Positions 1 to 64,000 of a DNA stretch of 64,000 nt are shown here, one piece after another. The position numbers and the translations under genes are program-made. The notes below the pieces were generated by a model, which was not told the DNA's origin, made no database searches, and was given only the letters and a program-made list of their open reading frames with translations. This DNA comes from Flavobacteriales bacterium (GTDB taxonomy: Bacteria > Bacteroidota > Bacteroidia > Flavobacteriales_D > Crocinitomicaceae), in NCBI GenBank assembly GCA_947447525.1, contig CANFJL010000006.1, forward strand, positions 62,001 through 126,000, in the 5' to 3' direction. Numbering within the stretch: the stretch's first letter is position 1; each line of letters begins with the position of its first letter.

Positions 1-606
1 TTCAACACGTCTGAATTCTTGAATACCTAAATTGTGTACTCCGTATAATTTCCCACCGCAATTACCGTAAACCCATGGTTTGAAACAGTTGAATACAAGT
101 TCAGGAAAAATTATTGATAGGATACTTAAGTCTTTCAATTCAATCTCTCTATTTTTTTCTACATAGCGTTGCGTGATGATCATCTGCTCACATGCTTTAC
201 GAACAGTAACGGTTTCACGCGCTGCAATTTGATAAAAAAGCTGATCCCATAAAATTAACTGATCTGCCATTGATAAAGGTGCAGGAATTGGCTCTTCAAA
301 TGGTTTTTTAGTACTATCGTTTTTCTTTTGCTGCATTAATTTCACTGAAAAATCATAAAAATCAGGATTGATTTCTTTAACTTTTTTATATGTATTGAAC
401 GCGTTGAATGACTCTAAAAATTGGGTATACTCATTAGCTGATTTATCTGCTGAAGGATTGTAAATGGGGCAACTGTTAAAATAACTTTGACTTATATCTG
501 GATGTTCAATAAAATATAGTTCTTTTTCAGTTGGATCTATTTTATCCGGAGAACGAAAAGTATTGAAACTGAATAAGTTCGTTTTGATTTCAGGGATTGT
601 AGCCAT
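1..606 (-). CDS. Hypothetical protein, N-terminal 202 codons, cut by the window edge
   Basis: Open reading frame on the minus strand beginning with ATG at 606 and open to the left edge, so the C-terminus is missing. The protein starts MATIPEIKTNLFSFNTFRSP and has no signal peptide or membrane segment in the visible part. It is rich in aromatic and charged residues and looks soluble. I do not recognise the family. It is the first gene downstream of repeat copy A (679-1130), and a similar block lies upstream of the lipoprotein at 4338-4952, so the two genes may share regulation. Coding character is judged from the unbroken 606 nt frame and natural-looking composition. Confidence 0.7.
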   Translation of the reverse strand, partial: MATIPEIKTNLFSFNTFRSPDKIDPTEKELYFIEHPDISQSYFNSCPIYNPSADKSANEYTQFLESFNAFNTYKKVKEINPDFYDFSVKLMQQKKNDSTKKPFEEPIPAPLSMADQLILWDQLFYQIAARETVTVRKACEQMIITQRYVEKNREIELKDLSILSIIFPELVFNCFKPWVYGNCGGKLYGVHNLGIQEFRRVE

Positions 607-712
607 AATTTTTGTTTTAAGAATTTATAAATAAGTTGTTTATTGGTTTATGTTTTTAATTTGTTTCCTTTGAATGCTTTCAAAATTATATTTCAGAATT
701 CTCATTCACAAT

Positions 713-746
713 GGGATTTATACTAACATTCATAGGTATAAACCCC
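713..746. promoter_or_regulatory. Operator-like inverted repeat in copy A
   Basis: GGGATTTATAC and GGTATAAACCCC form an imperfect inverted repeat with a spacer of about 10 bp. It lies about 107 bp upstream of the minus-strand start at 606. The same arms and spacing occur at 5069-5102 upstream of another minus-strand gene. The regulator is unknown. The call as a protein-binding site is inferred from symmetry and conservation. Confidence 0.45.
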
Positions 747-972
747 TTAATTTTCTCATGTTTTCAAAAATCAACTAAATTCTTTTTGATTTTGATTGAG
801 ATTATTTCAGTTGAAATCAATATCTGATCATTTCAAACATATTAAAAAAACATATTAGATTTCATCAATAAAAATCTTGGATTTATTAATTATCAGATAT
901 TTTTTCCTCTAAACACCAATGTGGTAAAGAGATTGGAGTTGGATTTGCAAATAAATGAGCTAATGTATTTTT

Positions 973-1005
973 AGAATGAATACTAACTTTTTTAGTATTT
1001 ATCCT
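973..1005. other. Imperfect stem-loop, copy A of conserved hairpin
   Basis: AGAATGAATACTAA and TTAGTATTTATCCT pair around a 5-nt loop with two mismatches. The counterpart at 5329-5361 is a perfect 14-bp stem. It could be an RNA hairpin in a leader or small RNA, or a DNA-binding site. It is not followed by a clear T tract, so a terminator is less likely. Confidence 0.5.
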
Positions 1006-1130
1006 AATAGTACCTATGGTCACTTTTACATACCTAAACCAACTTTTTGGTCAAAATTCATTTCAGAAGTTTGCCTCCTAATCGAAGCAAAACTTCATGT
1101 CTCAACATTCGCATACTTCTATTTTCACAA

Positions 1131-1488
1131 CAGCCTCCGGAGTTCTGGGAGGTGTAACTAAAGCAGTTACAGCTAAACCCATTTTTACTAACGAGTGAGC
1201 TTACGGCTTTGGTTAGCTCGCACAACTTTATTTTCCAAATATTATTATAAAAAGTGCAACATGGCAATTGCGCGTTTGAATCATAACGTATGTTTCCTTA
1301 TGCGAAAAAGCTCAAATAAGCGGCATTTGTTAATGAAAAAGATTGTTTATGCAATTACAGATTAAGTAGAATGTGGGGGAGTTTGGGGAGCCTTAATTGT
1401 TTCTAAATGTTAAAATTCAATATTATTTAAATCTGAATTTTGTAATTGTCACATCTAATTTTATAGTGTGTTTTATAAAACAAGTAAT
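1131..1488. other. Intergenic stretch without recognisable features
   Basis: I see no credible reading frame, RNA gene or repeat between the end of repeat copy A and the cassette-like direct repeat at 1489. Two short open frames here have no family resemblance and unlikely composition. Confidence 0.5.
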
Positions 1489-1532
1489 AACGTTTTGTCT
1501 CTTTGCGCAGTGGCGGAAATAGGAGCACAATT
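1489..1532. repeat. Cassette-boundary-like direct repeat, left copy
   Basis: AACGTTTTGTCTCTTTGCGC, then GTGGCGGAAATAGGAGCACA, matches the layout at 2608-2650 (AACGTTTTG, CTTTGCG, GGCGG, GGAGCAC in the same order and direction). The two copies bracket exactly one gene, 1533-2552. From memory, similar GCTTTGCG...GGAGCAC elements flank single accessory genes in other Bacteroidota genomes. I infer a cassette boundary. Confidence 0.5.
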
Positions 1533-2552
1533 TTAGTTTATTTTGCTTTGGACGAATTGAACTGTTACTTCCATAATATTCTCTTTTGTATATTGTAGAA
1601 CATTAAACTCGACACCGCTTGTTAGAGCCTGCAAATATTCTTGTGTTGTTTGTATTGGCGGATAATCTCCGAAGAGCTTAAACCATAATTTCCCAAAGCA
1701 ATAAGTATAATATTGGATTGTCTGTTTAACTCTGTCATTTGTAATAAAATCTTTTAGCAGTTGCTTACGTCTGTCATTGTGAAAAATATTGACGATGATT
1801 TGTTGATCGTTGTAGTTGATTAGCCCATTATAGTTTTGCTCTGTAGTTAAGCCAAAGAAATCAAAAAACCTTACAGAGTCAGAATATTCATAGAACTGAA
1901 TTACAAAGTCGTTCATTATAATTAAGTTCGGATTTCGGTCATTTGTAAACCCGACATAGTTTGTTGTATATTCGGCTTCACCCCCTGTTGTTTGCAGATA
2001 TGTGATGGCAAGCGGATAATGGCTTAGTTCATTTGCGTTAATCGTTGTATGCTTGAGAATGATTTGTCTAAGATTTTCAGTTACATCCTCTGAAATTTTC
2101 AAGGTGTCATCACAAACTGAAGTTCTCCAAATCTGTATGTAAAAAAACAACCTTACTGTTTTAATGTCTACCAAGTTAATTGTGTCCTTTCCTGTTAAGT
2201 CTGTGTCACGAAAAACAGGTAGGATTTCATTGATGAACTTGCTTTCAATTTTTGTGAATATGCTTTCGCAAACACTACAAAAGACATTGTCAACAGAGAA
2301 TGGAATTGATTTGGCTTTTTCAATTTCTTCGTTAGTAACATCTCTACCAAGAGATGATATAAGTTTGTCAACGGAAGTTTCCCTCTGGAATTTGAATTCA
2401 ATAAAAGCGTTGTCGTTTGAAAGGTCAAAGTAGAAACCTTTCTCTCGTTCTTTACTTCCTTCAAGATTTAAACAACTACGAATAATTCCGTCCGTCAAAA
2501 AGTGAGTGTTCTTTTTGTTAGCTTCTCTTTCCTTACATAATGCACAAGTCAT
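1533..2552 (-). CDS. Hypothetical protein with two CxxC motifs, HNH/zinc-ribbon-like
   Basis: 339 residues starting with ATG at 2552. The N-terminus has a CALC knuckle (residues 3-6) followed by a TH pair near residues 16-17. A second pair, CSVC, sits near residues 92-95 before SIFTKIESKF. This spacing resembles proteins with an N-terminal CxxC...H element and a later C-x-x-C-E-x-x-F segment that are loosely annotated as HNH-like, but the match is weak and catalytic residues cannot be assigned. The rest is soluble, alpha/beta-like and has no signal peptide. It is bracketed by direct repeats at 1489-1532 and 2608-2650, which suggests acquisition as a single-gene cassette. Function unknown. Confidence 0.75.
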   Translation of the reverse strand: MTCALCKEREANKKNTHFLTDGIIRSCLNLEGSKEREKGFYFDLSNDNAFIEFKFQRETSVDKLISSLGRDVTNEEIEKAKSIPFSVDNVFCSVCESIFTKIESKFINEILPVFRDTDLTGKDTINLVDIKTVRLFFYIQIWRTSVCDDTLKISEDVTENLRQIILKHTTINANELSHYPLAITYLQTTGGEAEYTTNYVGFTNDRNPNLIIMNDFVIQFYEYSDSVRFFDFFGLTTEQNYNGLINYNDQQIIVNIFHNDRRKQLLKDFITNDRVKQTIQYYTYCFGKLWFKLFGDYPPIQTTQEYLQALTSGVEFNVLQYTKENIMEVTVQFVQSKIN

Positions 2553-2607
2553 AATTCCAATTTATCGTTGTCAATTTTCGTGTCTTGTATTAAGTGGGTT
2601 GCAGGTA

Positions 2608-2650
2608 ACGTTTTGCCGCTTTGCGAAGGCGGGGATTTCGGAGCACTTCA
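2608..2650. repeat. Cassette-boundary-like direct repeat, right copy
   Basis: AACGTTTTGCCGCTTTGCGA, then AGGCGGGGATTTCGGAGCAC, the partner of 1489-1532 in the same orientation. GCCGCTTTGCGAAGGCGG also has dyad symmetry (CCGC and GCGG around TTTGCGAAG), compatible with a folded single-strand recombination site. Inferred from sequence similarity only. Confidence 0.5.
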
Positions 2651-2742
2651 CTCTTAACCTACCACTAGCCCAATAGGAGCAATGCACTTGAATTAAAGCA
2701 CGTCACCCCACCTTACGCCTAATGGCTATTAGTAGCTGATTC

Positions 2743-3582
2743 TCATTTGAGATTCAAGATCTTTTTAAAAAGTTTCAACTTAATTGGTTTCCAAGGGAAT
2801 AATTGAAAATTTCTTGAAATGCCAAAATAAATCCCAGAACATAAAAAATCTTGATTTATTTTATATTCTTGAGTTGAGTTGGGTTTATAAACTTTAATTG
2901 TATTTTCATTAAAATAAAGACTCTGTTTACTATAAGCAAAGCGTGCACTTATGCTCAATATATAGTGCTTTTTGTAAAATAAATCTGAGCCAATCCCTAA
3001 ACCAAAAGTAAAAGCATTTTTGGTTACAGCGGTAAAAGCGCTTGAGCTGAAACTCATTTGAAGGGAAGGTGAAAAATTCAAGTTCGATGACATTGTTCCT
3101 GCAGGAGAAATTTCTTTGGAACCCGCTCTATGGCATATGCCGATTGAACCATTAATAAAAAAGTTTGTTTTATAATTCTTTCCGAAAAATTGATACTCGT
3201 AATTCAATGAAAATCGTTTTTGAAATGTTTTATCCTTAGAATCGTAGGAATAATTAATAAATGAATTACTTACAGGATCGTAATAACGAACATTTAATAT
3301 ACTCTGACTGGAAACCGCATCGTTCAGTGATTCGATGTAAAAACGATGATCTTTAAATTCTAGACCTAAACTTATGGCAGTTCTTTTTGGTTGATCAAAT
3401 GTGATGTAAGGTTGTACAATACTAAAATCAGGAAAATCTAAAGTTCCATTTATAGGTGAGTTTTTATAATATGACTGATTGAAACTCAATTTATAATTTC
3501 GATTAATTGAACCAAAATATGTCACTTGGGAAAAAATATTCCCAAGTGACATAGTGTATATTATAAAGAATAAATATTTCAT
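2743..3582 (-). CDS. Predicted secreted outer-membrane beta-barrel-like protein
   Basis: 279 residues from ATG at 3582. A TTG nine bases upstream is in frame but less likely. Residues 1-18 form a signal peptide ending at NIFSQ. The mature chain is rich in Tyr, Phe, Asn and Ser with alternating hydrophobic strands, and several GLGIG/GISRNF-type segments near the C-terminus, as in small outer-membrane barrels. No named family is recognised. It follows the lipoprotein gene at 3584-4269 with only one base between that gene's frame-corrected stop and this ATG, so the two probably form an operon. Confidence 0.7.
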   Translation of the reverse strand: MKYLFFIIYTMSLGNIFSQVTYFGSINRNYKLSFNQSYYKNSPINGTLDFPDFSIVQPYITFDQPKRTAISLGLEFKDHRFYIESLNDAVSSQSILNVRYYDPVSNSFINYSYDSKDKTFQKRFSLNYEYQFFGKNYKTNFFINGSIGICHRAGSKEISPAGTMSSNLNFSPSLQMSFSSSAFTAVTKNAFTFGLGIGSDLFYKKHYILSISARFAYSKQSLYFNENTIKVYKPNSTQEYKINQDFLCSGIYFGISRNFQLFPWKPIKLKLFKKILNLK

Positions 3583-3583
3583 T

Positions 3584-4269
3584 TTAATCAAAGATAATCG
3601 ACCAATCTGTAAATATTACATTGTATGGATTGGAACCAACAGAATTCATGTAATCTTCAGCTCTTCCTTTAATTTTGAAATAATAATTTTCTAATTTTTA
3701 TCTCTTGCCAAATTCACCAAAACAACCATAACATCATTTGGATTTTTAGATTTTATTTTTGAAACTTCTTTTAGGACATGTTCCGATGGATAATTTGTCC
3801 AAATAGCATAATAAACGACGTAAGTGAATTTGTAATTTCCTGATTGCTTAAGAATCTGTTCTTTTCTTTCAGAACTTAAGTCAAGCAAATCCATTTCATT
3901 TTTAAATTTCAATTGTTTATTAATAAAAGGATAATCGTTCCTTTTTAGTGGAAAACTATCCACAAAATTTCTCTTGTTAAAATCTCCCATACATTGTGAA
4001 TATGCGGAATATAAACTACCATCTCGATTGTAAATCCTTAGTTGGACGTAAGAGTATTTGGTAGTGTCATTGTTGATGCCATACATTTTGGTTTTTTGCA
4101 TCCAAGATTTGGTATCATCTTCAAATAAACTATAGTCATATTTATATTTCTTAATAAATCTGTTCACCTCAGATATGGACTCATCATTTGGTTCCGACAT
4201 TTGAAGTATTCGGATGATATTACAGGATGAGAAAATTAATGCTAAAAATAGAAAATAAGTAAACTTCAT
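3584..4269 (-). pseudogene. Lipoprotein gene with probable 3' frameshift
   Basis: The intact frame 3691-4269 encodes 192 residues: a lipoprotein signal with lipobox FSSC (Cys16) and a soluble domain of unknown family ending NLARDKN. The stop follows an A5 run near 3696-3700. Adding one base there opens a frame for about 36 more natural-looking residues (KLENYYFKIKGRAEDYMNSV and onward to WSIIFD). That frame stops at 3584-3586, one base before the next ATG at 3582. This suggests the ancestral protein had about 229 residues and that a 1-nt deletion, real or a sequencing error, truncated it. The shorter product may still be functional. Confidence 0.6.
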
Positions 4270-4337
4270 ATTACATTTGAATAAAAATCAATGGGGATTC
4301 TAAAATTAATAGAAATACCCCATTGTGCAAGTAATAA

Positions 4338-4952
4338 TTAAATTATTTGAATGTCAATAATTGTTTGAGCATTTCCACTTACAGAATCAATAATAACTGG
4401 GTAAAACCCTTTCTTGATAAGAATCGTATTAGCCTTAAGTGGTTTAACTAAAAATTCTGGTAAATAAGAGTCTTCAGCGACATAGACACCATTATTCGTG
4501 ACAAAGTCACTTTTAAAACTACTCGGAATTTCAACTATAAGTCGAATTTCGCTATCGGAATTTTCTACAAAAGTAAATAAAAGAGGTCTAAATCCTGCGC
4601 TTAATTCTGAGTCAGTTATTTTTCCATCTTCACCACCTGCAACTAGGCCAAATGGACAAATTCCAGCACAAGGACCACAACCACCATCGCCGAAACAAGC
4701 TGGTTGTCCATTATCCCATCGTTGAGAAGTACCTGTCTTAGAATGCACCCAATCTTTAAATTTCCCCCACCATCCAGGACCGACTTTTTCTTCAGAATTC
4801 AAATCCTTTAAGATGTTTTGGAGTTCATTTTTTTGTGACTCAAAAGTGTTTTCAGTTTTTGATGAAGTTTTTATTTCTTGGTTTTTTTCACATGAAAAAC
4901 TTCCAATTCCTACTAAGGCAAGGAATAATGTTCCAAAAATCAACTTTTTCAT
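4338..4952 (-). CDS. Cys-rich putative lipoprotein
   Basis: 204 residues from ATG at 4952. The lipoprotein signal has Cys21 (SFSC). A Trp/Gly-rich stretch (VGPGWWGKFKDWV, residues 57-69) precedes a compact cysteine cluster, C86-FGDGG-C92-GP-C95-AGI-C99-PFG, then a beta-rich C-terminal domain. The cluster could hold disulfides or bind a metal. No family is recognised. Upstream lies repeat copy B (5036-5490), the same kind of long conserved region that precedes the gene ending at the left edge. It may be first in an operon with the frameshifted lipoprotein and barrel genes, given the 68-nt gap and shared strand. Confidence 0.7.
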   Translation of the reverse strand: MKKLIFGTLFLALVGIGSFSCEKNQEIKTSSKTENTFESQKNELQNILKDLNSEEKVGPGWWGKFKDWVHSKTGTSQRWDNGQPACFGDGGCGPCAGICPFGLVAGGEDGKITDSELSAGFRPLLFTFVENSDSEIRLIVEIPSSFKSDFVTNNGVYVAEDSYLPEFLVKPLKANTILIKKGFYPVIIDSVSGNAQTIIDIQII

Positions 4953-5068
4953 ACTATTATTTTTAAGTGCACTACTTTTTTTTCTGGAATGTTCGGGTCA
5001 TTTTTTTCTCCACAAATTATTTTATTTGAATCATGCCAAAATTATAATTCAGTATTATTACTTGCAAT

Positions 5069-5102
5069 GGGATTTATACTAATTCTCATAGGTATAAACC
5101 CC
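5069..5102. promoter_or_regulatory. Operator-like inverted repeat in copy B
   Basis: GGGATTTATAC and GGTATAAACCCC with a roughly 10-bp spacer, the same arms as at 713-746, 117 bp upstream of the start at 4952. Conservation of the arms while the spacer varies favours a binding site. The regulator is unknown. Confidence 0.45.
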
Positions 5103-5328
5103 TTATTTTAAAACAGACTCAAAATGTACTGATGTTGTTTTCATTTTGATTGTGTTTAAATCAGTAAAATATCAAAATCTGATTGGTCCAAACATATTGA
5201 AAAATCACATTAGTTTTTATCGTTCAAAAATCTTGGATTTATTCATTTTACGATATAATTTCCCCTAAAAACTAATGTGGTAAAAGGTTTTGTATTGTTT
5301 TCTTGCTTAATTTAGTAGATGAATTTTT

Positions 5329-5361
5329 AGAATGAATACTAACATTTTTAGTATTCATTCT
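5329..5361. other. Perfect 14-bp stem-loop, copy B
   Basis: AGAATGAATACTAA and its exact reverse complement flank a 5-nt loop. The equivalent at 973-1005 keeps 12 of 14 pairs. It is not adjacent to any start codon and has no T tract, so it may be a structured RNA element or a protein-binding palindrome. Confidence 0.6.
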
Positions 5362-5536
5362 AATATTACCTGAGGTTACTTTTACATACCTAAACCAACT
5401 TTTTGCTAGAAATTCATTTCAGAAGTTTGTATCCTAATCGATACAAGACTTCATGCAACATCACACAAGTACTGCATTATTCACGACCGTTTCAGGTGTT
5501 GTCTTATTTAGTGAAAAACTAAGTTGATCCTATCAA

Positions 5537-5597
5537 TCTAACTTCTAACTCTAACCTCTAACTCTGTTTTCTGGGCAAGTAGTAGGCCTTTTTTAAA
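5537..5597 (+). repeat. TCTAAC-type repeat array with conserved tail
   Basis: Irregular 6/7-mer units (TCTAACT, TCTAACC) end in CTCTGTTTTCTGGGCAAGTA and then GTAGGCCTTTTTT. The same array and tail recur at 6674-6802 (same orientation) and 37957-38010 (inverted). A further degenerate array occupies about 5692-5732. Intergenic and non-coding. Confidence 0.75.
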
Positions 5598-5945
5598 GCT
5601 CATCAAGCGGCCTGTACTTTGACACTTGTGTAGAGAACTTGTGCTGAGCCAGTCGAAGTATGTCGAGATGTGCTCAATCCACTTTTAAAAGTTCTAAACT
5701 CTAAGTCTAAACTCTATGTCTAACTCTGTTTTAGCTCAAAAAAAATACCGAAGCGTCGGTAACAAAAAAAGGAGCTGACTGAGCAATGCGCTTTACTTCG
5801 AAGTATCGTGATTTTTCTCAACCATAAATAGGTTCGAAGTATTTTCAATCCCCACCAAATTTGGATGCTAGCGACTGAGCTTTCAGCTAGTCTTAGCATA
5901 TACCAAATTCAATGGGTTTTCAAAACCTGCTATTACAAGGTCTAA
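5595..5945 (-). repeat. Dispersed mosaic repeat, inverted relative to 38.1-38.9 kb
   Basis: Several blocks recur in reverse orientation in the spacer at 37940-38896: GCTCAATCCACTTTTAAA, GAGCAATGCGCTTTACTTCG, CCACCAAATTTGGATGCTAG, and TTAGCATATACCAAATTC with the following AATGGGTTTTCAAAACCT. The shared order shows this is a dispersed repeat family, not chance similarity. No coding potential is seen. Confidence 0.75.
5736..5771. terminator. Bidirectional terminator-like hairpin inside the repeat
   Basis: TACCGAAGCGTCGGTA is a short GC-rich stem (TACCGA/TCGGTA) flanked by an A run on the left and an A run on the right, so on the minus strand the stem is followed by T residues. The same hairpin sits at 38409-38440 between T tracts. 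It is likely part of the mobile or dispersed repeat rather than tied to one gene. Confidence 0.45.
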
Positions 5946-5982
5946 ACTAGAATGTTAATAATTATAGGTATCTTACAAAAAC

Positions 5983-6612
5983 ATGAAAAATCGATATAAA
6001 TCAATAATAATATTACTTATTATTAATTATTCTTGTTCAAATCATCATTCTAATAAAGTTATTCAGATTGGAAACCAAGTATGGATGAAGCAAAACTTAT
6101 CAGTAACTCGTTTTAGAAATAATGACATCATACCAGAAGCAAAATCAAATTTAGATTGGTTAAAAGCAGGTAAAGAACGAAAAGCGGTTTGGTGTTATTA
6201 TGAAAACAATTACAAAATCGGACAGAAATATGGCAAATTATATAATTGGTTTGCGGTAAATGATTCTCGTGGTTTAGCTCCGGTTGGATTTCATATTACA
6301 AGTGATGCTGAATGGAATCAATTGGATTTATTTTTGGGTTCGTCAAATACAGGAGAAAAACTTAAATCAATTTATTATTGGGATAAAAAATTTAATGGAT
6401 CAAATGAAATTGGTTTTTCAGCCATCCCAACTGGTTTTCGAAGTAGTGACGGTTATTTTAATGCAATTAATTATGAATCAAATTGGTGGAGTATAACTTC
6501 TGGTGATCTTATTTTTGCATGGAGTCGTAAGGTTGGTTGTGCGGATGACTATCTAACAAGAGATTATAGCAATAAATGCAATGGATTTTCTGTTCGTTGT
6601 CTGATGAATTAA
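5983..6612 (+). CDS. FISUMP-domain lipoprotein
   Basis: 209 residues from ATG. Residues 1-18 form a lipoprotein signal (INYSC, Cys18). The rest matches the Fibrobacter succinogenes major paralogous (FISUMP) domain: IGNQVWMKQNL near the start, the GKLYNWFAV segment, GFHITSDAEWNQLD, FSAIPTGFRSSDG, and a terminal GFSVRCLMN. These domains are common in Bacteroidota surface proteins; their function is not established. The gene stands alone between two direct TCTAAC-type repeats (5537-5597 and 6674-6802), suggesting a recently gained or mobile unit. Confidence 0.88.
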   Translation: MKNRYKSIIILLIINYSCSNHHSNKVIQIGNQVWMKQNLSVTRFRNNDIIPEAKSNLDWLKAGKERKAVWCYYENNYKIGQKYGKLYNWFAVNDSRGLAPVGFHITSDAEWNQLDLFLGSSNTGEKLKSIYYWDKKFNGSNEIGFSAIPTGFRSSDGYFNAINYESNWWSITSGDLIFAWSRKVGCADDYLTRDYSNKCNGFSVRCLMN

Positions 6613-6673
6613 ATTCCAAATAAATAATTGAATCGAAATTTTAAAACCACCTATTAAAAGCTATAAACTTTAG

Positions 6674-6802
6674 GTCTAACTCTAACTCTAAGTCTAACTC
6701 TAACTCTAACTTCTAACTTCTAACTTCTAACTCTAACTCTAACTCTAACTTCTAACTCTAACCTCTAACTCTGTTTTGCGGGCAAGGAGTAGGTCTTTTT
6801 AA
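6674..6802 (+). repeat. Long TCTAAC-type repeat array
   Basis: About 100 bp of irregular TCTAACT/TCTAAC units, then CTCTGTTTTGCGGGCAAGGA and GTAGGTC followed by T residues. It shares the tail with 5537-5597 and, inverted, with 37957-38010. The units look telomere-like but are internal and degenerate. This is the longest array in the window. Confidence 0.8.
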
Positions 6803-6852
6803 ATACCTTCGTGAGCCTGATTCACCCAAAAAAAAGTAGAGTAATAAGGTTT

Positions 6853-8094
6853 TTAAGCTTCTTTTTTCTTAATGAAATTATAAACTCTATACGTCAAGAA
6901 TATATTAATAAAAATAGCTACAATCACCACCAATCCTAATAAAGTAAAATGCTCCAATGGACTTGTTTTGGTTTTTTGAGCAATAATTGTCCCTCCTAAT
7001 AACGCAGCTATTCCACCCGCCATTTGTTGTAAAGAGGAGTTAATACTCATAAAGGCTCCCCTGTCTTTTAATTCGGGAACAGAGGCTGTCAATGCTTGCG
7101 AAGGAATGATTCTGGCCATTACACCTCCCATCATGATAATATTAACAACTACCAGGACCCAAAAAGGTACCTGTCCCAAATTGGTGTAAATAATTACCGC
7201 AATTACAGTAAGTAAGGAAGCGCCAACAAATATGGAATATTTATTAAATCTATCACTTAATTTACCAACGATAGGCATTATCAAAATGGTTGCTACTCCA
7301 ATGATCATAAACATAAGAGGTAGTTCCTTTTGATCAATACCAATATTGTTAACCGCATAGGAACTTCCCCAAGGCATCATCAAGTATCCACCCAAGGACA
7401 TAAATGCTGTAGCCGAAAATCCAATGCGATAATTTTTGTTAGAAATCGTTTTCCACATGTGCTTTAATGGATTGTCTCTTTGCAGTGTCAAATGTTCTTT
7501 GACAGGTTTTAATACAATTATACCAGCGATGAAAATAGCACTTGCAATTCCAACAATAAGGTAGAAAGGTGCCTGCCAATTCCAAATATTAGCCAAATAT
7601 AAACTAATCGGTATTCCAAGAATTTGGCTTATTCCAAATCCCATCTGAAGATATCCCATTACGCGACCTCTTTGGTTGGTGAGAAAAATATCGGTAACAA
7701 TTGCAAGGGATATAGAGCTGATCACGCCTCCAAATATTCCTGTGAATATTCTTGCGCCAACCAAAAGCCAATAGGTATTAGCCATTCCACAAAGTAAGGT
7801 CCCAAGGATAAATCCTGCATAAAAGAACAATAACAAGCGCTTTCGGTCAAATTTATCTGCAAAACTTGCTGTTAGAAACCCAGAGACTCCGGCAGACAAT
7901 GCATAACTCGAAACTACAATTCCAAATTGAGCAGGGCTGATCTTCATGTTTTTCATAATCAAATCTCCCAAGGGTGACATGACCATAAAATCCAATACTA
8001 CGCTGAATTGTGTTAATGCTAATATAAGTATTGCGGTAATTTGATAAGGGGTAAATTTGATTTTCTCTTTGGAAACTGAATTCTTATTTTTCAT
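6853..8094 (-). CDS. MFS transporter, drug-efflux type
   Basis: 413 residues from ATG at 8094, a typical length for the major facilitator superfamily. About twelve hydrophobic segments are visible. The loop between TM2 and TM3 has the family motif region ADKFDRKRLLLFF (about residues 83-95), and GVVSSYALSAGVSGFLTA marks TM2. A related loop, GKLSDRFNKYSIF, follows TM8. Likely exports small molecules across the inner membrane using proton antiport; the substrate cannot be predicted. It is divergent from the ABC transporter at 8226, sharing a 130-bp intergenic region. Confidence 0.9.
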   Translation of the reverse strand: MKNKNSVSKEKIKFTPYQITAILILALTQFSVVLDFMVMSPLGDLIMKNMKISPAQFGIVVSSYALSAGVSGFLTASFADKFDRKRLLLFFYAGFILGTLLCGMANTYWLLVGARIFTGIFGGVISSISLAIVTDIFLTNQRGRVMGYLQMGFGISQILGIPISLYLANIWNWQAPFYLIVGIASAIFIAGIIVLKPVKEHLTLQRDNPLKHMWKTISNKNYRIGFSATAFMSLGGYLMMPWGSSYAVNNIGIDQKELPLMFMIIGVATILIMPIVGKLSDRFNKYSIFVGASLLTVIAVIIYTNLGQVPFWVLVVVNIIMMGGVMARIIPSQALTASVPELKDRGAFMSINSSLQQMAGGIAALLGGTIIAQKTKTSPLEHFTLLGLVVIVAIFINIFLTYRVYNFIKKKEA

Positions 8095-8201
8095 AGTTGC
8101 AAAAGTATCGACTTGTTTCCATTCAGCGTGTTTATTTAAATTATTATTTCATGAAATTAAATTCATTTCAAGTTTTAAACTTTTGAAGGTAGATTTTGTT
8201 T

Positions 8202-8209
8202 TATATTTG
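8202..8209 (+). promoter_or_regulatory. Bacteroidota -7 promoter element for the ABC operon
   Basis: TATATTTG matches TAnnTTTG and lies 16 nt upstream of the TTG start at 8226. A TTTG about 16 bp further upstream could serve as the -33 element. Confidence 0.55.
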
Positions 8210-8225
8210 AATAAATCTATATCAT

Positions 8226-9137
8226 TTGGAAAATCCTATTATTGAAGTAAAAAATTTATCAAAGAAATTTGGGAATTTTGAAGCTGTTAAGGATGTGAGT
8301 TTTACGGTGCACAAAGGTGATGTCTTTGGTTTTTTAGGACCCAATGGCGCCGGAAAAAGCACCACCATTCGTTGCCTCATGTCTTTGATTAAACCCAATA
8401 GTGGTTCCATCGCTATTTTTGGAAAAGATATTGCTGCTCATCGTCAAGAAATTCTATCCAATGTTGGAAGTATCATTGAGAAACCTGATTTTTATAAATA
8501 TCTATCTGCTGAAAAAAATCTAGAAATTTTTGCTAGAATTTCTGGCGTTCGTGTTGAAAAAAAGGAAATACAAGAAATGTTAGCGTTTGTAGGTCTCGAT
8601 GGGAGAGGCAAGGACAAAATCGGTGGATTCTCTCACGGTATGAAACAGCGCTTAGGAATTGCTCAAACTTTATTACACAAACCCGATTTAATTATTTTAG
8701 ATGAACCTACCACAGGATTAGATCCTCAAGGAATTATTGAGGTTCGTAATTTAATTTTGCGCCTTAAAACGGAACAACAAAAAACAGTCGTTCTGTCTTC
8801 TCATCAGCTCTCTGAAATTGAAATCATAGCGAATAGAATGGTTATTATTAATAAAGGAAGATCTGTAATCGAAGGTTCAGTGGAGGAATTGGTAAATCAA
8901 CAAGAATTGCTATTGCAGATAGATATTGATAATGTAGAGAAAGCTATTTTAGATTTAAAAACTGAATATCCAACTCTAGAAGTTAAACATTTACACGGTA
9001 CCATAATTGAATTGCCTGTTGAAAAGGAAATGGTTCCTGTAATTAATGCATTCTTAGTGAACAAAAGTCATCAAGTGAATGGCTTGGAACCCAAAAGAAA
9101 GTTAGAAGATTTTTTCATGAAAATTGTGCAAGCCTGA
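8226..9137 (+). CDS. ABC transporter ATP-binding protein
   Basis: 303 residues. The start is TTG at 8226 (MENPIIEV), chosen because alignment-like features begin right there and no upstream ATG fits. Walker A GPNGAGKST is at residues 38-46, signature FSHGMKQ at about 135-141, Walker B LIILDEP at 155-161, and the H-loop SSHQLSE follows. A C-terminal extension of about 90 residues is typical of ABC-2 exporter ATPases. It forms an operon with the permease at 9137 (1-nt overlap) and a LolA-like protein. Likely an inner-membrane exporter; substrate unknown. Confidence 0.92.
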   Translation: MENPIIEVKNLSKKFGNFEAVKDVSFTVHKGDVFGFLGPNGAGKSTTIRCLMSLIKPNSGSIAIFGKDIAAHRQEILSNVGSIIEKPDFYKYLSAEKNLEIFARISGVRVEKKEIQEMLAFVGLDGRGKDKIGGFSHGMKQRLGIAQTLLHKPDLIILDEPTTGLDPQGIIEVRNLILRLKTEQQKTVVLSSHQLSEIEIIANRMVIINKGRSVIEGSVEELVNQQELLLQIDIDNVEKAILDLKTEYPTLEVKHLHGTIIELPVEKEMVPVINAFLVNKSHQVNGLEPKRKLEDFFMKIVQA

Positions 9138-9979
9138 TGTTACTTAAAAATACCTACAACGAATTCATAAAAATAATTGCTAAACCAAGAAGTTATATTG
9201 GTCTGGCTGCGCTTACCGCATTGATTTTTATCATTCTATTTGCAATGAAAGCAGATGGGACTTCCTATATTTCTTTTGTGACCAGTTCCTTTGAACAAAG
9301 CCTTTCTTTTAATGGTAATATTTTAAATGGGAATTTAATTGCTTTTATTATTCTTCAAATGTTAATCGTTCATATCCCTCTTTTAATCGCTTTGGTAACT
9401 GGTGACTTAATCTCAGGTGAAGCGGCAATGGGAACAATTCGCATGTTGGCAACCAAACCAATCTCTAGAACTAATATCGTTTTATCTAAATTCATCGCTG
9501 GAGCTGTCTACACTTTAATTTTGACGCTTTGGCTTGCTTTTTTAGCGCTTGTGGTTGTCAAATTTCTATTTGGAACAGGTGATATGATTGTTCTCAATAG
9601 TGACGGTCTTGTTATTCTCCAAGAATCTGATGTGCTTTGGCGTTATGCTTGTAGTTTTGTCATTGCATTTTTGGCTCTGTTAACAGTATCGTCTCTATCA
9701 ATTTGCCTTTCTGCTTTTGCTGAAAATTCTATAGGTCCTATTGTGAGTACGATGGCCATAATTATTCTTTTCACCATTATTGGTTCTCTTGATGTCAGCG
9801 TTTTTGATACGATCAAACCTTATTTATTTACGACTCATATGGCCTCTTGGCGTATTCTTTTTGAGGATCCGGTTGATTTTGGTGCCGTGGGTCAATCTGT
9901 AATTATATTAATAGTTCACAATATTATTTTGGTTGGAATTGCCGTAATTAAATTCAATAAAAAAGACATTACCTCATGA
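9137..9979 (+). CDS. ABC-2 type permease
   Basis: 280 residues, about six transmembrane segments, with the conserved cytoplasmic stretch DLISGEAAMGTIRMLATKPI (about residues 94-113) characteristic of ABC-2 exporter permeases. The start codon overlaps the stop of the ATPase gene, so translation is probably coupled. It is followed by a LolA-like gene overlapping by 4 nt (ATGA). Together these three form one export operon. The cargo is unknown. Confidence 0.9.
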   Translation: MLLKNTYNEFIKIIAKPRSYIGLAALTALIFIILFAMKADGTSYISFVTSSFEQSLSFNGNILNGNLIAFIILQMLIVHIPLLIALVTGDLISGEAAMGTIRMLATKPISRTNIVLSKFIAGAVYTLILTLWLAFLALVVVKFLFGTGDMIVLNSDGLVILQESDVLWRYACSFVIAFLALLTVSSLSICLSAFAENSIGPIVSTMAIIILFTIIGSLDVSVFDTIKPYLFTTHMASWRILFEDPVDFGAVGQSVIILIVHNIILVGIAVIKFNKKDITS

Positions 9980-10671
9980 AACAAGTTGTACTATTCCTTT
10001 ATATTTTTATTTGTTCGATTTCGTTTTCTCAAACTGTTGATCAAACTGTCGATGCTTTAATCAAAAAAATCAATCTTGTAAAAGACTATTCTGTACATGC
10101 TAATATAAAAGCTGATATTCCTCTTATTCGAGTGCTTCCTGTTAATGCTACGATTTATTTTAAGCAAAAGGATAAGTTTAAGGTGGTTTCAAAAGGGATA
10201 GCCATTTTGCCAAAACAAGGTTTTACAGATGTTACAAGTTTTCTATTGAAGAAATCCTCTTATATGGCTGTTGATGGCGGAACAAAGACGATTGAAGGTA
10301 TCACAACACACTTGGTTACCGTAATTCCAACGGTAGATAATAGTGAAATTGTTTTAGCAAAATTATATGTTGATACCAAAAGAGATGTGATTCTTAAAAC
10401 AGAACTTACCACGCGTGGTAGTGGTACTGTTGTGATTAAATATTCTTATGGTACTCAAGTTGCTTTTGGTTTACCAGACGAGATGACTTTTACTATTGAT
10501 ATAAAGAAATTTAAAATGCCAAAAAGCGTCGCCGCAGATATAAGTAATTCTAATAAAGATAAATCCAGTAAAGATAAATCTAAAGAAAAGACGGGTGTAA
10601 TTGTGATTAAATTAACAGATTATAAGGTTAACAAGGGAATCAAAGACGATGTCTTTAAAAAGAAAGATTAA
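9976..10671 (+). CDS. Periplasmic LolA-like protein
   Basis: 231 residues with a signal peptide (residues 1-18, SISFSQ). The body has the look of the LolA/LolB beta-sheet fold: an N-terminal helix (DQTVDALIKKINLVKDYSV), repeated strands with hydrophobic faces, and FKVVSKGIAILPKQG. A Lys/Ser-rich linker (about residues 189-206) precedes a final strand. It overlaps the ABC permease by 4 nt. LolA-like proteins bind acyl chains, so the operon may move a lipid or lipoprotein, but the family assignment is by pattern only. Confidence 0.6.
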   Translation: MKQVVLFLYIFICSISFSQTVDQTVDALIKKINLVKDYSVHANIKADIPLIRVLPVNATIYFKQKDKFKVVSKGIAILPKQGFTDVTSFLLKKSSYMAVDGGTKTIEGITTHLVTVIPTVDNSEIVLAKLYVDTKRDVILKTELTTRGSGTVVIKYSYGTQVAFGLPDEMTFTIDIKKFKMPKSVAADISNSNKDKSSKDKSKEKTGVIVIKLTDYKVNKGIKDDVFKKKD

Positions 10672-10672
10672 T

Positions 10673-11680
10673 CTATAGGATGTTCACTTCCCTTTCTAAG
10701 CTTACTCCAAACATGTCCTCAACAGATGCGATGATGTCACTTGATAATTGAAAGACTTCATTTCCGGTGCTTCCACCATAGTTTACCAATACTAAGGCTT
10801 GGTCTTTATGCACTCCATGGTTGCTTCTTCGGAATCCTTTCCATCCAGCCTTTTCTATCAACCAACCTGCTGCCAATTTTCGCATGCCTTCTGTACTTGG
10901 GTAATTGGGTAAATCAGGAAATTTCTCAATAAGTTCTTGCGCCAAAGCTGCAGTAATAATTGGATTTTTAAAAAAGCTTCCTGCATTTCCAAGTAGGGCA
11001 GGATTCGGTAATTTAGATTCTCTTATGGCAATTACAGCATTGCTAATTTCTCTAATGTTTGGATCTGTAATTCCTTTTTTTGCAAGTTCTTGTTCAATCG
11101 CTCCATAACTCGTATTCTTCTTCGGCTTTTTATTGAGCTTAAAAGCAACTTCACAAATGATGTATTGTCCTTTTAATTTTCTTTTAAAGACGCTTTCACG
11201 GTAACCAAATGCACAAGATGGAGCATCAAAATTATGTATTTCACCTGTTGCTATGTGAAAAGCTTTTAAGTGGTCAAATACATCTTTAATTTCTACGCCA
11301 TAAGCGCCTATGTTTTGCATAGGACTTGCTCCAACACTTCCAGGGATAAGGCTTAAGTTTTCAATTCCAGCCCAATTATTATGAATGCAATGCATAACAA
11401 ACGCATGCCAATTTTCTCCAGCTCCTGCACTTACAATTACTTCGTCTTCGTTGTCTGAAATGACATGAATCCCTTTGATTTCATTTTTCAAAACAAATCC
11501 ATCAAAATCTTTAGTTAATAATAGATTACTTCCCCCTCCAATGATTAATAATTCATCTTCATTTTTCTGTGATAGTAAATCACGAAGTGATTCAATGTCA
11601 TTAAAAACACCCAGTCTCTTTGCTTTAACATCAATCCCAAAGGTGTTGTAAGGAAGAAGGGAGCTGTTTTCTTGTATCAT
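10673..11680 (-). CDS. murB: UDP-N-acetylenolpyruvoylglucosamine reductase
   Basis: 335 residues, the usual length of E. coli-type MurB. It reduces UDP-GlcNAc-enolpyruvate to UDP-MurNAc in peptidoglycan synthesis, using FAD and NADPH in the cytoplasm. FAD-binding motifs are visible: YNTFGIDVKA (11-20), IIGGGSNLLL (46-55), and IPGSVGASPMQNIGAYGVEI (112-131). The type I tyrosine loop is GYRES (159-163), the catalytic serine is in GNAGSFFKNP (Ser235), and a terminal glutamate lies in LEREV. It converges with the ABC operon one base away and heads no obvious operon. Confidence 0.97.
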   Translation of the reverse strand: MIQENSSLLPYNTFGIDVKAKRLGVFNDIESLRDLLSQKNEDELLIIGGGSNLLLTKDFDGFVLKNEIKGIHVISDNEDEVIVSAGAGENWHAFVMHCIHNNWAGIENLSLIPGSVGASPMQNIGAYGVEIKDVFDHLKAFHIATGEIHNFDAPSCAFGYRESVFKRKLKGQYIICEVAFKLNKKPKKNTSYGAIEQELAKKGITDPNIREISNAVIAIRESKLPNPALLGNAGSFFKNPIITAALAQELIEKFPDLPNYPSTEGMRKLAAGWLIEKAGWKGFRRSNHGVHKDQALVLVNYGGSTGNEVFQLSSDIIASVEDMFGVSLEREVNIL

Positions 11681-11707
11681 AATTCAAAGCTACTTATTAA
11701 AAACAAA

Positions 11708-12541
11708 TCATGGTTTAAAATAGCCAAATTCATTTGGTTTAATTGAATAAAACCAGGTGTAGAAATATAAATGATGACTCTTAACAAAACCTCTTTTTGC
11801 GATTTCAGGCAAAAATACGCGTCCACCTTTGTTGGGCATCATGTTTTCTAATCCATTAATTTGTGTCTGTGGCGCAATTCCATCTTGTAAACAAATGATG
11901 TCTGAATGGGGCTGATCCATATTACTTCCATATTGCCATACTTCTTGAAAGAGGGACCAATCTGCACCCATAAAATTGGCGCTTTCAGGAGCAAAAGCCA
12001 ACATTTTTCCAAAGATACATTTGTCTTTGATTTCTTCAATAAATCCTAGACTGTAAGCATATCCCATGCTATGACTGACAATATCGATGGTGTCTTTAAT
12101 GCCAACACGATAGTGCGCATCTATAAAGTTTTTCCCAGCAATCTTTCCATGTTCAAAGCGTTCCATGAATCCTGAGGCGTTGATATTGTCATTGAGTACC
12201 CATCTACTTTTTCTTGAAATAAAGCAAAAACGGGAAAATAAATAGGCTTTAATAAATCTAGATTTACTTTTATGCATGGAGTTGCTCAAAGGATGATGCG
12301 CATCAATGTATAAAGGAATATCAGTTTTAAATCGTGACAAAATGGTATCGTCAATGGCGTACCAATAGGAAGCAGGCTTTGTACTGACCTCATTGTTTGT
12401 GATTTCTTTATCAGCTTTATATCCTCGATAGCCATTAATAAATACCAAATATCTCTTGGCTGCTGGAGCACTTTGTTCTACCTGCGCATATCCATTAATT
12501 AATAATAAAACAAAAAAAGAAAGGAGGATTTTATTTCCCAT
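11708..12541 (-). CDS. Secreted alpha/beta-hydrolase-like protein
   Basis: 277 residues with a signal peptide (1-20, INGYAQ). YLVFINGYRG (31-40) resembles the first strand and oxyanion loop of alpha/beta hydrolases, and DIVSHSMGYAYSLG (153-166) supplies a nucleophile elbow, with Ser158 in S-H-S-M-G, a variant of GxSxG. A late His (KSHHLY) could complete a triad. Probably a periplasmic or secreted esterase/lipase; substrate unknown. Its start overlaps the end of the DUF2459 gene by 11 nt, so the pair is translationally coupled. Confidence 0.65.
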   Translation of the reverse strand: MGNKILLSFFVLLLINGYAQVEQSAPAAKRYLVFINGYRGYKADKEITNNEVSTKPASYWYAIDDTILSRFKTDIPLYIDAHHPLSNSMHKSKSRFIKAYLFSRFCFISRKSRWVLNDNINASGFMERFEHGKIAGKNFIDAHYRVGIKDTIDIVSHSMGYAYSLGFIEEIKDKCIFGKMLAFAPESANFMGADWSLFQEVWQYGSNMDQPHSDIICLQDGIAPQTQINGLENMMPNKGGRVFLPEIAKRGFVKSHHLYFYTWFYSIKPNEFGYFKP

Positions 12542-13274
12542 ATTGATAAAATATTCCCTCTGAAAAAGGGGTCCAAACGCATGCTTTTTGCCCAGAAACT
12601 TTTAAGCAACTGTTAATCCAGGTGTTACAAGTGTAAAACAAATTGTAATTAAAATTCGCATCGTAAAACGCGTCGTTTTCAGTTAGAATTTTAGTGTTTT
12701 TTGGAGTTAAGACAAGACTTTTACCTTTTTTATCAAGCTTAATATTTGAAATAATAAACTTAGTTAAGTTTTGATATTGCTTCCTGCTTAATTTCAGCGT
12801 AACGGTTGGTCTATCGGTTAATAAATAATAATAATAGGTAGCATGTATTGAGGAACTTCCCAAACCTAAACTAGCATTTAGAAATGTTTTAGCAGTCAAA
12901 TCTCCCCATGTTGGAGTGTTCAGATAAAAATCTTTATCTCCCCAGCCAAGTGCAAGTAGTTTTACTGTTGTGTCTTTACTTTTTGTGTTTTCAATTGGGA
13001 AATACTTATCCCAATCCAATAGATCATTGCATTTAGGTAAAATGATATCTGTATGTGATCCTGACCTCATTAAATATATGGTGATTGGTGCTTGTTTTGT
13101 TGGTACTTTTTCAACACTAAAATAGGAAAGTAGGAGGTATAGCATAAAATAAGTCCCAAGAAAACCTGCGAAACCTGCGAAACACCAAAATATAGATTTC
13201 ATAATCTTTCGTAATATTCCACTCTTCTTATTAGTTGGATTATCAGGATTATTAATTAGTGTTTCATTTTCCAT
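12531..13274 (-). CDS. DUF2459 / TIGR02117 family membrane-anchored protein
   Basis: 247 residues from ATG at 13274; an in-frame TTG at 13292 is a weaker start. A single transmembrane segment (about residues 28-48) is followed by a periplasmic domain with the family hallmarks SGSHTDIILP, LALGWGDKDFYLNTPTWGDL, and YTCNTWINSCLKVSG. These proteins keep conserved His, Asp and Cys residues, suggestive of a hydrolase or peptidase, but no activity is established. It lies directly upstream of and overlaps the secreted hydrolase gene. Confidence 0.85.
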   Translation of the reverse strand: MENETLINNPDNPTNKKSGILRKIMKSIFWCFAGFAGFLGTYFMLYLLLSYFSVEKVPTKQAPITIYLMRSGSHTDIILPKCNDLLDWDKYFPIENTKSKDTTVKLLALGWGDKDFYLNTPTWGDLTAKTFLNASLGLGSSSIHATYYYYLLTDRPTVTLKLSRKQYQNLTKFIISNIKLDKKGKSLVLTPKNTKILTENDAFYDANFNYNLFYTCNTWINSCLKVSGQKACVWTPFSEGIFYQYGK

Positions 13275-13351
13275 TTGGGTGATATTTGCCAATTTTTTAT
13301 AACAAAAATAATCTTTTTGATAAATATACTCGCTTATGTTACTTGTGTTAC

Positions 13352-13359
13352 TATTTTTG
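13352..13359 (+). promoter_or_regulatory. -7 promoter element for the S41 protease-fabF pair
   Basis: TATTTTTG fits TAnnTTTG and lies 31 nt upstream of the ATG at 13391. No convincing -33 partner was seen. Confidence 0.45.
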
Positions 13360-13390
13360 TCTGCAATCGTTTAATGCATTAAACTATCTT

Positions 13391-14983
13391 ATGAAAAAAA
13401 TTATTTTTATTTCTTTGCTTTTTACTCAGTTGTCTGCCTTTAGTCAGATCGATCCTAATAAATTAAGTACCTCTATTAAATTTGATGAAGTAATCAGTAA
13501 TATCGAAAGATATTATGTAGACCCGGTGGACAGTAAGAAATTAACAGAAACCGCTATTATAGCTTTATTGGAACAATTAGATCCTCATTCGACTTATATT
13601 CCAGCAGAAGATGCTGATGAAGCCCAATCTCAAATAAATGGAAGTTTTGTTGGAATCGGTGTTCGATTCCAAATTGTAAAAGACACTTTAATGGTGGTGG
13701 AAGCTATTCCTGGTGGACCTTCTGAAAAAATTGGTGTCCAAGCAGGAGATAAAATAGTAATGGTTGATCAACTTAATATTGCAGGTATAGGATTGAAAAA
13801 TAATGAAGTCCGTTCCAAACTAATGGGAGAACTCGGCACGAAAGTAACGATTGGTATTCTTCGTAAAAATGTCCAAAAGCAACTTGATTTTACTATCGTT
13901 CGCGATAAAATTCCAATTCATTCGGTAGATGCACATTATATGTTAACACCTGAAATTGGATATATTAAGTTGAGTATTTTTTCTAGAACTACGGTAGAAG
14001 AAGTTCAGGAAAGTATTAAAGAATTGAAAAAAGCGGGCATGAAGCAATTGATTTTCGATTTACAAGGAAATGGTGGTGGATTGCTTGATGCAGCGCATCG
14101 ATTGGCTGATGAGTTTTTATCGGAAGATAAATTGATTGTATATTCAGAAGGTAGAACGCAACCAAGATCAAATTTACGAGCAGGTAAAAAAGGACTTTGG
14201 GAAAAAGGTGAATTAATAATTCTAACGGATGAATATGCTGCCTCTGCAAGTGAAATTCTCTCTGGAGCTTTGCAAGATTGGGATAGAGCATTAATCGTTG
14301 GAAGAAGAACTTTTGGAAAAGGATTGGTGCAACGCCCAATTCAATTGGCAGATGGAGGAGAAATTAGAATTACTATTGCACGTTATTTTACACCAACGGG
14401 TCGATTTATTCAAAAACCTTATGATGATACAGAATCGTATAGAAAAGATCTTACGCAGCGTTATTTGAATGGTGAGTTTCAAAATGCGGATTCTATCAAA
14501 TTTCCTGATTCTTTAAAATTCCTTACCTTAAAAACGAATCGTACTGTTTACGGTGGAGGAGGAATTATGCCTGATGTTTTTGTTCCCCTAGATACCTTAG
14601 AAATAACAGATTACTTTGGCGATTTGGTTCGAGGAGGTCATGTTAATACTTTTATTTTCTCCTATGTAAATAAAAACAGAGAATCGCTCAGAAAAACCTA
14701 TCCCAACTTCGCGACTTTTCAGAAAAACTTCAAAATTGACGATGTATTTATGAAATCATTTTTTGACTATGTAGCTCAAGAAGACTCAACATTAATTTAT
14801 AATGATAAGGAATATCAACAAAGTAAATTTTTATTGCAAAATAGAATGACTTCAAATTTAGCACAAGATTTATGGGGCGCTAATGAGTCTTTTCAAATTT
14901 ATAATGCCACCAATGAAGTGTTGCAAAAAGCAATATCGGTGCTGAAGTCTAATACTTACACCACTTTTAATTTAGAAAAATGA
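13391..14983 (+). CDS. S41 family C-terminal processing peptidase
   Basis: 530 residues from ATG at 13391, chosen because it begins a classical signal peptide (MKKIIFISLLFTQLSAFSQ); the open frame upstream to 13286 has no such logic. A PDZ domain spans roughly residues 70-170 (GSFVGIGVRFQI, GVQAGDKIVMVD). The protease core follows, with GNGGGLLDAAH, the catalytic Ser in AASASEILSGAL and the Lys in FGKGLVQ. CtpA-type proteases process periplasmic and outer-membrane proteins. The stop overlaps the fabF start by 4 nt. Confidence 0.95.
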   Translation: MKKIIFISLLFTQLSAFSQIDPNKLSTSIKFDEVISNIERYYVDPVDSKKLTETAIIALLEQLDPHSTYIPAEDADEAQSQINGSFVGIGVRFQIVKDTLMVVEAIPGGPSEKIGVQAGDKIVMVDQLNIAGIGLKNNEVRSKLMGELGTKVTIGILRKNVQKQLDFTIVRDKIPIHSVDAHYMLTPEIGYIKLSIFSRTTVEEVQESIKELKKAGMKQLIFDLQGNGGGLLDAAHRLADEFLSEDKLIVYSEGRTQPRSNLRAGKKGLWEKGELIILTDEYAASASEILSGALQDWDRALIVGRRTFGKGLVQRPIQLADGGEIRITIARYFTPTGRFIQKPYDDTESYRKDLTQRYLNGEFQNADSIKFPDSLKFLTLKTNRTVYGGGGIMPDVFVPLDTLEITDYFGDLVRGGHVNTFIFSYVNKNRESLRKTYPNFATFQKNFKIDDVFMKSFFDYVAQEDSTLIYNDKEYQQSKFLLQNRMTSNLAQDLWGANESFQIYNATNEVLQKAISVLKSNTYTTFNLEK

Positions 14984-16221
14984 AAAGGCGCGTCGTAATC
15001 ACCGGATTGGGTGCTTTAAGTCCTATAGGGAATAATGTAAATGATTTTTGGTCAGCAATAAAAAATGGAAAAAGTGGTGCTGCTTCCATTACGAAATTTG
15101 ATACTGAAAAATTTAAAGTCTCCTTTGCATGTGAATTGAAAGGATATGATCCTTTGCAATTTTTTGATTCAAAAGAGGTTCGGAAATATGATCTCTTTTC
15201 TCAATATGCTTTGGTTGCGGTTGCTGAAGCAGTTGAACATGCCAAAATAGATTTCGAATCACTCAATAAAGATAGGATAGGGGTCATCTGGGGATCTGGA
15301 AATGGTGGGATTCAAACTTTTCAAGATCAAATGCTAGAGTATTGTCAAGGTGATGGTACGCCAAGATTTACACCTTATTTTATTCCTAGAATTTTAGTTG
15401 ATATTGCCTCTGGTATCATATCTATTAAGTATGGATTGAGAGGGGTGAATTTTTGTCCGGTTTCCGCTTGTGCTACTTCTAATACGGCCATTATTGAGGC
15501 TTTCAATTATATTACTTGGGATAAAGCAGATATGATTATCACAGGTGGTTCTGAAGCAGCCATCAACCAAGCTTCCATAGGTGGATTTTCTTCTGCCAAA
15601 GCTTTATCTACAAGAAATGATTCACCCGAAACTGCCTCTAGACCTTTTGATGTAACCCGTGATGGTTTTGTCATGGGGGAAGGCGCTGGCGCTCTGATTG
15701 TAGAGGAGTACGAACATGCTATTAAACGAGGAGCCAATATAATTTGTGAAATAGTGGGTGGCGGTATGGCGGCTGATGCTTATCATTTAACCGGAACACA
15801 TCCAGAAGGAATTGGTGCAGTGTTAGGAATGAAAGAGGCATTACGTGAAGCAGGTATTTCTGCTGATGCAATTGATTATGTCAATATGCACGCCACCTCA
15901 ACAGCTCAAGGGGATATTTCTGAATTAGTAGCAGCCAAAACTGTATTTGGTCAGCGAAAAGATTTGTTTATCTCTGCCACAAAATCAATGACGGGACATT
16001 TATTAGGCGCTGCTGGCGCTATTGAAGCAATTGCCTGCGCTATGGCACTAAAAGATGGACAGATTCCACCTACGATTAATACAACCGAAATTGAACCTGA
16101 ATATAAAGATCTATTTAACTTCCCTTTGAATAAAGCGCAAGCGCATGAAATTAATTATGCAATGAGTAATACTTTTGGTTTCGGGGGACATATTGCTTCT
16201 TTGATCATGAAGAAATATTAA
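14980..16221 (+). CDS. fabF: Beta-ketoacyl-[ACP] synthase II
   Basis: 413 residues, full length for FabF. It condenses malonyl-ACP with acyl-ACP in fatty acid elongation. The nucleophile is Cys164 in CPVSACATS. The two active-site histidines lie in NMHATSTAQGD (about residue 304) and KSMTGHLLGAAGA (about 340), and the terminal NTFGFGGHIASL matches the family. The start overlaps the S41 protease stop (ATGA), an unusual partner since fabF often follows acpP. It may be a second copy or a specialised KAS; nothing in the active site is missing. Confidence 0.95.
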   Translation: MKRRVVITGLGALSPIGNNVNDFWSAIKNGKSGAASITKFDTEKFKVSFACELKGYDPLQFFDSKEVRKYDLFSQYALVAVAEAVEHAKIDFESLNKDRIGVIWGSGNGGIQTFQDQMLEYCQGDGTPRFTPYFIPRILVDIASGIISIKYGLRGVNFCPVSACATSNTAIIEAFNYITWDKADMIITGGSEAAINQASIGGFSSAKALSTRNDSPETASRPFDVTRDGFVMGEGAGALIVEEYEHAIKRGANIICEIVGGGMAADAYHLTGTHPEGIGAVLGMKEALREAGISADAIDYVNMHATSTAQGDISELVAAKTVFGQRKDLFISATKSMTGHLLGAAGAIEAIACAMALKDGQIPPTINTTEIEPEYKDLFNFPLNKAQAHEINYAMSNTFGFGGHIASLIMKKY

Positions 16222-16739
16222 TCTTGAGGAGTATCGCTTAGTTTTCCTAATTGAGAAAGTACACTTTTTATTTCATTGGCTTTCTTAGTGCCTAATAAAA
16301 AACGTTTATTGCTGGTGTAAATCATTTGTAATCCTTCGTTTCCTGAAACATTGTAGGCTTTTCCACTTCGTAAGAATCCATTTCTAATGCCCCATCCACC
16401 GTATTCCATGATAGGATTATATTTCCGAATATAGGCGTGTGATATTTCTTCCCAAGAAATCTTTTTTAGCTTTATTTGAAAAGGAAAAAATCGATAATAA
16501 ATCCCATCAGACTTGATGACAGTCTCCAATCGCATGAGGTAAAAAAGTACCGTAGTGAATATTAAAATTGCAGCTGAAAAAACAGTTTCTCCAAGATCAG
16601 TTCTCGCTATTCCATGAACACTTTGAGTAAAATAGGGAGTGAAAATCGTAACAAAATGAATTAGATCAATGGTAATCAGCAAAATCCACAGCCAAATTTG
16701 TCTGAAGGATTGTTTCTCTAAAAATAGTTGATCTTCCAA
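16218..16739 (-). CDS. Small membrane protein, DUF6141-like
   Basis: 173 residues. The start is probably TTG at 16739 (MEDQLF). Two transmembrane segments (about residues 13-35 and 50-68) are followed by a cytoplasmic PH-like domain with YYRFFPFQIKLKKISWEEI and the conserved YGGWGIR (about 112-118). This arrangement resembles DUF6141 proteins, whose function is unknown. It converges with fabF, overlapping its end by 4 nt, and lies just downstream of the M13 peptidase gene on the same strand. Confidence 0.7.
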   Translation of the reverse strand: MEDQLFLEKQSFRQIWLWILLITIDLIHFVTIFTPYFTQSVHGIARTDLGETVFSAAILIFTTVLFYLMRLETVIKSDGIYYRFFPFQIKLKKISWEEISHAYIRKYNPIMEYGGWGIRNGFLRSGKAYNVSGNEGLQMIYTSNKRFLLGTKKANEIKSVLSQLGKLSDTPQD

Positions 16740-16753
16740 TTTTTATTGTAAAT

Positions 16754-18784
16754 CTACCAAATTTTAGAAACCTTATCCGCTGCATTGCGCATTGGTTTAC
16801 CTTCTTCAATTTTAAATGCTTCAAAAAATTCAGGGCAATTTTTTAAGGGTCCATTTACCCTGTACATTCCTGGTGAATGAGAATCGTTTGCAATTCTGTT
16901 CTTCATTTCCTCTGGGGTGTACATAACTTTCCACAATTGCGCATAGGCAATAAAGAATCTTTGTGATGGGGTAAATCCTTCTCTAACCTCATTTGCTTTA
17001 AATTCTTTGGTCATTTTATAAGCATAATAAGCCATGGTTAATCCACCTAAATCTGCAATGTTTTCACCCATTGTTAATTCTGGGTTGACACAATGTCCTT
17101 CTATTGGACAAAAAGTAGAAAAGGTCTGTCCTAAAGTAGCCGTCTTCGTTTCAAATGATTTCCTGTCTTCTTCTGTCCACCAATTGGTGAAAGTTCCATC
17201 GGCTGCAAATTTGGAACCCATATCATCAAATCCATGCGTGAATTCATGACCAATTACCATTCCTATGCGACCATAATTGACAGCGTCTTCTGCTTTATCG
17301 TCAAAAAATGGAGCTTGCATTATTCCTGCTGGGAAAGCAATTTCATTTAATAATGGATGATAATAAGCATTGATCATGTGTGCCGGCATACCCCATTTTT
17401 CTTTATCTACGGGTTTGCCAAGTTCTTTCAAATTTTTCTGAACCGAGAATCTGTTGATTTCTTTCACATTCTCCAAATAATTGTTTGCTGTGAAATTTAA
17501 ACTGGAATAATCTTCCCATTTAGAAGGAAATCCTAATTTTCGTCCGATTGAATTTAATTTCTTCAATGCTTCCTTTTTAGTGTTAGCAGACATCCAATCT
17601 AAACCATTGATGCGACTCCTAAAAACAATAAGTAAATTGTCCACCATCGTGTTTACGCGTTCTTGAGCTGCTGCTGAATAGTATTTTTCAACAAATGCTT
17701 TCCCTAATAATTCTCCAAATTCTTGATTGGTAATTTCATCGATTACTCCTTCATTCAAAGGTTTCATTGATTTTTTTCCTGATAATACTTTACCGTAAAA
17801 ATCAAAATTTAAAGCAACGAACGTTTCATTTAAATGTCCAGCATAATGATTAATCACATTCCATTTCAAGTAATCTTTCCAAACACTCAACGATTCTTGT
17901 TCAATTAGTAAGGCAACATTTTCAATAAAAGCAGGATTTCCAACGATAATACTGTCTGGATTAGCGCACCCAATGGAACTTAGATATAAACGAAAATCAA
18001 AAGTGCCAAACAATGCAGCCGTTTCTTTGAAGGATTTCTTGTTGTAAGTCTTTTCAGGAATACGCATTTCTGCCGGAGCCATCATGCTTGAGGCTAATTT
18101 TTTCTCAAATTGAACAACATTTTCTGCAGCTTGTTTTGAGTTTTCAGGACTTTCTCCCGATAATACAAAGCATTTGGTGATATGATCTTGGTATTTCTGT
18201 AGAATTTCTTTTTTGTTTTCACTACTATAGTATTCTTTGTTTGGCAGCCCAATGCCTCCTTGACTTAAATACGCTGCGTTGATTTCCACTTGCTTCATAT
18301 CTTGACCGATTCCAAAGCTGAAAAGGGAACCAATAGCATCTCTGTGATGTTGTGAAATAATACCAACAATGAAATCCTTTCTATTGATTTGATCAATACT
18401 TCCAAGATCCTTTTTTAAGGCCGTTGCGTATTGATTGTTTCGTACTTCCATATTCATATAAGAAGCATAATAGGCTCCAAGCAGTTGATTCTGAGAACCT
18501 TTTTCAGATACTGATTTACTTGCCTCTTCGAGAATTTGTGTCAATTTCTTATTGTTGGATTGCTCTAATTCATTAAAACTTCCCCATCTTGATTCTGTCG
18601 GTGGAATGGTCGTCTTTGCGATCCAAGTACCGTTGGAAAATTGAAAGAAATCATCTTTAGGATCTGTTGCCTTATCCAAGTAATTTAAATCAATGGTTGA
18701 GAATGAGTTTTTTTCGACTGGTTTTTTTAAACCGCAAGCACTTATTAAACTAAGCGTTAAAAAACTGTAAATTAATTTCTTCAT
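16754..18784 (-). CDS. M13 family metallopeptidase (neprilysin/PepO-like), lipoprotein
   Basis: 676 residues from ATG at 18784. The signal ends in a lipobox (ISAC, Cys17), so the enzyme is probably anchored in the outer or inner membrane facing the periplasm. The zinc site HEFTH is at about residue 511, and the downstream ENIADLGG (about 574) provides the third ligand and the Asp. The C-terminus ends in the family-typical SKIW. M13 enzymes cleave oligopeptides. It overlaps the upstream acetyltransferase gene by 4 nt, forming an operon. Confidence 0.95.
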   Translation of the reverse strand: MKKLIYSFLTLSLISACGLKKPVEKNSFSTIDLNYLDKATDPKDDFFQFSNGTWIAKTTIPPTESRWGSFNELEQSNNKKLTQILEEASKSVSEKGSQNQLLGAYYASYMNMEVRNNQYATALKKDLGSIDQINRKDFIVGIISQHHRDAIGSLFSFGIGQDMKQVEINAAYLSQGGIGLPNKEYYSSENKKEILQKYQDHITKCFVLSGESPENSKQAAENVVQFEKKLASSMMAPAEMRIPEKTYNKKSFKETAALFGTFDFRLYLSSIGCANPDSIIVGNPAFIENVALLIEQESLSVWKDYLKWNVINHYAGHLNETFVALNFDFYGKVLSGKKSMKPLNEGVIDEITNQEFGELLGKAFVEKYYSAAAQERVNTMVDNLLIVFRSRINGLDWMSANTKKEALKKLNSIGRKLGFPSKWEDYSSLNFTANNYLENVKEINRFSVQKNLKELGKPVDKEKWGMPAHMINAYYHPLLNEIAFPAGIMQAPFFDDKAEDAVNYGRIGMVIGHEFTHGFDDMGSKFAADGTFTNWWTEEDRKSFETKTATLGQTFSTFCPIEGHCVNPELTMGENIADLGGLTMAYYAYKMTKEFKANEVREGFTPSQRFFIAYAQLWKVMYTPEEMKNRIANDSHSPGMYRVNGPLKNCPEFFEAFKIEEGKPMRNAADKVSKIW

Positions 18785-19248
18785 TGTTCTGAAAATTGTG
18801 GGGTAAATAACATTTGTACATGTGGGATATCATCCTCTAGATATTCTTTTCCTGTGGAGAAAAATAAATGGGCATTATAATATTTCTCTAAGTGTTTTTG
18901 AGCCGAAATACGAACAGGGACAATACCGAATTCTGCTTTAATAAATTTCATGCATTCTTTCATAAGAATATGTCCGTCGCCTTTGCCTCTAAAATTTTCA
19001 TCTACTACAACGCGACCAATAGAAACTTCAGGGTAGGAGAGCCCCGGAGGTAAAATTCTTGCAGTAGCAACAACTATTCCCATACCATCACGGCAAATTA
19101 CATGGTAACATTTTTTATCTTTTCCGTCTAAATCTAGGTAACTACAGTTTTGTTCGACTACAAAGGTTTTTAATCGAAGTTCAATGATATCGTGAAATTC
19201 ATTAGTAGATAATTCACTAAAAAATTTAAATTGAAAATTGACTAACAT
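18781..19248 (-). CDS. elaA: ElaA-type GNAT N-acetyltransferase
   Basis: 155 residues from ATG at 19248; an upstream in-frame codon at 19269 would add MVQKNKS. The N-terminus FKFFSELSTNEFHDIIELRL and FVVEQNCSYLDLDGKD match the ElaA subfamily. The acetyl-CoA site is IGRVVVDENFRGKGDGHILM (about residues 87-106). ElaA proteins are cytoplasmic acetyltransferases of uncertain substrate. The gene is translationally coupled to the M13 peptidase and is divergent from the radical SAM gene. Confidence 0.88.
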   Translation of the reverse strand: MLVNFQFKFFSELSTNEFHDIIELRLKTFVVEQNCSYLDLDGKDKKCYHVICRDGMGIVVATARILPPGLSYPEVSIGRVVVDENFRGKGDGHILMKECMKFIKAEFGIVPVRISAQKHLEKYYNAHLFFSTGKEYLEDDIPHVQMLFTPQFSEQ

Positions 19249-19317
19249 GCTTTTATTTTTCTGCACCAAATGTACAAATGATTTCGAGAATTTAAGCTAC
19301 TTAAATCTTAAAAAGCC

Positions 19318-19325
19318 TATTTTTG
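19318..19325 (+). promoter_or_regulatory. -7 element placed 3 nt before the start codon
   Basis: TATTTTTG matches TAnnTTTG. The ATG at 19329 follows after TCT, so transcription would begin at or next to the A of the start codon, implying a leaderless mRNA. Position is seen; leaderless initiation is inferred. Confidence 0.45.
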
Positions 19326-19328
19326 TCT

Positions 19329-20348
19329 ATGGCCAAATGGAAGGACAGTATTAATTTATGGAATCATTTATCGATTAAGCGCACACTGAATTTAGTGCAT
19401 TTGTATCTGGGGTATTCTTGGTCTCGTTGGACAAAAATTCCAATCAATGCTGCCTATCCATTTTCTCTAAGTATTGAACCTACTACTGCTTGTAATTTGG
19501 GCTGTCCTGAATGTCCAAGTGGATTGAAGCAATTTACTAGACCAACAGGTAAAATTGATTTGTCAGTCCATCAAAAGATTTTAAATGATGTTAAAGGTTC
19601 TGTTTTTTATATCAACTACTATTTTCAAGGGGAACCTTTTTTGCATCCTCAATTTTTAGATTTGATTGCTCAGGCTAAAAATGAAAATATTTATACCGCT
19701 ACCTCTACCAATGCGCATTTTATCGATGCAACAATGGCCTTAAAAATCATAGATTCCGGTTTAGATCGTTTGATAATTTCGATAGATGGCTTAACACAAG
19801 AAACCTATGAGCAATATAGGGTACATGGTAAGTTAAATAAGGTGCTAAGCGCTACAAAACACTTAATTGACGCTAAAAAAGAAAGAAAATCAAGTACGCC
19901 TTTTTTGATTTTTCAGTTTCTAGCAGTGCGTGCAAATGAACATGAAATCCCCGGGGTTTTTGAATTAGGAAAATCTTTTGGTATTGACGAAGTGCGCATT
20001 AAAACAGCACAGCTTTATGATTTTGAAAATGGAAATCCTTTGCTTCCTACGAATGAGAAATATGCTAGGTATCAACTTAAAAAAGACGGCACTTATAGAT
20101 TAAAAGGCAATCAAATTAATGCTTGCTGGCGCATGTGGTCAGGTAGTGTGCTGACTTGGGATGCCAAAGTAGTTCCCTGCTGTTTTGATAAAGATGCAAC
20201 GCATGTACTAGGTGATGCTTCAACAACTGACTTCAAATCAATTTGGCGAGGTGCGTCCTATAAGAATTTCCGAAAAGCACTTTTAACGGATAGACAAAAT
20301 ATCGATATCTGTAAAAATTGTTCTGAAGGCACAAAAGTTTGGAGCTAA
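19329..20348 (+). CDS. Radical SAM/SPASM domain protein
   Basis: 339 residues from ATG at 19329. The CxxxCxxC cluster that binds the SAM-cleaving 4Fe-4S centre is CNLGCPEC (Cys55, 59, 62). The C-terminal SPASM-like region has cysteines in NACWRMWSG, VPCCFDKD and ICKNCSEG for auxiliary clusters. Proteins of this layout modify peptides or small molecules. No precursor peptide or partner is visible next to it; the gene is alone between divergent and convergent neighbours. Substrate unknown. Confidence 0.92.
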   Translation: MAKWKDSINLWNHLSIKRTLNLVHLYLGYSWSRWTKIPINAAYPFSLSIEPTTACNLGCPECPSGLKQFTRPTGKIDLSVHQKILNDVKGSVFYINYYFQGEPFLHPQFLDLIAQAKNENIYTATSTNAHFIDATMALKIIDSGLDRLIISIDGLTQETYEQYRVHGKLNKVLSATKHLIDAKKERKSSTPFLIFQFLAVRANEHEIPGVFELGKSFGIDEVRIKTAQLYDFENGNPLLPTNEKYARYQLKKDGTYRLKGNQINACWRMWSGSVLTWDAKVVPCCFDKDATHVLGDASTTDFKSIWRGASYKNFRKALLTDRQNIDICKNCSEGTKVWS

Positions 20349-20440
20349 AAAAAACCACGATTAGTGGCTCTTTCTGTAAAATTGTATTATTGTCTTGATC
20401 GGAATTTGCTAATTGTTACCAAAAAGGGTTTAGAAATCAT

Positions 20441-20466
20441 TAGAGCTGGATTTAAATCCAGCTCTA
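20441..20466. terminator. Perfect 26-bp palindrome between convergent genes
   Basis: TAGAGCTGGATTT followed by its exact reverse complement. It sits between the radical SAM stop (20348) and the T9SS protein stop (20523), a place where a bidirectional terminator is expected. The flanking T/A run is weak, so a protein-binding site is an alternative. Confidence 0.5.
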
Positions 20467-20522
20467 AAATTCCGCGAAAAATCATGACAAAAAGATATTG
20501 TGTTCAGAACGCGATCCGCTAA

Positions 20523-21782
20523 TTACAATTTCACGAAATGTTGTACCGAAGTATTATTAACTTGAATAGAGTAGGTGCCTTTTGCTAAAAAGGATACATT
20601 GATCTCCATTTCAGTTGATTGTACCATCAAGCGTCCTGAAGCATCTTTGATTTCAACTTGCTCTATAGGCATGTTGCTGTTGATCGTAATTATTTCACTT
20701 GAAGGATTTGGAAATACACCGAAAGTAAAGGATTGCTCTTGAATTGAATTGCTTGGTCGGACATCAAATACAATAGAACCTGGTGATGTTCCACATAAAA
20801 AACTGTTGCTCTCATTGTTTCCAGCATCGTAAATAAATACTTTCCCATAACTAAAAAAATCTGTTTCACTTGCATAAAGATGACCACTTATTGGCTCTTC
20901 TGCTAATTCGTAAAAGTTTCGGTTAAATCCTACTATTGGTCCCACATTGGTCATGCCATTGACATCAAATTCCTGTAGAACATTATCCATAGAGATTTGA
21001 TACACTAAGTTGTTTCCTTTCAAAGCTGAAGTTCCGCAGCCAGTAGATGCAAAAGCAATATTGCTAGTGGTTGCAGTAGAATTTCCTAAGGTTATTTTTG
21101 AAACAGATGCTCCAGACCAATCTTTATTGTTTACAGTATAAAGTGCTCCATTGGAAAGTAATAAGTTATCAGGATTTTTTCCATCAGGACCCAGGTCGAT
21201 TTCATTTCCGTAAGTGAGGGTGTTCAAGTCAAGTAAACCAACCAATCCTTTTTCATTTCCCCATTCATAACCATTGTTTACTGCGATATAAGCAGTTGTT
21301 CCCTCAATAACGATATTTTGAGTAGCCCATTTTGGACCATTTAAAGTATCAATTGACGCAATAAATTGTAAGGTATTTGAATTGAAAACTTGAAGGTAAG
21401 AATCATAAGTAGTAAGATATTCACCTCTTGTAGCAAGAATCATATTTTGATAAATACCTAAATTACGAACACCAGGACAAACTACAGATGCAATTTCTTG
21501 GTGGGTATTTAAATCTATCTTGAAGATTTTAGTGTCTGCTGCAACATAGTAATAATTACCATCAATGATTAAATCTGAAGCAAAGCGCATGCCTGGAAGC
21601 GTATTTACCGTGGTGTATGTTTGTGTGATTGGATTATAAGATCCAATGGTAACAGGTTCTATTTGAACATTATTGGTGTAATCGTAATTCCCTTCATTTA
21701 GAATTAATACTTGATGAAGTGTATTTTGAGCTTGAGTAAACAAGCTTAGACCTAATCCTAAAATAAAAAATACTTTTTTCAT
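20523..21782 (-). CDS. Secreted beta-propeller protein with T9SS type A tail, putative cobalamin binder
   Basis: 419 residues from ATG at 21782. A signal peptide (1-18) precedes a domain of roughly 320 residues built of repeated strands (ILNEGNYDYTNNVQIEPVTI, FKIDLNTHQEIASV, GLLDLNTLTYGNEIDLG), as in YncE/DUF5074 propellers. The last about 75 residues are a type A sorting domain (FGVFPNPSSEIITINSN to QHFVKL), so it is exported by the type IX system and probably anchored on the surface. A cobalamin riboswitch lies directly upstream on the same strand, so the protein is probably made when B12 is scarce. BtuG of Bacteroides is a surface propeller that captures B12; this may be a T9SS-delivered counterpart. 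Binding is inferred. Confidence 0.85.
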   Translation of the reverse strand: MKKVFFILGLGLSLFTQAQNTLHQVLILNEGNYDYTNNVQIEPVTIGSYNPITQTYTTVNTLPGMRFASDLIIDGNYYYVAADTKIFKIDLNTHQEIASVVCPGVRNLGIYQNMILATRGEYLTTYDSYLQVFNSNTLQFIASIDTLNGPKWATQNIVIEGTTAYIAVNNGYEWGNEKGLVGLLDLNTLTYGNEIDLGPDGKNPDNLLLSNGALYTVNNKDWSGASVSKITLGNSTATTSNIAFASTGCGTSALKGNNLVYQISMDNVLQEFDVNGMTNVGPIVGFNRNFYELAEEPISGHLYASETDFFSYGKVFIYDAGNNESNSFLCGTSPGSIVFDVRPSNSIQEQSFTFGVFPNPSSEIITINSNMPIEQVEIKDASGRLMVQSTEMEINVSFLAKGTYSIQVNNTSVQHFVKL

Positions 21783-21899
21783 ATGTTTTGTTTATTATTA
21801 TTTACAAATAAAATTGAAAGAAGATTTAGAAATAGGGCAAGGAAGAATACAGAAGTATTCTTACCGAGTCCAACTTTAATCTGAAGTCTTCTCTCCATT

Positions 21900-22066
21900 C
21901 TTGGCAAGTCTTCTGGCTTACACTAAGTTCGAACCTCCTTCCCATATTTCCATACAGTGGACCTAGTTTCGTTTTTCAAGTGCTTACAGCTGCAGATACA
22001 GCTCCGGAATTGCACCGGATTCCTTATTAATCTCTTGTAAGGAGAACCTAAGAACAGTGCAAAATT
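21900..22066 (-). ncRNA. Cobalamin riboswitch
   Basis: Read on the minus strand, the segment shows the conserved core in order: GGAATCCGGTGCAATTCCGG, AGCTGTATCTGCAGCTGTAA, then CCACTGTATGG, GGGAAGGAGG and the 3' box AGCCAGAAGACTTGCC (21903-21918). This is the standard adenosylcobalamin/cobalamin aptamer layout. The coding start at 21782 lies about 120 nt downstream. A hairpin with arms AAGAATAC/GTATTCTT at about 21843-21862 lies in the expression platform and could sequester or terminate. Confidence 0.93.
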
Positions 22067-22131
22067 AACATTTATCTGGTTGATTTTAAGAAAATAAATA
22101 ATTAAAGTATTTTTACAATAAATATTCATGA

Positions 22132-22866
22132 ATGAAATCAGAACAATTTCAAATATTAATCTTTTTATTAATTTTCTTTTTCATATTTTCCATTGTATTG
22201 GTTGTTATGATAATTTCACAATGGAAAATCTATGAAAAGGCAGGAAAGCCAGGCTGGGCAGCTATTGTCCCTGTATACAATCAAATGGTTTTGGCAGAAA
22301 TTGGTGGCAAACCAGATGTATGGGGTTTATTAGCCTTAATTCCATATGTTGGAATTATATGGTCTGTTTGGTTGATTAACAGAATGGCTAAAAGTTTTGG
22401 AAAAGACGCTGGTTTTACTTTAGGTTTGATCTTCTTACCCCTCATTTTTTATCCAATATTGGCTTTTGGCGACTCAGAATATGTTGGACACCCTGATGTG
22501 GAAGACATCGAAGCTATAAATTCAAGCGACACTACAGTTACAACTGTATTAATTGATTTAAAAGAAGCAAAAAACGCTCAAATAATGGGAATAATATCTA
22601 TTATATTGGTTTTTTGCACTTGTTGTTATGGTGGACTAATTGCTGCGATTTTAGGATATTTAGCTATGAATAAAGGGAAAGAAGCTATTGCTGAATATGA
22701 AGCAAATCCTGGGATGTACACTTTAAAATCATTTAATCAGGCGAAGACGGGAAAAACTACAGGGCTCATTGGAATAATTGTAGGAATATTAGCTATCTTT
22801 TATATTGTTATTAGTTTATTGTATCGCTTTCTCTTAATCTCATATTTTAATAGTGGTTCTTTCTAA
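22132..22866 (+). CDS. Fused DUF5684 / CCC-motif membrane protein
   Basis: 244 residues from ATG. The N-terminal half (about 1-120) has a TM anchor, then KPGWAAIVPVYNQMVLAEIG, NRMAKSFGKD and GLIFLPLIFYPILAFG, as in DUF5684. The C-terminal half (about 135-244) is a CCC-motif membrane domain (VFCTCCYGGLIAAILGYLAM, then KGKEAIAEYEANPGMY). The neighbouring copy at 23060-23859 encodes the same two halves as separate genes. Loss of about 62 bp here joined them in frame. Function unknown; probably an inner-membrane protein. Confidence 0.88.
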   Translation: MKSEQFQILIFLLIFFFIFSIVLVVMIISQWKIYEKAGKPGWAAIVPVYNQMVLAEIGGKPDVWGLLALIPYVGIIWSVWLINRMAKSFGKDAGFTLGLIFLPLIFYPILAFGDSEYVGHPDVEDIEAINSSDTTVTTVLIDLKEAKNAQIMGIISIILVFCTCCYGGLIAAILGYLAMNKGKEAIAEYEANPGMYTLKSFNQAKTGKTTGLIGIIVGILAIFYIVISLLYRFLLISYFNSGSF

Positions 22867-22956
22867 TTGTTAAGTTTTTTATTTAAGGACTATTTTGGGT
22901 TTGATTGTCCCGGATGCGGGATTCTACGCTCCGGAATTGCAACGGATCCTTATTAA
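22867..22956 (+). pseudogene. Truncated DUF2752 gene at a duplication junction
   Basis: A 29-codon frame starting with TTG immediately after the preceding stop, as for the intact gene at 23860. It encodes FKDYFGFDCPGCGILRSG and then runs into sequence derived from the cobalamin riboswitch and stops. Only the first 22 or so residues match DUF2752, so the protein is broken. It marks the right endpoint of a tandem duplication. Confidence 0.8.
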
Positions 22957-23045
22957 TCTCTTGTTAGGAGAACCCAAGAACAATGAAAAATTAACATTTA
23001 TCTGATTGATATTAACAAAATAAATAATTAATGTATTTTTACGTG
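22930..23045 (-). other. Partial duplicate of cobalamin riboswitch 5' end and flank
   Basis: Near-identical to 22003-22118 (for example TTATTAATCTCTTGT and GAACCCAAGAACAATG against GAACCTAAGAACAGTG). It keeps only the first part of the aptamer as read on the minus strand and lacks the core and AGCCAG box, and the pairing GGATCC/GTTGC is altered. It has no gene to control on the minus strand, so it is a relic of the duplication. Confidence 0.8.
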
Positions 23046-23059
23046 AAAAAATTAAAATT

Positions 23060-23437
23060 ATGAAATCAGAAGACTCCCTAGCATTAATTTTATTCTTATC
23101 TCTATTTTTTATTGCTTTCATAATGGCTATCTTCCTTATAATTTGTCAATGGAAGATATTTGTAAAAGCAGGAAAGCCAGGTTGGGCAGCTATTGTCCCT
23201 GTATACAATCAAATGGTTTTGGCTGAAATTGGTGGAAAGCCAGATGTTTGGGGCTTATTGCCCTTAATCCCCTATATTGGTATTATCTGGTCCATTTGGT
23301 TGGTCAATAGAATGGCAAAAAGTTTTGGAAAAGATGTTGGTTTTACTTTAGGTTTGATTTTCTTACCCCTAATTTTTTATCCAATTTTAGCATTTGGTAA
23401 AACAGAATATGTTGGACACCCTGATGTGAAAAATTAA
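23060..23437 (+). CDS. DUF5684 family membrane protein
   Basis: 125 residues from ATG. A first TM (about residues 7-27) is followed by QWKIFVKAGKPGWAAIVPVY, KPDVWGLLPLIPYIGIIW, NRMAKSFGKD and a last TM ending AFGKTEYVGHPDVKN. The sequence is very close to residues 1-121 of the 22132 protein. The family is a small multi-pass membrane protein of unknown role found in many bacteria. It is followed after 50 bp by the CCC-motif gene, the unfused arrangement. Confidence 0.85.
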   Translation: MKSEDSLALILFLSLFFIAFIMAIFLIICQWKIFVKAGKPGWAAIVPVYNQMVLAEIGGKPDVWGLLPLIPYIGIIWSIWLVNRMAKSFGKDVGFTLGLIFLPLIFYPILAFGKTEYVGHPDVKN

Positions 23438-23487
23438 TTTTTACTATTAATTAATATTTATTTATCAAAAACTAAAAGTTTCTACAC

Positions 23488-23859
23488 ATGGAAAACATCG
23501 AAAGCACAAACACAAATGAAGGTTCAGTATCAAATGTTTTAATAGATTTAAAAGAGGCACAAACCGCTCAAATAATGGGGATAATTTCTCTTGTTTTAGT
23601 TTTTTGCACCTGTTGTTATGGAGGTTTAATAGGTGCGATTTTGGGATATTTAGCTATGAAAAAAGGTAAAGAAGCTATTGCTGAATATGAAGCAAATCCA
23701 GGCATGTACACTGAAAAATCATTTAATCAGGCGAAGACTGGAAAAACTACAGGTCTTATTGGTGTAATAGTTGGTATTTTAGCACTCTTATATATCGTGT
23801 TTAGTTTGGTGTTCGGATTTGCTTCGGCAATCTCAGATATGGGTAGAGGAGCTTTCTAA
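23488..23859 (+). CDS. CCC-motif membrane protein
   Basis: 123 residues. A hydrophilic N-terminus with DLKEAQTAQIMG precedes a TM with VFCTCCYGGLIGAILGYLAM, then a loop KGKEAIAEYEANPGMYTEKS and a second TM (TTGLIGVIVGILALLYIVFS). This layout is typical of the Bacteroidota CCC-motif family, which also resembles DUF4190. The next gene (DUF2752) starts at the base after its stop codon, implying coupling. Role unknown. Confidence 0.87.
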   Translation: MENIESTNTNEGSVSNVLIDLKEAQTAQIMGIISLVLVFCTCCYGGLIGAILGYLAMKKGKEAIAEYEANPGMYTEKSFNQAKTGKTTGLIGVIVGILALLYIVFSLVFGFASAISDMGRGAF

Positions 23860-24147
23860 TTGTTAAATTGTTTATTTAAAGACTATTTTGGCTTTGATTG
23901 TCCCGGATGCGGGATTCAACGCTCCTGTATTGCTTTGTTAAATGGCGATTTAGAAAAGTCACTTATACTATGCCCATCACTTTTGCTTTACATAAGTTTA
24001 ATACTATTACTGGTCTTAAGCACTGTCTTTAAAATGAATATTTCTTATAAGATTTTTGTTACCATTGCAATTTCGGCTCTAGTGATTCAAATTGCTTATT
24101 ATGGATTAAGAATGACAAATATTATTCATGTGAATTGTTACTTTTAA
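23860..24147 (+). CDS. DUF2752 family membrane protein
   Basis: 95 residues, start TTG directly after the CCC-motif stop. The hallmark FGFDCPGCGIQRSCIALLNGD (written here in part: FDCPGCGIQRS) is at residues 12-22, followed by two TM segments. DUF2752 proteins have a conserved C-P-G-C-G-x-x-R motif of unknown purpose. A truncated paralogue lies at 22867-22956 and two further family members at 24626 and 25539, so this neighbourhood is enriched in the family. Confidence 0.88.
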   Translation: MLNCLFKDYFGFDCPGCGIQRSCIALLNGDLEKSLILCPSLLLYISLILLLVLSTVFKMNISYKIFVTIAISALVIQIAYYGLRMTNIIHVNCYF

Positions 24148-24307
24148 TAATGCAAGTGATTTTTATTTTGTGAAAATTCAAATATCTAATTAAGTATTTA
24201 TCATCTATTCAATAAACTGCATTAATTCAATCTTTTATTAATAAAAAAAAATAAATTTGACGACTTTACTTTTTTTTATTTTTAAGTTGCGTATTAAAAT
24301 ATTTTGT

Positions 24308-24315
24308 TATATTTG
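24308..24315 (+). promoter_or_regulatory. -33/-7 promoter for the TM2 gene
   Basis: TATATTTG at the -7 position, with TTG at 24287-24289 and an 18-bp spacer, 28 nt upstream of the ATG at 24343. Both elements match the Bacteroidota consensus. Confidence 0.6.
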
Positions 24316-24342
24316 AATTATAAACTTTAAAACTTTTTAAAA

Positions 24343-24570
24343 ATGGAAGATCAAAAACCTGTTGAAGTACAGAAAAAAATGATGATGATTTTAATCGCTT
24401 GGTTCATTGGATGGACTGGTTTACACAAGAAAATGATGGGTTATCCAAAGTGGTGGTTAAATTTATTATTAACTCCTTGTTTCGGAATTGGTGTATTAAT
24501 GGGAGTTATTGATTTTTGGAGACTTGTTTTCGGAAATTTGAAAATGGCTGATGGTCGTGATTTAGAATAA
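24343..24570 (+). CDS. Short TM2-domain-like membrane protein
   Basis: 75 residues, ATG. A short polar start (MEDQKPVEVQKK) is followed by two TM segments with WFIGWTGLHKKMMGYPKWWL, which resembles the TM2 domain pattern of G-x-x-G-x-H-x-x-x-G, then a loop with IDFWRLVFGNLKMADGRDLE. Its first 8 residues and 24 bases are identical to the TM2 protein at 24944, so the pair arose by duplication. An intrinsic terminator follows at 24593. Function unknown. Confidence 0.82.
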   Translation: MEDQKPVEVQKKMMMILIAWFIGWTGLHKKMMGYPKWWLNLLLTPCFGIGVLMGVIDFWRLVFGNLKMADGRDLE

Positions 24571-24592
24571 TTCATAAATACAACTAAAATTT

Positions 24593-24618
24593 AAAGCAGG
24601 CTTATGCCTGCTTTTTTT
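24593..24618 (+). terminator. Intrinsic terminator between TM2 and DUF2752 genes
   Basis: AAAGCAGGC, loop TTAT, GCCTGCTTT and a T tract, a strong Rho-independent terminator. The next gene's ATG at 24626 is only 7 nt past it, so that gene depends on read-through or on a promoter overlapping the terminator. Confidence 0.88.
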
Positions 24619-24625
24619 GTCCAAT

Positions 24626-24928
24626 ATGTTTCCATGTGTTTATTATTATTATTTTGGAATTGAATGTCCCGGTTGCGGTTTTCAAAGATCAATAGTTCAC
24701 CTTTTTCATGGTGATTTTTATTTTAGTTTACTTCTCTTTCCAGGGCTAATTCCGCTCTTGATATTTCTGCTTTATCAAACTATTATTTTGTTCTTCGTAG
24801 ATCTAAAAAGAAAAAAAACACTAAAGAAATTTTCAAATACATGTGGCGTTTTAGCTTTAACGATTCAATTTGTGCTCTACGCCTTAAAGTGGATGGAATT
24901 ATATCCATGGACACATGATGTTTTTTAA
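24626..24928 (+). CDS. DUF2752 family membrane protein
   Basis: 100 residues from ATG at 24626; an in-frame TTG at 24617 lies inside the terminator. FGIECPGCGFQRSIVHLFHG carries the C-P-G-C-G-x-x-R motif near the N-terminus, followed by two TM segments and a short C-terminal segment ending TDVF-like residues (HDVF). It is the second complete DUF2752 member, again paired with a small membrane protein gene on either side. Role unknown. Confidence 0.85.
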   Translation: MFPCVYYYYFGIECPGCGFQRSIVHLFHGDFYFSLLLFPGLIPLLIFLLYQTIILFFVDLKRKKTLKKFSNTCGVLALTIQFVLYALKWMELYPWTHDVF

Positions 24929-24943
24929 TTAAACTATTTTATA

Positions 24944-25237
24944 ATGGAAGATCAAAAACCTGTTGAAAATAAAAAAATTATGGCTGCAGTGACAGCTATA
25001 CTTGTTGGCTATATTGGTATACACAAATTTGTTTTAGGATATAATCAAGAAGGAATTATCTATCTTATTGCTAATTTAGTAATTGTTCCAACTATTGGGT
25101 CCTTAACTTGTGGTGTTGGATTCGCACTATATGGAGTGACTTATCTTATTCCAGTCATCGAGGGCATCATCTACCTTACCAAATCAGATGAAGATTTTAT
25201 GAATACATACCAACTTAACAAAAAAGCTTGGTTTTAA
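24944..25237 (+). CDS. TM2-domain membrane protein
   Basis: 97 residues from ATG. MEDQKPVENKK is followed by a TM with VTAILVGYIGIHKFVLGYNQ, the TM2-type G-x-x-G-x-H-x-F-x-L-G-Y pattern, and a second hydrophobic stretch with TIGSLTCGVGFALYG. A C-terminal region (EGIIYLTKSDEDFMNTYQLN) is typical of longer TM2 proteins. It begins 16 nt after the DUF2752 stop and is followed 12 nt later by the CD225-like gene. Confidence 0.88.
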   Translation: MEDQKPVENKKIMAAVTAILVGYIGIHKFVLGYNQEGIIYLIANLVIVPTIGSLTCGVGFALYGVTYLIPVIEGIIYLTKSDEDFMNTYQLNKKAWF

Positions 25238-25249
25238 TTTTTTAGCACT

Positions 25250-25558
25250 ATGGAAGAATTAAATGTTCAAAACAATAACAATCAAATCAATAATCAAGGT
25301 TATGTTCCGGCAAAACCTAATAATTATTTAGCATTGTCTATCATTACCACTGTAATGTGTTGCATGCCCTTGGGTGTTGTAAGTATCATTCAATCTACTA
25401 AGGTGGATGGTTTGTACAATGAAGGAAAATACCAAGAGGCCGAAGCAAAATCTAAGTCTGCAAAAAATTGGGCCATTGCTGGAATCGTCGTAATGGGTAT
25501 CTTTTGGATTTTGTATATTCTATTATTTGTTTTGTTAGGTGTTGCTGGCAATTTGTAA
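25250..25558 (+). CDS. CD225/dispanin-like membrane protein
   Basis: 102 residues from ATG. After an Asn/Gln-rich start, PNNYLALSIITTVMCCMPLG begins the first TM, the loop QSTKVDGLYNEGKYQEAEAK carries the family-typical Y-x-x-G-x-x-x-x-A, and SKSAKNWAIAGIVVMGIFWI is the second TM. Dispanins in animals (IFITM) sit in membranes and block viral fusion; bacterial members have no established role. The end overlaps the next DUF2752 gene by 20 nt. Confidence 0.85.
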   Translation: MEELNVQNNNNQINNQGYVPAKPNNYLALSIITTVMCCMPLGVVSIIQSTKVDGLYNEGKYQEAEAKSKSAKNWAIAGIVVMGIFWILYILLFVLLGVAGNL

Positions 25559-25964
25559 GCAACTCAATAAAAATAAATTTTATTGGATCTTTTATCTGAT
25601 CGTAATTGCTGGGATAATTTATTTCAAATTTTATTCGAATACCAACAAGTCGCTGCTTCCCCCTTGTGTTATTTATAAATATACGGGTTGGTATTGTGGA
25701 GGTTGTGGTATTCAAAGAGGTTTACATGAACTCTCATTAGGCCATTTCTTAAATGCTTTGCGTTTTAACATTCTATTGATCATTGGGTCTATTATTTTAA
25801 TTATAGATTTCATTCTTATGTTGTTAGGCATAGATAAGTATCGTCCTGTTCCTTTTATTTTCACCAATAATAAAATGGGTTGGTTCGTATTTATTGTTGT
25901 TTTTCTATTTATTTTCTTGAGGAATATTCCCTTTTCTCCTTTTAATGCCTTGGCTCCTCATTGA
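25539..25964 (+). CDS. DUF2752 family membrane protein, longer member
   Basis: 141 residues, probable GTG start at 25539 overlapping the CD225-like gene. A first TM (about residues 14-32) is followed by CVIYKYTGWYCGGCGIQRGL, the family motif with Gly in place of Pro, then two further TM segments. The C-terminal FSPFNALAPH is characteristic of longer DUF2752 proteins. Translational coupling to the dispanin-like gene links the two products. Confidence 0.85.
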   Translation: MLLAICKQLNKNKFYWIFYLIVIAGIIYFKFYSNTNKSLLPPCVIYKYTGWYCGGCGIQRGLHELSLGHFLNALRFNILLIIGSIILIIDFILMLLGIDKYRPVPFIFTNNKMGWFVFIVVFLFIFLRNIPFSPFNALAPH

Positions 25965-26026
25965 TTACCGCTATAATATTTAATGGAACAATAACATACT
26001 TTTTTTATTATTCAGAAAAGTAGTTG

Positions 26027-26034
26027 TATATTTG
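26027..26034 (+). promoter_or_regulatory. -7 promoter element for rpsO
   Basis: TATATTTG followed by CACCG, the form seen at many ribosomal protein genes of the phylum, 58 nt upstream of the rpsO ATG at 26093. Confidence 0.65.
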
Positions 26035-26043
26035 CACCGATAT

Positions 26044-26060
26044 TTCCGATAGAGTCGGAA
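26044..26060 (+). promoter_or_regulatory. Candidate leader hairpin of rpsO
   Basis: TTCCGA and TCGGAA pair around a 5-nt loop in the 5' leader. S15 autoregulates by binding its leader in several bacteria, but the structures differ between phyla, so this is only a candidate. Confidence 0.3.
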
Positions 26061-26092
26061 TACTACATAAAAATTATTTATACAATATTGGC

Positions 26093-26362
26093 ATGTATTT
26101 AAACCCAGAAGCAAAAAAAGCAATCTTCGCTAAACACGGAGGTTCAGAAACGAACACAGGATCTACTGAAGGTCAAGTAGCATTATTTACTTACAGAATT
26201 AGTCATTTGACTGAGCATTTGAAGAAAAATCGTAAAGATTTTGGAACACAACGCTCACTTCAATTACTAGTAGGTAAAAGAAGAAGTCTTTTGGACTATT
26301 TGAAAAGTAATGACATTGAAAAATATCGTGCCTTGGTTAAAGAATTAGGACTTCGTCGTTAA
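26093..26362 (+). CDS. rpsO: 30S ribosomal protein S15
   Basis: 89 residues from ATG at 26093 (MYLNPEAKKAIFAKHG), the standard length and start for Bacteroidota S15; the open frame upstream to 26024 is leader. Family landmarks are GSTEGQVALFTYRISHLTEH, KKNRKDFGTQRSLQLLVGKR and the terminal YRALVKELGLRR. It binds 16S rRNA in the central domain of the 30S subunit. It is followed by an intrinsic terminator and pnp, the common rpsO-pnp order. Confidence 0.98.
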   Translation: MYLNPEAKKAIFAKHGGSETNTGSTEGQVALFTYRISHLTEHLKKNRKDFGTQRSLQLLVGKRRSLLDYLKSNDIEKYRALVKELGLRR

Positions 26363-26388
26363 TTCTAGGTACAAAATTTATGGAGAGG

Positions 26389-26421
26389 GGACATTCGGCG
26401 TAAGTCGCATGTCCTTTTTTT
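26389..26421 (+). terminator. Intrinsic terminator after rpsO
   Basis: GGACAT, a 14-nt loop, ATGTCC and seven T residues, 27 nt after the rpsO stop. It should separate rpsO from most pnp transcription. Confidence 0.8.
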
Positions 26422-26498
26422 GTTCATAGCGGTAAGTAATACAAGTAGATTTTATAAAAGTCTACAATAGAAAAGTTTAAATAAGTAAATAAATAGAA

Positions 26499-28643
26499 AT
26501 GAATATAGGTACAAAAAAGTCAATGTTCACCGGAGGGAAAGAAATCTCTGTTGAAACAGGTAAATTGGCAAAACAGGCAGATGGGTCTGTTGTCGTTAGA
26601 ATGGGCGACACTATGTTGTTGGCAACGGTTGTTGCTGCACATGAAGCAAAAGAAGGAGTGGATTTTTTACCACTTACTGTTGATTATCGCGAGAAATACT
26701 CTGCGGCTGGTCGTTTTCCTGGAGGTTTCTTCAGAAGAGAAGCGCGTCCATCTGAAACTGAGATTCTTGTAATGCGTTTGGTGGATCGCGCTTTGCGTCC
26801 CCTTTTTCCAGATGATTATCATGCTGAAGTGCAATTGATGATTCAATTGCTTTCTTATGATGGCATTCATAATCCTGATGCCTTGTGTGGTTTTGCTGCC
26901 TCTGCTGCAATCGCTGTTTCAGATATTCCTTTCAACGGTCCAATGTCTGAAGTTCGTGTCGGTAGAGTTAATGGAGCTTATATATTAAATCCAACGATGG
27001 CCGAAATGGCTGAATCTGATATTGATGTTGTTATCGCTGGTACGATGAAAGATATTAATATGTTGGAAGGTGAAATGCAGGAAATTTCTGAAGCTGAATT
27101 GGTGGAAGTATTTAAAATTGCACACGAAGCAATTAAAGAACAATGTCAATTTCAATTAGATCTTGGTGCAACTATCGCTACTGCAAATCCAAAGCGTGTG
27201 TATTCTCACGAAGCACATAACGAAGAAGTAAAGAATAAGGTCTATAACTTAGCAATGGACAAATGTAAAGCTGTTGCTGCAATGGGTCTGGCCAATAAAG
27301 CAAAGAGAACGGAGCTTTTTGAAGAAATTAAAGCGGAAGTTAAAGCAAGTTTTACAGCTGAAGAATTAGCTGAAGTAGGTAAATTTATTTCTCCTTATTT
27401 TTCAGAAGTGAAGAAAAAAGCGGTGCGTTGGGTGATGCTTAACGAGCGCAAGCGTTTGGATGGTCGTAATTTTGATGAAATTCGTCCTATTTGGGCAGAA
27501 GTTGATTATTTACCAATGGTTCATGGTTCGGCTGTATTTACAAGAGGTGAAACACAATCATTAACGACCTTGACTCTTGGTGGTAAAATGGATGAGCAAC
27601 TAATCGATGGTGCTACTTTTAGAGGTACAGAGAAATTTATGTTGCATTATAATTTCCCTCCTTTTTCAACAGGTGAAGCAAAACCTCTAAGAGGAACTTC
27701 AAGAAGAGAAATTGGTCACGGAAATTTGGCGCTAAGAGCCTTGAAACCAGTGCTTCCAGATGATAATCCATACACAATTCGTATTGTTTCTGATATTCTT
27801 GAATCTAATGGTTCGTCTTCTATGGCAACTGTTTGTGCTGGAACTTTAGCACTTATGGATGGTGGTATTCAAATCAAAGCGCCTGTTTCAGGTATTGCAA
27901 TGGGTTTGATTACTGATGAAGGTAAATTTGCTATTCTTTCTGACATTCTAGGTGATGAAGATCACTTGGGTGATATGGATTTCAAAGTGACGGGTACTGC
28001 GAAAGGTATCACCGCTTGTCAGATGGATATAAAAGTTGATGGTCTTCCTTATGAAGTACTTATTCAAGCCTTAGAGCAAGCAAAAGCTGGTCGTCTTCAT
28101 ATTCTTGATAAAATTACCGAGACTATGGCAGCACCTAGAGCTGAATTGAAACCTCAAACTCCTCGTGTAGAATCGTTTGTTGTTCCTAATGATATGATCG
28201 GTGCCATCATCGGACCTGGAGGAAAAATTATTCAAGGACTTCAAAAAGAAACAAAAACTACCATTACTATTGAAGAATTACCTTCTACTGAAGGTCGTGT
28301 ACAAATCCTTTCCAATAATGGAGATGATATGGCAGAAGCACTTCGTAGGATAAAATTAATCGCTTTCCCTCCACAAGTGGAAGATGGAGCGACTTATGAA
28401 GGTAAAATCAAGTCTGTTAAAGACTTTGGTTGTTTCGTTGAAATCATGCCTGGTACAGATGGTCTAATCCATATTTCTGAATTCTCTTGGGAGAAGGTAG
28501 CGAAAATGGAAGATGTTTGTAAAGAAGGTGATATGTTGACCTTTAAGGTGGTTGGTAAAGATCCGAAAACTAAAAAATGGAAACTATCTCGTAAAGTTTT
28601 ACTTCCAAGACCTGAAAGAGAAGCTGAAGCGCCTCAAGCGTAA
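26499..28643 (+). CDS. pnp: Polyribonucleotide nucleotidyltransferase
   Basis: 714 residues, full length. PNPase degrades RNA phosphorolytically from the 3' end in the cytoplasm. Two RNase PH-like domains are visible (the first with [20 protein letters not shown], the second with [20 protein letters not shown] and the [12 protein letters not shown] segment holding the catalytic Asp residues). A KH domain follows ([18 protein letters not shown], about 565-582), then a C-terminal S1 domain ([20 protein letters not shown]). It follows rpsO and has its own terminator at 28670. Confidence 0.98.
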
Positions 28644-28669
28644 TTCACAATCTTATAAAGTTATAAACA

Positions 28670-28696
28670 AAAGGCGTCCTTGGGCGCCTTTTTTAT
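28670..28696 (+). terminator. Intrinsic terminator after pnp
   Basis: AAAGGCG and CGCCTTT pair around TCCTTGGG and are followed by a T-rich tract, 27 nt after the pnp stop. Confidence 0.8.
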
Positions 28697-28728
28697 TTTA
28701 ATTTAATATGGTGTTATTATACAATGTG

Positions 28729-28736
28729 TACTTTTG
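28729..28736 (+). promoter_or_regulatory. -7 promoter element for the MopE-repeat protein
   Basis: TACTTTTG matches TAnnTTTG, 17 nt upstream of the ATG at 28754, between the pnp terminator and the gene. Confidence 0.55.
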
Positions 28737-28753
28737 AATTAAAATAATATCTC

Positions 28754-31700
28754 ATGAAAAAAATAGTATTCTTTTTTACTTTATTATTAACCTTAAATGC
28801 ATACAGTCAAGTAGTTGATGTGTTTAATTACACTGGTGCTTTAAATGCAAATGGATGGTCTACACATTCTGGAACTGCTGCACAATTTCAAGCTCTTACA
28901 ACACCTGGTGATGTAGGTAATTCTTTGTCATTTTCTGGTTTAGCTGCGTCTACTGGAAATAGAACTAGTCTAATTGCTGGAAATGGGGAAGATATTAATA
29001 AAGCATTAACAGGAATCAGTGGAACGGGTTATTATTCATTTTTAATGAAAGTTCCTAATACCACTGGAATGGCTGCAGCTGGTGATTATTTTACTGGATT
29101 TGGTCTAACGACAGGAGCCTCTTTGACTGTTTTTGCTCCTAGAGTTTTTGTTAAACCGGGTTCAGTAGCAGGAACTTTTAAATTAGGAATTCAAAATACA
29201 ACTGGTGGAACTCCAACGCAAACCTACACTTTGGTTGATTATCCTTGCGGTACCACTGTTCTAGTTGTAATCAAATTAGTCACTACAACCTCGCCAATAC
29301 AAGCATCACTTTTTGTTAATCCAACTCCTGGACAATTGGAGCCAGCATCAACTATTTCTAATTCTTCAGGAACTGCAACATTTACAAGTTTTTCTTCAAT
29401 TTTTTTCAGGCAAGCAGGCACACTTACTTCAGGAACGGGTTCAATTGAAATAGACGAAATTCGTGCCGGCACCACTTGGGGATCCGTTACCCCGTGCAAT
29501 ACTCCTTCCACTTGGTATGCTGATGTAGATGGTGATGGTTTTGGTAATGCTTTAAGTACTACCTTATCTTGTTTTCAACCATTAAATTATGTAGCCAATA
29601 GCACAGATTGTAATGATAATAGCGCTGCTATTAATCCAAATACCATTTGGTATATGGACATGGATAATGATGGTTTTGGCACCAACGGAATGACAACTAC
29701 CGCTTGCGTTCAACCTATCGGATATGTTGCTAATAATACCGATTGTAATGACAATAATGCTGCTGTTAATGCGGTAACGACTTGGTATCAAGATTTAGAT
29801 AATGATGGTTTTGGAAATTTAGCAGTTACAATTAGTAATTGTGGACCTAGTACAGGTTATGTTGCTAACAGTACAGATTGTAATGATAACAATGCTGCTG
29901 TTAATCCGAATGCTGTAGAGATTTATGATTTGATTGATAATAATTGTAATGGTCAAATAAATGAAGGTTTTACACTTCAAACTTATTACTTAGATAATGA
30001 TCTCGATGGTTTCGGTGGAACGACAACTGTTTCTGCCGTGACTTCTCCTGGTGCTAATTATGTTTTAGTGGGTGGCGATTGTAATGATGCTTCTGCTGCG
30101 ATCTATCCAACAGCTGTCGAAATCTGTGATAATTTAGACAATAATTGCAACGGTCAAATTGATGAGACTCTAACTTTTTTGACTTATTACCAAGATCTTG
30201 ACAATGATGGTTACGGAAATCTCTTAATTCATCAAACTTCTTGTTCATCTTTAGTTGGCTATGCCTTAGATAGTACGGATTGTAATGACAATAACGCATC
30301 AATTCATCCTGGTGCTTTGGATATTCCTATCAATGGAATTGATGAGGATTGTAGTGGTTTAGATGCACCGCTCTTGCCTATCGTTCTTGGATTATATGAA
30401 TTTACAGGCCTTGCAGCTTGTCCAGTTGTTGCCAATACCGTAACTACTCAACCTCTAAATGCACTCTTTAGTACTTTTACCAATCAAGGTGCTTCTTGTT
30501 CGCCAACTGCGAATGTCTTTAGTGGAAGTTCTTGGAATATGGCTCCAACCATTGATCTAACGGAATATAATGAATTTACTTTGACAGCAGATTCATGTAA
30601 AGCATTGAATTTATATAAATTCTATTTTCAACACAGAACAAGTTCTACAGGTGGAACTCCAACTTGGGCTTTGCGTTCAAGTTTAGATAATTTTGCTGCC
30701 AATGTTGGAACTGGTCTATCTGGTAATAATGCTAATTTAATGCTTTCCGATACAGTTGTCCTTCCAGCATCATTTTTAGGTCTTCATGCAGTTACTTTTA
30801 GAATTTACCTTATTGGTATAGCAACGAATACAGCAACATGGCGCGTTGATAATGTAGGTGTAAAAGGAAATGTTGTCAATGCGACTCCTTATTATTTTTA
30901 CGCTGATGCGGATGGAGATTCTTATGGAAATCCAAATGTATCTGTCTTTACTTGTTTTGCTCCATTGAATTATGTGTCTGATAATACAGATTGTAATGAT
31001 GCTAATGCAGCAATTAATCCAACAACCATTTGGAATATGGATATGGATGGAGATGGTTTCGGTGGCACAGGTATGACCACAACGGGTTGCACTCAGCCTC
31101 TTGGTTATGTAATTAACGCAACGGACTGTGATGATATGACTGCAGCAATAAATCCAAGTGCAACGGAACTGTATGACCAATTAGACAACAATTGTAATGG
31201 TCAAGTTGATGAAGGATTTACGCTTTCTACTTATTACTTAGACAATGATGGTGATGGTTTCGGTGGAACAACTTCTGTTGTTTGGGTGGCGCCTCCTTCT
31301 GCAGGTTATATTCTTATAGGTGGTGATTGTGATGATAATAACAATGCAATTTTCCCAACAGCTGTTGAGATTTGTGATAATATTGATAACAATTGTAACG
31401 GACAAGTAGATGAAAATCTTACTTTCCTTACTTATTACCAAGATCTAGATAGTGATGGTTATGGTAATGTTTTGATTCATCAAACGGCATGTTCAGCTGT
31501 TATTGGTTATGTGCTTGATAGTACAGATTGTAATGATAATAATGCTGGCATTCATCCAGGTGCTTTGGATATTCCAATCAATGGAATTGATGAAGATTGT
31601 AGTGGTTTAGATGCTCCTTTAGTTCCAATTCAATTGGGAATGTATGAGTTTTCAGGTGTTGCGGCTTGTCCAGTTACATCAGTAAATATTACTACTCCAA

Positions 31701-33052
31701 CTGCAAACAATACTTTTAGTGCTTTCTCTCAATTAGGAACTACTTGTTCAGCTGCATCAAATGTGTTTAGTTCTTACTCATGGAATGTTACTCCAACAAT
31801 TGATTTGAATCAGTATTATGAGTTCTCTGTTCAAGCTGATTCTTGTATGGCATTGTACCTTTATAAACTTGCTTTCAACCACAGAACAAGTGCTGCAGGT
31901 GGAACACCTACTTGGATGGTAAGATCAAGTTTGGATAACTTTACTTCAAATATTGCTACAGGTACTTCTAGCAATAATGGTAATGTCGTGTTGGCAGATA
32001 CAGTCGTACTTGGAACAGCCTTTACGCTCATCAATCAGGTTACCTTTAGATTCTATTTAACAGGTATGGCCAACTCAAGTGCTACCTGGAGGGTGGACAA
32101 TGTGAGCACTTTTGGAAATGTAGTGACCGTGAATCCTCAAATTTTTTATGCTGATTTAGACCATGATTCTTATGGTGACACCAACAACACTATTTCTGCT
32201 TGTTTCCTTCCGGTCTCTTATGTTACCAATACACAGGATTGTAATGATTTAGATGCTACTATTAATCCAAATACTGTTTGGTACATGGATATGGATCTGG
32301 ATACTTATGGAGATACTAACAGTGTATTTGTTGGATGTACTCCTCCAGCAAATTATGTTTTAAATGCTCAGGATTGCAATGATATGAATCCACTGGCAAA
32401 TATTCCTGTAATCTATTTCACTGACGCAGATCATGATGGCTTCGGAAATCAAAATCAAGGTATGTTCTTCTGCGAGAATCCAGGTTTAGGATATTCCTTG
32501 AATCAAAATGATTGTAATGATACTGACAGTACAGTTTATCCAGGAGCCACTGAAATTTGTGATGGAATTGATAACGATTGTGCCAACGGAATAGATGATG
32601 GACTTTTATTCATTCCTTATTTTGTTGATGCTGATCATGATAATTTCGGATCTACAGTTACGAATACTTTTTGTGCTGATCCTGGAATTGGATATACTTT
32701 GGTAGGAGGTGATTGTGATGATGCTAATCCAAACGCTTATCCTGGTGCAGTTGAAATCATTGATAATGGAATTGATGAGAATTGTGACAATGTAGATAAC
32801 TATGCCAGTTTAGACGAATTGAATACGCTTAATTTATCGGTGTATCCAAATCCAAATAACGGTATTTTTAACATTCAAAGCAATAAAATTTGTGAGCGTC
32901 AATTGCTAAACATTATTGATTTGAACGGGAAATCCGTTGCGCAATCTGTTTTGACAGGAACTGAAATTTCTTTGAATTTATCTTCTCTTGCTAAAGGTTA
33001 TTATCTGTTAACTTCTGCAAATTTGAAGCCTATCCGCATTATTATTCAGTAA
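28754..33052 (+). CDS. Large secreted MopE-repeat protein with T9SS type A tail
   Basis: 1432 residues. After a signal peptide (1-19) there is a jelly-roll-like N-terminal domain (about 20-245). About a dozen Asp-rich units follow of the form Y-x-D-x-D-x-D-G-F-G ... D-C-N-D ... N-P-x-A-x-E, some with DNNCNGQIDE, matching the putative metal-binding (MopE) motif and suited to calcium binding. Two non-repeat inserts (YEFTGLAACPV and YEFSGVAACPV domains) separate the blocks. The last about 70 residues (LNLSVYPNPNNGIFNIQSN to IRIIIQ) are a type A sorting domain, so it is surface-bound or secreted. A large internal duplication is evident. Confidence 0.93.
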   Translation: MKKIVFFFTLLLTLNAYSQVVDVFNYTGALNANGWSTHSGTAAQFQALTTPGDVGNSLSFSGLAASTGNRTSLIAGNGEDINKALTGISGTGYYSFLMKVPNTTGMAAAGDYFTGFGLTTGASLTVFAPRVFVKPGSVAGTFKLGIQNTTGGTPTQTYTLVDYPCGTTVLVVIKLVTTTSPIQASLFVNPTPGQLEPASTISNSSGTATFTSFSSIFFRQAGTLTSGTGSIEIDEIRAGTTWGSVTPCNTPSTWYADVDGDGFGNALSTTLSCFQPLNYVANSTDCNDNSAAINPNTIWYMDMDNDGFGTNGMTTTACVQPIGYVANNTDCNDNNAAVNAVTTWYQDLDNDGFGNLAVTISNCGPSTGYVANSTDCNDNNAAVNPNAVEIYDLIDNNCNGQINEGFTLQTYYLDNDLDGFGGTTTVSAVTSPGANYVLVGGDCNDASAAIYPTAVEICDNLDNNCNGQIDETLTFLTYYQDLDNDGYGNLLIHQTSCSSLVGYALDSTDCNDNNASIHPGALDIPINGIDEDCSGLDAPLLPIVLGLYEFTGLAACPVVANTVTTQPLNALFSTFTNQGASCSPTANVFSGSSWNMAPTIDLTEYNEFTLTADSCKALNLYKFYFQHRTSSTGGTPTWALRSSLDNFAANVGTGLSGNNANLMLSDTVVLPASFLGLHAVTFRIYLIGIATNTATWRVDNVGVKGNVVNATPYYFYADADGDSYGNPNVSVFTCFAPLNYVSDNTDCNDANAAINPTTIWNMDMDGDGFGGTGMTTTGCTQPLGYVINATDCDDMTAAINPSATELYDQLDNNCNGQVDEGFTLSTYYLDNDGDGFGGTTSVVWVAPPSAGYILIGGDCDDNNNAIFPTAVEICDNIDNNCNGQVDENLTFLTYYQDLDSDGYGNVLIHQTACSAVIGYVLDSTDCNDNNAGIHPGALDIPINGIDEDCSGLDAPLVPIQLGMYEFSGVAACPVTSVNITTPTANNTFSAFSQLGTTCSAASNVFSSYSWNVTPTIDLNQYYEFSVQADSCMALYLYKLAFNHRTSAAGGTPTWMVRSSLDNFTSNIATGTSSNNGNVVLADTVVLGTAFTLINQVTFRFYLTGMANSSATWRVDNVSTFGNVVTVNPQIFYADLDHDSYGDTNNTISACFLPVSYVTNTQDCNDLDATINPNTVWYMDMDLDTYGDTNSVFVGCTPPANYVLNAQDCNDMNPLANIPVIYFTDADHDGFGNQNQGMFFCENPGLGYSLNQNDCNDTDSTVYPGATEICDGIDNDCANGIDDGLLFIPYFVDADHDNFGSTVTNTFCADPGIGYTLVGGDCDDANPNAYPGAVEIIDNGIDENCDNVDNYASLDELNTLNLSVYPNPNNGIFNIQSNKICERQLLNIIDLNGKSVAQSVLTGTEISLNLSSLAKGYYLLTSANLKPIRIIIQ

Positions 33053-33096
33053 TTTTAAACTATTTTTATACTATAAATTAATTTATAGTATTGATT

Positions 33097-36000
33097 ATGA
33101 AAATAGGTATTACTGCGCTTGCTTTTATTGCTTCCATTGGTTTTGGTTTTAGTCAAAAAGCTACTGAATTCCATTCTAATGCATGGCAACAAGAAGTGAA
33201 TTTTAAAATTCAAGTACGCTTGAATGATGAAAATCAAACCTTATCTGCTTTTGAGGAAATAGAATACATTAATAAATCTCCAAAGACTTTGGATACGATT
33301 TATATGCATCTATGGCCCAACGCCTATCGTAATTATAGATCGGCACTTGCCAAACAACAATATAATAGCGGTAAAAAGAATCTGTATTATGGTGATATGA
33401 AGGATAGAGGATCTATTGATTCTTTAGATTTCAAAGTTAATGGAGTGCAAGTGCAATGGAAAGAATATGAAGGTAATCCTGATATTGGATATTTCATTCT
33501 GCCGAGCAGCTTATTGCCAGGGTCTAAAGTTACCATTACAACACCTTTTTCGGTTAAAATTCCTTCTGGAGAAATTTCTAGACTGGGTCACATTGATCAG
33601 TCTTATCAAATAACACAATGGTATCCAAAACCTGCAGTTTATGATGCGAATGGTTGGAATATGATGCCTTATTTAAATCAAGGTGAATTTTATTCTGAAT
33701 ATGGAACTTTTGATGTTTCTATTACTGTTCCTCAAAATTATGTAGTAGCAGCAACCGGTGATTTACAAGATCAATCTGAATTAGATTTTTTAGATTCATT
33801 AGTAGCAGCAACAAAAATTAATATCCCCAAATTTCTTCAAACTAAACAAGGTGGAGGTGCAACAACAGATTTTCCAGCATCTTCTAATCTCTGGAAAACG
33901 ATTCACTTTAAGCAAAGTCATGTGCATGATTTCGCTTGGTTTGCCGATAAAAGATTTGCGGTACTAAAAGGTGAAGTAACGCTTCCACATTCAGCAAGTA
34001 CTGTCACCTCTTGGGCGATGTTTGTTCCTCATAACACCTTAACATGGCAAAATGCCATTGAATATATTAACGATGGAACGTATTACTATTCCTTGTGGAA
34101 CGGTGATTATCCTTACCATAATGTTACCGCTATTGATGGAACTATCAGCGCTGGTGGTGGAATGGAATATCCAAATGTTACCGTAATTGGTAATGCAAGT
34201 TCTGCTGAAGAATTGGAAGTGGTAATTGTTCATGAAGTGGGACACAATTGGTTTTATGGTATTTTAGGTTCTAATGAACGCGTTCACGGTTGGATGGATG
34301 AAGGAATCAATACCTTGAATGAAATGCGCTATGTTGAAACAAAATATCCAAATAATAAAAGACTTTCAGACATGGTCTTAAACGGTAAGTTTCATTTAAA
34401 TGACCTTGATCATCATGATATGGGTGATGTAATGTATAGAATGCTCGCTGCTTTCGGAAAAGATCAAGCGATTGAAACACATTCAGCAGATTTCTCTTCC
34501 ATTAATTATGGGGCGATAATGTATCAAAAAACAGGTTTAGTATTTTATTACTTAAAGGATTATCTAGGAACTGAGCTGTTTGATCAATGCATGCAGAATT
34601 ATTTTAATGCATGGAAATTTAGACATCCACAACCACAAGATTTACAGCGTGTTTTTGAAGAAATTTCCGGTAAAAAATTGGATTGGTTTTTTCATGATTT
34701 AATTCAAACCACAGATCATATTGATTATAAAATTTCGAAGGTAAAATTCAATAAGGATGGGGGAGTTGTTCAAGTTAAAAATAAGGGGAAAGTTGATGGA
34801 CCAATTGAGGTTAATGTAGTAAACAAGGACAAATCAATGAATTCTTATTGGGTTGAACCAGGACAAACTACTACTTCTATTTCAAGTAGTAAAGAAGCTG
34901 TTGATTATGTAATGATTGATGCGAATCGAGATATTCCTGAATTGAATCGATCTAATAATTATTATTATCCCAATATTCCATTCTTCATGAGAAAGCAAGA
35001 ACCTCTTGCATTAGAATTTTTTAGTGGAGACAACGAAGGTGGAAAAAATAATATTTTCTGGTTGCCGATCATTGCGGGAAATTCCAATGATCGTACGATG
35101 TTAGGAGTAGCCGTACATAATTTCGGTTTAGGTCCACGACCAACCCAGTATTTGATTGCACCTATGTATTCTTTTGGCAGAAAGATGGTTTCTGGTATTG
35201 CAGAAGTGAGTCACACTTTTTATCCTGAAAACTTCTTCAGATCAAGTAAATTGGGAGTCTCAGCAAAATCTTTCTCCACAAATGGAATATCAGATAATCC
35301 TCGAGGCTCTTATTTTGTGGGAATTAGTCCATACTTATTGTTGGAGTTTGGTAAAAAGAAAAATAATCCATCGATCACAAGAACACTTTTGATTAAAACC
35401 ATCGCGCGTCATGATCAATGGATTGATAATTCTAGTAATTTAATTCTTAATCAAGTAGGAGCGATGCTTTCTTACTCTTATCTTAAATCAAAAGCTGATT
35501 ATAAGTATTCCAATGAAACACGCTTGGAATCAATGCAGCACTTCAAGGGAAATGATAATATGTTACGCATCTCTAGTGCAACACAATTTGAATTTAAATA
35601 TTTGCGCAATAAAATGGATCGTTGGATTAGCCTTCGTGCCTATATTGGATATAATCTTTATGCAAAATCAAGTTCGTGGATCATGCCAGACAAATACATG
35701 ATGTCGCTTAGTGGTGCTGCAGGAACGCAAGATAATTACTTAGAAAATTATTACTTTGATCGCTATAACACAGCCGGTATGCAAAGAGATGATAATATGG
35801 GTGGATTTAGAAGTACGTATAATTTACTTTCCAATTCATGGATGGCTTCTGTAAACGCAACGATGCAATTACCAATTAAACCAGATTTATTTGTTGCTTT
35901 TGCAGATTTCGGTTTGCGTCCATATAGCAACCTAAACAATGGGGTTGAATCTTTTTTAAATACGGGACTTGGTATCAAAATCAGTTCCTTTGTAGGCATT

Positions 36001-36126
36001 TATTTTCCTTTGTGGAGATCATGGAATATGAGTAACATGTATACCAATTATGGAAAGGAAATTCGATTAACTTTGAAATTCAATCCAGCCGGAAAATCAA
36101 TGAAATTAAGTGCTTTAATGAAATAA
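33097..36126 (+). CDS. M1 family metallopeptidase with extended C-terminus
   Basis: 1009 residues from ATG at 33097, chosen over TTG at 33091 because it starts the signal peptide (to about residue 21, GFGFSQ). The catalytic zinc site is HEVGHNWFYG (about residue 378) with the glutamate ligand in GWMDEGINTLNE about 20 residues later. After the peptidase core (to about 600), a C-terminal beta-rich region with aromatic strands (GPRPTQYLIAPMYSFG and later repeats) looks like an outer-membrane barrel. It probably degrades peptides at the cell envelope. It lies 10 nt before sppA. Confidence 0.93.
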   Translation: MKIGITALAFIASIGFGFSQKATEFHSNAWQQEVNFKIQVRLNDENQTLSAFEEIEYINKSPKTLDTIYMHLWPNAYRNYRSALAKQQYNSGKKNLYYGDMKDRGSIDSLDFKVNGVQVQWKEYEGNPDIGYFILPSSLLPGSKVTITTPFSVKIPSGEISRLGHIDQSYQITQWYPKPAVYDANGWNMMPYLNQGEFYSEYGTFDVSITVPQNYVVAATGDLQDQSELDFLDSLVAATKINIPKFLQTKQGGGATTDFPASSNLWKTIHFKQSHVHDFAWFADKRFAVLKGEVTLPHSASTVTSWAMFVPHNTLTWQNAIEYINDGTYYYSLWNGDYPYHNVTAIDGTISAGGGMEYPNVTVIGNASSAEELEVVIVHEVGHNWFYGILGSNERVHGWMDEGINTLNEMRYVETKYPNNKRLSDMVLNGKFHLNDLDHHDMGDVMYRMLAAFGKDQAIETHSADFSSINYGAIMYQKTGLVFYYLKDYLGTELFDQCMQNYFNAWKFRHPQPQDLQRVFEEISGKKLDWFFHDLIQTTDHIDYKISKVKFNKDGGVVQVKNKGKVDGPIEVNVVNKDKSMNSYWVEPGQTTTSISSSKEAVDYVMIDANRDIPELNRSNNYYYPNIPFFMRKQEPLALEFFSGDNEGGKNNIFWLPIIAGNSNDRTMLGVAVHNFGLGPRPTQYLIAPMYSFGRKMVSGIAEVSHTFYPENFFRSSKLGVSAKSFSTNGISDNPRGSYFVGISPYLLLEFGKKKNNPSITRTLLIKTIARHDQWIDNSSNLILNQVGAMLSYSYLKSKADYKYSNETRLESMQHFKGNDNMLRISSATQFEFKYLRNKMDRWISLRAYIGYNLYAKSSSWIMPDKYMMSLSGAAGTQDNYLENYYFDRYNTAGMQRDDNMGGFRSTYNLLSNSWMASVNATMQLPIKPDLFVAFADFGLRPYSNLNNGVESFLNTGLGIKISSFVGIYFPLWRSWNMSNMYTNYGKEIRLTLKFNPAGKSMKLSALMK

Positions 36127-36136
36127 AATATAAATT

Positions 36137-37939
36137 ATGACTGATTTTAAAATCCCATTTTCTCGAATATTTTGGCCTTCATTACTTGCGATCATCATCG
36201 CAGTATTTGTAGGGTTATTTATGTTTCTACTCGTAATAGGTGGAATTATAGGTTCTTTTAGTGATTTTGGTCCGGAGCCCATTGCAGTGAATGAAAATTC
36301 AATCCTTCACATGCAACTCAATGGCCAAATTCAAGATAAAAGTACGGCTACCTTTGATGCTGGAAGTTTTACTGTAGAAAATCAAATGGGATTACCAGAT
36401 TTACTTTATGGTTTGGAGCAAGCTGAACAAGATGATAACATAAAAGGTATTTTTATTGATATAGGTGATGTATCTTGTGGTTTTTCGACCGCACGGACAC
36501 TTAGAAATGCGATTGCTGAATTTCAAAAGTCCGGAAAGTTTGTTATTGCTTATTATTCTGGAGAATATATCTCTCAAAAGGAATACTATATTGGTTCTGT
36601 TGCAAAGGAAAATTATGCTTTCCCAAGTGCACCTTTTCAGTTTAATGGTTTAGGTGGTGATATGATGTTCTTCAAAAACATGTTGGATAAATTGGAAATT
36701 GAAGTTGAAATTATTAGAGGAAAAAACAATGATTTTAAAAGTGCTGTGGAGCCTTTCTTTAGAACCAACATGAGTGATTCAAGTCGTGTGCAATCGGAAA
36801 GTTATATTGGTTCCATTTGGGAAGATTTTAAATTAGATATTTCTAAGGATCGAAAACTTACCCCAACAGCTTTAAATAAAATGGCAGATGAATTAATTAT
36901 TCGTGATTCGAAAGATGCTTTAGCAAATAAATTAATTGATGGATTAAAATATCGCGATGAAATGATGTCGTATTTAATGGAAAAAGTAGGGGTGGAGTCT
37001 GATGAAGATTTGGCATTTCAAAATTTCGAAGAATATGCGCATCGTTTATTTGTTGATGATCAAATTATCTTGTCAAGTCAGAACCCAAGTATAGCAGTAG
37101 TGCTAGCGGAGGGAGATGTAAGTCGCGATGGTGATGGCTTGAGTTCAATAAAACTATGTAAAATATTGAGTAAGTTGCGTCAAGATGATAACATCAAAAT
37201 TATTGTATTAAGAATCAATTCACCTGGAGGAAGCGCTTTAGCAAGTGAAGAAATTTGGCGGGAAGTTTCTTTAACCAATAAAGTTAAAAAGGTCATCGTT
37301 TCCATGGGTGATGTTGCCGCTTCGGGTGGTTATTATATCGCAACACCAAGCAGTCGCATCTTTGCTGAATCTACTACAATAACAGGTTCAATTGGTGTTT
37401 TTGGTATGATTCCCTACACAGGAAAAATGTTTGAAAATAAATTGGGAATTACTTTTGATAAAATTTCAACCAATAAGCATTCGGTACTTTCAACCAATCA
37501 AAAGCTTTCTCCGGAAGAACTGCAAATTACACAAGAAGAAGTAGATAAAATTTACGATCAATTCCTTACGCGTGTTGCTGATGGTAGAAATTTAAGTAAA
37601 ACAAGAGTGAACGAAATTGCAAGAGGTCGTGTTTGGACAGGAAAAGATGCCAAAAGAATCGGATTGGTGGATGAACTAGGAGGATTGAAAGAAGCAATAA
37701 ATTATGCGGCGAAACAAATTAATTCAAATGCTACGGATGTAATCTATTATCCGAAACAAAAGGAAGATAAGTTCGCAACCTTCTTTAAAATGATTGAAGA
37801 AGAAACAGAAGAATCTGATGTTAAAATTCAATCGAATACAATTCCGGCTGAATTTGTTTCTTTTTATAAGAAGCTAAAGGAAATTGAAAATCGAACTGGA
37901 ATGCAAATGCGCTTGCCATTCGATATCGTGTTTAATTAA
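36137..37939 (+). CDS. sppA: Signal peptide peptidase SppA, 67K type
   Basis: 600 residues from ATG. An N-terminal TM (about 12-40) anchors it in the inner membrane. Two tandem SppA domains follow: the general-base Lys in GKNNDFKSAVEPF (about residue 199) and the nucleophile Ser in GDVAASGGYYIATPSS (about 396), the arrangement of the long enzyme. ESTTITGSIGVFG and RVWTGKDAKRIGLVDELGG also match. It degrades cleaved signal peptides. The downstream spacer is the 957-bp repeat island. Confidence 0.96.
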   Translation: MTDFKIPFSRIFWPSLLAIIIAVFVGLFMFLLVIGGIIGSFSDFGPEPIAVNENSILHMQLNGQIQDKSTATFDAGSFTVENQMGLPDLLYGLEQAEQDDNIKGIFIDIGDVSCGFSTARTLRNAIAEFQKSGKFVIAYYSGEYISQKEYYIGSVAKENYAFPSAPFQFNGLGGDMMFFKNMLDKLEIEVEIIRGKNNDFKSAVEPFFRTNMSDSSRVQSESYIGSIWEDFKLDISKDRKLTPTALNKMADELIIRDSKDALANKLIDGLKYRDEMMSYLMEKVGVESDEDLAFQNFEEYAHRLFVDDQIILSSQNPSIAVVLAEGDVSRDGDGLSSIKLCKILSKLRQDDNIKIIVLRINSPGGSALASEEIWREVSLTNKVKKVIVSMGDVAASGGYYIATPSSRIFAESTTITGSIGVFGMIPYTGKMFENKLGITFDKISTNKHSVLSTNQKLSPEELQITQEEVDKIYDQFLTRVADGRNLSKTRVNEIARGRVWTGKDAKRIGLVDELGGLKEAINYAAKQINSNATDVIYYPKQKEDKFATFFKMIEEETEESDVKIQSNTIPAEFVSFYKKLKEIENRTGMQMRLPFDIVFN

Positions 37940-37956
37940 ATGTTGTCAAGAGTTCC

Positions 37957-38010
37957 TCCCCTTGCCCTCAAAATAGAGTTAGAGGTTAGAGCTAGAGGTT
38001 AGAGCTATAG
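37957..38010 (-). repeat. Inverted TCTAAC-type repeat array
   Basis: Reading the minus strand gives CTAACCTCTAGCTCTAACCT and CTAACTCTATTTTGAGGGCA, the same array and tail as 5537-5597 and 6674-6802 but in opposite orientation. Confidence 0.7.
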
Positions 38011-38078
38011 CGAGTTACCTCACTTTGTTTTGTTAACGACATACCGTTGTTTTTTTTGTAAATAATAACATTCTATTC

Positions 38079-38466
38079 TTAGACCTTGCAAAAGGAGGTT
38101 TTGAAAACCCATTGAATTTGGTATATGCTAAGATTATCTGAAAGATCAATCGCCAGCATCCAAATTTGGTGGGGATTAAAAATACTTTGAACTAACTCAG
38201 GAATGAGAGGGTTACGGATGCGTCGAAGTAAAGCGCATTGCTGAGTCAGCTCCTTTTTTTGTTACTTTTTTTTGAGCTAAAAAAAAGTAAAGGAATAGAT
38301 CAATCGCTAGCATCCAAATTTGGTAGGGATTAAAAATACTCCGAACCTACTCACGAATGAGTTAATTATAGTTGCGTCGAAGTAAAGCGCATTGCTCAGT
38401 CAGCTCCTTTTTTTGTTACCGACGCTTCGGTATTTTTTTTGAGCTAAAAAAAAGTAAAGGAATAGA
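38079..38466 (+). repeat. Tandem dispersed-repeat units
   Basis: Two direct units (about 38144-38297 and 38298-38464) begin GATCAATCG(C/T)(C/T)AGCATCC and share GCGTCGAAGTAAAGCGCATT and the following GCTGAGTCAGCTCCTTTTTT-type segment (second unit GCTCAGTCAGCTCC). The first unit is preceded by TTAGACCTTGCAAAAGGAGG and TTTGGTATATGCTAAGA, which occur inverted at 5885-5944. Non-coding. Confidence 0.8.
38409..38440. terminator. Bidirectional terminator-like hairpin in the repeat
   Basis: ACCGA and TCGGT pair around CGCT, with T tracts on both sides (TTTTTTTGTT before, ATTTTTTTT after). Identical stem to 5736-5771, so it travels with the repeat family. Confidence 0.5.
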
Positions 38467-38896
38467 TCTCTCTACTTTTTTTCCGCAAAAAAGTAGCAAA
38501 AAGCTCGGTGCCGGTTTTTTTATTCTGCGTTCCACTCTTGAAAATCGACCATTACGGCGAGCTTACAGCTTCCTTATGGTGCCCAACTTTCAACGCGCTA
38601 TTCTTGATTAAAAAAAATGCACCCACTTAAAAGAAAAAATAAATAATAACCTTCTATTTTAAACCTTGCAATAGGAGGCTAGCCTCGATACATTTCTCCC
38701 TTCGGTCAAAACACTCGGCTAGCGAATAACAAACACTAGGTTAACGCACCAATAGCTTATCGAGTGGCCCCAGCTTGCTGGGGATGTATCGAGAAAAGCG
38801 CATCTCGACTTACTCTGCACAAGTGTCAAAGCACAAGTCGCTCGATGAGCTTTAAAAGTGGATTGAGCGTAGTCGAAATCCATGGTGGGAAACCTT
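38467..38896. repeat. Remainder of the repeat island
   Basis: Mosaic of short repeat fragments. AACCTTGCAATAGGAGG near 38662 recalls the block at 38082. CTCTGCACAAGTGTCAAAGC and GCTTTAAAAGTGGATTGAGC (38814-38869) are inverted counterparts of 5598-5692. A short hairpin CCCCAGCTTGCTGGGG lies at about 38768-38783. The two short open frames in this stretch are repeat shadows. Confidence 0.65.
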
Positions 38897-39439
38897 CTAG
38901 TTTAACCCTTGCAATAGCTCCAAGATTTCATCTTGAATCCTTTCTCCTTTATCTTCATTGTACCATTTTTGTAAAATGGTTTTGATCTCTTCAAAAATTT
39001 CGTTCTTAGCTTTTAGATCCAAATAAATCGCTTGTAATTCCTTCGGGCGTGGACCCCAAACAAACAAGTCTTTCTTTGCTTCATCTCTAACAATCAACAT
39101 GGGAACAGACTTTCCACCATGGGTGAGATATTGGTCGATTTCTGAATCGCTATCCCTTAATTGAATTTCAAGATTGATCTTGCTGTTTAGTGCCGCCATT
39201 TTTATTAGGAAGGGAACCGTATGGGCAGCATCTCCACACCAAGGTTCTGTGATCAGAACCCAATGTTGTGTACTGGTGATTTTAGAAATTTGTTCTTGTA
39301 AGGAATCACTAATGACTCCATGTTTCATCCAGCGTTGATGTCTGTGCAAGTTCAAAGGAACATAATGATTTAATTCATTTGTGTAATTTTCTCCTTTGGC
39401 ACTTTCTTCGAAAAAGGTAGCGTATTCAATACTGTTCAT
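38897..39439 (-). CDS. Thioredoxin-fold protein with single active-site cysteine
   Basis: 180 residues from ATG at 39439, no signal peptide. The region WVLITEPWCGDAAHTVPFLI (60-79) matches a thioredoxin-like active site in which the usual CxxC is WCGDA, so only Cys68 remains. The cis-Pro loop is KSVPMLIV. The protein is cytoplasmic and longer than classical thioredoxin at both ends. Members of this group are common in Bacteroidota; their targets are unknown. It is the last gene of a minus-strand run starting with the E1 dehydrogenase, but a 51-nt gap leaves co-transcription uncertain. Confidence 0.85.
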   Translation of the reverse strand: MNSIEYATFFEESAKGENYTNELNHYVPLNLHRHQRWMKHGVISDSLQEQISKITSTQHWVLITEPWCGDAAHTVPFLIKMAALNSKINLEIQLRDSDSEIDQYLTHGGKSVPMLIVRDEAKKDLFVWGPRPKELQAIYLDLKAKNEIFEEIKTILQKWYNEDKGERIQDEILELLQGLN

Positions 39440-39490
39440 AATAACGGACTTAAAACACGGTAAAGTTAGCGTTTTAAGTCCGTTTCTTAT

Positions 39491-39880
39491 TTATTGGGGT
39501 AAACAAACAGCATCAACTTCTTTAATTACTTGATTTCCGTTATTATCTAAATTGGCGCTTACCATGAAAGTGAAATGGGTAGTGTCAACTACATCGTTTA
39601 CCCAATGCTCATGAAAAGAGTAGCTTTTAGCTTTCTTGTCGCTTCCATATTTAAGGACGCTAACTCCTGTCGATTGATTGACTAAATCAATTTGAAAACC
39701 ATATAATTTATGCTTTCCAACGATTTCACCCTCTACATGAAATTCTGTTCCAAATGCGATGGTATCGCTTGGAAGTGGTTCCATAATTGTAATCGTAGTT
39801 TCTTCAACTTTATTTTTTTGACAACTGAATGTCATAAATGCACATGCACTTATTAGCATTATTTTACTTAGTGTTTTCAT
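39491..39880 (-). CDS. Small His-containing lipoprotein, DUF4625-like
   Basis: 129 residues from ATG at 39880. The lipobox is TFSC (Cys20). The mature domain is beta-rich (EPLPSDTIAFGTEFHVEGEI) with a YSFHEHWVNDVVDTTHF segment that clusters three histidines and could bind a metal. The pattern recalls DUF4625 lipoproteins but I am not certain. It overlaps the preceding barrel-like gene by 4 nt (coupled), placing it in the putative metal-handling set. Confidence 0.7.
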   Translation of the reverse strand: MKTLSKIMLISACAFMTFSCQKNKVEETTITIMEPLPSDTIAFGTEFHVEGEIVGKHKLYGFQIDLVNQSTGVSVLKYGSDKKAKSYSFHEHWVNDVVDTTHFTFMVSANLDNNGNQVIKEVDAVCLPQ

Positions 39881-40767
39881 TTCTTTTTGTTTTTTAATAA
39901 ATAGTTAATTGTTAAAGAGAAAGACCATTTTTGTCTAAGCTCCCCTTGATTGATGTTCTGTATTAATCCGCGTTGTACTTGTAATCCAAACAACATTTTA
40001 TTAGTAATTAAATTTAAGCTTGCTTTTGGGGCTATTACAATGCCTTGATAAACAAGTGCGTTGTTGTTGGATTTTAGATTAAAAAAGTAATCCATATTTA
40101 TTCCGCAGGAACTAATTAATCGATAACCGAGTAAGGACTTATTCGTATAAAATTGACTTGAAAATGTGCTTACATTACTTCTTCTAAGTCCCATTGGATT
40201 GCTACCTTTGACGCTTAAACTTATTTCATTTTGAAATCCAAAATTGGTTTTTGGTGAAAAAATATAATTAAAATGAAATTTACTATCCCAAGATCCAGTA
40301 CCGGGAGCAATATAGGTTAAGGAATTACTTCCGCTCCTCATTTTTCCAATGGGAGCTTTTACACCTATGCCAATACTGGCAAAATGAAACCTTTGACTTA
40401 TTGAATCTTTCTTGTTAATGAGGATAAAATTCAAAAGTAGATTGGGATCACCAAATCCGAAGCTTTTTTCACTTTTTAAATCTGTTTTCTCGATTCCGTA
40501 TTGATAGGGTATTTCACCATAACATTGTATTCTATTGGTAAATTGATACCTGAAATTTATTTCCTGAGTAAAAATTAATTGATCCGCTTGTCTTATTCCA
40601 TGCATATATAAGGAATAGTCACGAAAATTACTTCTTAAACCAAGGTAATGGAATTGGTTTGCAGCAAATAATCCTATGCTAGCATTACCACTTACACCAC
40701 CGCACATATCACATGCTTTTGAGGAAAAAAATAACAGACATACAATAATACTTATTGTTGTCTTCAT
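39877..40767 (-). CDS. Outer-membrane protein with N-terminal CDMCGG motif
   Basis: 296 residues from ATG at 40767. The signal peptide ends just before C19-D-M-C22-G-G, a cysteine pair at the mature N-terminus that suits metal binding. The rest shows amphipathic strands typical of a beta barrel (FRYQFTNRIQCYGEIPYQYG, FHFNYIFSPKTNFGFQNEIS, and a terminal SLTINYLLKNKKK). Similar CDxCGC-start proteins occur in Bacteroidota, often near metal genes, from memory. Stop overlaps the lipoprotein start by 4 nt. Confidence 0.75.
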   Translation of the reverse strand: MKTTISIIVCLLFFSSKACDMCGGVSGNASIGLFAANQFHYLGLRSNFRDYSLYMHGIRQADQLIFTQEINFRYQFTNRIQCYGEIPYQYGIEKTDLKSEKSFGFGDPNLLLNFILINKKDSISQRFHFASIGIGVKAPIGKMRSGSNSLTYIAPGTGSWDSKFHFNYIFSPKTNFGFQNEISLSVKGSNPMGLRRSNVSTFSSQFYTNKSLLGYRLISSCGINMDYFFNLKSNNNALVYQGIVIAPKASLNLITNKMLFGLQVQRGLIQNINQGELRQKWSFSLTINYLLKNKKK

Positions 40768-40808
40768 GTTCTTTATTTAATTGTAAATGATTGATTTAGA
40801 ATAATCAT

Positions 40809-41204
40809 TTAACAACAAGGAGGATGAAAAATTGAGGGTGGGGTAATTGATTTCCAGTAGTTATTTTTGAAATGATCTTCAGCGCTTTTTGTTTTAAAGG
40901 AAAGATTTATTGGAACAATTTTATCTTTTCTAATTTCAATAAATTCAGGACTCTTTAATGATTTAAAATGAATACTGGAATTTTCTTGATGTTGTTTTTT
41001 TTCATCCAATTCAATTTCTGCTTTTTGTAATTGTTTAGCAAGGTAACATTGCCCATTGCAGTTTCGCATCGGATTGTTTTTGTTAACACAAGATTTTGCG
41101 ATGATTTCTTTTTGATTAATATGAAATTTTACTTGCCAGTAGAACCCATAGATTGTCTTTGAAAGTATACAAGCTATAAGAAGGGGAATTGTAAGAAACT
41201 TCAT
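40809..41204 (-). CDS. Small Cys-rich exported protein
   Basis: 131 residues from ATG at 41204, chosen because it starts an obvious signal/TM segment (MKFLTIPLLIACILSKTIYG) one base after the E1 gene stop. The longer open frame overlaps E1. Conserved-looking features are C39-VNKNNPMRN-C49-NGQ-C53-YLAKQL and the C-terminal HPPCC. Proteins with this NCNGQCYL element are seen in Bacteroidota next to metal-related genes; the function is unknown. It could carry copper or another soft metal in the periplasm. It is probably translated from the E1 mRNA by coupling. Confidence 0.75.
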   Translation of the reverse strand: MKFLTIPLLIACILSKTIYGFYWQVKFHINQKEIIAKSCVNKNNPMRNCNGQCYLAKQLQKAEIELDEKKQHQENSSIHFKSLKSPEFIEIRKDKIVPINLSFKTKSAEDHFKNNYWKSITPPSIFHPPCC

Positions 41205-41205
41205 C

Positions 41206-43656
41206 TTAATAAATAGAAGGAAATTGTTTTGGATTGGATTCATGCATAATTTGATATGCTTTCTCTACAATATCATCAATGCTAGGTTTTGAAAAATAAT
41301 CTCCGTCTGTTCCATAGGGTGGACGGTGATCTTTTGCGCTCAAGGTTGCTGGTGCTGCATCTAGATGATAATATCCTTTCTGTTCTACCATGATTTTGTC
41401 CAACATATAAGCAGTCGCTCCACTGGAAACATCCTCGTCAACTATCAATAAACGATTGGTTTCTTTTAGTGAGCTAACAATATCATGATTGATGTCAAAT
41501 GGAATCAATGTTTGCACATCAATCAAGGTAACTTCGATTTGCATTTCTAGTAAAACTTTTGCTGCAGCCTCACACAAATTAAAGGTAGAACCATAAGAAA
41601 CAATGGTCAAATCTTTTCCTTTTTGTACTACATCAACTTTGCCTAATGGCTCTTTGAATGCACCAAGATTGGTTGGAATTCTTTCCTTGGTTCTGTATCC
41701 ATTCAAAGGTTCTATCACCAATGCTGGTTCATCGCCTTCCATTAAAGTATTGTAAAAACCTGCAGCTTTTGTCATATTTCTTGGAACACAAACATGAATT
41801 CCACGCAATGAATTAACAATCATTCCCATTGGGGAACCACTGTGCCATATCCCTTCTAATCGATGTCCTCTGGTACTAATAATCAGCGGTGCTTTTTGTC
41901 CACCCTTTGTTCTGTATTGAAGTGTAGCCAAATCGTCAGACATGATTTGAATCGCATAAAGCAAATAATCTAAATATTGAATTTCAGCAATAGGTCTAAT
42001 GCCACGCATGGCCATTCCAATACCTTGTCCGATAATGGTACATTCTCTAATTCCTGTATCAAAAACTCGCAGTTCCCCAAATTGATCTTGTAATCCCTCA
42101 AGTGATTGATTTACGCCTCCTATTTTTCCTGCATCTTCTCCAAAAACGATAAGTGCGGGGTACTTTTCTAATAATTTTTTATAATTATCTCTTAAAATAA
42201 TTCTACCATCTTCCAATTTAACTTCTTCGTCAAATAGGGGAGCTACAGCTTCGATTTTGGTAGCTGCCTCCTTGGATTGGGAATGTAGAAAGGAACTGTA
42301 TCGTTCACTATTAATTTCAAAGTTGTGTTTAATCCAATTGCTTAAAGCAAGTTTAGCAGGGGAGTCCTCTGTTCTTACAAGTCTTAAAACTCTTCTTGCT
42401 GTAGAAAAAATATCTTTTCTAACCGGTTCAAATGCTTTGCTTAATTGAGCAATCTCTTTTTCGATTTCAACTTTTTGTGTTGAGCTTGAAGCTAAATTTT
42501 GCATCAACTGAAGACAGGTAGCGGTATCATTTTTTATCCCTTCCGTAAATAATTGCCAAGCTTTATTTTTCGCTTCTCGAACGGTAACTTTTGCTTGCGC
42601 TTGAATTTCATCAAGAATTTCTTCTGTAGCCAAAGATTCTTCTCCTTTTGGAAAATTGAGAATCCATTCCCTGAATTTCAATAAACAATCGTATTCAATT
42701 TCCCAATTTAATCTTTCACTAGATTTATATCTTTCATGTGATCCAGAGGTAGAATGACCTTGCGGTTGACTGACTTCTTTTACGTGAACCAATATGGGTA
42801 CATGTTCTTCACGAGCAATGCGAACTGCTTTTTCGTAGGTTGCACATAGGTGCGCATAATCCCAACCTTTACTTTCAAAGATTTCAAATCCTTTGTGATT
42901 TTCACTTCTTTGCATTCCTGAAAGGGCTTGAGAAATACTCCCTGTAGATGTTTGAAATTCTCTTGGTACCGAAATTCCATATCCATCATCCCAAACGGAC
43001 ATCACCATAGGAACTTGCATTACTCCTGCAGCATTCATCGATTCCCAAAACGGGCCCTCAGAGGTGGATGCATCTCCGATGGTTCCAAAGGCAACTTCAT
43101 TTCCTCCATTGGTGAATTTTTGAAAGTCAGGATGTTGGCCTAATTCTTTATTTTCTCTATATATTTTTGATGCTTGAGCGAGTCCTAACAATCGAGGCAT
43201 TTGTCCACCAGTAGGGGAAATATCCGCTGAACTATTTTTTTGCGCCATTAAATCTTTCCAATTTCCTTGAGCATCTAAATTTCTTGTAGAGTAATGCCCA
43301 CCCATTTGTCGCCCCGCTGATTGCGGTTCGATTTGAACATCTGTATTGGCATATAATCCAGAAAAATATTGTTCTAAGGTTAATTGACCAATCGCCATCA
43401 TTAAGGTCTGATCTCTATAGTATCCTGATCTAAAATCTCCATTTTTGAATTGTTTGGCAAGTGCAATTTGAGCGATTTCTTTTCCGTCTCCAAAAATTCC
43501 GAATTTAGCTTTTCCAGTGAGCACTTCTTTTCTTCCCATTAAGGAAGCTTCTCTAGATTCCCACGCCAATTGAAAGTCTGCTAATACAACAGCTCTAAAT
43601 GCTTTGAAATCAATGCTGTTGGTACTTGATTTTTCGTTTGTCGTAGCCATAACCAT
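41206..43656 (-). CDS. Fused E1 alpha/beta 2-oxoacid dehydrogenase
   Basis: 816 residues; ATG at 43656 or an internal ATG at 43650 (MATTNEKS). The alpha-like half (to about 420) has the ThDP site GDASTSEGPFWESMNAAGVM and GYGISVP. The beta-like half (about 480-816) has FGEDAGKIGGVNQ, DTGIRECTIIGQGIGMAMRG and the C-terminal YHLDAAPATLSAKDHRPPYG. Bacteroidota often encode the E1 of the branched-chain or related 2-oxoacid dehydrogenase as one chain; no E2 or E3 gene is visible nearby. It decarboxylates 2-oxoacids with thiamine diphosphate and passes the acyl group to lipoyl-E2. Confidence 0.93.
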   Translation of the reverse strand: MVMATTNEKSSTNSIDFKAFRAVVLADFQLAWESREASLMGRKEVLTGKAKFGIFGDGKEIAQIALAKQFKNGDFRSGYYRDQTLMMAIGQLTLEQYFSGLYANTDVQIEPQSAGRQMGGHYSTRNLDAQGNWKDLMAQKNSSADISPTGGQMPRLLGLAQASKIYRENKELGQHPDFQKFTNGGNEVAFGTIGDASTSEGPFWESMNAAGVMQVPMVMSVWDDGYGISVPREFQTSTGSISQALSGMQRSENHKGFEIFESKGWDYAHLCATYEKAVRIAREEHVPILVHVKEVSQPQGHSTSGSHERYKSSERLNWEIEYDCLLKFREWILNFPKGEESLATEEILDEIQAQAKVTVREAKNKAWQLFTEGIKNDTATCLQLMQNLASSSTQKVEIEKEIAQLSKAFEPVRKDIFSTARRVLRLVRTEDSPAKLALSNWIKHNFEINSERYSSFLHSQSKEAATKIEAVAPLFDEEVKLEDGRIILRDNYKKLLEKYPALIVFGEDAGKIGGVNQSLEGLQDQFGELRVFDTGIRECTIIGQGIGMAMRGIRPIAEIQYLDYLLYAIQIMSDDLATLQYRTKGGQKAPLIISTRGHRLEGIWHSGSPMGMIVNSLRGIHVCVPRNMTKAAGFYNTLMEGDEPALVIEPLNGYRTKERIPTNLGAFKEPLGKVDVVQKGKDLTIVSYGSTFNLCEAAAKVLLEMQIEVTLIDVQTLIPFDINHDIVSSLKETNRLLIVDEDVSSGATAYMLDKIMVEQKGYYHLDAAPATLSAKDHRPPYGTDGDYFSKPSIDDIVEKAYQIMHESNPKQFPSIY

Positions 43657-43751
43657 TTTGATATTATTGCAAATATACTAAAAGTGACCTGCGTTTTGAT
43701 CATTGATGCGTGCTAATTTTTATCATATTTGTACTTTTTAATTCTCATACT

Positions 43752-44456
43752 ATGCAAATTGAATTATGTGCTGCTTCCATTGAGGCCATTTATTTAGCGA
43801 AATCACTTCATTTTGACCGTATTGAATTGTGTCAAAATTTAGATCAAGGCGGCCTAACGCCATCTGCTGGTTTCATTCAACTCGCATTGGATTTAGGTCT
43901 AGAAACTCATGTGTTAATTCGTCCAAGAGCGGGTGGTTTTGTCTACAGTGAAGCTGAAATTCAAGTCATGGAAAGAGAAATTGAATTTTGTTCTTCTATG
44001 GGTGTTAAAGGTGTTGTCGTTGGTGTACTTTCTGCAGACCTTAGAATTGACATGCAACAACTGAAACGACTTAAAAGCTCCGCGAAAAATATGGAAGTAA
44101 CTTTTCATCGTGCTTTTGATGATAGTTTTGATTGGAAAAATTCAATAGATGTTTTGCTTTCTTGCGGCATTGATCGCGTGCTAACTTCTGGGATGTCTTC
44201 TAATATTGAAAATGGCATTCCAATTTTAGAGAAAATCATGACTTATGTAGATTCAAGAATTGAAATCATGGTCGGGGGAGGCGTAAACCTAGCCAATGCG
44301 CCGAAAATCATCTCTCAAGTCAAACCCAATGCCATTCATTTTTCAGGCACGGTAAAGACTTTATTGGATGCCGATTCTGTTTTTTCAGAGACGATTCTGC
44401 AAGTTGACCCAACAAAAATTGAAAAATTGCGCACTGTTTGTGAACAAGCAAAATGA
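43752..44456 (+). CDS. cutC: Copper homeostasis protein CutC
   Basis: 234 residues from ATG at 43752 (MQIELCAASIEAIYLAKSLH); the upstream open frame to 43710 is not part of the family. TIM-barrel landmarks are RIELCQNLDQGGLTPSAGFI, THVLIRPRAGGFVYSEAEI, VTFHRAFDDSFDW, DRVLTSGMSSN and IEIMVGGGVNLANAPKI. CutC was linked to copper tolerance in E. coli, though its enzymatic role is unclear. It is divergent from the E1 gene and its downstream Cys/His-rich genes, which may also handle metals. Confidence 0.95.
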   Translation: MQIELCAASIEAIYLAKSLHFDRIELCQNLDQGGLTPSAGFIQLALDLGLETHVLIRPRAGGFVYSEAEIQVMEREIEFCSSMGVKGVVVGVLSADLRIDMQQLKRLKSSAKNMEVTFHRAFDDSFDWKNSIDVLLSCGIDRVLTSGMSSNIENGIPILEKIMTYVDSRIEIMVGGGVNLANAPKIISQVKPNAIHFSGTVKTLLDADSVFSETILQVDPTKIEKLRTVCEQAK

Positions 44457-44464
44457 AGGCGTAA

Positions 44465-44566
44465 ATGCTGACACAATTACCTATTCAAAATAAAAAATAT
44501 GTCACCTTGTCTATGTTTGAAGAAGTGGCAGTATCTTTGAAAGCATACGAAAAGAATAAAAAATAA
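44465..44566 (+). CDS. Possible 33-residue small protein upstream of grpE
   Basis: ATG at 44465 opens a 33-codon frame (MLTQLPIQNKKYVTLSMFEE...) that stops 3 nt before the grpE ATG. Its composition is protein-like and its position suggests coupling, but it is short and no family is recognised. It could equally be untranslated leader sequence of grpE-dnaJ. Confidence 0.25.
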   Translation: MLTQLPIQNKKYVTLSMFEEVAVSLKAYEKNKK

Positions 44567-44569
44567 AAC

Positions 44570-45112
44570 ATGAAGAAAGACAAAGACCTTAATCCTGAAC
44601 TTGAAAATGAATCAAATGATGCTCAAGTATCAAATGAAGAGCAAGTTGCTTCAGAGGATATAAAAACCGAAGAAACTCCTGAAAATAAATTTAATGAATT
44701 GAATGATAGATTTCTTCGCTTATATGCTGAATTCGATAACTTTAGAAAGCGTTCTAACAAAGAAAAAATTGATTTAATTGTCTCTGCAAATGCATCTCTT
44801 TTAAAAGAGTTATTGCCTATTATGGATGATTTTGATCGCGCTATTTTAAACAATGAAACCGCTACTGAAATTGAATCTATTAAGGAAGGGTTTAACTTAA
44901 TCCACAACAAATTTAAATCTATCGTGGAATCCAAAGGAGTGAAAGTAATGGAGGCGAAAAATCAAACATTCGACAGTGAATTTCATGAAGCAATTGCTAA
45001 TATTCCGGTTGAGGAAGAGGCAATGAAAGGAAAGGTAATTGATGATGTGGAAAAAGGATATTTATTAAATGATAAAGTGCTCCGTTTCGCGAAGGTAGTT
45101 GTGGGTCAATAA
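44570..45112 (+). CDS. grpE: Nucleotide exchange factor GrpE
   Basis: 180 residues. A charged, disordered N-terminus (about 1-35) precedes a long helix (FNELNDRFLRLYAEFDNFRK) and the C-terminal beta domain with LIHNKFKSIVESKGVKVME, FDSEFHEAIANIPV and GYLLNDKVLRFAKVVVG. GrpE releases ADP from DnaK during protein refolding. It is followed after 9 nt by dnaJ, the usual co-chaperone order; dnaK is not in the window. Confidence 0.96.
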   Translation: MKKDKDLNPELENESNDAQVSNEEQVASEDIKTEETPENKFNELNDRFLRLYAEFDNFRKRSNKEKIDLIVSANASLLKELLPIMDDFDRAILNNETATEIESIKEGFNLIHNKFKSIVESKGVKVMEAKNQTFDSEFHEAIANIPVEEEAMKGKVIDDVEKGYLLNDKVLRFAKVVVGQ

Positions 45113-45121
45113 TAATATAAA

Positions 45122-46231
45122 ATGAGTCAAAAAAGAGATTATTACGAAGTTTTAGGCATTTCAAAATCTGCCAACGAAAGCGAAATCAAAAAAGCTTATA
45201 GGAAACTAGCGTTGCAGTATCATCCGGATAAAAATCCTGATGATGCTTCCGCTGAAGATAAATTTAAAGAGGCTGCTGAAGCATACGAGATATTAAGTAA
45301 TGCGGAGAAAAAAGCTCAATATGATCGATTCGGTCATGCTGGTATGGGGCAAGGTGGATTTGGCGGCGGTGGCGGCATGAACATGGATGATATCTTCTCT
45401 CAATTTGGTGATATTTTTGGTGGCGCTTTCGGAGGAAGTCGTGGCGGTGGTGGCGGAAGTCGCGTCGTTAAAGGGACTAATCTTAGAGTGAAAATGAAAT
45501 TGACCTTAGAAGAGATTGCCCTTGGCGTAAAGAAAAAAATTAAGGTTCAAAAATTAGTTGCTGCTGAAGGGGTAACTTACAAGACTTGTCCAACATGTAA
45601 TGGAGCAGGTAGAACTACAAGAGTAGCACAAACTTTTTTGGGCGCAATGCAAACGCAATCCACTTGCCATGTTTGTCAAGGTGCCGGGAAAAGTATTGAC
45701 AAAAAACCTTCAGATGCAGATGCTCAAGGTTTAAAGCGTCAAGAAGAAGTAATTGAAATTGATATCCCTGCTGGTGTTGAAGAAGGAATGCAATTAAGTG
45801 TTCGTGGAAAAGGAAATGCAGGTCCGTTTAATGGTGTTTCAGGAGATTTGATCGTTGTTATAGAGGAAATTGATCACGAGGAATTAAAACGAGATGGCGA
45901 AAACTTACACTATAATGCCTTTGTAAATTTTGTAGATGCTGTTCTTGGTGCGAGTATTGAAGTGCCTACTATTTCAGGTAAAGTAAAAATTAAAGTTGAT
46001 CCAGGAACTCAAAGTGGAAAAGTACTCCGTTTAAGAGGAAAAGGATTGCCAAGCGTTCAAGGTTATGCTACAGGAGATCAGTTTATTCATATTCATATTT
46101 GGACCCCGGTTAAGGTTTCTAAAGAAGAAAAAGAATTGCTTGAAAAGCTGAAGGGTAGTGAAAATTTCAATCCAAGTGCGGATACTAAAGATCCTGGTTT
46201 CTTCAAACGAATGCGTGATATGTTTTCCTAA
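45122..46231 (+). CDS. dnaJ: Chaperone protein DnaJ with reduced zinc domain
   Basis: 369 residues. The J domain (2-70) has HPD at 34-36, then a Gly/Phe-rich linker ([20 protein letters not shown]) and the substrate-binding C-terminus ([20 protein letters not shown]). The central zinc region carries only two CxxCxGxG motifs, CPTCNGAG and CHVCQGAG, where the classical protein has four, so one zinc site is absent. From memory this reduction is usual in Bacteroidota. DnaJ stimulates DnaK ATPase and delivers substrates. The stop overlaps the next start by 1 nt (TAATG). Confidence 0.96.
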
Positions 46232-47118
46232 TGCAGTTTATGGAGCATCCACCGCAAGGAAAATTTGGTCTTGGTCGTGTTAGTTTAACGATCGGACTGG
46301 TAATTCTAGCGTATTTTGTTGGAAGTTTATTTCTTTTTCTTGATGTATTTCTAAATTTCCAGGATCACGATTATGTAATAATAACGATGACTGACTTTGC
46401 AGATGTAATGGGCAAAAACCGCCTGTTTATTTGGATGTTATTTCCATTTGTTCTGGTCTTTGCTACACTCATTTTTGCTGCCAAATATATCCATCAAATC
46501 CCTATCAAATCTATTTTCACAGGACGTGATCGTTTTGATTGGAAAAAAGTTTTTTTTAGTTTTTTGCTCTGGGGATTCTTATGTATTCTAACAACTTTAC
46601 TAGATTTATTCTATCACGGGAATTTTACCTTAACATTTGAATGGAGTAAGTTTATTCCCCTTTTTATTTTAAGCATCTTACTTTTACCCATTCAAACTAC
46701 TTGTGAGGAACTGCTCTTTAGATCCTATTTGTTAAAAGGTCTGAAAAGAAAATTAGGATCATCCATTGGCGCCATTATAATCAGTGGAATTATGTTTGGA
46801 CTGATCCACGCCGGCAATCCTGAAATTGCAAGAATTGGATATCATCTATTGATTTATTATGCTCTCATTGGAATATTCCTAGGTTATTTAGTCACTCTAG
46901 ACAATGGACTTGAATTGTCAATTGGATTTCATGCAGCAAATAATCTAGTGATTGCGCTACTCGTTACTACCAATTGGCAAGCGTTCCAAACGGATGCCGT
47001 TTTTACGGATTATAACAATCCTGGAAATGCCTGGTGGACCATTCTTTTAGGATCATTAATGCTCTTGTTGTTTTTCTTTTTGCTTCGTTGGAAATATAAA
47101 TGGAAAATCTCAAGATAA
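46231..47118 (+). CDS. CPBP intramembrane metalloprotease
   Basis: 295 residues, about eight TM segments. The CPBP (Abi) family motifs are present: TTCEELLFRSYLLKGL (EExxxR at about residues 158-163) and FGLIHAGNPE (H about 192), with a late HAANN. These integral membrane proteases are related to CAAX prenyl proteases; in bacteria they have roles in bacteriocin immunity and other processing. It overlaps the dnaJ stop by 1 nt. The start is ATG at 46231, with a second ATG three codons later as an alternative. Confidence 0.93.
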   Translation: MQFMEHPPQGKFGLGRVSLTIGLVILAYFVGSLFLFLDVFLNFQDHDYVIITMTDFADVMGKNRLFIWMLFPFVLVFATLIFAAKYIHQIPIKSIFTGRDRFDWKKVFFSFLLWGFLCILTTLLDLFYHGNFTLTFEWSKFIPLFILSILLLPIQTTCEELLFRSYLLKGLKRKLGSSIGAIIISGIMFGLIHAGNPEIARIGYHLLIYYALIGIFLGYLVTLDNGLELSIGFHAANNLVIALLVTTNWQAFQTDAVFTDYNNPGNAWWTILLGSLMLLLFFFLLRWKYKWKISR

Positions 47119-47168
47119 ATTGATGCATTTCGTGTACTCAAGGTATTTTTTTTTAGTTTTATAATATT

Positions 47169-48098
47169 ATGATTGAAATCAATCAAATTTCTAAATCCTT
47201 TGATCGAAAAGTAGCGCTTGATGGGCTGAGTTTTCAGATTCCTAAGGGACAAATATTTGGTCTCCTTGGACCCAATGGTGCTGGAAAAACTACCTTAATA
47301 AGAATTTTAAATCAAATCATTCTTCCCGATAATGGGACCATTCGTGTCGATGGTAAATTATTGAATGAATCGCATTGGAAAAATTTCGGATATCTACCAG
47401 AAGAAAGAGGTTTGTATAAATCCATGAAGGTTATCGATATGCTTGTTTTTCTGGCGAAATTAAGAGGGATGTCTAATTATGATGCACTGAAAAATACCAA
47501 TTATTGGCTGGATAAGTTTGACATTAAAGAATGGTCTAATAAGTATATTGCATCTCTTTCAAAAGGAATGTCGCAGAAAGTACAGTTTATTGCTGCAGTT
47601 GTGCATGAACCTGAGTACTTAATTTTAGACGAACCCTTAAGTGGATTTGATCCCATTAATGTAGAGTTGATTTTAAATGAATTAAAATTGATGAAGTCGG
47701 AAGGAAAATCGATTATTCTTTCAACTCATAATATGCAAAGTGTAGAAGAGATTTGTGACGATGTGGTACTTTTACATAAGTCTAAATTAATCGCTTCGGA
47801 TACTGTTGAAAATTTAAGATCTTCAGTGAAAAACGGTCTGTTTTCTATCCGATTTTCTGGAAATATGATTGCTCTGGCTAATGCCCTTTGGACTGATTTT
47901 GAATTAATAGAAACTAAGGAATTAGGGAACAATAGGTTTCAAGTACTGGTTCGTAAAAGAGGGGAAAGGACCTTTGAGGATTTAATAAATAATCTGATGG
48001 GTAAATTGACGCTTGAGGCAGTGGAAGAAAAATTACCTTCTATGCAAGAAGTTTTTATGTCACTTATTACAAAAGAGGAGGTTCTTCATGCGGAATAG
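47169..48098 (+). CDS. ABC transporter ATP-binding protein
   Basis: 309 residues from ATG. Walker A GPNGAGKT is at residues 34-41, signature LSKGMSQKVQF at about 135-145, Walker B YLILDEPLSG follows, then the H-loop STHNMQSVEEIC. A C-terminal extension of about 80 residues (from LRSSVKNGLF on) is typical of the Na+/drug-type (NatA-like) exporters. The permease gene starts inside its 3' end with an 11-nt overlap. Confidence 0.93.
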   Translation: MIEINQISKSFDRKVALDGLSFQIPKGQIFGLLGPNGAGKTTLIRILNQIILPDNGTIRVDGKLLNESHWKNFGYLPEERGLYKSMKVIDMLVFLAKLRGMSNYDALKNTNYWLDKFDIKEWSNKYIASLSKGMSQKVQFIAAVVHEPEYLILDEPLSGFDPINVELILNELKLMKSEGKSIILSTHNMQSVEEICDDVVLLHKSKLIASDTVENLRSSVKNGLFSIRFSGNMIALANALWTDFELIETKELGNNRFQVLVRKRGERTFEDLINNLMGKLTLEAVEEKLPSMQEVFMSLITKEEVLHAE

Positions 48099-49419
48099 TC
48101 TAATTATTGCCAAACGAGAATTAAGGGAAAGATTGGAGAATCGTTCTTTTATAGCGATGCTTTTTATAGGGCCTTTATTAATTCTTGCTTTTATCTATTT
48201 CTTGCTTCAATTTGGCGATCAAGGAAAAACGAATATGAAGGTGCTCATTGTTGATCCAAGTGGTTTATTAGAAAATAAAATTACCAGTCAAGAATCAAAA
48301 GCGCTGACCTATTACTTCTATGATGATTATATTGAAATAGCTGAATTTAAAGATGGTAAAAGATTTCAGGAATTTGATGCCATGATCGAATTGAATGAAA
48401 AAGTATTGATTAATAAAAAGGTCTTCCTTTTTTATCGCGAAGCTCCTTCTGTGGATCTTAAAATGAAGATGAAGTTTGAGGTAGAAAGAAGGGTGGAAGA
48501 GGTGATGATTGAACAGTTTACTCAATTGTCCGTGAATGCATTTCGACAAATCAAGCAACCTTTAAATATTGACTTTCGAAGTGTTTATGATCCTAAAAAT
48601 GAAGCTGACAATTCGTCATCTTGGGTTGGTTTTTTCTTTGGATTAATTATTTTGTTTTTTATTAGTCTTTTTGGAATGACTGTTTTACGGGGTATAGCAA
48701 AAGACAAAAGTAATCGTATCGTAGAATTAATGCTGGCTAGTGTAAAGTCTAGAGATATGATGCTGGGTAAGATTATGGGTATTGGCTGGGCAGCTTTATT
48801 GCAGTTGTTCATATGGACGCTACTTGTCGGACTTGGTCTTTTTGTTTTCAAGTCTTTTTTCTTTAAGGATATTTTTGATGCTTCTTCTTTTGAGGGTATT
48901 CAGATGAGTGAGGAGGTGAAAAATGAGATTTTGACCAATTCCTCTATTGCGAAATATAACGCCTTCATTGACTTGATCTATCATCGCATTAATTTTTGGG
49001 TCATGATTCCTCATTTTGTATTACTCTTTGTTTTGAGTTATTTATTTTATGCATCTTTCTTCAGTGCTATTGGCGCCACTGCAGGGACTGAAAGCGATGG
49101 ACAACAGTTTGTGATTCCTATTTTTGTTGTATTAATGGTTTCCGTGTACGCTGGATATATGAGTGTTTATTGGCCGGATTCTCAATTGGCACATTTGTTT
49201 TTGTATCTTCCTTTCACCTCAGCAATGGTAATTCTTATAAATATCTCAAATGGTTTTGCTATTGGTTCTTATGTCGAAACAATGCTCTCTGCACTAATTT
49301 TAATAGTAAGTTCTGGTTTATTTCTTTCTATAGCAGCTAGATTGTATAAAAATGGAATCTTAATCTATGGCCATTCTTTGCGATTGAGAAATTTGTTTCA
49401 ATGGCTAAAAAAATCCTAA
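48088..49419 (+). CDS. ABC-2 permease, NatB-like
   Basis: 443 residues from ATG at 48088, preceded by AAAGAGGAGG and beginning MRNSLIIAKRELRERLENRS, the normal N-terminus of this family; the longer open frame starting at 48013 lies within the ATPase gene. One TM (about 20-40) is followed by a large external domain (about 40-190) and five or six further TM segments with MTVLRGIAKDKSNRIVELML. Together with the ATPase it forms an exporter resembling NatAB. Substrate unknown. Confidence 0.92.
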   Translation: MRNSLIIAKRELRERLENRSFIAMLFIGPLLILAFIYFLLQFGDQGKTNMKVLIVDPSGLLENKITSQESKALTYYFYDDYIEIAEFKDGKRFQEFDAMIELNEKVLINKKVFLFYREAPSVDLKMKMKFEVERRVEEVMIEQFTQLSVNAFRQIKQPLNIDFRSVYDPKNEADNSSSWVGFFFGLIILFFISLFGMTVLRGIAKDKSNRIVELMLASVKSRDMMLGKIMGIGWAALLQLFIWTLLVGLGLFVFKSFFFKDIFDASSFEGIQMSEEVKNEILTNSSIAKYNAFIDLIYHRINFWVMIPHFVLLFVLSYLFYASFFSAIGATAGTESDGQQFVIPIFVVLMVSVYAGYMSVYWPDSQLAHLFLYLPFTSAMVILINISNGFAIGSYVETMLSALILIVSSGLFLSIAARLYKNGILIYGHSLRLRNLFQWLKKS

Positions 49420-49422
49420 TCA

Positions 49423-50313
49423 GTGATCAGGGCCGTAATAGATCTCGGAACCAATACGTTTAATCTTGCAATAGCTCAGGTTGGCCAGCAGGAATTAATT
49501 CTCGTTCATTCGGAGAAGGAAGGCGTTGCCTTGGGAATGGGAGGAATAAATGATTCTTATATCACCGAAGATGCTATTCAACGTGCCTTGTCTTGTTTAT
49601 CAAGATTTGTTGCTGTTTGTGTTGAATATAAGGTATCTGAGATCAAAGCAATTGGAACCTCCGCAATCAGAGATGCTCAAAATTCAAATGATTTCTTAAA
49701 TAGAGTGTTTTTAGCTACGGGAATTTCAATTGAAGTGATTGATGGTCCAACAGAAGCTGCTTATATCTATAAAGGAATTGCTTTTTCTTATTCTTTTGAA
49801 ACATCAGGTTTGATAATGGATATTGGTGGCGGAAGCACTGAATTTATACTAGCCGATGCATCGGGTATTCAAAAATTAGTTTCTTTGGATATCGGTGTGT
49901 CTAGAATCATTCAAACTTATTCGCTTCATGATCCTCTGTCAAAAAAGGACATTAAAAATATTGAAGATTTTCTAGAGGAAAGGGATCAGGACTTTTTTTC
50001 AAATATTATGGCAGAGTCATTCATTGGTGCCTCTGGTAGTTTTGAAACTTTTTATGAATTGATTCATGAAAAGGGATTCCCAAGTCCTTATGAGCCTTTT
50101 GAGGTAAACTTGAATGATTTTCTTGAGGTTTTAAATCAGGTAATCGCTTCGTCTTTACAGGAGAGAAATGAAAATCCATACATTATCGAAATTAGAAAAA
50201 TAATGGCGCCTATTGCAGCGGTAAAAGTGCGATGGGTACTTTCTAAAATTAATCCCAAACGCATCGTTGTTTCACCCTGTTCCCTTAAAGAAGGTGTACT
50301 CTTGTCTTTTTAA
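49423..50313 (+). CDS. Ppx/GppA family phosphatase
   Basis: 296 residues with GTG start. The ASKHA-fold motifs are AVIDLGTNTFNLAIAQ (4-19), AIGTSAIRDAQN and IMDIGGGSTEFILA. It lacks the long C-terminal HD-like domain of the 500-residue E. coli enzyme, so it corresponds to the short catalytic form. Members hydrolyse polyphosphate or pppGpp. It follows the permease by 3 nt and is likely co-transcribed with it. Confidence 0.92.
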   Translation: MIRAVIDLGTNTFNLAIAQVGQQELILVHSEKEGVALGMGGINDSYITEDAIQRALSCLSRFVAVCVEYKVSEIKAIGTSAIRDAQNSNDFLNRVFLATGISIEVIDGPTEAAYIYKGIAFSYSFETSGLIMDIGGGSTEFILADASGIQKLVSLDIGVSRIIQTYSLHDPLSKKDIKNIEDFLEERDQDFFSNIMAESFIGASGSFETFYELIHEKGFPSPYEPFEVNLNDFLEVLNQVIASSLQERNENPYIIEIRKIMAPIAAVKVRWVLSKINPKRIVVSPCSLKEGVLLSF

Positions 50314-50401
50314 GTGTCACTTTACTTAATTTCATAAGATAATAAGATTTTTTGTTTCCTTTTAATGTGTCGCACCATAACATTTCCTTCAATAAATATC
50401 G

Positions 50402-50409
50402 TATTTTTG
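50402..50409 (+). promoter_or_regulatory. -7 promoter element for the MscS gene
   Basis: TATTTTTG matches TAnnTTTG, 43 nt upstream of the ATG at 50453. Confidence 0.5.
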
Positions 50410-50452
50410 AACCTGTTAATGCACTAAATATTTCTTAATTAATATCTGTAAA

Positions 50453-51262
50453 ATGAATAAAACAGCTACTTTTTTTGGCTATGATTATTTAGACTTATTG
50501 CACTTGATTTTTAAAATAGGAGCAAACTTGTTGATTAGTGCCATCATTCTTGTTGTTGGCTTTTGGCTTTCTAATGTTTTAGGGAAATTCACTTCTAAAT
50601 TACTACGAAGAAGTAAAACTGATGAAGGATTAATTACGTTTTTATCAAGTTTTGTTGTGCTTGCCTCCAAGGTTTTGGTTATTGTAACCGCTATTACTCA
50701 ACTTGGTGTTGCAATGACATCTTTTGTGACCATTCTTGGAGCTGCGGGTATCGCAATAGGTATGGCGTTCTCTGGTACGCTTTCTAATTTTGCAGGTGGA
50801 ATAATGATTCTTGTCCTGAAACCTTTTAAAGTTAAAGATACTATCCTAGCGCAAAATGTTCAAGGAGTGGTTAATGAAATTCAAATATTTAATACGTATC
50901 TAACAACTTCTGATAATAAGGTGGTTATTCTTCCTAATGGTCCTTTAGCCAATGGAACGATTATTAATTTCTCTAAAGCTGAAAAAAGAAAAATTGAAGT
51001 CATTATGCCCATTCGATATGGTGATAACTTAGATGGAATTATGGAGACCTTAAAGGAGTCTTTTCTATTGGATGAAAAAATTCTTAAAGATCCTCAACCT
51101 AGTATTCAATTAACGCAACTAGGAGAGGAAAAAGCAAGTTTATCGATTCAGGTTTGGGTCAAAAATATCAATTTTATTGCGGTATCTAATTCCGTAAATG
51201 CTATCGTTTATCGATTGGTATCTTCAGAAGGGTATTTAAATGTAAAGAATCAAAATGATTGA
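50453..51262 (+). CDS. mscS: Small-conductance mechanosensitive channel
   Basis: 269 residues from ATG. Three TM segments; the third carries the pore sequence GAAGIAIGMAFSGTLSNFAG (about 100-119), then the beta domain FKVKDTILAQNVQGVVNEIQ and VVILPNGPLANGTIINFSKA. Length and motifs match E. coli-type MscS, which opens under membrane tension to release solutes. The thioesterase gene overlaps its end by 8 nt. Confidence 0.95.
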   Translation: MNKTATFFGYDYLDLLHLIFKIGANLLISAIILVVGFWLSNVLGKFTSKLLRRSKTDEGLITFLSSFVVLASKVLVIVTAITQLGVAMTSFVTILGAAGIAIGMAFSGTLSNFAGGIMILVLKPFKVKDTILAQNVQGVVNEIQIFNTYLTTSDNKVVILPNGPLANGTIINFSKAEKRKIEVIMPIRYGDNLDGIMETLKESFLLDEKILKDPQPSIQLTQLGEEKASLSIQVWVKNINFIAVSNSVNAIVYRLVSSEGYLNVKNQND

Positions 51263-51674
51263 TTTAATTCAGCAATATATAGAAAGTAATCATTTCGGAG
51301 CTTTCGTAGGTATGGATTTTAAAATCTTAAATCCAGGTGAAACGCTTTATGAAATTGAAATAAAAAATCAACATCTTGCTACGCCAAATATGGCGCATGG
51401 TGGACTCATATCAGCTCTTTTAGATGCTTCGATGGGGGTTGGAGCTTTATCAATGGTTGCAGAGAATAATCAAGTGGTATCTACTGTTGAAATGAAGGTG
51501 AATTTTTTAAGGGCCGTGCGCCTAGGAGACAAGCTTTCTGCTACTTCGATTGTAGTTAGAAAAGGAAAAAATACGATTGTAATGCAGTCTGAAGCTAGAA
51601 ATCAAGACGATAAATTGGTGGCTGTTTCAAGTGGCACTTTTTTTATTCTTCCTGCAGCTGTTTCTGGATTTTAA
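51255..51674 (+). CDS. PaaI-type hotdog-fold thioesterase
   Basis: 139 residues. The hotdog helix and active-site region reads NMAHGGLISALLDASMGVGA (about 49-68), followed by VSTVEMKVNFLRAVRLGDKL and a last strand with VAVSSGTFFI. PaaI family enzymes hydrolyse acyl-CoA esters in the cytoplasm. It is translationally coupled to mscS (8-nt overlap), but no functional link is obvious. Confidence 0.9.
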   Translation: MIDLIQQYIESNHFGAFVGMDFKILNPGETLYEIEIKNQHLATPNMAHGGLISALLDASMGVGALSMVAENNQVVSTVEMKVNFLRAVRLGDKLSATSIVVRKGKNTIVMQSEARNQDDKLVAVSSGTFFILPAAVSGF

Positions 51675-51700
51675 TTATATTCGCATTTAAATATCTTTAT

Positions 51701-52624
51701 ATGTTACTCACTATTTTACTTTTAATTTTCACGGTAATTATTGTCCCTTTTGTTAGTTTTAATTATGGAACAGCGTTAACGGATCTTCAATCAATAGTGC
51801 TCTACGATCATATGGTATATGTTGTAGGTGCTGTCATTGCGTATTGTTTTATTATAGGTGAAATTTCAAAAAATAATTCTCAAGTAGATAAATTGTGGAG
51901 CATTGTACCCATTTATTATGTTTGGCACATGACCGGTGTATGTCACTGGGAACCTAGAATGATCTTTATGTCTATTCTAGTGAGTATTTGGGGTATTAGA
52001 TTGACCTATAACTTCGCGAGAAGAGGTGCATATCAATGGAAATTTTGGGCAGGTGAAGAAGATTATCGTTGGGAAGAATTGCGTAAAAGACCAGGTTTTA
52101 ATAATCGCTTCGTATGGATGTTGTTTAATCTTTTCTTTATCAGCGCTTACCAAAATATACTAATTTTCTTATTTACGATTCCAATTCTTACGGTTGTTGG
52201 TTCTGGGAAACCTTTAAATTGGATCGATTATCTTTTAGGATTGATTTATGTTATATGTGTCGTAATTGAATTTGTTGCAGATCAACAACAATATGATTTT
52301 CAAACAGAAAAGCACCGCAGAATAAATGCAGGTGAAGATTTAGGGGAATATGCACATGGTTTTATTGCTACTGGATTGTGGGCTAAGGTGCGTCATCCAA
52401 ATTATGCCATGGAACAAACGATTTGGGTAGTCTTTTATCTCTTTAGCGTTCATGCAACAGGTGAATGGGTTAATTGGTCGGTAGCTGGTTGTGCTTTATT
52501 GTTGATTTTATTTAAAGGAAGTTCAGATTTTTCTGAAGAAATTTCAGCTAAGAAATATCCGGAATATAAAAACTATCAACAAAGGGTTCCGAGATTTATC
52601 CCCTTTACCAAAAGAGCTAAATAG
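51701..52624 (+). CDS. DUF1295 membrane protein, steroid 5-alpha-reductase-like
   Basis: 307 residues with about seven TM segments. The C-terminal family signature is visible: FVADQQQYDFQ, GLWAKVRHPNYAMEQTIWVV and a terminal YPEYKNYQQRVPRFIPF. DUF1295 belongs to the 5-alpha-reductase/isoprenylcysteine methyltransferase fold group; substrates of bacterial members are unknown. It converges with the MerR gene, overlapping by 8 nt. Confidence 0.92.
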   Translation: MLLTILLLIFTVIIVPFVSFNYGTALTDLQSIVLYDHMVYVVGAVIAYCFIIGEISKNNSQVDKLWSIVPIYYVWHMTGVCHWEPRMIFMSILVSIWGIRLTYNFARRGAYQWKFWAGEEDYRWEELRKRPGFNNRFVWMLFNLFFISAYQNILIFLFTIPILTVVGSGKPLNWIDYLLGLIYVICVVIEFVADQQQYDFQTEKHRRINAGEDLGEYAHGFIATGLWAKVRHPNYAMEQTIWVVFYLFSVHATGEWVNWSVAGCALLLILFKGSSDFSEEISAKKYPEYKNYQQRVPRFIPFTKRAK

Positions 52625-52973
52625 ATTTTAATCGAATTAACTTTTGCTTGATTTGCTCTAGTTGAGCAATGACTTCCTCTGTGTTTACAGACTCTTTTGT
52701 ATCGATAGCTCCATCAGTGATTTTGATTTTTAATGCTTTTTTAGCGCCCTCAATTGTAAAACCTTGAATCTTAACTAATTGATAAATATTGTTAATTTCT
52801 TGGATTTCTTTAACGGAATATAAGCGATTTCCTTTGTTGTTTTTCTTGACAACTATAAGTTTAAATTCACGCTCCCAAAACCTTAGTAATGAAGGATTTA
52901 CATTCAATAGTTTAGCCAGCTCTCCAATGGAGTAGTAGAGTTTGCTGAGTTCATTGATCTTAATTAAAGTCAC
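52617..52973 (-). CDS. MerR family transcriptional regulator
   Basis: 118 residues, GTG start at 52973. The winged helix is YYSIGELAKLLNVNPSLLRF (about 13-32), WEREF and NNKGNRLYSVKEIQEINNIY, followed by the helix QGFTIEGAKKAL and a short C-terminal coiled coil (TEEVIAQLEQIKQKLIRLKS). There is no metal-binding cysteine, so it is not a classical metal sensor. It is divergent from the NlpC/P60 gene and may regulate it. Confidence 0.92.
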   Translation of the reverse strand: MTLIKINELSKLYYSIGELAKLLNVNPSLLRFWEREFKLIVVKKNNKGNRLYSVKEIQEINNIYQLVKIQGFTIEGAKKALKIKITDGAIDTKESVNTEEVIAQLEQIKQKLIRLKSI

Positions 52974-53005
52974 GCTTTTATAGGAATTATTCCCGAAAAT
53001 AGTTA

Positions 53006-53013
53006 TAATTTTG
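53006..53013 (+). promoter_or_regulatory. -7 promoter element for the NlpC/P60 gene
   Basis: TAATTTTG matches TAnnTTTG, 14 nt before the ATG at 53028, in the short region shared with the divergent merR gene. Confidence 0.55.
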
Positions 53014-53027
53014 CAACTGAAAATGTT

Positions 53028-53564
53028 ATGAGAGAATTAAAAACGATATTTTTTGTAATAATACTTTTTTATTCAAGCGCGCAAGTTTGGAGCCAAAACG
53101 CTAACAGCGGTCAAAAAAAGTCCTCCGATTCTTTACCTGCTTTTAACAATAAAAACAGCGCTAAAGTTGATGCAATAATTTCTTATGCTAAAACTTTTAT
53201 GGGTACACCATATAAATGGGGCGGTACTACTCCTTCTGGTTTTGATTGTTCTGGATTTATAAATTATATTTTTGGAAATTTTGGTTTTCAATTGACGCGT
53301 ACCAGTTATAATCTTGCTGAATTAGGAGAAACCATTAAGTTAGATGATCTTCAACCTGGAGATTTGATGTTTTTCCGAGGCAGTGCAAATGGAGGCGGTG
53401 TTGCGCACGTTGCAATGGTGATTGAGGTTTCTCCTGATGCTATTCGTTTTATTCATTCTTCAACCTCTAGAGGAGTAACGGTGGATAATTTTAAGACGAG
53501 TAAGTATTACATTTCTCGCTATGTTAAAGCAAAACGCTTGGACTACGGAGCCGCAAAACACTAG
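53028..53564 (+). CDS. NlpC/P60 family cell-wall peptidase
   Basis: 178 residues with a signal peptide (1-22, to SQN). The catalytic Cys is in PSGFDCSGFINYIFG, the His in GGGVAHVAMVIEV and the third polar residue in RFIHSSTSRGVTV. TPYKWGGTTP leads into the active site. These C40 peptidases cleave peptidoglycan stem peptides in the periplasm. It is a short single-domain form with no cell-wall binding repeat. Confidence 0.95.
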   Translation: MRELKTIFFVIILFYSSAQVWSQNANSGQKKSSDSLPAFNNKNSAKVDAIISYAKTFMGTPYKWGGTTPSGFDCSGFINYIFGNFGFQLTRTSYNLAELGETIKLDDLQPGDLMFFRGSANGGGVAHVAMVIEVSPDAIRFIHSSTSRGVTVDNFKTSKYYISRYVKAKRLDYGAAKH

Positions 53565-53583
53565 AATTTAAACTTTTCTAGCG

Positions 53584-53591
53584 TATCTTTG
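53584..53591 (+). promoter_or_regulatory. -7 promoter element for the queuosine-precursor transporter
   Basis: TATCTTTG matches TAnnTTTG, 10 nt before the ATG at 53602, giving a very short leader. Confidence 0.5.
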
Positions 53592-53601
53592 TTTTCGTAT
53601 T

Positions 53602-54312
53602 ATGGACTTCTCTACAATCTTAGGAAAAAAACAATGGTTCTTTGTTATTCTAGCAGGTTTGTTCATTACTAATGCTGTTACAGCTGAATTAATAAGTAAT
53701 AAACTTATTGAAATCCCTTTAAATTTTTCTTTCTTTGGTCATAAATTTGGACCTTTCATTACCATTGTTGGAATTTTACCTTGGCCCATTGTGTTTTTAC
53801 TTACGGACCTAATCAATGAATTTTATGGACCAAAAGTCGTTCGCAGACTTTCTTGGATTACAGCCGGTTTGATATTATATTGTTTTATTTTAGTGGGTGT
53901 TTCTTTAGCAATTCCAGCTGTTGAACTTCCAAATTCAGGTCTTGCAAGTGATGAAGACTATCGAATGGTTTTTGGTCAAGCTCAAATGATAATAATTGGT
54001 AGTATCACTGCCTTCTTAGTCTCTCAGCTGTTGGATGCAACGGTTTTTACTTTTATAAAAAATAAAACAGGAGATCGATTCGTTTGGTTGAGAAGTACTG
54101 GCAGTACTCTGGTTTCTCAGTTAATTGATTCTTATATTGTCCTGTATATTGGTTTTGTCCTGCCAGGAAAAATGTCTTTTATTGATTATATGAATATAGC
54201 GCCAACCAATTATGTTTTGAAAATAGTGATCGCTTTCGCATTGATTCCTTTAATTTACTTAGGACATTGGGTGCTAAAAAAACATGTTTTCACTTCTTCT
54301 AAAATTTCTTAA
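53602..54312 (+). CDS. yhhQ: Queuosine precursor transporter
   Basis: 236 residues with about six TM segments. Family landmarks are NAVTAELISNKLIEIP near the start, PWPIVFLLTDLINEFYGPKV (about 62-81) and LDATVFTFIKNKTGDRFVWL plus RSTGSTLVSQLIDSYIVLY. These ECF-like transporters import queuine or preQ precursors for tRNA modification. No queuosine synthesis gene lies nearby and no preQ1 riboswitch was seen upstream. Confidence 0.93.
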   Translation: MDFSTILGKKQWFFVILAGLFITNAVTAELISNKLIEIPLNFSFFGHKFGPFITIVGILPWPIVFLLTDLINEFYGPKVVRRLSWITAGLILYCFILVGVSLAIPAVELPNSGLASDEDYRMVFGQAQMIIIGSITAFLVSQLLDATVFTFIKNKTGDRFVWLRSTGSTLVSQLIDSYIVLYIGFVLPGKMSFIDYMNIAPTNYVLKIVIAFALIPLIYLGHWVLKKHVFTSSKIS

Positions 54313-54313
54313 T

Positions 54314-54796
54314 ATGAAAGTCATTTATTGTTTAATGCTGCTCATTCTTACACAATGCACCCTAGCGCAATCAGATGCTAAATCAAAACAAATAGAGGAA
54401 CCTAAATTAGTGCCTTTTGCAAAAAAAATGCTTCCTGAAAATGTTTGTTATATCGTAAGGGATGGTGGAACAGAAGAACCTTTTTCTGGTAAGTATGTGA
54501 ATCATCATGAGAAAGGTACTTATCTCTGTGTGGCTTGTGATCATGAGTTATTTTCTAGTAGTGCAAAATATGATTCGGGTTCCGGTTGGCCAAGTTTCTA
54601 TGATGTTCTCAATTCAAAGGATGTTAAACAATTACACGACACTTCTTTCGGAATGGATCGCATTGAAATTCGCTGTAGTTTTTGTGATGCACATCTCGGA
54701 CATTTATTCAATGATGGGCCCAATCCAACAGGATTAAGGTACTGCGTGAATTCTGCCTCTCTCATTTTTATTCCTAATTCTTCCAATCATGATTAA
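54314..54796 (+). CDS. msrB: Peptide-methionine (R)-S-oxide reductase
   Basis: 160 residues from ATG at 54314, chosen because it begins a signal/lipoprotein-like segment (MKVIYCLMLLILTQC). Zinc-binding pairs are in YLCVACDHELF and RCSFCDAHLGH, with SGSGWPSFYDV between them; the catalytic Cys is in RYCVNSASL. It repairs oxidised methionine (R form), probably in the periplasm given the export signal. It overlaps msrA by 8 nt. Confidence 0.95.
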   Translation: MKVIYCLMLLILTQCTLAQSDAKSKQIEEPKLVPFAKKMLPENVCYIVRDGGTEEPFSGKYVNHHEKGTYLCVACDHELFSSSAKYDSGSGWPSFYDVLNSKDVKQLHDTSFGMDRIEIRCSFCDAHLGHLFNDGPNPTGLRYCVNSASLIFIPNSSNHD

Positions 54797-55319
54797 AGAA
54801 ATTACACTAGGTGCTGGATGTTTCTGGTGTTTAGACTCTTGTTTTAAGGATTTAAAAGGTGTTTTGCAAACCTTTCCTGGTTATGCTGGAGGAAGTGTAT
54901 TAAATCCTACTTATGAAGCTGTTTGTAATGGAACAACAGGTCACGCAGAAGTGGTTCGCGTTATTTATGATGATACTATCATTTCTTTTGATGAAATAAT
55001 GAATTTATTTTGGTGGATTCACGATCCTACGCAATTAAACCGTCAAGGAAATGATATCGGTACTCAATACCGTTCGGTAATTTTTTATCATGATCTAGAA
55101 CAAAAAAATAGGGCGGAGAAACTTAAAAGTTCTTTAGAAAATTTAAAGGTTTATCCTAAACCTATCGTTACTCAAATTGTTCCTATCGAAAATTATTTTC
55201 AAGCAGAAGCTTATCACCACGATTATTTCAGCAAGAATCCTCAAAATCAATACTGTCAAATGGTGGTTAAACCAAAAATAGATAAGTTTAAAAGCGTTTT
55301 TGAAGGAAAGATTAAATGA
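54789..55319 (+). CDS. msrA: Peptide-methionine (S)-S-oxide reductase
   Basis: 176 residues. The active-site motif is GAGCFWCLDSCF (about 8-19), with GYAGGSVLNPTYEAVCNGTT and GHAEVVRV matching the family. It reduces the S form of methionine sulfoxide. No signal peptide is present, unlike msrB, so the two may act in different compartments. The 8-nt overlap with msrB shows coupled expression. It converges with the T9SS type B protein gene. Confidence 0.96.
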   Translation: MIKEITLGAGCFWCLDSCFKDLKGVLQTFPGYAGGSVLNPTYEAVCNGTTGHAEVVRVIYDDTIISFDEIMNLFWWIHDPTQLNRQGNDIGTQYRSVIFYHDLEQKNRAEKLKSSLENLKVYPKPIVTQIVPIENYFQAEAYHHDYFSKNPQNQYCQMVVKPKIDKFKSVFEGKIK

Positions 55320-57911
55320 TTATCTAATCAGAGTAACATGACCTATGACTTGAATTTTCTCGTCATTGTTCATAGTCTTCAAGTTCATTTTCCAAGTGTA
55401 TACTCCATCTGGACATTTTCTTCCCTCATTGTAGGATCCATCCCAACCAAAGGAAACATTATGTGATTCCCAAATAAGTTCCCCCCATCTATTAAAGATG
55501 AAGAAGTCATAATCATAAGGATCATATCCGGAATAAAGAACTGGTTTGAATGTTTGATTGAATTGATCTCCGTCAGGTGTAAAGGTGTTCGGCACCCAAT
55601 AGATCACTTCTTCAGTAATACAATCTTCCACAACAGTAACATGAACTGAATCTTGGTCGGTACATCCCGCGCTATTGGTTCCAATTACAACATAGTCATT
55701 TTCTCCAGCAGGTGGGAGGTAGGACATGCCATTAAGTACTTGTTGATCCCAAGAGTAGGTTGATGCACCTGTTGCTTGTAATATTATTGGATTTCCAAAA
55801 CATACTGTTTTGTCAGGTCCAGCGTCAACAACTGGATCAGGTGAAATAGTTAAATTAAAGGTTGCTATTCCTGGACAAATTTGAGCTGCAGTGGTATACG
55901 TAATTTGATAGGATCCTGTTGACGAATTACTTAAATTAACATTACCTGTGGCAGCATTAATACTTAGTCCTGGTCCACTGGTAACCGTTCCTCCTAAAGT
56001 ACCGCTAATGGTTGCAACAGGATTAGGATCTGTTAAACAATAAGTGTTGTCAGGATAGGTGATTCCAGCCGGTTCGCCTCCAACATAATTACCGGCAAAA
56101 TTATAACTACATCCTGCAATATCAGTAACGCTGAAAGAAAATGGTCCACTTACACCAAGATTTCCAATGACAATATTACCGTTGTTAGGAGCGGTAGAGG
56201 TAACGTAAGTGGCACCTGTTGGCAAAATGCTTCCTGGAGTTCCAGTGAAATTACCTCCATTTAAAGATGGAGAACTGCCTGTTAAAGTGACCGTCGCAGT
56301 TCCGTTAGCACAATTGCTGGTGTAGGTTGATGTTATTTGTGGTAAGTACTGCACTGCGATAGGGTCTCCTAAATCAAAACAATCTAAGGCAGGAAGCGTA
56401 ACGTAGCTATAGGTGCCCGCTTGAATACTGTACATGGTTAAAGGAACATAATAGACAACATTATCAGTAAAGGTTCCGACAGGGAAAGAATTAATAAAGG
56501 ATAAATCATTTAAATCACTGATGTCTTCAGTTGATGTTACCACAGAAACCAAACAAGGATCATCAGGTATAGTTAAACCAGATGCATTGGATTGAATTGG
56601 CGTTAAAGATACTGTTGGTGGACAAGAATAAGCCAACCATACCACGCCAGGATCATAAACAGGAGCTGTTGGATCGTAATTCGGAGATGCTGGGTTTGTA
56701 GCACCAATGATTTCATCTGGAACTGAAAAATTTTGATTGGAGGTAATGCTAAATTGATCGTTGTAACAAATTTTATTTATTGCAGGCATCGGCAATAAGG
56801 TAGTGGTAAATGTTCCCATCATTGCGTTGCAATTACATGCAGGAGGTGTAGGGTAGGTTAATGTTGCTGTACAACTTGGGTCAGCGGAAAATGCAGCTGA
56901 AATTACACAATTGGATCCATTTGCAGTTCCTGTCATGCTAAAGTTAGAAGAACTTCCGAAAGGGGCATTGAATACTTGTGTGCCACCGCACGAATTGGTT
57001 AAGGTAAGCGTTCCACTAGAAGGAGGAAAGGTGTAATTGATGGTTCCTGTGACTGTGTAGGTATTTGTTGCTGCATCACAATTGGTAATACTTCCTGTGA
57101 AATTCCCAAAATTACAAGGGTTCGTAGTGGTACATGCCGGTGGAGCCACATAATTTTGTGATGTATTACAATTGGCATTAGCTGAAAATGAGGTGCTGAC
57201 GGTACAGTTTGCTCCATTGGAAACAAGTCCCGTTAGGTTGTAATTGATACTTGTTGCAAATGGGGCGTTAAAGGTTTGAGAACCTCCGCAACTACTCGTT
57301 ATGGTGAGTGTTCCTGTTGTTGGAGGATTGGTGATTCCCAAATTACCAGATACACTGTAGGTATTTGTTGCTGGATTACAAGCACTTGGTATTGCTGTAA
57401 AACCGGTTACTCCACAAACAAATGAACAATCCGCTGAACCTGTACCGCCTGTTTGTGAAAAAGAAATAGTTCCTGCTTGATTAGCATAATTGGTTAATAG
57501 CAATATGTAAAATTGTCCAATCGTTGCGTTGGGTATCGTTGCTGTTTCAGAGGCTGCTGTGGAATAACTACAATCTACAGCACTACCTGCAGGGAAAGTC
57601 CCAGCACCACAACCCGCTGCTAAAGATGTATAGGGTCCCCATAAGGCAAAGTCCACATCAATTCCAGTTCCAGAAGTATTGACTTGATTCATGGTGATCG
57701 TCATGGGACCATTTTGATCGATTTCCATAAAGTACCAAACAGGATTAGGAGTGGAACCTAAACAGTCAATGGCCCCTAAATTCGTTACATTGGTATTATT
57801 TGGAAAGGAATAATTCGTGCCAGTACAAAATGGATCTGCTTGAACACATTGAGATAAGCCAATATGTGACGCTATTAAAACACAAAATAAGAAGAGTAAT
57901 TTTATTTTCAA
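55320..57911 (-). CDS. Secreted protein with T9SS type B (gliding-motility-like) sorting domain
   Basis: 863 residues, likely TTG start at 57911 with a signal peptide (1-20, to GLSQ). A pre-peptidase-like domain (about 21-155) is followed by Thr/Asn/Cys-rich repeats (CNPATNTYSVSG and CDAATNTYTVTGTINY units) and Ig-like modules. The last about 95 residues, from YWVPNTFTPDGDQFNQTFKP to KIQVIGHVTLIR, are the type B sorting domain, with FNRWGELIWE and GWDGSYNEGRKCPDGVYTWK. It is exported by the type IX system; function probably adhesive or structural. A small secreted-protein gene lies 6 nt upstream. Confidence 0.93.
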   Translation of the reverse strand: MKIKLLFLFCVLIASHIGLSQCVQADPFCTGTNYSFPNNTNVTNLGAIDCLGSTPNPVWYFMEIDQNGPMTITMNQVNTSGTGIDVDFALWGPYTSLAAGCGAGTFPAGSAVDCSYSTAASETATIPNATIGQFYILLLTNYANQAGTISFSQTGGTGSADCSFVCGVTGFTAIPSACNPATNTYSVSGNLGITNPPTTGTLTITSSCGGSQTFNAPFATSINYNLTGLVSNGANCTVSTSFSANANCNTSQNYVAPPACTTTNPCNFGNFTGSITNCDAATNTYTVTGTINYTFPPSSGTLTLTNSCGGTQVFNAPFGSSSNFSMTGTANGSNCVISAAFSADPSCTATLTYPTPPACNCNAMMGTFTTTLLPMPAINKICYNDQFSITSNQNFSVPDEIIGATNPASPNYDPTAPVYDPGVVWLAYSCPPTVSLTPIQSNASGLTIPDDPCLVSVVTSTEDISDLNDLSFINSFPVGTFTDNVVYYVPLTMYSIQAGTYSYVTLPALDCFDLGDPIAVQYLPQITSTYTSNCANGTATVTLTGSSPSLNGGNFTGTPGSILPTGATYVTSTAPNNGNIVIGNLGVSGPFSFSVTDIAGCSYNFAGNYVGGEPAGITYPDNTYCLTDPNPVATISGTLGGTVTSGPGLSINAATGNVNLSNSSTGSYQITYTTAAQICPGIATFNLTISPDPVVDAGPDKTVCFGNPIILQATGASTYSWDQQVLNGMSYLPPAGENDYVVIGTNSAGCTDQDSVHVTVVEDCITEEVIYWVPNTFTPDGDQFNQTFKPVLYSGYDPYDYDFFIFNRWGELIWESHNVSFGWDGSYNEGRKCPDGVYTWKMNLKTMNNDEKIQVIGHVTLIR

Positions 57912-57917
57912 ATCAGC

Positions 57918-58241
57918 TTATTTTTCAAATTTATACCTCAATTCTTTCTTAATCAATTTTGGATGCGCCTTAGCCCATTCAATGGCAATTTTCTTGTTCT
58001 CAGCATAACTTAGTTGGTGGTCATATATAGGAAGTGATGCAGGAATGTGACCGTCTTTGAAGAATGACTTCATTTTTTTATCGTCAAATATATACTTATC
58101 GAAATGATGATAGGTGGTGTCTTTTGCTGTGATATAATCAACTTTTTTTATATCTCTTCTTTGATTTGGGGGGCTGTTTTGAGCTGATGCACAAAGAGTA
58201 ATTCCAAAAATAAATAATAACGAGATGTAAAGTTGCTTCAT
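57918..58241 (-). CDS. Small secreted protein of unknown function
   Basis: 107 residues from ATG at 58241. A signal peptide (1-20, CASAQ) is followed by a charged, Lys/Tyr-rich chain with no recognised domain (YITAKDTTYHHFDKYIFDDK; KIAIEWAKAHPKLIKKEL). It ends 6 nt before the start of the type B T9SS protein on the same strand, so it probably leads that operon. It is divergent from the KAS III operon. Confidence 0.65.
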   Translation of the reverse strand: MKQLYISLLFIFGITLCASAQNSPPNQRRDIKKVDYITAKDTTYHHFDKYIFDDKKMKSFFKDGHIPASLPIYDHQLSYAENKKIAIEWAKAHPKLIKKELRYKFEK

Positions 58242-58376
58242 TTTGAATTTTTAATAGTTACGTCAAATATAAATGATAGTTGCCTTATAAACAATGATAT
58301 AAATATAAATAAAGTAATAGATATTAACAAGGTATTTTTAATTTCGTATTTATTCTATTCAATTCTAATATTATTA

Positions 58377-59384
58377 ATGGGTGCATCCATAAAATACATA
58401 AGTTATTTTTTACCGCCATTGGCTATTGATAATGTTGCGCTCGCGAAAGGTTATCCAGACAAAACGCCTCAAGATCTATTCGATATTTCAGGGGTACATA
58501 AACGGCATATTGCTTCGGAAGGAGTTTTAGGTTCTGATTTGGCACTAAATGCAGTAAGATCATTAGTTTTGGAAAACTCTGATTTTTCATTAAATGAAAT
58601 TGATTTTTTAATTTTTTCAACTTTAGTTCTAGATTATAATTCTCCAACAACTGCTAGTGTCCTGCATCGAAAATTAGGTTTAAATCTTAATTGTGGTGCT
58701 TTGGATTTACCCCAAGGTTGCACCGGTTTTTTATATAGCTTGAGCCTTGCAAGTGCTATGATTTCAGCAGGAAATGCAAAAAATGTGCTGATTTTATTAG
58801 GTGAAATTCCAACAAAAGCAATTCACCATGATGATATAGCTTTAGGATCTATATTCGGTGATGCTGGCGCAGCTCTTGTCGTTTCTGAAAACCAGACCTC
58901 AAAAATTGGAAAATTTGTCTTTGGTACTTTTGGTGAAGGTTTTGATTTTTTAAAGGTTGAAGTTGGTGGCGGTAGAAATCCAATTAATTCAGAATGGATT
59001 AAAAAATATGACGATCAAGAACTTAATTTGCCTTATGGCCGCATCGAAATGAATGGTTTTGAAGTGCTTAGATTTGCTTTAAAAGAAATTCCTGGACTGC
59101 TTGATCGTACTTTATTGATGAATAATATTTCTATTTCAGAAATTGACTTCTTTGTTTTTCATCAAGCTAGCGCTATGATTCTAAAATCGCTTCAACGAAA
59201 ATGTGATATTCCACAAGGAAAATTCATTTCTTATTTTGAAGAGTCCGGTAATACAGTGTCTTGTTCTATTCCCATAGCATTAAAAAAAGGAGCAGATGAT
59301 AATCGTTTTAAAAAAGGAGATAAGATTGCATTAATTGCTTTTGGTATTGGTTTTTCATGTATTGGGACGGTAATTGAATGGTAG
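58377..59384 (+). CDS. KAS III-like 3-oxoacyl-ACP synthase
   Basis: 335 residues from ATG at 58377, where FabH-like sequence begins (MGASIKYISYFLPPLAI); the upstream frame is not part of the family. The Cys-His-Asn triad is complete: Cys115 in DLPQGCTGF, His262 in FFVFHQASAM and Asn292 in ESGNTVSCSIP. GDAGAALVVSE (161-171) is also typical. It would condense an acyl-CoA or acyl-ACP with malonyl-ACP. The ACP gene follows after 19 nt and a second KAS III after that. Confidence 0.93.
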   Translation: MGASIKYISYFLPPLAIDNVALAKGYPDKTPQDLFDISGVHKRHIASEGVLGSDLALNAVRSLVLENSDFSLNEIDFLIFSTLVLDYNSPTTASVLHRKLGLNLNCGALDLPQGCTGFLYSLSLASAMISAGNAKNVLILLGEIPTKAIHHDDIALGSIFGDAGAALVVSENQTSKIGKFVFGTFGEGFDFLKVEVGGGRNPINSEWIKKYDDQELNLPYGRIEMNGFEVLRFALKEIPGLLDRTLLMNNISISEIDFFVFHQASAMILKSLQRKCDIPQGKFISYFEESGNTVSCSIPIALKKGADDNRFKKGDKIALIAFGIGFSCIGTVIEW

Positions 59385-59391
59385 AAAAATG

Positions 59392-59399
59392 TATATTTG
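59392..59399 (+). promoter_or_regulatory. -7 element 4 nt upstream of the ACP start
   Basis: TATATTTG ends 4 nt before the ATG at 59404. If used, the transcript would be leaderless; it may also be coincidence, since the gene can be read from the upstream KAS III operon. Confidence 0.35.
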
Positions 59400-59403
59400 A
59401 TCT

Positions 59404-59655
59404 ATGGAAATAATTGATTTTATTAAGGTTATTGAAGATGAATTTGAGGATTTAACTCCAGGAACTTTATCTCCCTACAGTGTTTTTAGAGATATGGATG
59501 GATGGAGTAGTATGCATGCGCTTATCTTCGTCGCATTAATAGACACTACTTATGATGTTCTTTTGACTGGAGAAGAATTAAAGTCGTGTATTACCATAAA
59601 AGATTTGTTCGACATTACAGTTTTAAAAATTAACGGTGGCGGAATTAACGCTTAA
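59404..59655 (+). CDS. Acyl carrier protein-like
   Basis: 83 residues, the right size for an ACP. The phosphopantetheine attachment region is MDGWSSMHALIFVALI with Ser36 as the likely modified residue; the usual D-S-L is S-S-M. Acidic helix I (DFIKVIEDEFEDL) and TIKDLFDITV at the end fit the four-helix fold. It lies between two KAS III genes, and the second starts 20 nt inside its end, so it is probably their dedicated carrier. Confidence 0.88.
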   Translation: MEIIDFIKVIEDEFEDLTPGTLSPYSVFRDMDGWSSMHALIFVALIDTTYDVLLTGEELKSCITIKDLFDITVLKINGGGINA

Positions 59656-60688
59656 ACATGCTGCTGTAAAAGCAATTTATACGGTCGTTCCCAAAACGAT
59701 TTATAAATCTATTGATTATCCTTTTTTTTCGGAAGAGGAAGCAAAGATGTTTTCAAAAACTACAGGGATTATAGAAAGAAGGGTGGCAAATGCTGATGTT
59801 ACAGCATCTGATCTATGTTACCAAGCCGCTAATGCTCTTTTGGAGGAATTAAATTGCCGCAACGAAATTGATTTATTGGTTTTTGTTACGCAATCACCCG
59901 ACTATTTTCTTCCTGCCAGTGCAGCAATTCTTCAAGATAAATTAGGATTACCAACAACTTGTATGGCTTTTGATGTAAATTTAGGTTGCTCTGGCTATGT
60001 TCATGGCTTGTTGCTTGCCAACCGCTACTTGCAAAATGGTGGATTGAAAAAGGTCTTACTTTTAGCAGGTGATAAATCTACTATTTCCACTCACGAAAAA
60101 GATAAAACTACTTTTCCTCTTTTTGGAGATGCTGGTGCTGCTACTTTAATTGAATTTGATCCTAACGCGCAAGACTGGTTTTTAGATGCAGGAACTGATG
60201 GAAGTGGCGCGGATGCCATAATTATTCCGGGTGGACATTCAAGAAATCCATACGGAACTATTGACACTTCAGATTTCACAAGCGCTCCAGGAGTTACCCG
60301 GTCTCTTAAACATCTGCACCTTGACGGGATGAAGGTCTTTAATTTTGCGCTTAAAAATGTTCCTAATTCCCTGAGGAATGTTATCAATAAAGCGGATTTA
60401 TCTATAGATGAAGTTGATTATTGTATTTTACATCAGGCCAATCAATTGATTACAGACAGCATTAGAAAGAAAGTAAAGTCTAGTCCCGAAAAATTCCCTT
60501 CGTCGATTCAACTTTTCGGAAATACGAGCTCTGCTTCGATTCCATTGACCATCTGTAGTGAATTAAAGGAACAAATGGCATCGCAAAAACTAAAACTCTT
60601 ATTGTCTGGATTCGGGGTTGGATTTTCCTGGGCATCGCTACTACTGAATACGGAAGGAGTTCAAACAAAATTATTGGAATATGAATGA
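59636..60688 (+). CDS. Second KAS III-like 3-oxoacyl-ACP synthase
   Basis: 350 residues, GTG start overlapping the ACP gene. The triad is Cys118 in VNLGCSGYVHG, His266 in YCILHQANQL and Asn296 in LFGNTSSASIP. DKTTFPLFGDAGAATLIEF also matches. It is only distantly similar to the first KAS III at 58377, so the pair are not simple duplicates and may use different primers or perform successive steps. It overlaps the reductase gene by 8 nt. Confidence 0.94.
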   Translation: MAELTLKHAAVKAIYTVVPKTIYKSIDYPFFSEEEAKMFSKTTGIIERRVANADVTASDLCYQAANALLEELNCRNEIDLLVFVTQSPDYFLPASAAILQDKLGLPTTCMAFDVNLGCSGYVHGLLLANRYLQNGGLKKVLLLAGDKSTISTHEKDKTTFPLFGDAGAATLIEFDPNAQDWFLDAGTDGSGADAIIIPGGHSRNPYGTIDTSDFTSAPGVTRSLKHLHLDGMKVFNFALKNVPNSLRNVINKADLSIDEVDYCILHQANQLITDSIRKKVKSSPEKFPSSIQLFGNTSSASIPLTICSELKEQMASQKLKLLLSGFGVGFSWASLLLNTEGVQTKLLEYE

Positions 60689-61421
60689 CTTAAAAGGCAA
60701 ACAGTTTTTTATTACTGGAGCAACAGGCGGTATTGGAATGGTTGTAGTAGAAGAATGCCTAAAAAGAGGTGCTGTGGTTTTTGCTACCGGTAGAAATGAA
60801 TCGGTGCTTGATGCCCAAATTTTAGCTCATCCTGAATTCACTTTTATACCAGCTGATTTAACCAATCCTGATGACTTATCTAGTTTAATAAAACTTTTAC
60901 CTCCTTTGGATGGTGTTTTATTTGGCGCGGGAATTATTGATCCTTGTCCAATTAAATTTATTCAGCAAAAACATATTGATGCCATCTTTTCAATCAATTT
61001 TGATAGTATTTGTCTTTTGACTTCTCTTCTTGCTCAAAAAAAACTTTTAAAAGATAAGTCTTCTTTGGTTTTTTTATCCTCTGTTTCTTCGGAGTTTCCC
61101 TACAAAGGCGGTGCGCTCTATGCTGCATCCAAAGCTGCTTTAGAAGCTTATGCCAAAGGAATTGCCTTAGAATTTTCGCCTAAAGGAATCCGCGCCAATT
61201 CAATTCGTGCTGCTTTGGTTGAAACTGCTATGTTCGAAAAAACTAAAAATGCCCTCACCACAGAAGAAATAGCGGAAGTTGTATCTGCATATCCTCTCGG
61301 TATAGGTGCACCACTCGATATTGCAAATGCTGTTCTGTTCTTGTGGAGTGATCTTTCTAGTTGGATGACGGGTTCGGTTTTGAATCTGGATGGAGGTCTG
61401 CTTTTGAATAGCAAGAAATAA
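60681..61421 (+). CDS. SDR-family 3-oxoacyl-ACP reductase-like
   Basis: 246 residues. The NADP site is FFITGATGGIGMVVVEE (9-25, TGxxxGxG). Catalytic residues are in SSVSSEFPYKGGALYAASKA (Ser, then YxxxK) and the C-terminus reads MTGSVLNLDGGLLLNSKK, as in FabG-like reductases. It would reduce the 3-oxoacyl group made by the adjacent KAS III enzymes. Overlaps the second KAS III by 8 nt. Confidence 0.92.
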   Translation: MNDLKGKQFFITGATGGIGMVVVEECLKRGAVVFATGRNESVLDAQILAHPEFTFIPADLTNPDDLSSLIKLLPPLDGVLFGAGIIDPCPIKFIQQKHIDAIFSINFDSICLLTSLLAQKKLLKDKSSLVFLSSVSSEFPYKGGALYAASKAALEAYAKGIALEFSPKGIRANSIRAALVETAMFEKTKNALTTEEIAEVVSAYPLGIGAPLDIANAVLFLWSDLSSWMTGSVLNLDGGLLLNSKK

Positions 61422-61456
61422 GAGGAATTTTTGTACTTTCGACTCCATTAGATCTT

Positions 61457-62362
61457 ATGAATTATAGTATTGTCATACCTACTTTTAATAATGCCAAGCA
61501 ATTAGAAGCGCTTGTTTTGTCTCTTGAAGATTCAATGAACGGCTTTTCTTTTGAGTTAATAATTGTTGATGATGGCTGTTCGGATAGTACTTGGGAAGTT
61601 TTGATGGAGCTAAAAAAAAGATTTAATTTCCTTAAAATTATTCGTTTGGCTAAAAATTTTGGTCAGCACGCAGCTACAATTTGTGGTTTTTCTCATGCTA
61701 AAGGTGATTTTGTCATTACCATGGATGATGATTTTGAAGTTCAATCTAAGGAAATACATACTTTAATCCTAGCGCAAGCCAATAGTAAGGCACTTCTAAC
61801 GTATGGAGTTTTTAAATCACATGAAAATTGGCAAGTTGCTTTATTGAAAGCAATGTATCGTGGTATATCGAAATTAAATGGAAAACATAAAGGAAAGGGA
61901 AGCAGTTTTAGATTGATAGATGGTAACTTGGTGCGTAAGATGGTTTCTCAACAGCATAACTTTGCTTTCGTAGATGAATTGTTGCTCTGGTATACAGATA
62001 GTGTATCGTTTGCTCCAGTTCTCTACTCAGGTAAAAGCACTACAAAAAGTAGGTACAAATTACCTGTTTTAGTAAAAACAACACTTCGTTTAATGTTATT
62101 TGCCTCAGATCTCCCGCTAAAATTTGTTAGTTTTCTTGGGCTGAGTTTGTCTACCATTAATTTTTTATATGCCTGCTTTATCTTGTATAAAAGAATTGTC
62201 CATAAAATTGAAGTAGAGGGTTATACTTCTTTGATTCTAAGTATTTTATTTTCAAGCGGTGTCCTTATTTTTTCTTTAGGGATCTTAGCGCAATATTTGC
62301 GTCAAATGTTGCTTAAAATGAATCAAAAGCCATTGTATTACGAGTCGGAAGTAGTATGTTGA
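61457..62362 (+). CDS. Family 2 glycosyltransferase, DPM1/GtrB-like
   Basis: 301 residues. The GT-A fold motifs are MNYSIVIPTFNNAKQLEALV (1-20), ELIIVDDGCSDSTW (about 34-47) and FVITMDDDFEVQSKEI with DxD. Two C-terminal TM segments (about 215-240 and 250-275) resemble polyprenyl-phosphate glycosyltransferases. It likely transfers a sugar to a lipid carrier at the inner membrane. It overlaps the GNAT gene by 7 nt, so it belongs to the acyl/glycan operon. Confidence 0.92.
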   Translation: MNYSIVIPTFNNAKQLEALVLSLEDSMNGFSFELIIVDDGCSDSTWEVLMELKKRFNFLKIIRLAKNFGQHAATICGFSHAKGDFVITMDDDFEVQSKEIHTLILAQANSKALLTYGVFKSHENWQVALLKAMYRGISKLNGKHKGKGSSFRLIDGNLVRKMVSQQHNFAFVDELLLWYTDSVSFAPVLYSGKSTTKSRYKLPVLVKTTLRLMLFASDLPLKFVSFLGLSLSTINFLYACFILYKRIVHKIEVEGYTSLILSILFSSGVLIFSLGILAQYLRQMLLKMNQKPLYYESEVVC

Positions 62363-62961
62363 TTCTGAGTCAATATGATATTGAGCTGCATCGCTTGACA
62401 AGAACTGATATTGAACTCGTGCGTTCTTGGAGAAATCAAGATAGGATCAGAAATCAAATGTTTTATACAGCTTTAATTACCGAACAGGAGCAAGAACTTT
62501 GGTTTGATTCCGTAAATAATTCCTTAAATTATTATTTTCTAATTGTATTTAAATCCAAAAAAATCGGATTGATTCACGCTAAGAATATTGATTTGGAAGT
62601 GGGATATGGTGAAGGTGGAATTTTTATAGGGGAGCTTGCAGATGAAAATTCATGGGCAGCAACGATGGCATCGATTTGCTTGTTGAGTTTTGTATTTGAA
62701 AAATTAAGTTTAAAATCGTCCCTAATTAAAGTCAAATCAAATAACTTAAATGCAATTAAATACAACGAGTTACTGGGTTACAAGGAAGTAAGTTCGCTTG
62801 ACAAATGTACAGTGATGTCCTTGGATAAAAAGAGTTTTAATCGTGCTACTTCAAAGTTGAAAAGTACGCTTGCAAAAATTGCAGGCACGGATGGGAAAAT
62901 GACATTATGTGGTACTGCTTCCGATTTAAATCTCCCTGAAATTAATAAATTACTTAAATAG
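62356..62961 (+). CDS. GNAT-family acyltransferase
   Basis: 201 residues from ATG. The N-terminus (LHRLTRTDIELVRSWRNQDRIRNQMF) matches RimJ/PseH-like GNAT enzymes. ENSWAATMASICLLSFVFEK and SNNLNAIKYNELLGYKEV follow, the acyl-CoA-binding helix and late strand of the fold. A C-terminal extension of about 40 residues has no match I recognise. In context with ACP and KAS genes it may acylate an amino sugar. It converges with the hydroxylase gene, overlapping by 8 nt. Confidence 0.85.
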   Translation: MLILSQYDIELHRLTRTDIELVRSWRNQDRIRNQMFYTALITEQEQELWFDSVNNSLNYYFLIVFKSKKIGLIHAKNIDLEVGYGEGGIFIGELADENSWAATMASICLLSFVFEKLSLKSSLIKVKSNNLNAIKYNELLGYKEVSSLDKCTVMSLDKKSFNRATSKLKSTLAKIAGTDGKMTLCGTASDLNLPEINKLLK

Positions 62962-63628
62962 AAAAATTATTTACAGGCAATACGCCTTGCTTGAATCCTT
63001 CTTGCCAAGTGGCTTTATCGGCAAATTGTAATAGAAAAGGATCTTCAATATGGTCTATTTTATATTTTGAAATTTCATAAGCTGAATAGTGCCAATATGG
63101 ATTAGGAATATCAAACATGAGGACAACCCTGTTCTCGTCACTGTTATTCCAAGCCTCATGTTCGTGACTGTCATCAAAAATAAGAAGTTCACCTTCTTTC
63201 CAAGTCCTAACTTCGTCTCCAACTCTAATTTGACACAATTCTCCAGCAGGAACAATTAGCGGAAGATGACATCTCAAGATTAATTTAGAATAGCCACAAT
63301 GGGCTTTAATATGCGTTTTCGGTTTAATTATGGAGAAATCGCAGGAAATAAGTTCTTGTATTTGCTTAATTAAGTCGCTCGTATGTTTGCATTGCTCCCT
63401 GTTGGGAATATTGTCCATATTGAAAAACTGAAAGGTAAAGACCTTCCATGCCGCAGGAGTTTTGGAGTTTACATAAGCTGGAAAAGTGCTCAACCATTGT
63501 CCAGAATCCTTTGTTTTTAATAGTTCTGTTACTTCTTTTTGAATAATTTCCCAGTGATCCTCTAAGAATAGAAGATGTGCAAAATCTTTGGTGTCATAAA
63601 AATAGCTTGGATTCTTTTCTGTTAACAT
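62954..63628 (-). CDS. Aspartyl/asparaginyl beta-hydroxylase-like protein
   Basis: 224 residues from ATG at 63628, no signal peptide. The 2-oxoglutarate/Fe(II) motifs are THIKAHCGYSKLILRCHLPL (iron ligand His110), RTWKEGELLIFDDSHEHEAW (second ligand His157) and NRVVLMFDI (Arg167 for 2-oxoglutarate). Members include human AspH and bacterial lipid hydroxylases such as LpxO. The substrate is unknown; it converges with the acyl/glycan operon, so an acyl chain or lipid A substrate is possible. Confidence 0.92.
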   Translation of the reverse strand: MLTEKNPSYFYDTKDFAHLLFLEDHWEIIQKEVTELLKTKDSGQWLSTFPAYVNSKTPAAWKVFTFQFFNMDNIPNREQCKHTSDLIKQIQELISCDFSIIKPKTHIKAHCGYSKLILRCHLPLIVPAGELCQIRVGDEVRTWKEGELLIFDDSHEHEAWNNSDENRVVLMFDIPNPYWHYSAYEISKYKIDHIEDPFLLQFADKATWQEGFKQGVLPVNNFSI

Positions 63629-63698
63629 CCTTATGTTGTATTCATAACGAAGTTAAATATTCTTCTTAATTGGATAGGAGTGAAGGTGCTTTTTTATT

Positions 63699-63706
63699 TA
63701 TCTTTG
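63699..63706 (+). promoter_or_regulatory. -7 element 4 nt before the right-edge gene
   Basis: TATCTTTG matches TAnnTTTG and ends 4 nt before the GTG at 63711, another leaderless-type arrangement. Confidence 0.45.
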
Positions 63707-63710
63707 TTTA

Positions 63711-64000
63711 GTGAAAACACACATCAATTTTTGTCTTTTTATTATCCTTTTGTTTGCATTTGATAATGTCAGAGCGAATCCAATTAAAAAAGCATTTTTA
63801 GCACTGGATCAAAAAAATTATGGATTGGCTTTAGGTCATTTTCAAAAATTAAAAAAACACAATCCTTCATTAGCTTATTTTGGATTCACTCAAATCTATC
63901 AATCACCAGCTTTATACAATTTAGATTCATGCTTAAAATATGCATTAAAAGCTGAAGAAAGTTTAAATCTTGTAAGTCCAAAGAATTACCTTGCTTGGAA
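63711..64000 (+). CDS. Secreted protein, N-terminal part, cut by the window edge
   Basis: GTG at 63711 opens a frame that reaches the right edge (96 complete codons). It begins with a signal peptide (FCLFIILLFAFDNVRA) and continues with a helical chain (NYGLALGHFQKLKKHNPSLA, LDSCLKYALKAEESLN) resembling tetratricopeptide-type repeats. The C-terminus is missing, so the family cannot be named. Confidence 0.7.
   Translation, partial: MKTHINFCLFIILLFAFDNVRANPIKKAFLALDQKNYGLALGHFQKLKKHNPSLAYFGFTQIYQSPALYNLDSCLKYALKAEESLNLVSPKNYLAW

Follow-up and report, generated by a model that had tools for sequence, protein, structure and literature searches.

Within the window, by which we mean the whole 64-kb stretch of DNA analysed here, positions 22132-25964 hold three DUF2752 genes that are complete and a fourth that is truncated, amid DUF5684, CCC-motif, TM2 and CD225 (dispanin) genes. 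In our reading, the block is a set derived from a widespread two-gene membrane module by doubling and expansion, and the two products of the module most likely form one complex in the cytoplasmic membrane; we rate this reading at a probability of roughly 0.6. The module would be composed of a DUF2752 protein and a small partner with two helices, of the CD225/dispanin, TM2, CCC, DUF4234 or DUF5684 type, and the two probably work together. To our knowledge, no function has been assigned to DUF2752; no mention of DUF2752 or PF10825 was found in the literature searched, and the papers searched describe no bacterial role for DUF2752, TM2 or CCC proteins. If correct, the reading would give the first functional handle on these three groups of proteins.

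Layout and duplication of the locus

The gene inventory of the first-pass annotation, three complete and one truncated DUF2752 genes with small partners, is real as judged by coordinates and by Pfam and NCBIfam scores:

22067-21886, minus strand: cobalamin riboswitch (RF00174), upstream of the first gene
22132-22866, plus strand: DUF5684 fused to a CCC-motif membrane protein, 244 aa (PF18936, 92.3 bits, cut-off 27.4; NF040945, 54.6 bits, below the cut-off of 65; related by duplication to 23488-23859)
22867-22956, plus strand: truncated DUF2752, 29-aa open frame (26.5 bits over profile positions 2-22, 27 with its frame; cut-off 27)
22928-23042: repeated upstream piece, made up of the 5' part of the cobalamin riboswitch and the stretch preceding the first gene (92-95% identity to 22001-22116)
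23060-23437, plus strand: DUF5684 protein, copy 2 (PF18936, 91.3 bits, above the cut-off of 27.4)
23488-23859, plus strand: CCC-motif two-helix membrane protein (NF040945, 69.8 bits, above the cut-off of 65)
23860-24147, plus strand: DUF2752 no. 1, TTG start (PF10825, 51.8 bits, above the cut-off of 27)
24343-24570, plus strand: TM2-like protein, 75 aa (PF05154, 27.8 bits, E 3e-6, just under the cut-off of 27.9)
24593-24614: intrinsic-terminator-like hairpin in the gap between this TM2 gene and DUF2752 no. 2 (-14.7 kcal/mol, z -4.5)
24626-24928, plus strand: DUF2752 no. 2 (PF10825, 50.1 bits, above the cut-off of 27)
24944-25237, plus strand: TM2 protein, 97 aa (PF05154, 46.2 bits, above the cut-off of 27.9)
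25250-25558, plus strand: CD225/dispanin protein (PF04505, 77.0 bits, above the cut-off of 27.1)
25539-25964, plus strand: DUF2752 no. 3, GTG start, overlapping the CD225 gene (PF10825, 49.4 bits, above the cut-off of 27)

The tight spacing reported earlier was borne out, with TTG immediately 3' of TAA at both CCC genes and a CD225/DUF2752 overlap of 20 nt. The pairing of each DUF2752 gene with the partner preceding it stands for the CCC and CD225 pairs; however, the TM2 gene at 24343 and the DUF2752 gene at 24626 are only loosely arranged, being separated by 55 nt and the terminator-like hairpin. The second TM2 gene (24944) starts 15 nt downstream of DUF2752 no. 2. As read from its translation, the CD225 protein carries a CC pair within the first hydrophobic stretch.

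Copies 1 and 2 arose by one old tandem duplication, the blocks of which share 83-95% identity when shifted by 926-993 nt; thus, the two CCC modules noted at first, while both CCC genes are present, represent a single module doubled. The truncated DUF2752 is the joint of this duplication, its frame entering the repeat of 22001-22116 and reaching a stop at 22956. Between the fused protein (22132-22866) and the second copy, 98 of 123 and 90 of 121 residues are identical, at dN/dS values of 0.18 and 0.22, respectively. The block is missing from six congeners with the same flanks, and constitutes a lineage-specific stretch of 3.9 kb. Its GC content is 0.27-0.33 versus 0.33-0.40 nearby; we did not regard this as proving transfer, given that a high AT content is usual in small hydrophobic genes.

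Neighbours and ancestry of DUF2752

A neighbourhood count in Bacteroidota revealed that the neighbours of DUF2752 are not random, the CCC-motif, TM2 and CD225 genes being concentrated within 1 kb and on the same strand. At 101 of 130 Bacteroidota loci, taken from among the DUF2752 places listed, one of the four families named initially is found within 1 kb, and at 108 one of eight, four of which (DUF4234, DUF4870, DUF4199 and RDD) were added after the neighbours had been seen; these counts are not independent, since the loci come from related genomes. TM2 accounts for 77 matches near the 130 loci (73 within 0.5 kb, three at 0.5-1 kb, one at 1-2 kb), and for TM2 alone the arrangement within 1 kb on the DUF2752 strand extends over 22 of 30 family groups. 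Within 1 kb, there are 76 TM2, 25 CCC and two CD225 matches versus none in a distal control of 1,697 kb situated 2-9 kb from the same loci, and all TM2, CCC and CD225 matches near DUF2752 lie on its strand.

As regards the methods behind these counts, codon-bias gene calling missed 82 of 140 centres; a length-aware caller took its place, succeeded in turn by six-frame profile searches without gene calls. The local profiles were seeded from the window genes and their neighbours; the checks for TM2 and CD225 based on Pfam are free of this seeding bias. For the TM2 model of Pfam, in the training of which the neighbours played no part, 150 places were listed: 57 have a listed DUF2752 within 1.5 kb, one more has one within 20 kb, and the other 92 are more than 20 kb from, or off the contig of, any listed DUF2752. 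When the abutting small genes were scanned directly (143 genes, with 107 of the 130 loci represented), 68 were TM2 and 20 CCC, whereas TM2 is not among the 25 commonest of 119 families in 126 distal control genes, where the 25th family has two members and up to two weak TM2 matches are possible. According to the places listed in 296 genomes, TM2 and DUF2752 co-occur in 136, with TM2 only in 28 and DUF2752 only in 18. Among recurring neighbour clusters (genes of at least 90 aa, within 4 kb), TM2 is the widest with 20 family groups, followed by DUF4870-like and M48 clusters with 6 of 30 each. A variant that adds DUF4870 and an M48 metallopeptidase (nine loci, six family groups) hints at membrane-protein quality control. 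A TM2 subtype linked to DUF2752, with the motif GLC-x-IGT-x-x-D, is common in Bacteroidota.

The pairing extends far beyond this phylum. CD225 genes scoring over the cut-off adjoin DUF2752 in all four Bacteroidota cases, among which the window itself is counted, and in 13 of 16 cases from 149 Actinomycetota, a sample containing one centre genome chosen for having the pair (G352; 11 of 14 without it). In a cross-phylum set, the best 80 of 579 loci and leaning to one subtype, CD225 is found within 700 nt of DUF2752 at 50 loci, invariably on the same strand; 22 of the 80 come from Bacteroidota, in part from genomes that also contributed to the 130-locus set. Altogether, a DUF2752 pair occurs in 13 named phyla, and CD225-DUF2752 in 12 beyond that of the window. 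In the cross-phylum set, 62 loci have a partner, which in two cases rests on weak CCC matches; four weak CCC matches on the minus strand were also seen, at loci that have CD225 anyway. Nine of the 18 partnerless cross-phylum loci belong to Micromonospora, and in the four of these nine that were inspected no small two-helix gene was seen. A recognised partner is also lacking at 22 of the 130 Bacteroidota loci, ten of them from one genus; with 22/130 and 18/80 loci devoid of a partner, DUF2752 can evidently stand alone.

The partners had initially been regarded as interchangeable, a view that the DUF2752 tree contradicts. On a tree of 233 domains, 38 changes account for the neighbour type, versus 138 with shuffled labels, and none of 200 shuffles came as low; partner and DUF2752 are, therefore, mostly inherited together. 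What endures of the original proposal of one system is the non-random linkage and its recurrence across phyla, while interchangeability gives way to partners that track ancestry. In the tree, DUF2752 no. 1 and its nearest relative among the window copies, no. 2, are grouped with CCC-type rows, no. 1 being the row nearest to no. 2; no. 3 is found among CD225-type rows on a long branch, making its placement less sure. The exception in the window is DUF2752 no. 2, which is of the CCC lineage, yet flanked by TM2 genes.

Conserved cysteines and competing explanations

Since a sequence had to match a motif retaining two or more of the three cysteines to enter the tree, cysteine conservation was taken from an alignment of 148 domains. 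It yields the motif C-x9-C-x2-C-G, with the cysteines in 96, 98 and 93% of the domains and all three together in 132. The motif C-P-G-C-G-x-x-R described earlier as constant captured the last two cysteines, but missed the first, and its R is found in 73%. Net charges of +1.1 (N-tail), +1.9 (loop between helices 2 and 3) and +0.15 (Cys loop) were calculated; in the inferred topology of DUF2752, the N-terminus is on the inside, the C-x9-C-x2-C loop is close to the outer face, and there are three helices of membrane length. The predicted fold of DUF2752 no. 3 has a mean pLDDT of 85.6; a Foldseek search matched no solved-structure relative. A model of the two-protein complex, available as scores without coordinates, reached a pLDDT of 76.7 and a pTM of 0.57.

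Cysteines are frequent in the partners, too. Ninety-two of 93 different CD225-profile matches have one in the first 45 residues, with CC in 71 (seven of 99 matches, repeat rows included, fit the CCC profile better), and a cysteine in the TM2 core is present in 78 of 81 different TM2 sequences adjacent to DUF2752 versus 41 of 60 non-adjacent ones. Possibly, the module has a shared thiol or metal centre: both products would act jointly in the membrane, the cysteines of the partner's hydrophobic stretch and those of DUF2752 would form one centre (for disulfide exchange or as a metal site), and this centre would control the state of the pair. Cysteine co-occurrence as such was rejected as proof of the link, because there are exceptions in both directions: DUF2752-adjacent CD225 proteins with one or no cysteine in the first stretch (L316, L318-L320, L326), non-adjacent CD225 proteins keeping CC (L313, L321, L325), and seven DUF2752 without the last cysteine that still have a TM2 neighbour.

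The same cysteines allow DUF2752 to be seen as a maturation or insertion factor, an oxidoreductase or chaperone that inserts, folds or Cys-modifies its partner and stays outside the final assembly. The C-x9-CxxC motif on the likely outer face, the partner cysteines in the membrane stretch, the gene order with CD225 (solely downstream in only two of 71 CD225-neighbour rows) and the loci at which one DUF2752 follows two CD225 genes (L291, L292, L303) would all suit such a role, which we consider tentatively possible. However, with TM2 as partner DUF2752 usually comes first (50 rows with TM2 downstream versus eight with TM2 upstream and nine with TM2 upstream and DUF4870), no solved fold matched, and CD225 proteins without CC are still accompanied by DUF2752.

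Alternatively, small membrane proteins responding to the same envelope stress may share a transcript, each acting alone. Consistent with co-expression without contact, both DUF2752 and TM2 can be found on their own in certain genomes, the loci examined contain no natural fusion between DUF2752 and a partner, the partner families are dissimilar in sequence, and the terminator-like hairpin divides one apparent pair. Against this stand the breadth of TM2 as a recurring cluster, far ahead of DUF4870-like and M48, the position of DUF2752 mostly after CD225, and the dependence of partner type on DUF2752 ancestry, making independent action unlikely. Readthrough from the partner into DUF2752 was considered separately and not adopted, since about 26 of 117 rows with an upstream partner are in frame with an intervening stop, which is below the one-in-three level expected by chance.

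A unit for phage defence or superinfection exclusion, equivalent in bacteria to IFITM restriction, is suggested by the IFITM nature of the CD225 domain, by the restriction of influenza virus in human cells by mycobacterial IFITMs, as stated in PMC4488726, and by the lineage-specific nature of the 3.9-kb block. It is very improbable, given that the PADLOC models matched none of seven proteins at E 0.01, placing them outside the known systems covered, and that one DUF2752 query matched two of 50,697 phage and three of 72,556 plasmid records. One CD225 query matched one of the 50,697 phage records, and a single-protein query of viral contigs, which is a weak one, returned six pattern matches and no relative; a phage role gains no support from these searches. 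Finally, chance clustering of common small membrane genes, favoured by the weak profile matches that short hydrophobic families permit, was rejected as practically impossible by the flank control (0 versus 76, 25 and 2) and by the reverse counts from CD225 to DUF2752 in Bacteroidota and Actinomycetota.

Comparison with known systems

With the two-gene membrane module as the preferred reading, DUF2752 becomes a candidate partner for bacterial dispanins. If most bacterial CD225 proteins have a three-cysteine partner, the questions of dispanin function and of the CC pair become testable. It has been proposed that animal IFITMs stem from bacterial IFITM-like proteins, the bacterial function of which was unstudied by 2015 according to PMC4488726; bacteria are said to be devoid of S-palmitoylation, and the reason for a CC pair being present there is left open in PMC3282796. 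Quite doubtful, as an extension of the above, is a history in which bacterial dispanins, like their two-helix analogues, would have DUF2752 as their dedicated partner, the CC pair would first have served in a shared thiol or metal centre, and animals would have lost the partner and reused CC for palmitoylation in IFITMs.

The families themselves are known; a described system with these parts was not found, and automated gene-neighbourhood databases may already hold the link. By profile score and its CC pair, the window gene 25250-25558 is a member of the CD225/dispanin (IFITM) family PF04505; PMC3282796, the paper on dispanins, mentions neither operons nor gene neighbourhoods in its main text, as far as available, whereas in the window, as for most bacterial CD225 genes examined, CD225 is followed by DUF2752. 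The TM2 family PF05154 is represented by two window genes (24343-24570 just below the cut-off); of the TM2 places listed, the majority are not near DUF2752. According to PMC3861447, which calls the function of the domain unknown, TM2 is located near stlA, a gut salt-tolerance locus.

Two loci come closest in arrangement. A Streptomyces cadmiisoli plasmid (NZ_CP030074.1) carries TM2-DUF2752-TM2 in the same order as window positions 24343-25237, and there the first TM2 gene shares 8 nt with DUF2752; it differs in that no CCC, CD225 or DUF5684 is annotated within 5.2 kb. In Flaviramulus (L274), the CCC module is in reversed order, and no TM2 or DUF5684 match is present in the stretch examined; its arrangement CD225-DUF2752-DUF2752-CCC, however, juxtaposes the two module lineages found in the window, and its first DUF2752 is the tree row nearest to DUF2752 no. 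3.

The DUF2752 array, its duplication and its origin

The features of the array (22132-25964) and of its flanks are as follows:

20523-21782, minus strand: T9SS-type secreted protein, left flank
21886-22067, minus strand: cobalamin riboswitch (RF00174, 102 bits) before the T9SS-type protein gene
22132-22866, plus strand: DUF5684-CCC fusion, one reading frame, first duplication copy
22867-22956, plus strand: truncated DUF2752
23060-23437, plus strand: DUF5684
23488-23859, plus strand: CCC
23860-24147, plus strand: DUF2752 no. 1
24343-24570, plus strand: TM2-like
24626-24928, plus strand: DUF2752 no. 2
24944-25237, plus strand: TM2
25250-25558, plus strand: CD225
25539-25964, plus strand: DUF2752 no. 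3
26027-26095: S15-Flavobacteria ribosomal leader before rpsO, immediately right of the array

The region of the truncated copy represents a single tandem duplication with its joint inside DUF2752. Three stretches (22210-22503, 22499-22798 and 22836-22940) are repeated 928-993 nt downstream with 83-87% identity. In addition, parts of 22001-22116, a segment that precedes the first gene and takes in the 5' part of the riboswitch, reappear at 22928-23042 with 92-95% identity; the duplication thus copied part of the cobalamin riboswitch into the latter interval. The dS values of the two duplicated parts (0.675 and 0.678), together with dN/dS ratios of 0.18 and 0.22, mark the event as old; selection seems to have maintained both copies, with the loss of one DUF2752. 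Between the non-coding duplicates (22021-22116 and 22947-23042), identity is 92% despite a dS of 0.68 in the flanking genes; hence, this stretch may contain a constrained promoter or may have been converted.

The same flanks, i.e., the T9SS-type protein gene with its riboswitch followed by rpsO, are directly adjacent in six congeners (genomic loci L330, L331, L332, L334, L339 and L340); in L330, homology to the window ends at 22075 and restarts at 26010, with 71 nt intervening. rpsO was located in 17 congeners, and in none of them did profiles of DUF2752, CD225, TM2, CCC, DUF5684 and DUF4234 match within ~1.5 kb of it. Among the congeners examined, the array is thus confined to this lineage, reflecting either gain here or loss elsewhere.

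The genome contains one further DUF2752 at C6:144473 (contig 6), 6 nt after a gene whose product carries a TM2 domain at its C-terminus. At this second locus (L063:8245-9201), the TM2-bearing protein directly 5' of DUF2752 has 215 amino acids; similar proteins precede DUF2752 by eye in the congener loci L055, L057 and L059, where the TM2 profile has no match.

Genomic linkage of DUF2752 and small membrane proteins

DUF2752 is present in 154 of 296 Bacteroidota genomes, and 130 loci from the DUF2752 places listed, covering 30 family groups, were analyzed. Small same-strand genes abut DUF2752 in 107 of these loci; the 143 genes include 68 TM2, 20 CCC, seven DUF4234, seven DUF4870, four DUF4199, three DUF5684 and two CD225. 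The 25 commonest families listed for 126 distal small genes from these loci do not include TM2, which leaves room for at most two weak TM2 matches. On six-frame translations, 73 of 77 TM2 profile matches lie within 0.5 kb of DUF2752, three at 0.5-1 kb and one at 1-2 kb, with none in 1,697 kb of DNA located 2-9 kb away, while all CCC (25/25) and CD225 (2/2) matches lie within 1 kb and on the DUF2752 strand. One of eight partner families is found in 108 of the 130 loci, and one of the four named in the first-pass annotation in 101.

Viewed from the partners, CD225 exceeded the cut-off in four of the 296 genomes, including that of the window, and all four genes adjoin DUF2752; a fifth, sub-cut-off match containing stops has no DUF2752 neighbour. 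In 149 Actinomycetota, 13 of 16 CD225 genes over the cut-off have a same-strand DUF2752 inside the 1.5-kb flank and three do not, nor do two additional sub-threshold matches. Among 150 listed TM2 places of the 296 Bacteroidota genomes, identified with the Pfam TM2 model, 57 have a listed DUF2752 at a distance of up to 1.5 kb, and extending the distance to 20 kb adds only one; TM2 is, thus, less exclusive to DUF2752 than CD225. The association with the families named in the first-pass annotation is real and extends far beyond the window, TM2, CCC and CD225 being concentrated near DUF2752; as far as gene linkage goes, the reading as one system has good support.

Ten loci of a single genus (f16/g17: L047, L052, L074, L075, L076, L079, L081, L083, L084 and L097) carry DUF2752 without a recognised partner, which is to be read as partner loss or a distant partner; other loci of this genus have CCC or DUF4234 beside DUF2752. 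Conversely, at the loci L214 and L224, DUF2752 is absent from the stretch examined around TM2 genes of the DUF2752-linked subtype; L214 stops at a contig end, which may have cut off the neighbour.

Partner fidelity and features of the proteins

The further proposal that the partners are interchangeable was not borne out, as the neighbour type follows the DUF2752 tree (233 domains, 226 of them different; an alignment of 94 columns; many unresolved forks): the neighbour type has to switch 38 times, compared with a mean of 138.1 after shuffling, none of 200 shuffles being as low, with near-copies contributing to this difference. DUF2752 nos. 1 and 2 are mutual nearest relatives inside a supported set of 35 rows (21 CCC, 11 partnerless), and no. 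3, on a branch flagged as long, falls into a supported set of ten, nine of which are CD225-linked. From these placements, the window seems to join two old module lineages; for no. 2, the neighbour seems to have changed.

All three cysteines of the motif C-x9-C-x2-C-G are present in 132 of 148 Bacteroidota DUF2752 domains. Among 66 sequences of the CD225-linked subtype, no variation is seen at R60 or in an R-N pair that follows the last helix, and N77 is near-invariant. The predicted model of no. 3 (mean pLDDT 85.6, pTM 0.67), for which no solved structural relative was found, has three membrane-length helices, with shorter helices after the cysteine segment. By the positive-inside rule, the charge pattern assigns the N-terminal tail, like the loop joining helices 2 and 3, to the inner side, which would place the cysteine loop outside. 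A single-chain CD225-DUF2752 model reached a pLDDT of 76.7 and a pTM of 0.57, scores that say nothing on contact. Among different sequences, a cysteine occurs in the first 45 residues of 92 of 93 CD225-profile matches (CC in 71 of 93), and in the TM2 core of 78 of 81 DUF2752-adjacent versus 41 of 60 other proteins. The partner cysteines agree with a shared thiol centre, which is not proven because exceptions occur both ways.

Modules in other phyla and on plasmids

Among the best 80 of 579 cross-phylum loci (22 Bacteroidota, the rest Actinomycetota, Bacillota, Planctomycetota, Lentisphaerota and others), CD225 lies within 700 nt of DUF2752 in 50, and any partner is present in 62; nine of the 18 loci without a recognised partner are from Micromonospora. 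DUF2752 rows with a CD225 neighbour represent 13 named phyla. In 39 genomes underlying cross-phylum loci, selected for DUF2752, 40 of 41 CD225 genes lie inside a DUF2752 locus by coordinates. A planctomycete locus scored as partnerless (L284:3698-3973) has, by eye, a small two-helix protein resembling that of L229 encoded 5' of DUF2752. In six loci (L237, L250, L258, L261, L283 and L301), the CD225 partners start, by eye, with zinc-ribbon-like CxxC pairs, suggesting a cytoplasmic N-terminus. The sole phage record matching both the CD225 and the DUF2752 query (MT839860.1, 3052-3738; 7.5 kb, human faecal, unannotated) is possibly bacterial DNA carrying the CD225-DUF2752 pairing.

Arrays of modules recur, as seen from the orders CD225-DUF2752-CD225-DUF2752 in Arenimonas composti and CD225-DUF2752-DUF2752-CCC on a Flaviramulus contig. 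Nine loci (L031, L041, L048, L070, L071, L093, L094, L096 and L106; Pfam-confirmed in one), spread over six family groups, carry TM2, DUF2752, a DUF4870-like gene and an M48 metallopeptidase in this order.

DUF2752 (PF10825) was not found mentioned in the literature searched, nor was a paper on its pairing with CD225 or TM2 among the dispanin, CD225 and bacterial TM2 literature, as judged by title and start of abstract, most subscription journals lying outside both searches. As for plasmids, one of Rhodococcus has DUF2752 without any such partner annotated beside it, and one of Streptomyces displays the order TM2-DUF2752-TM2.
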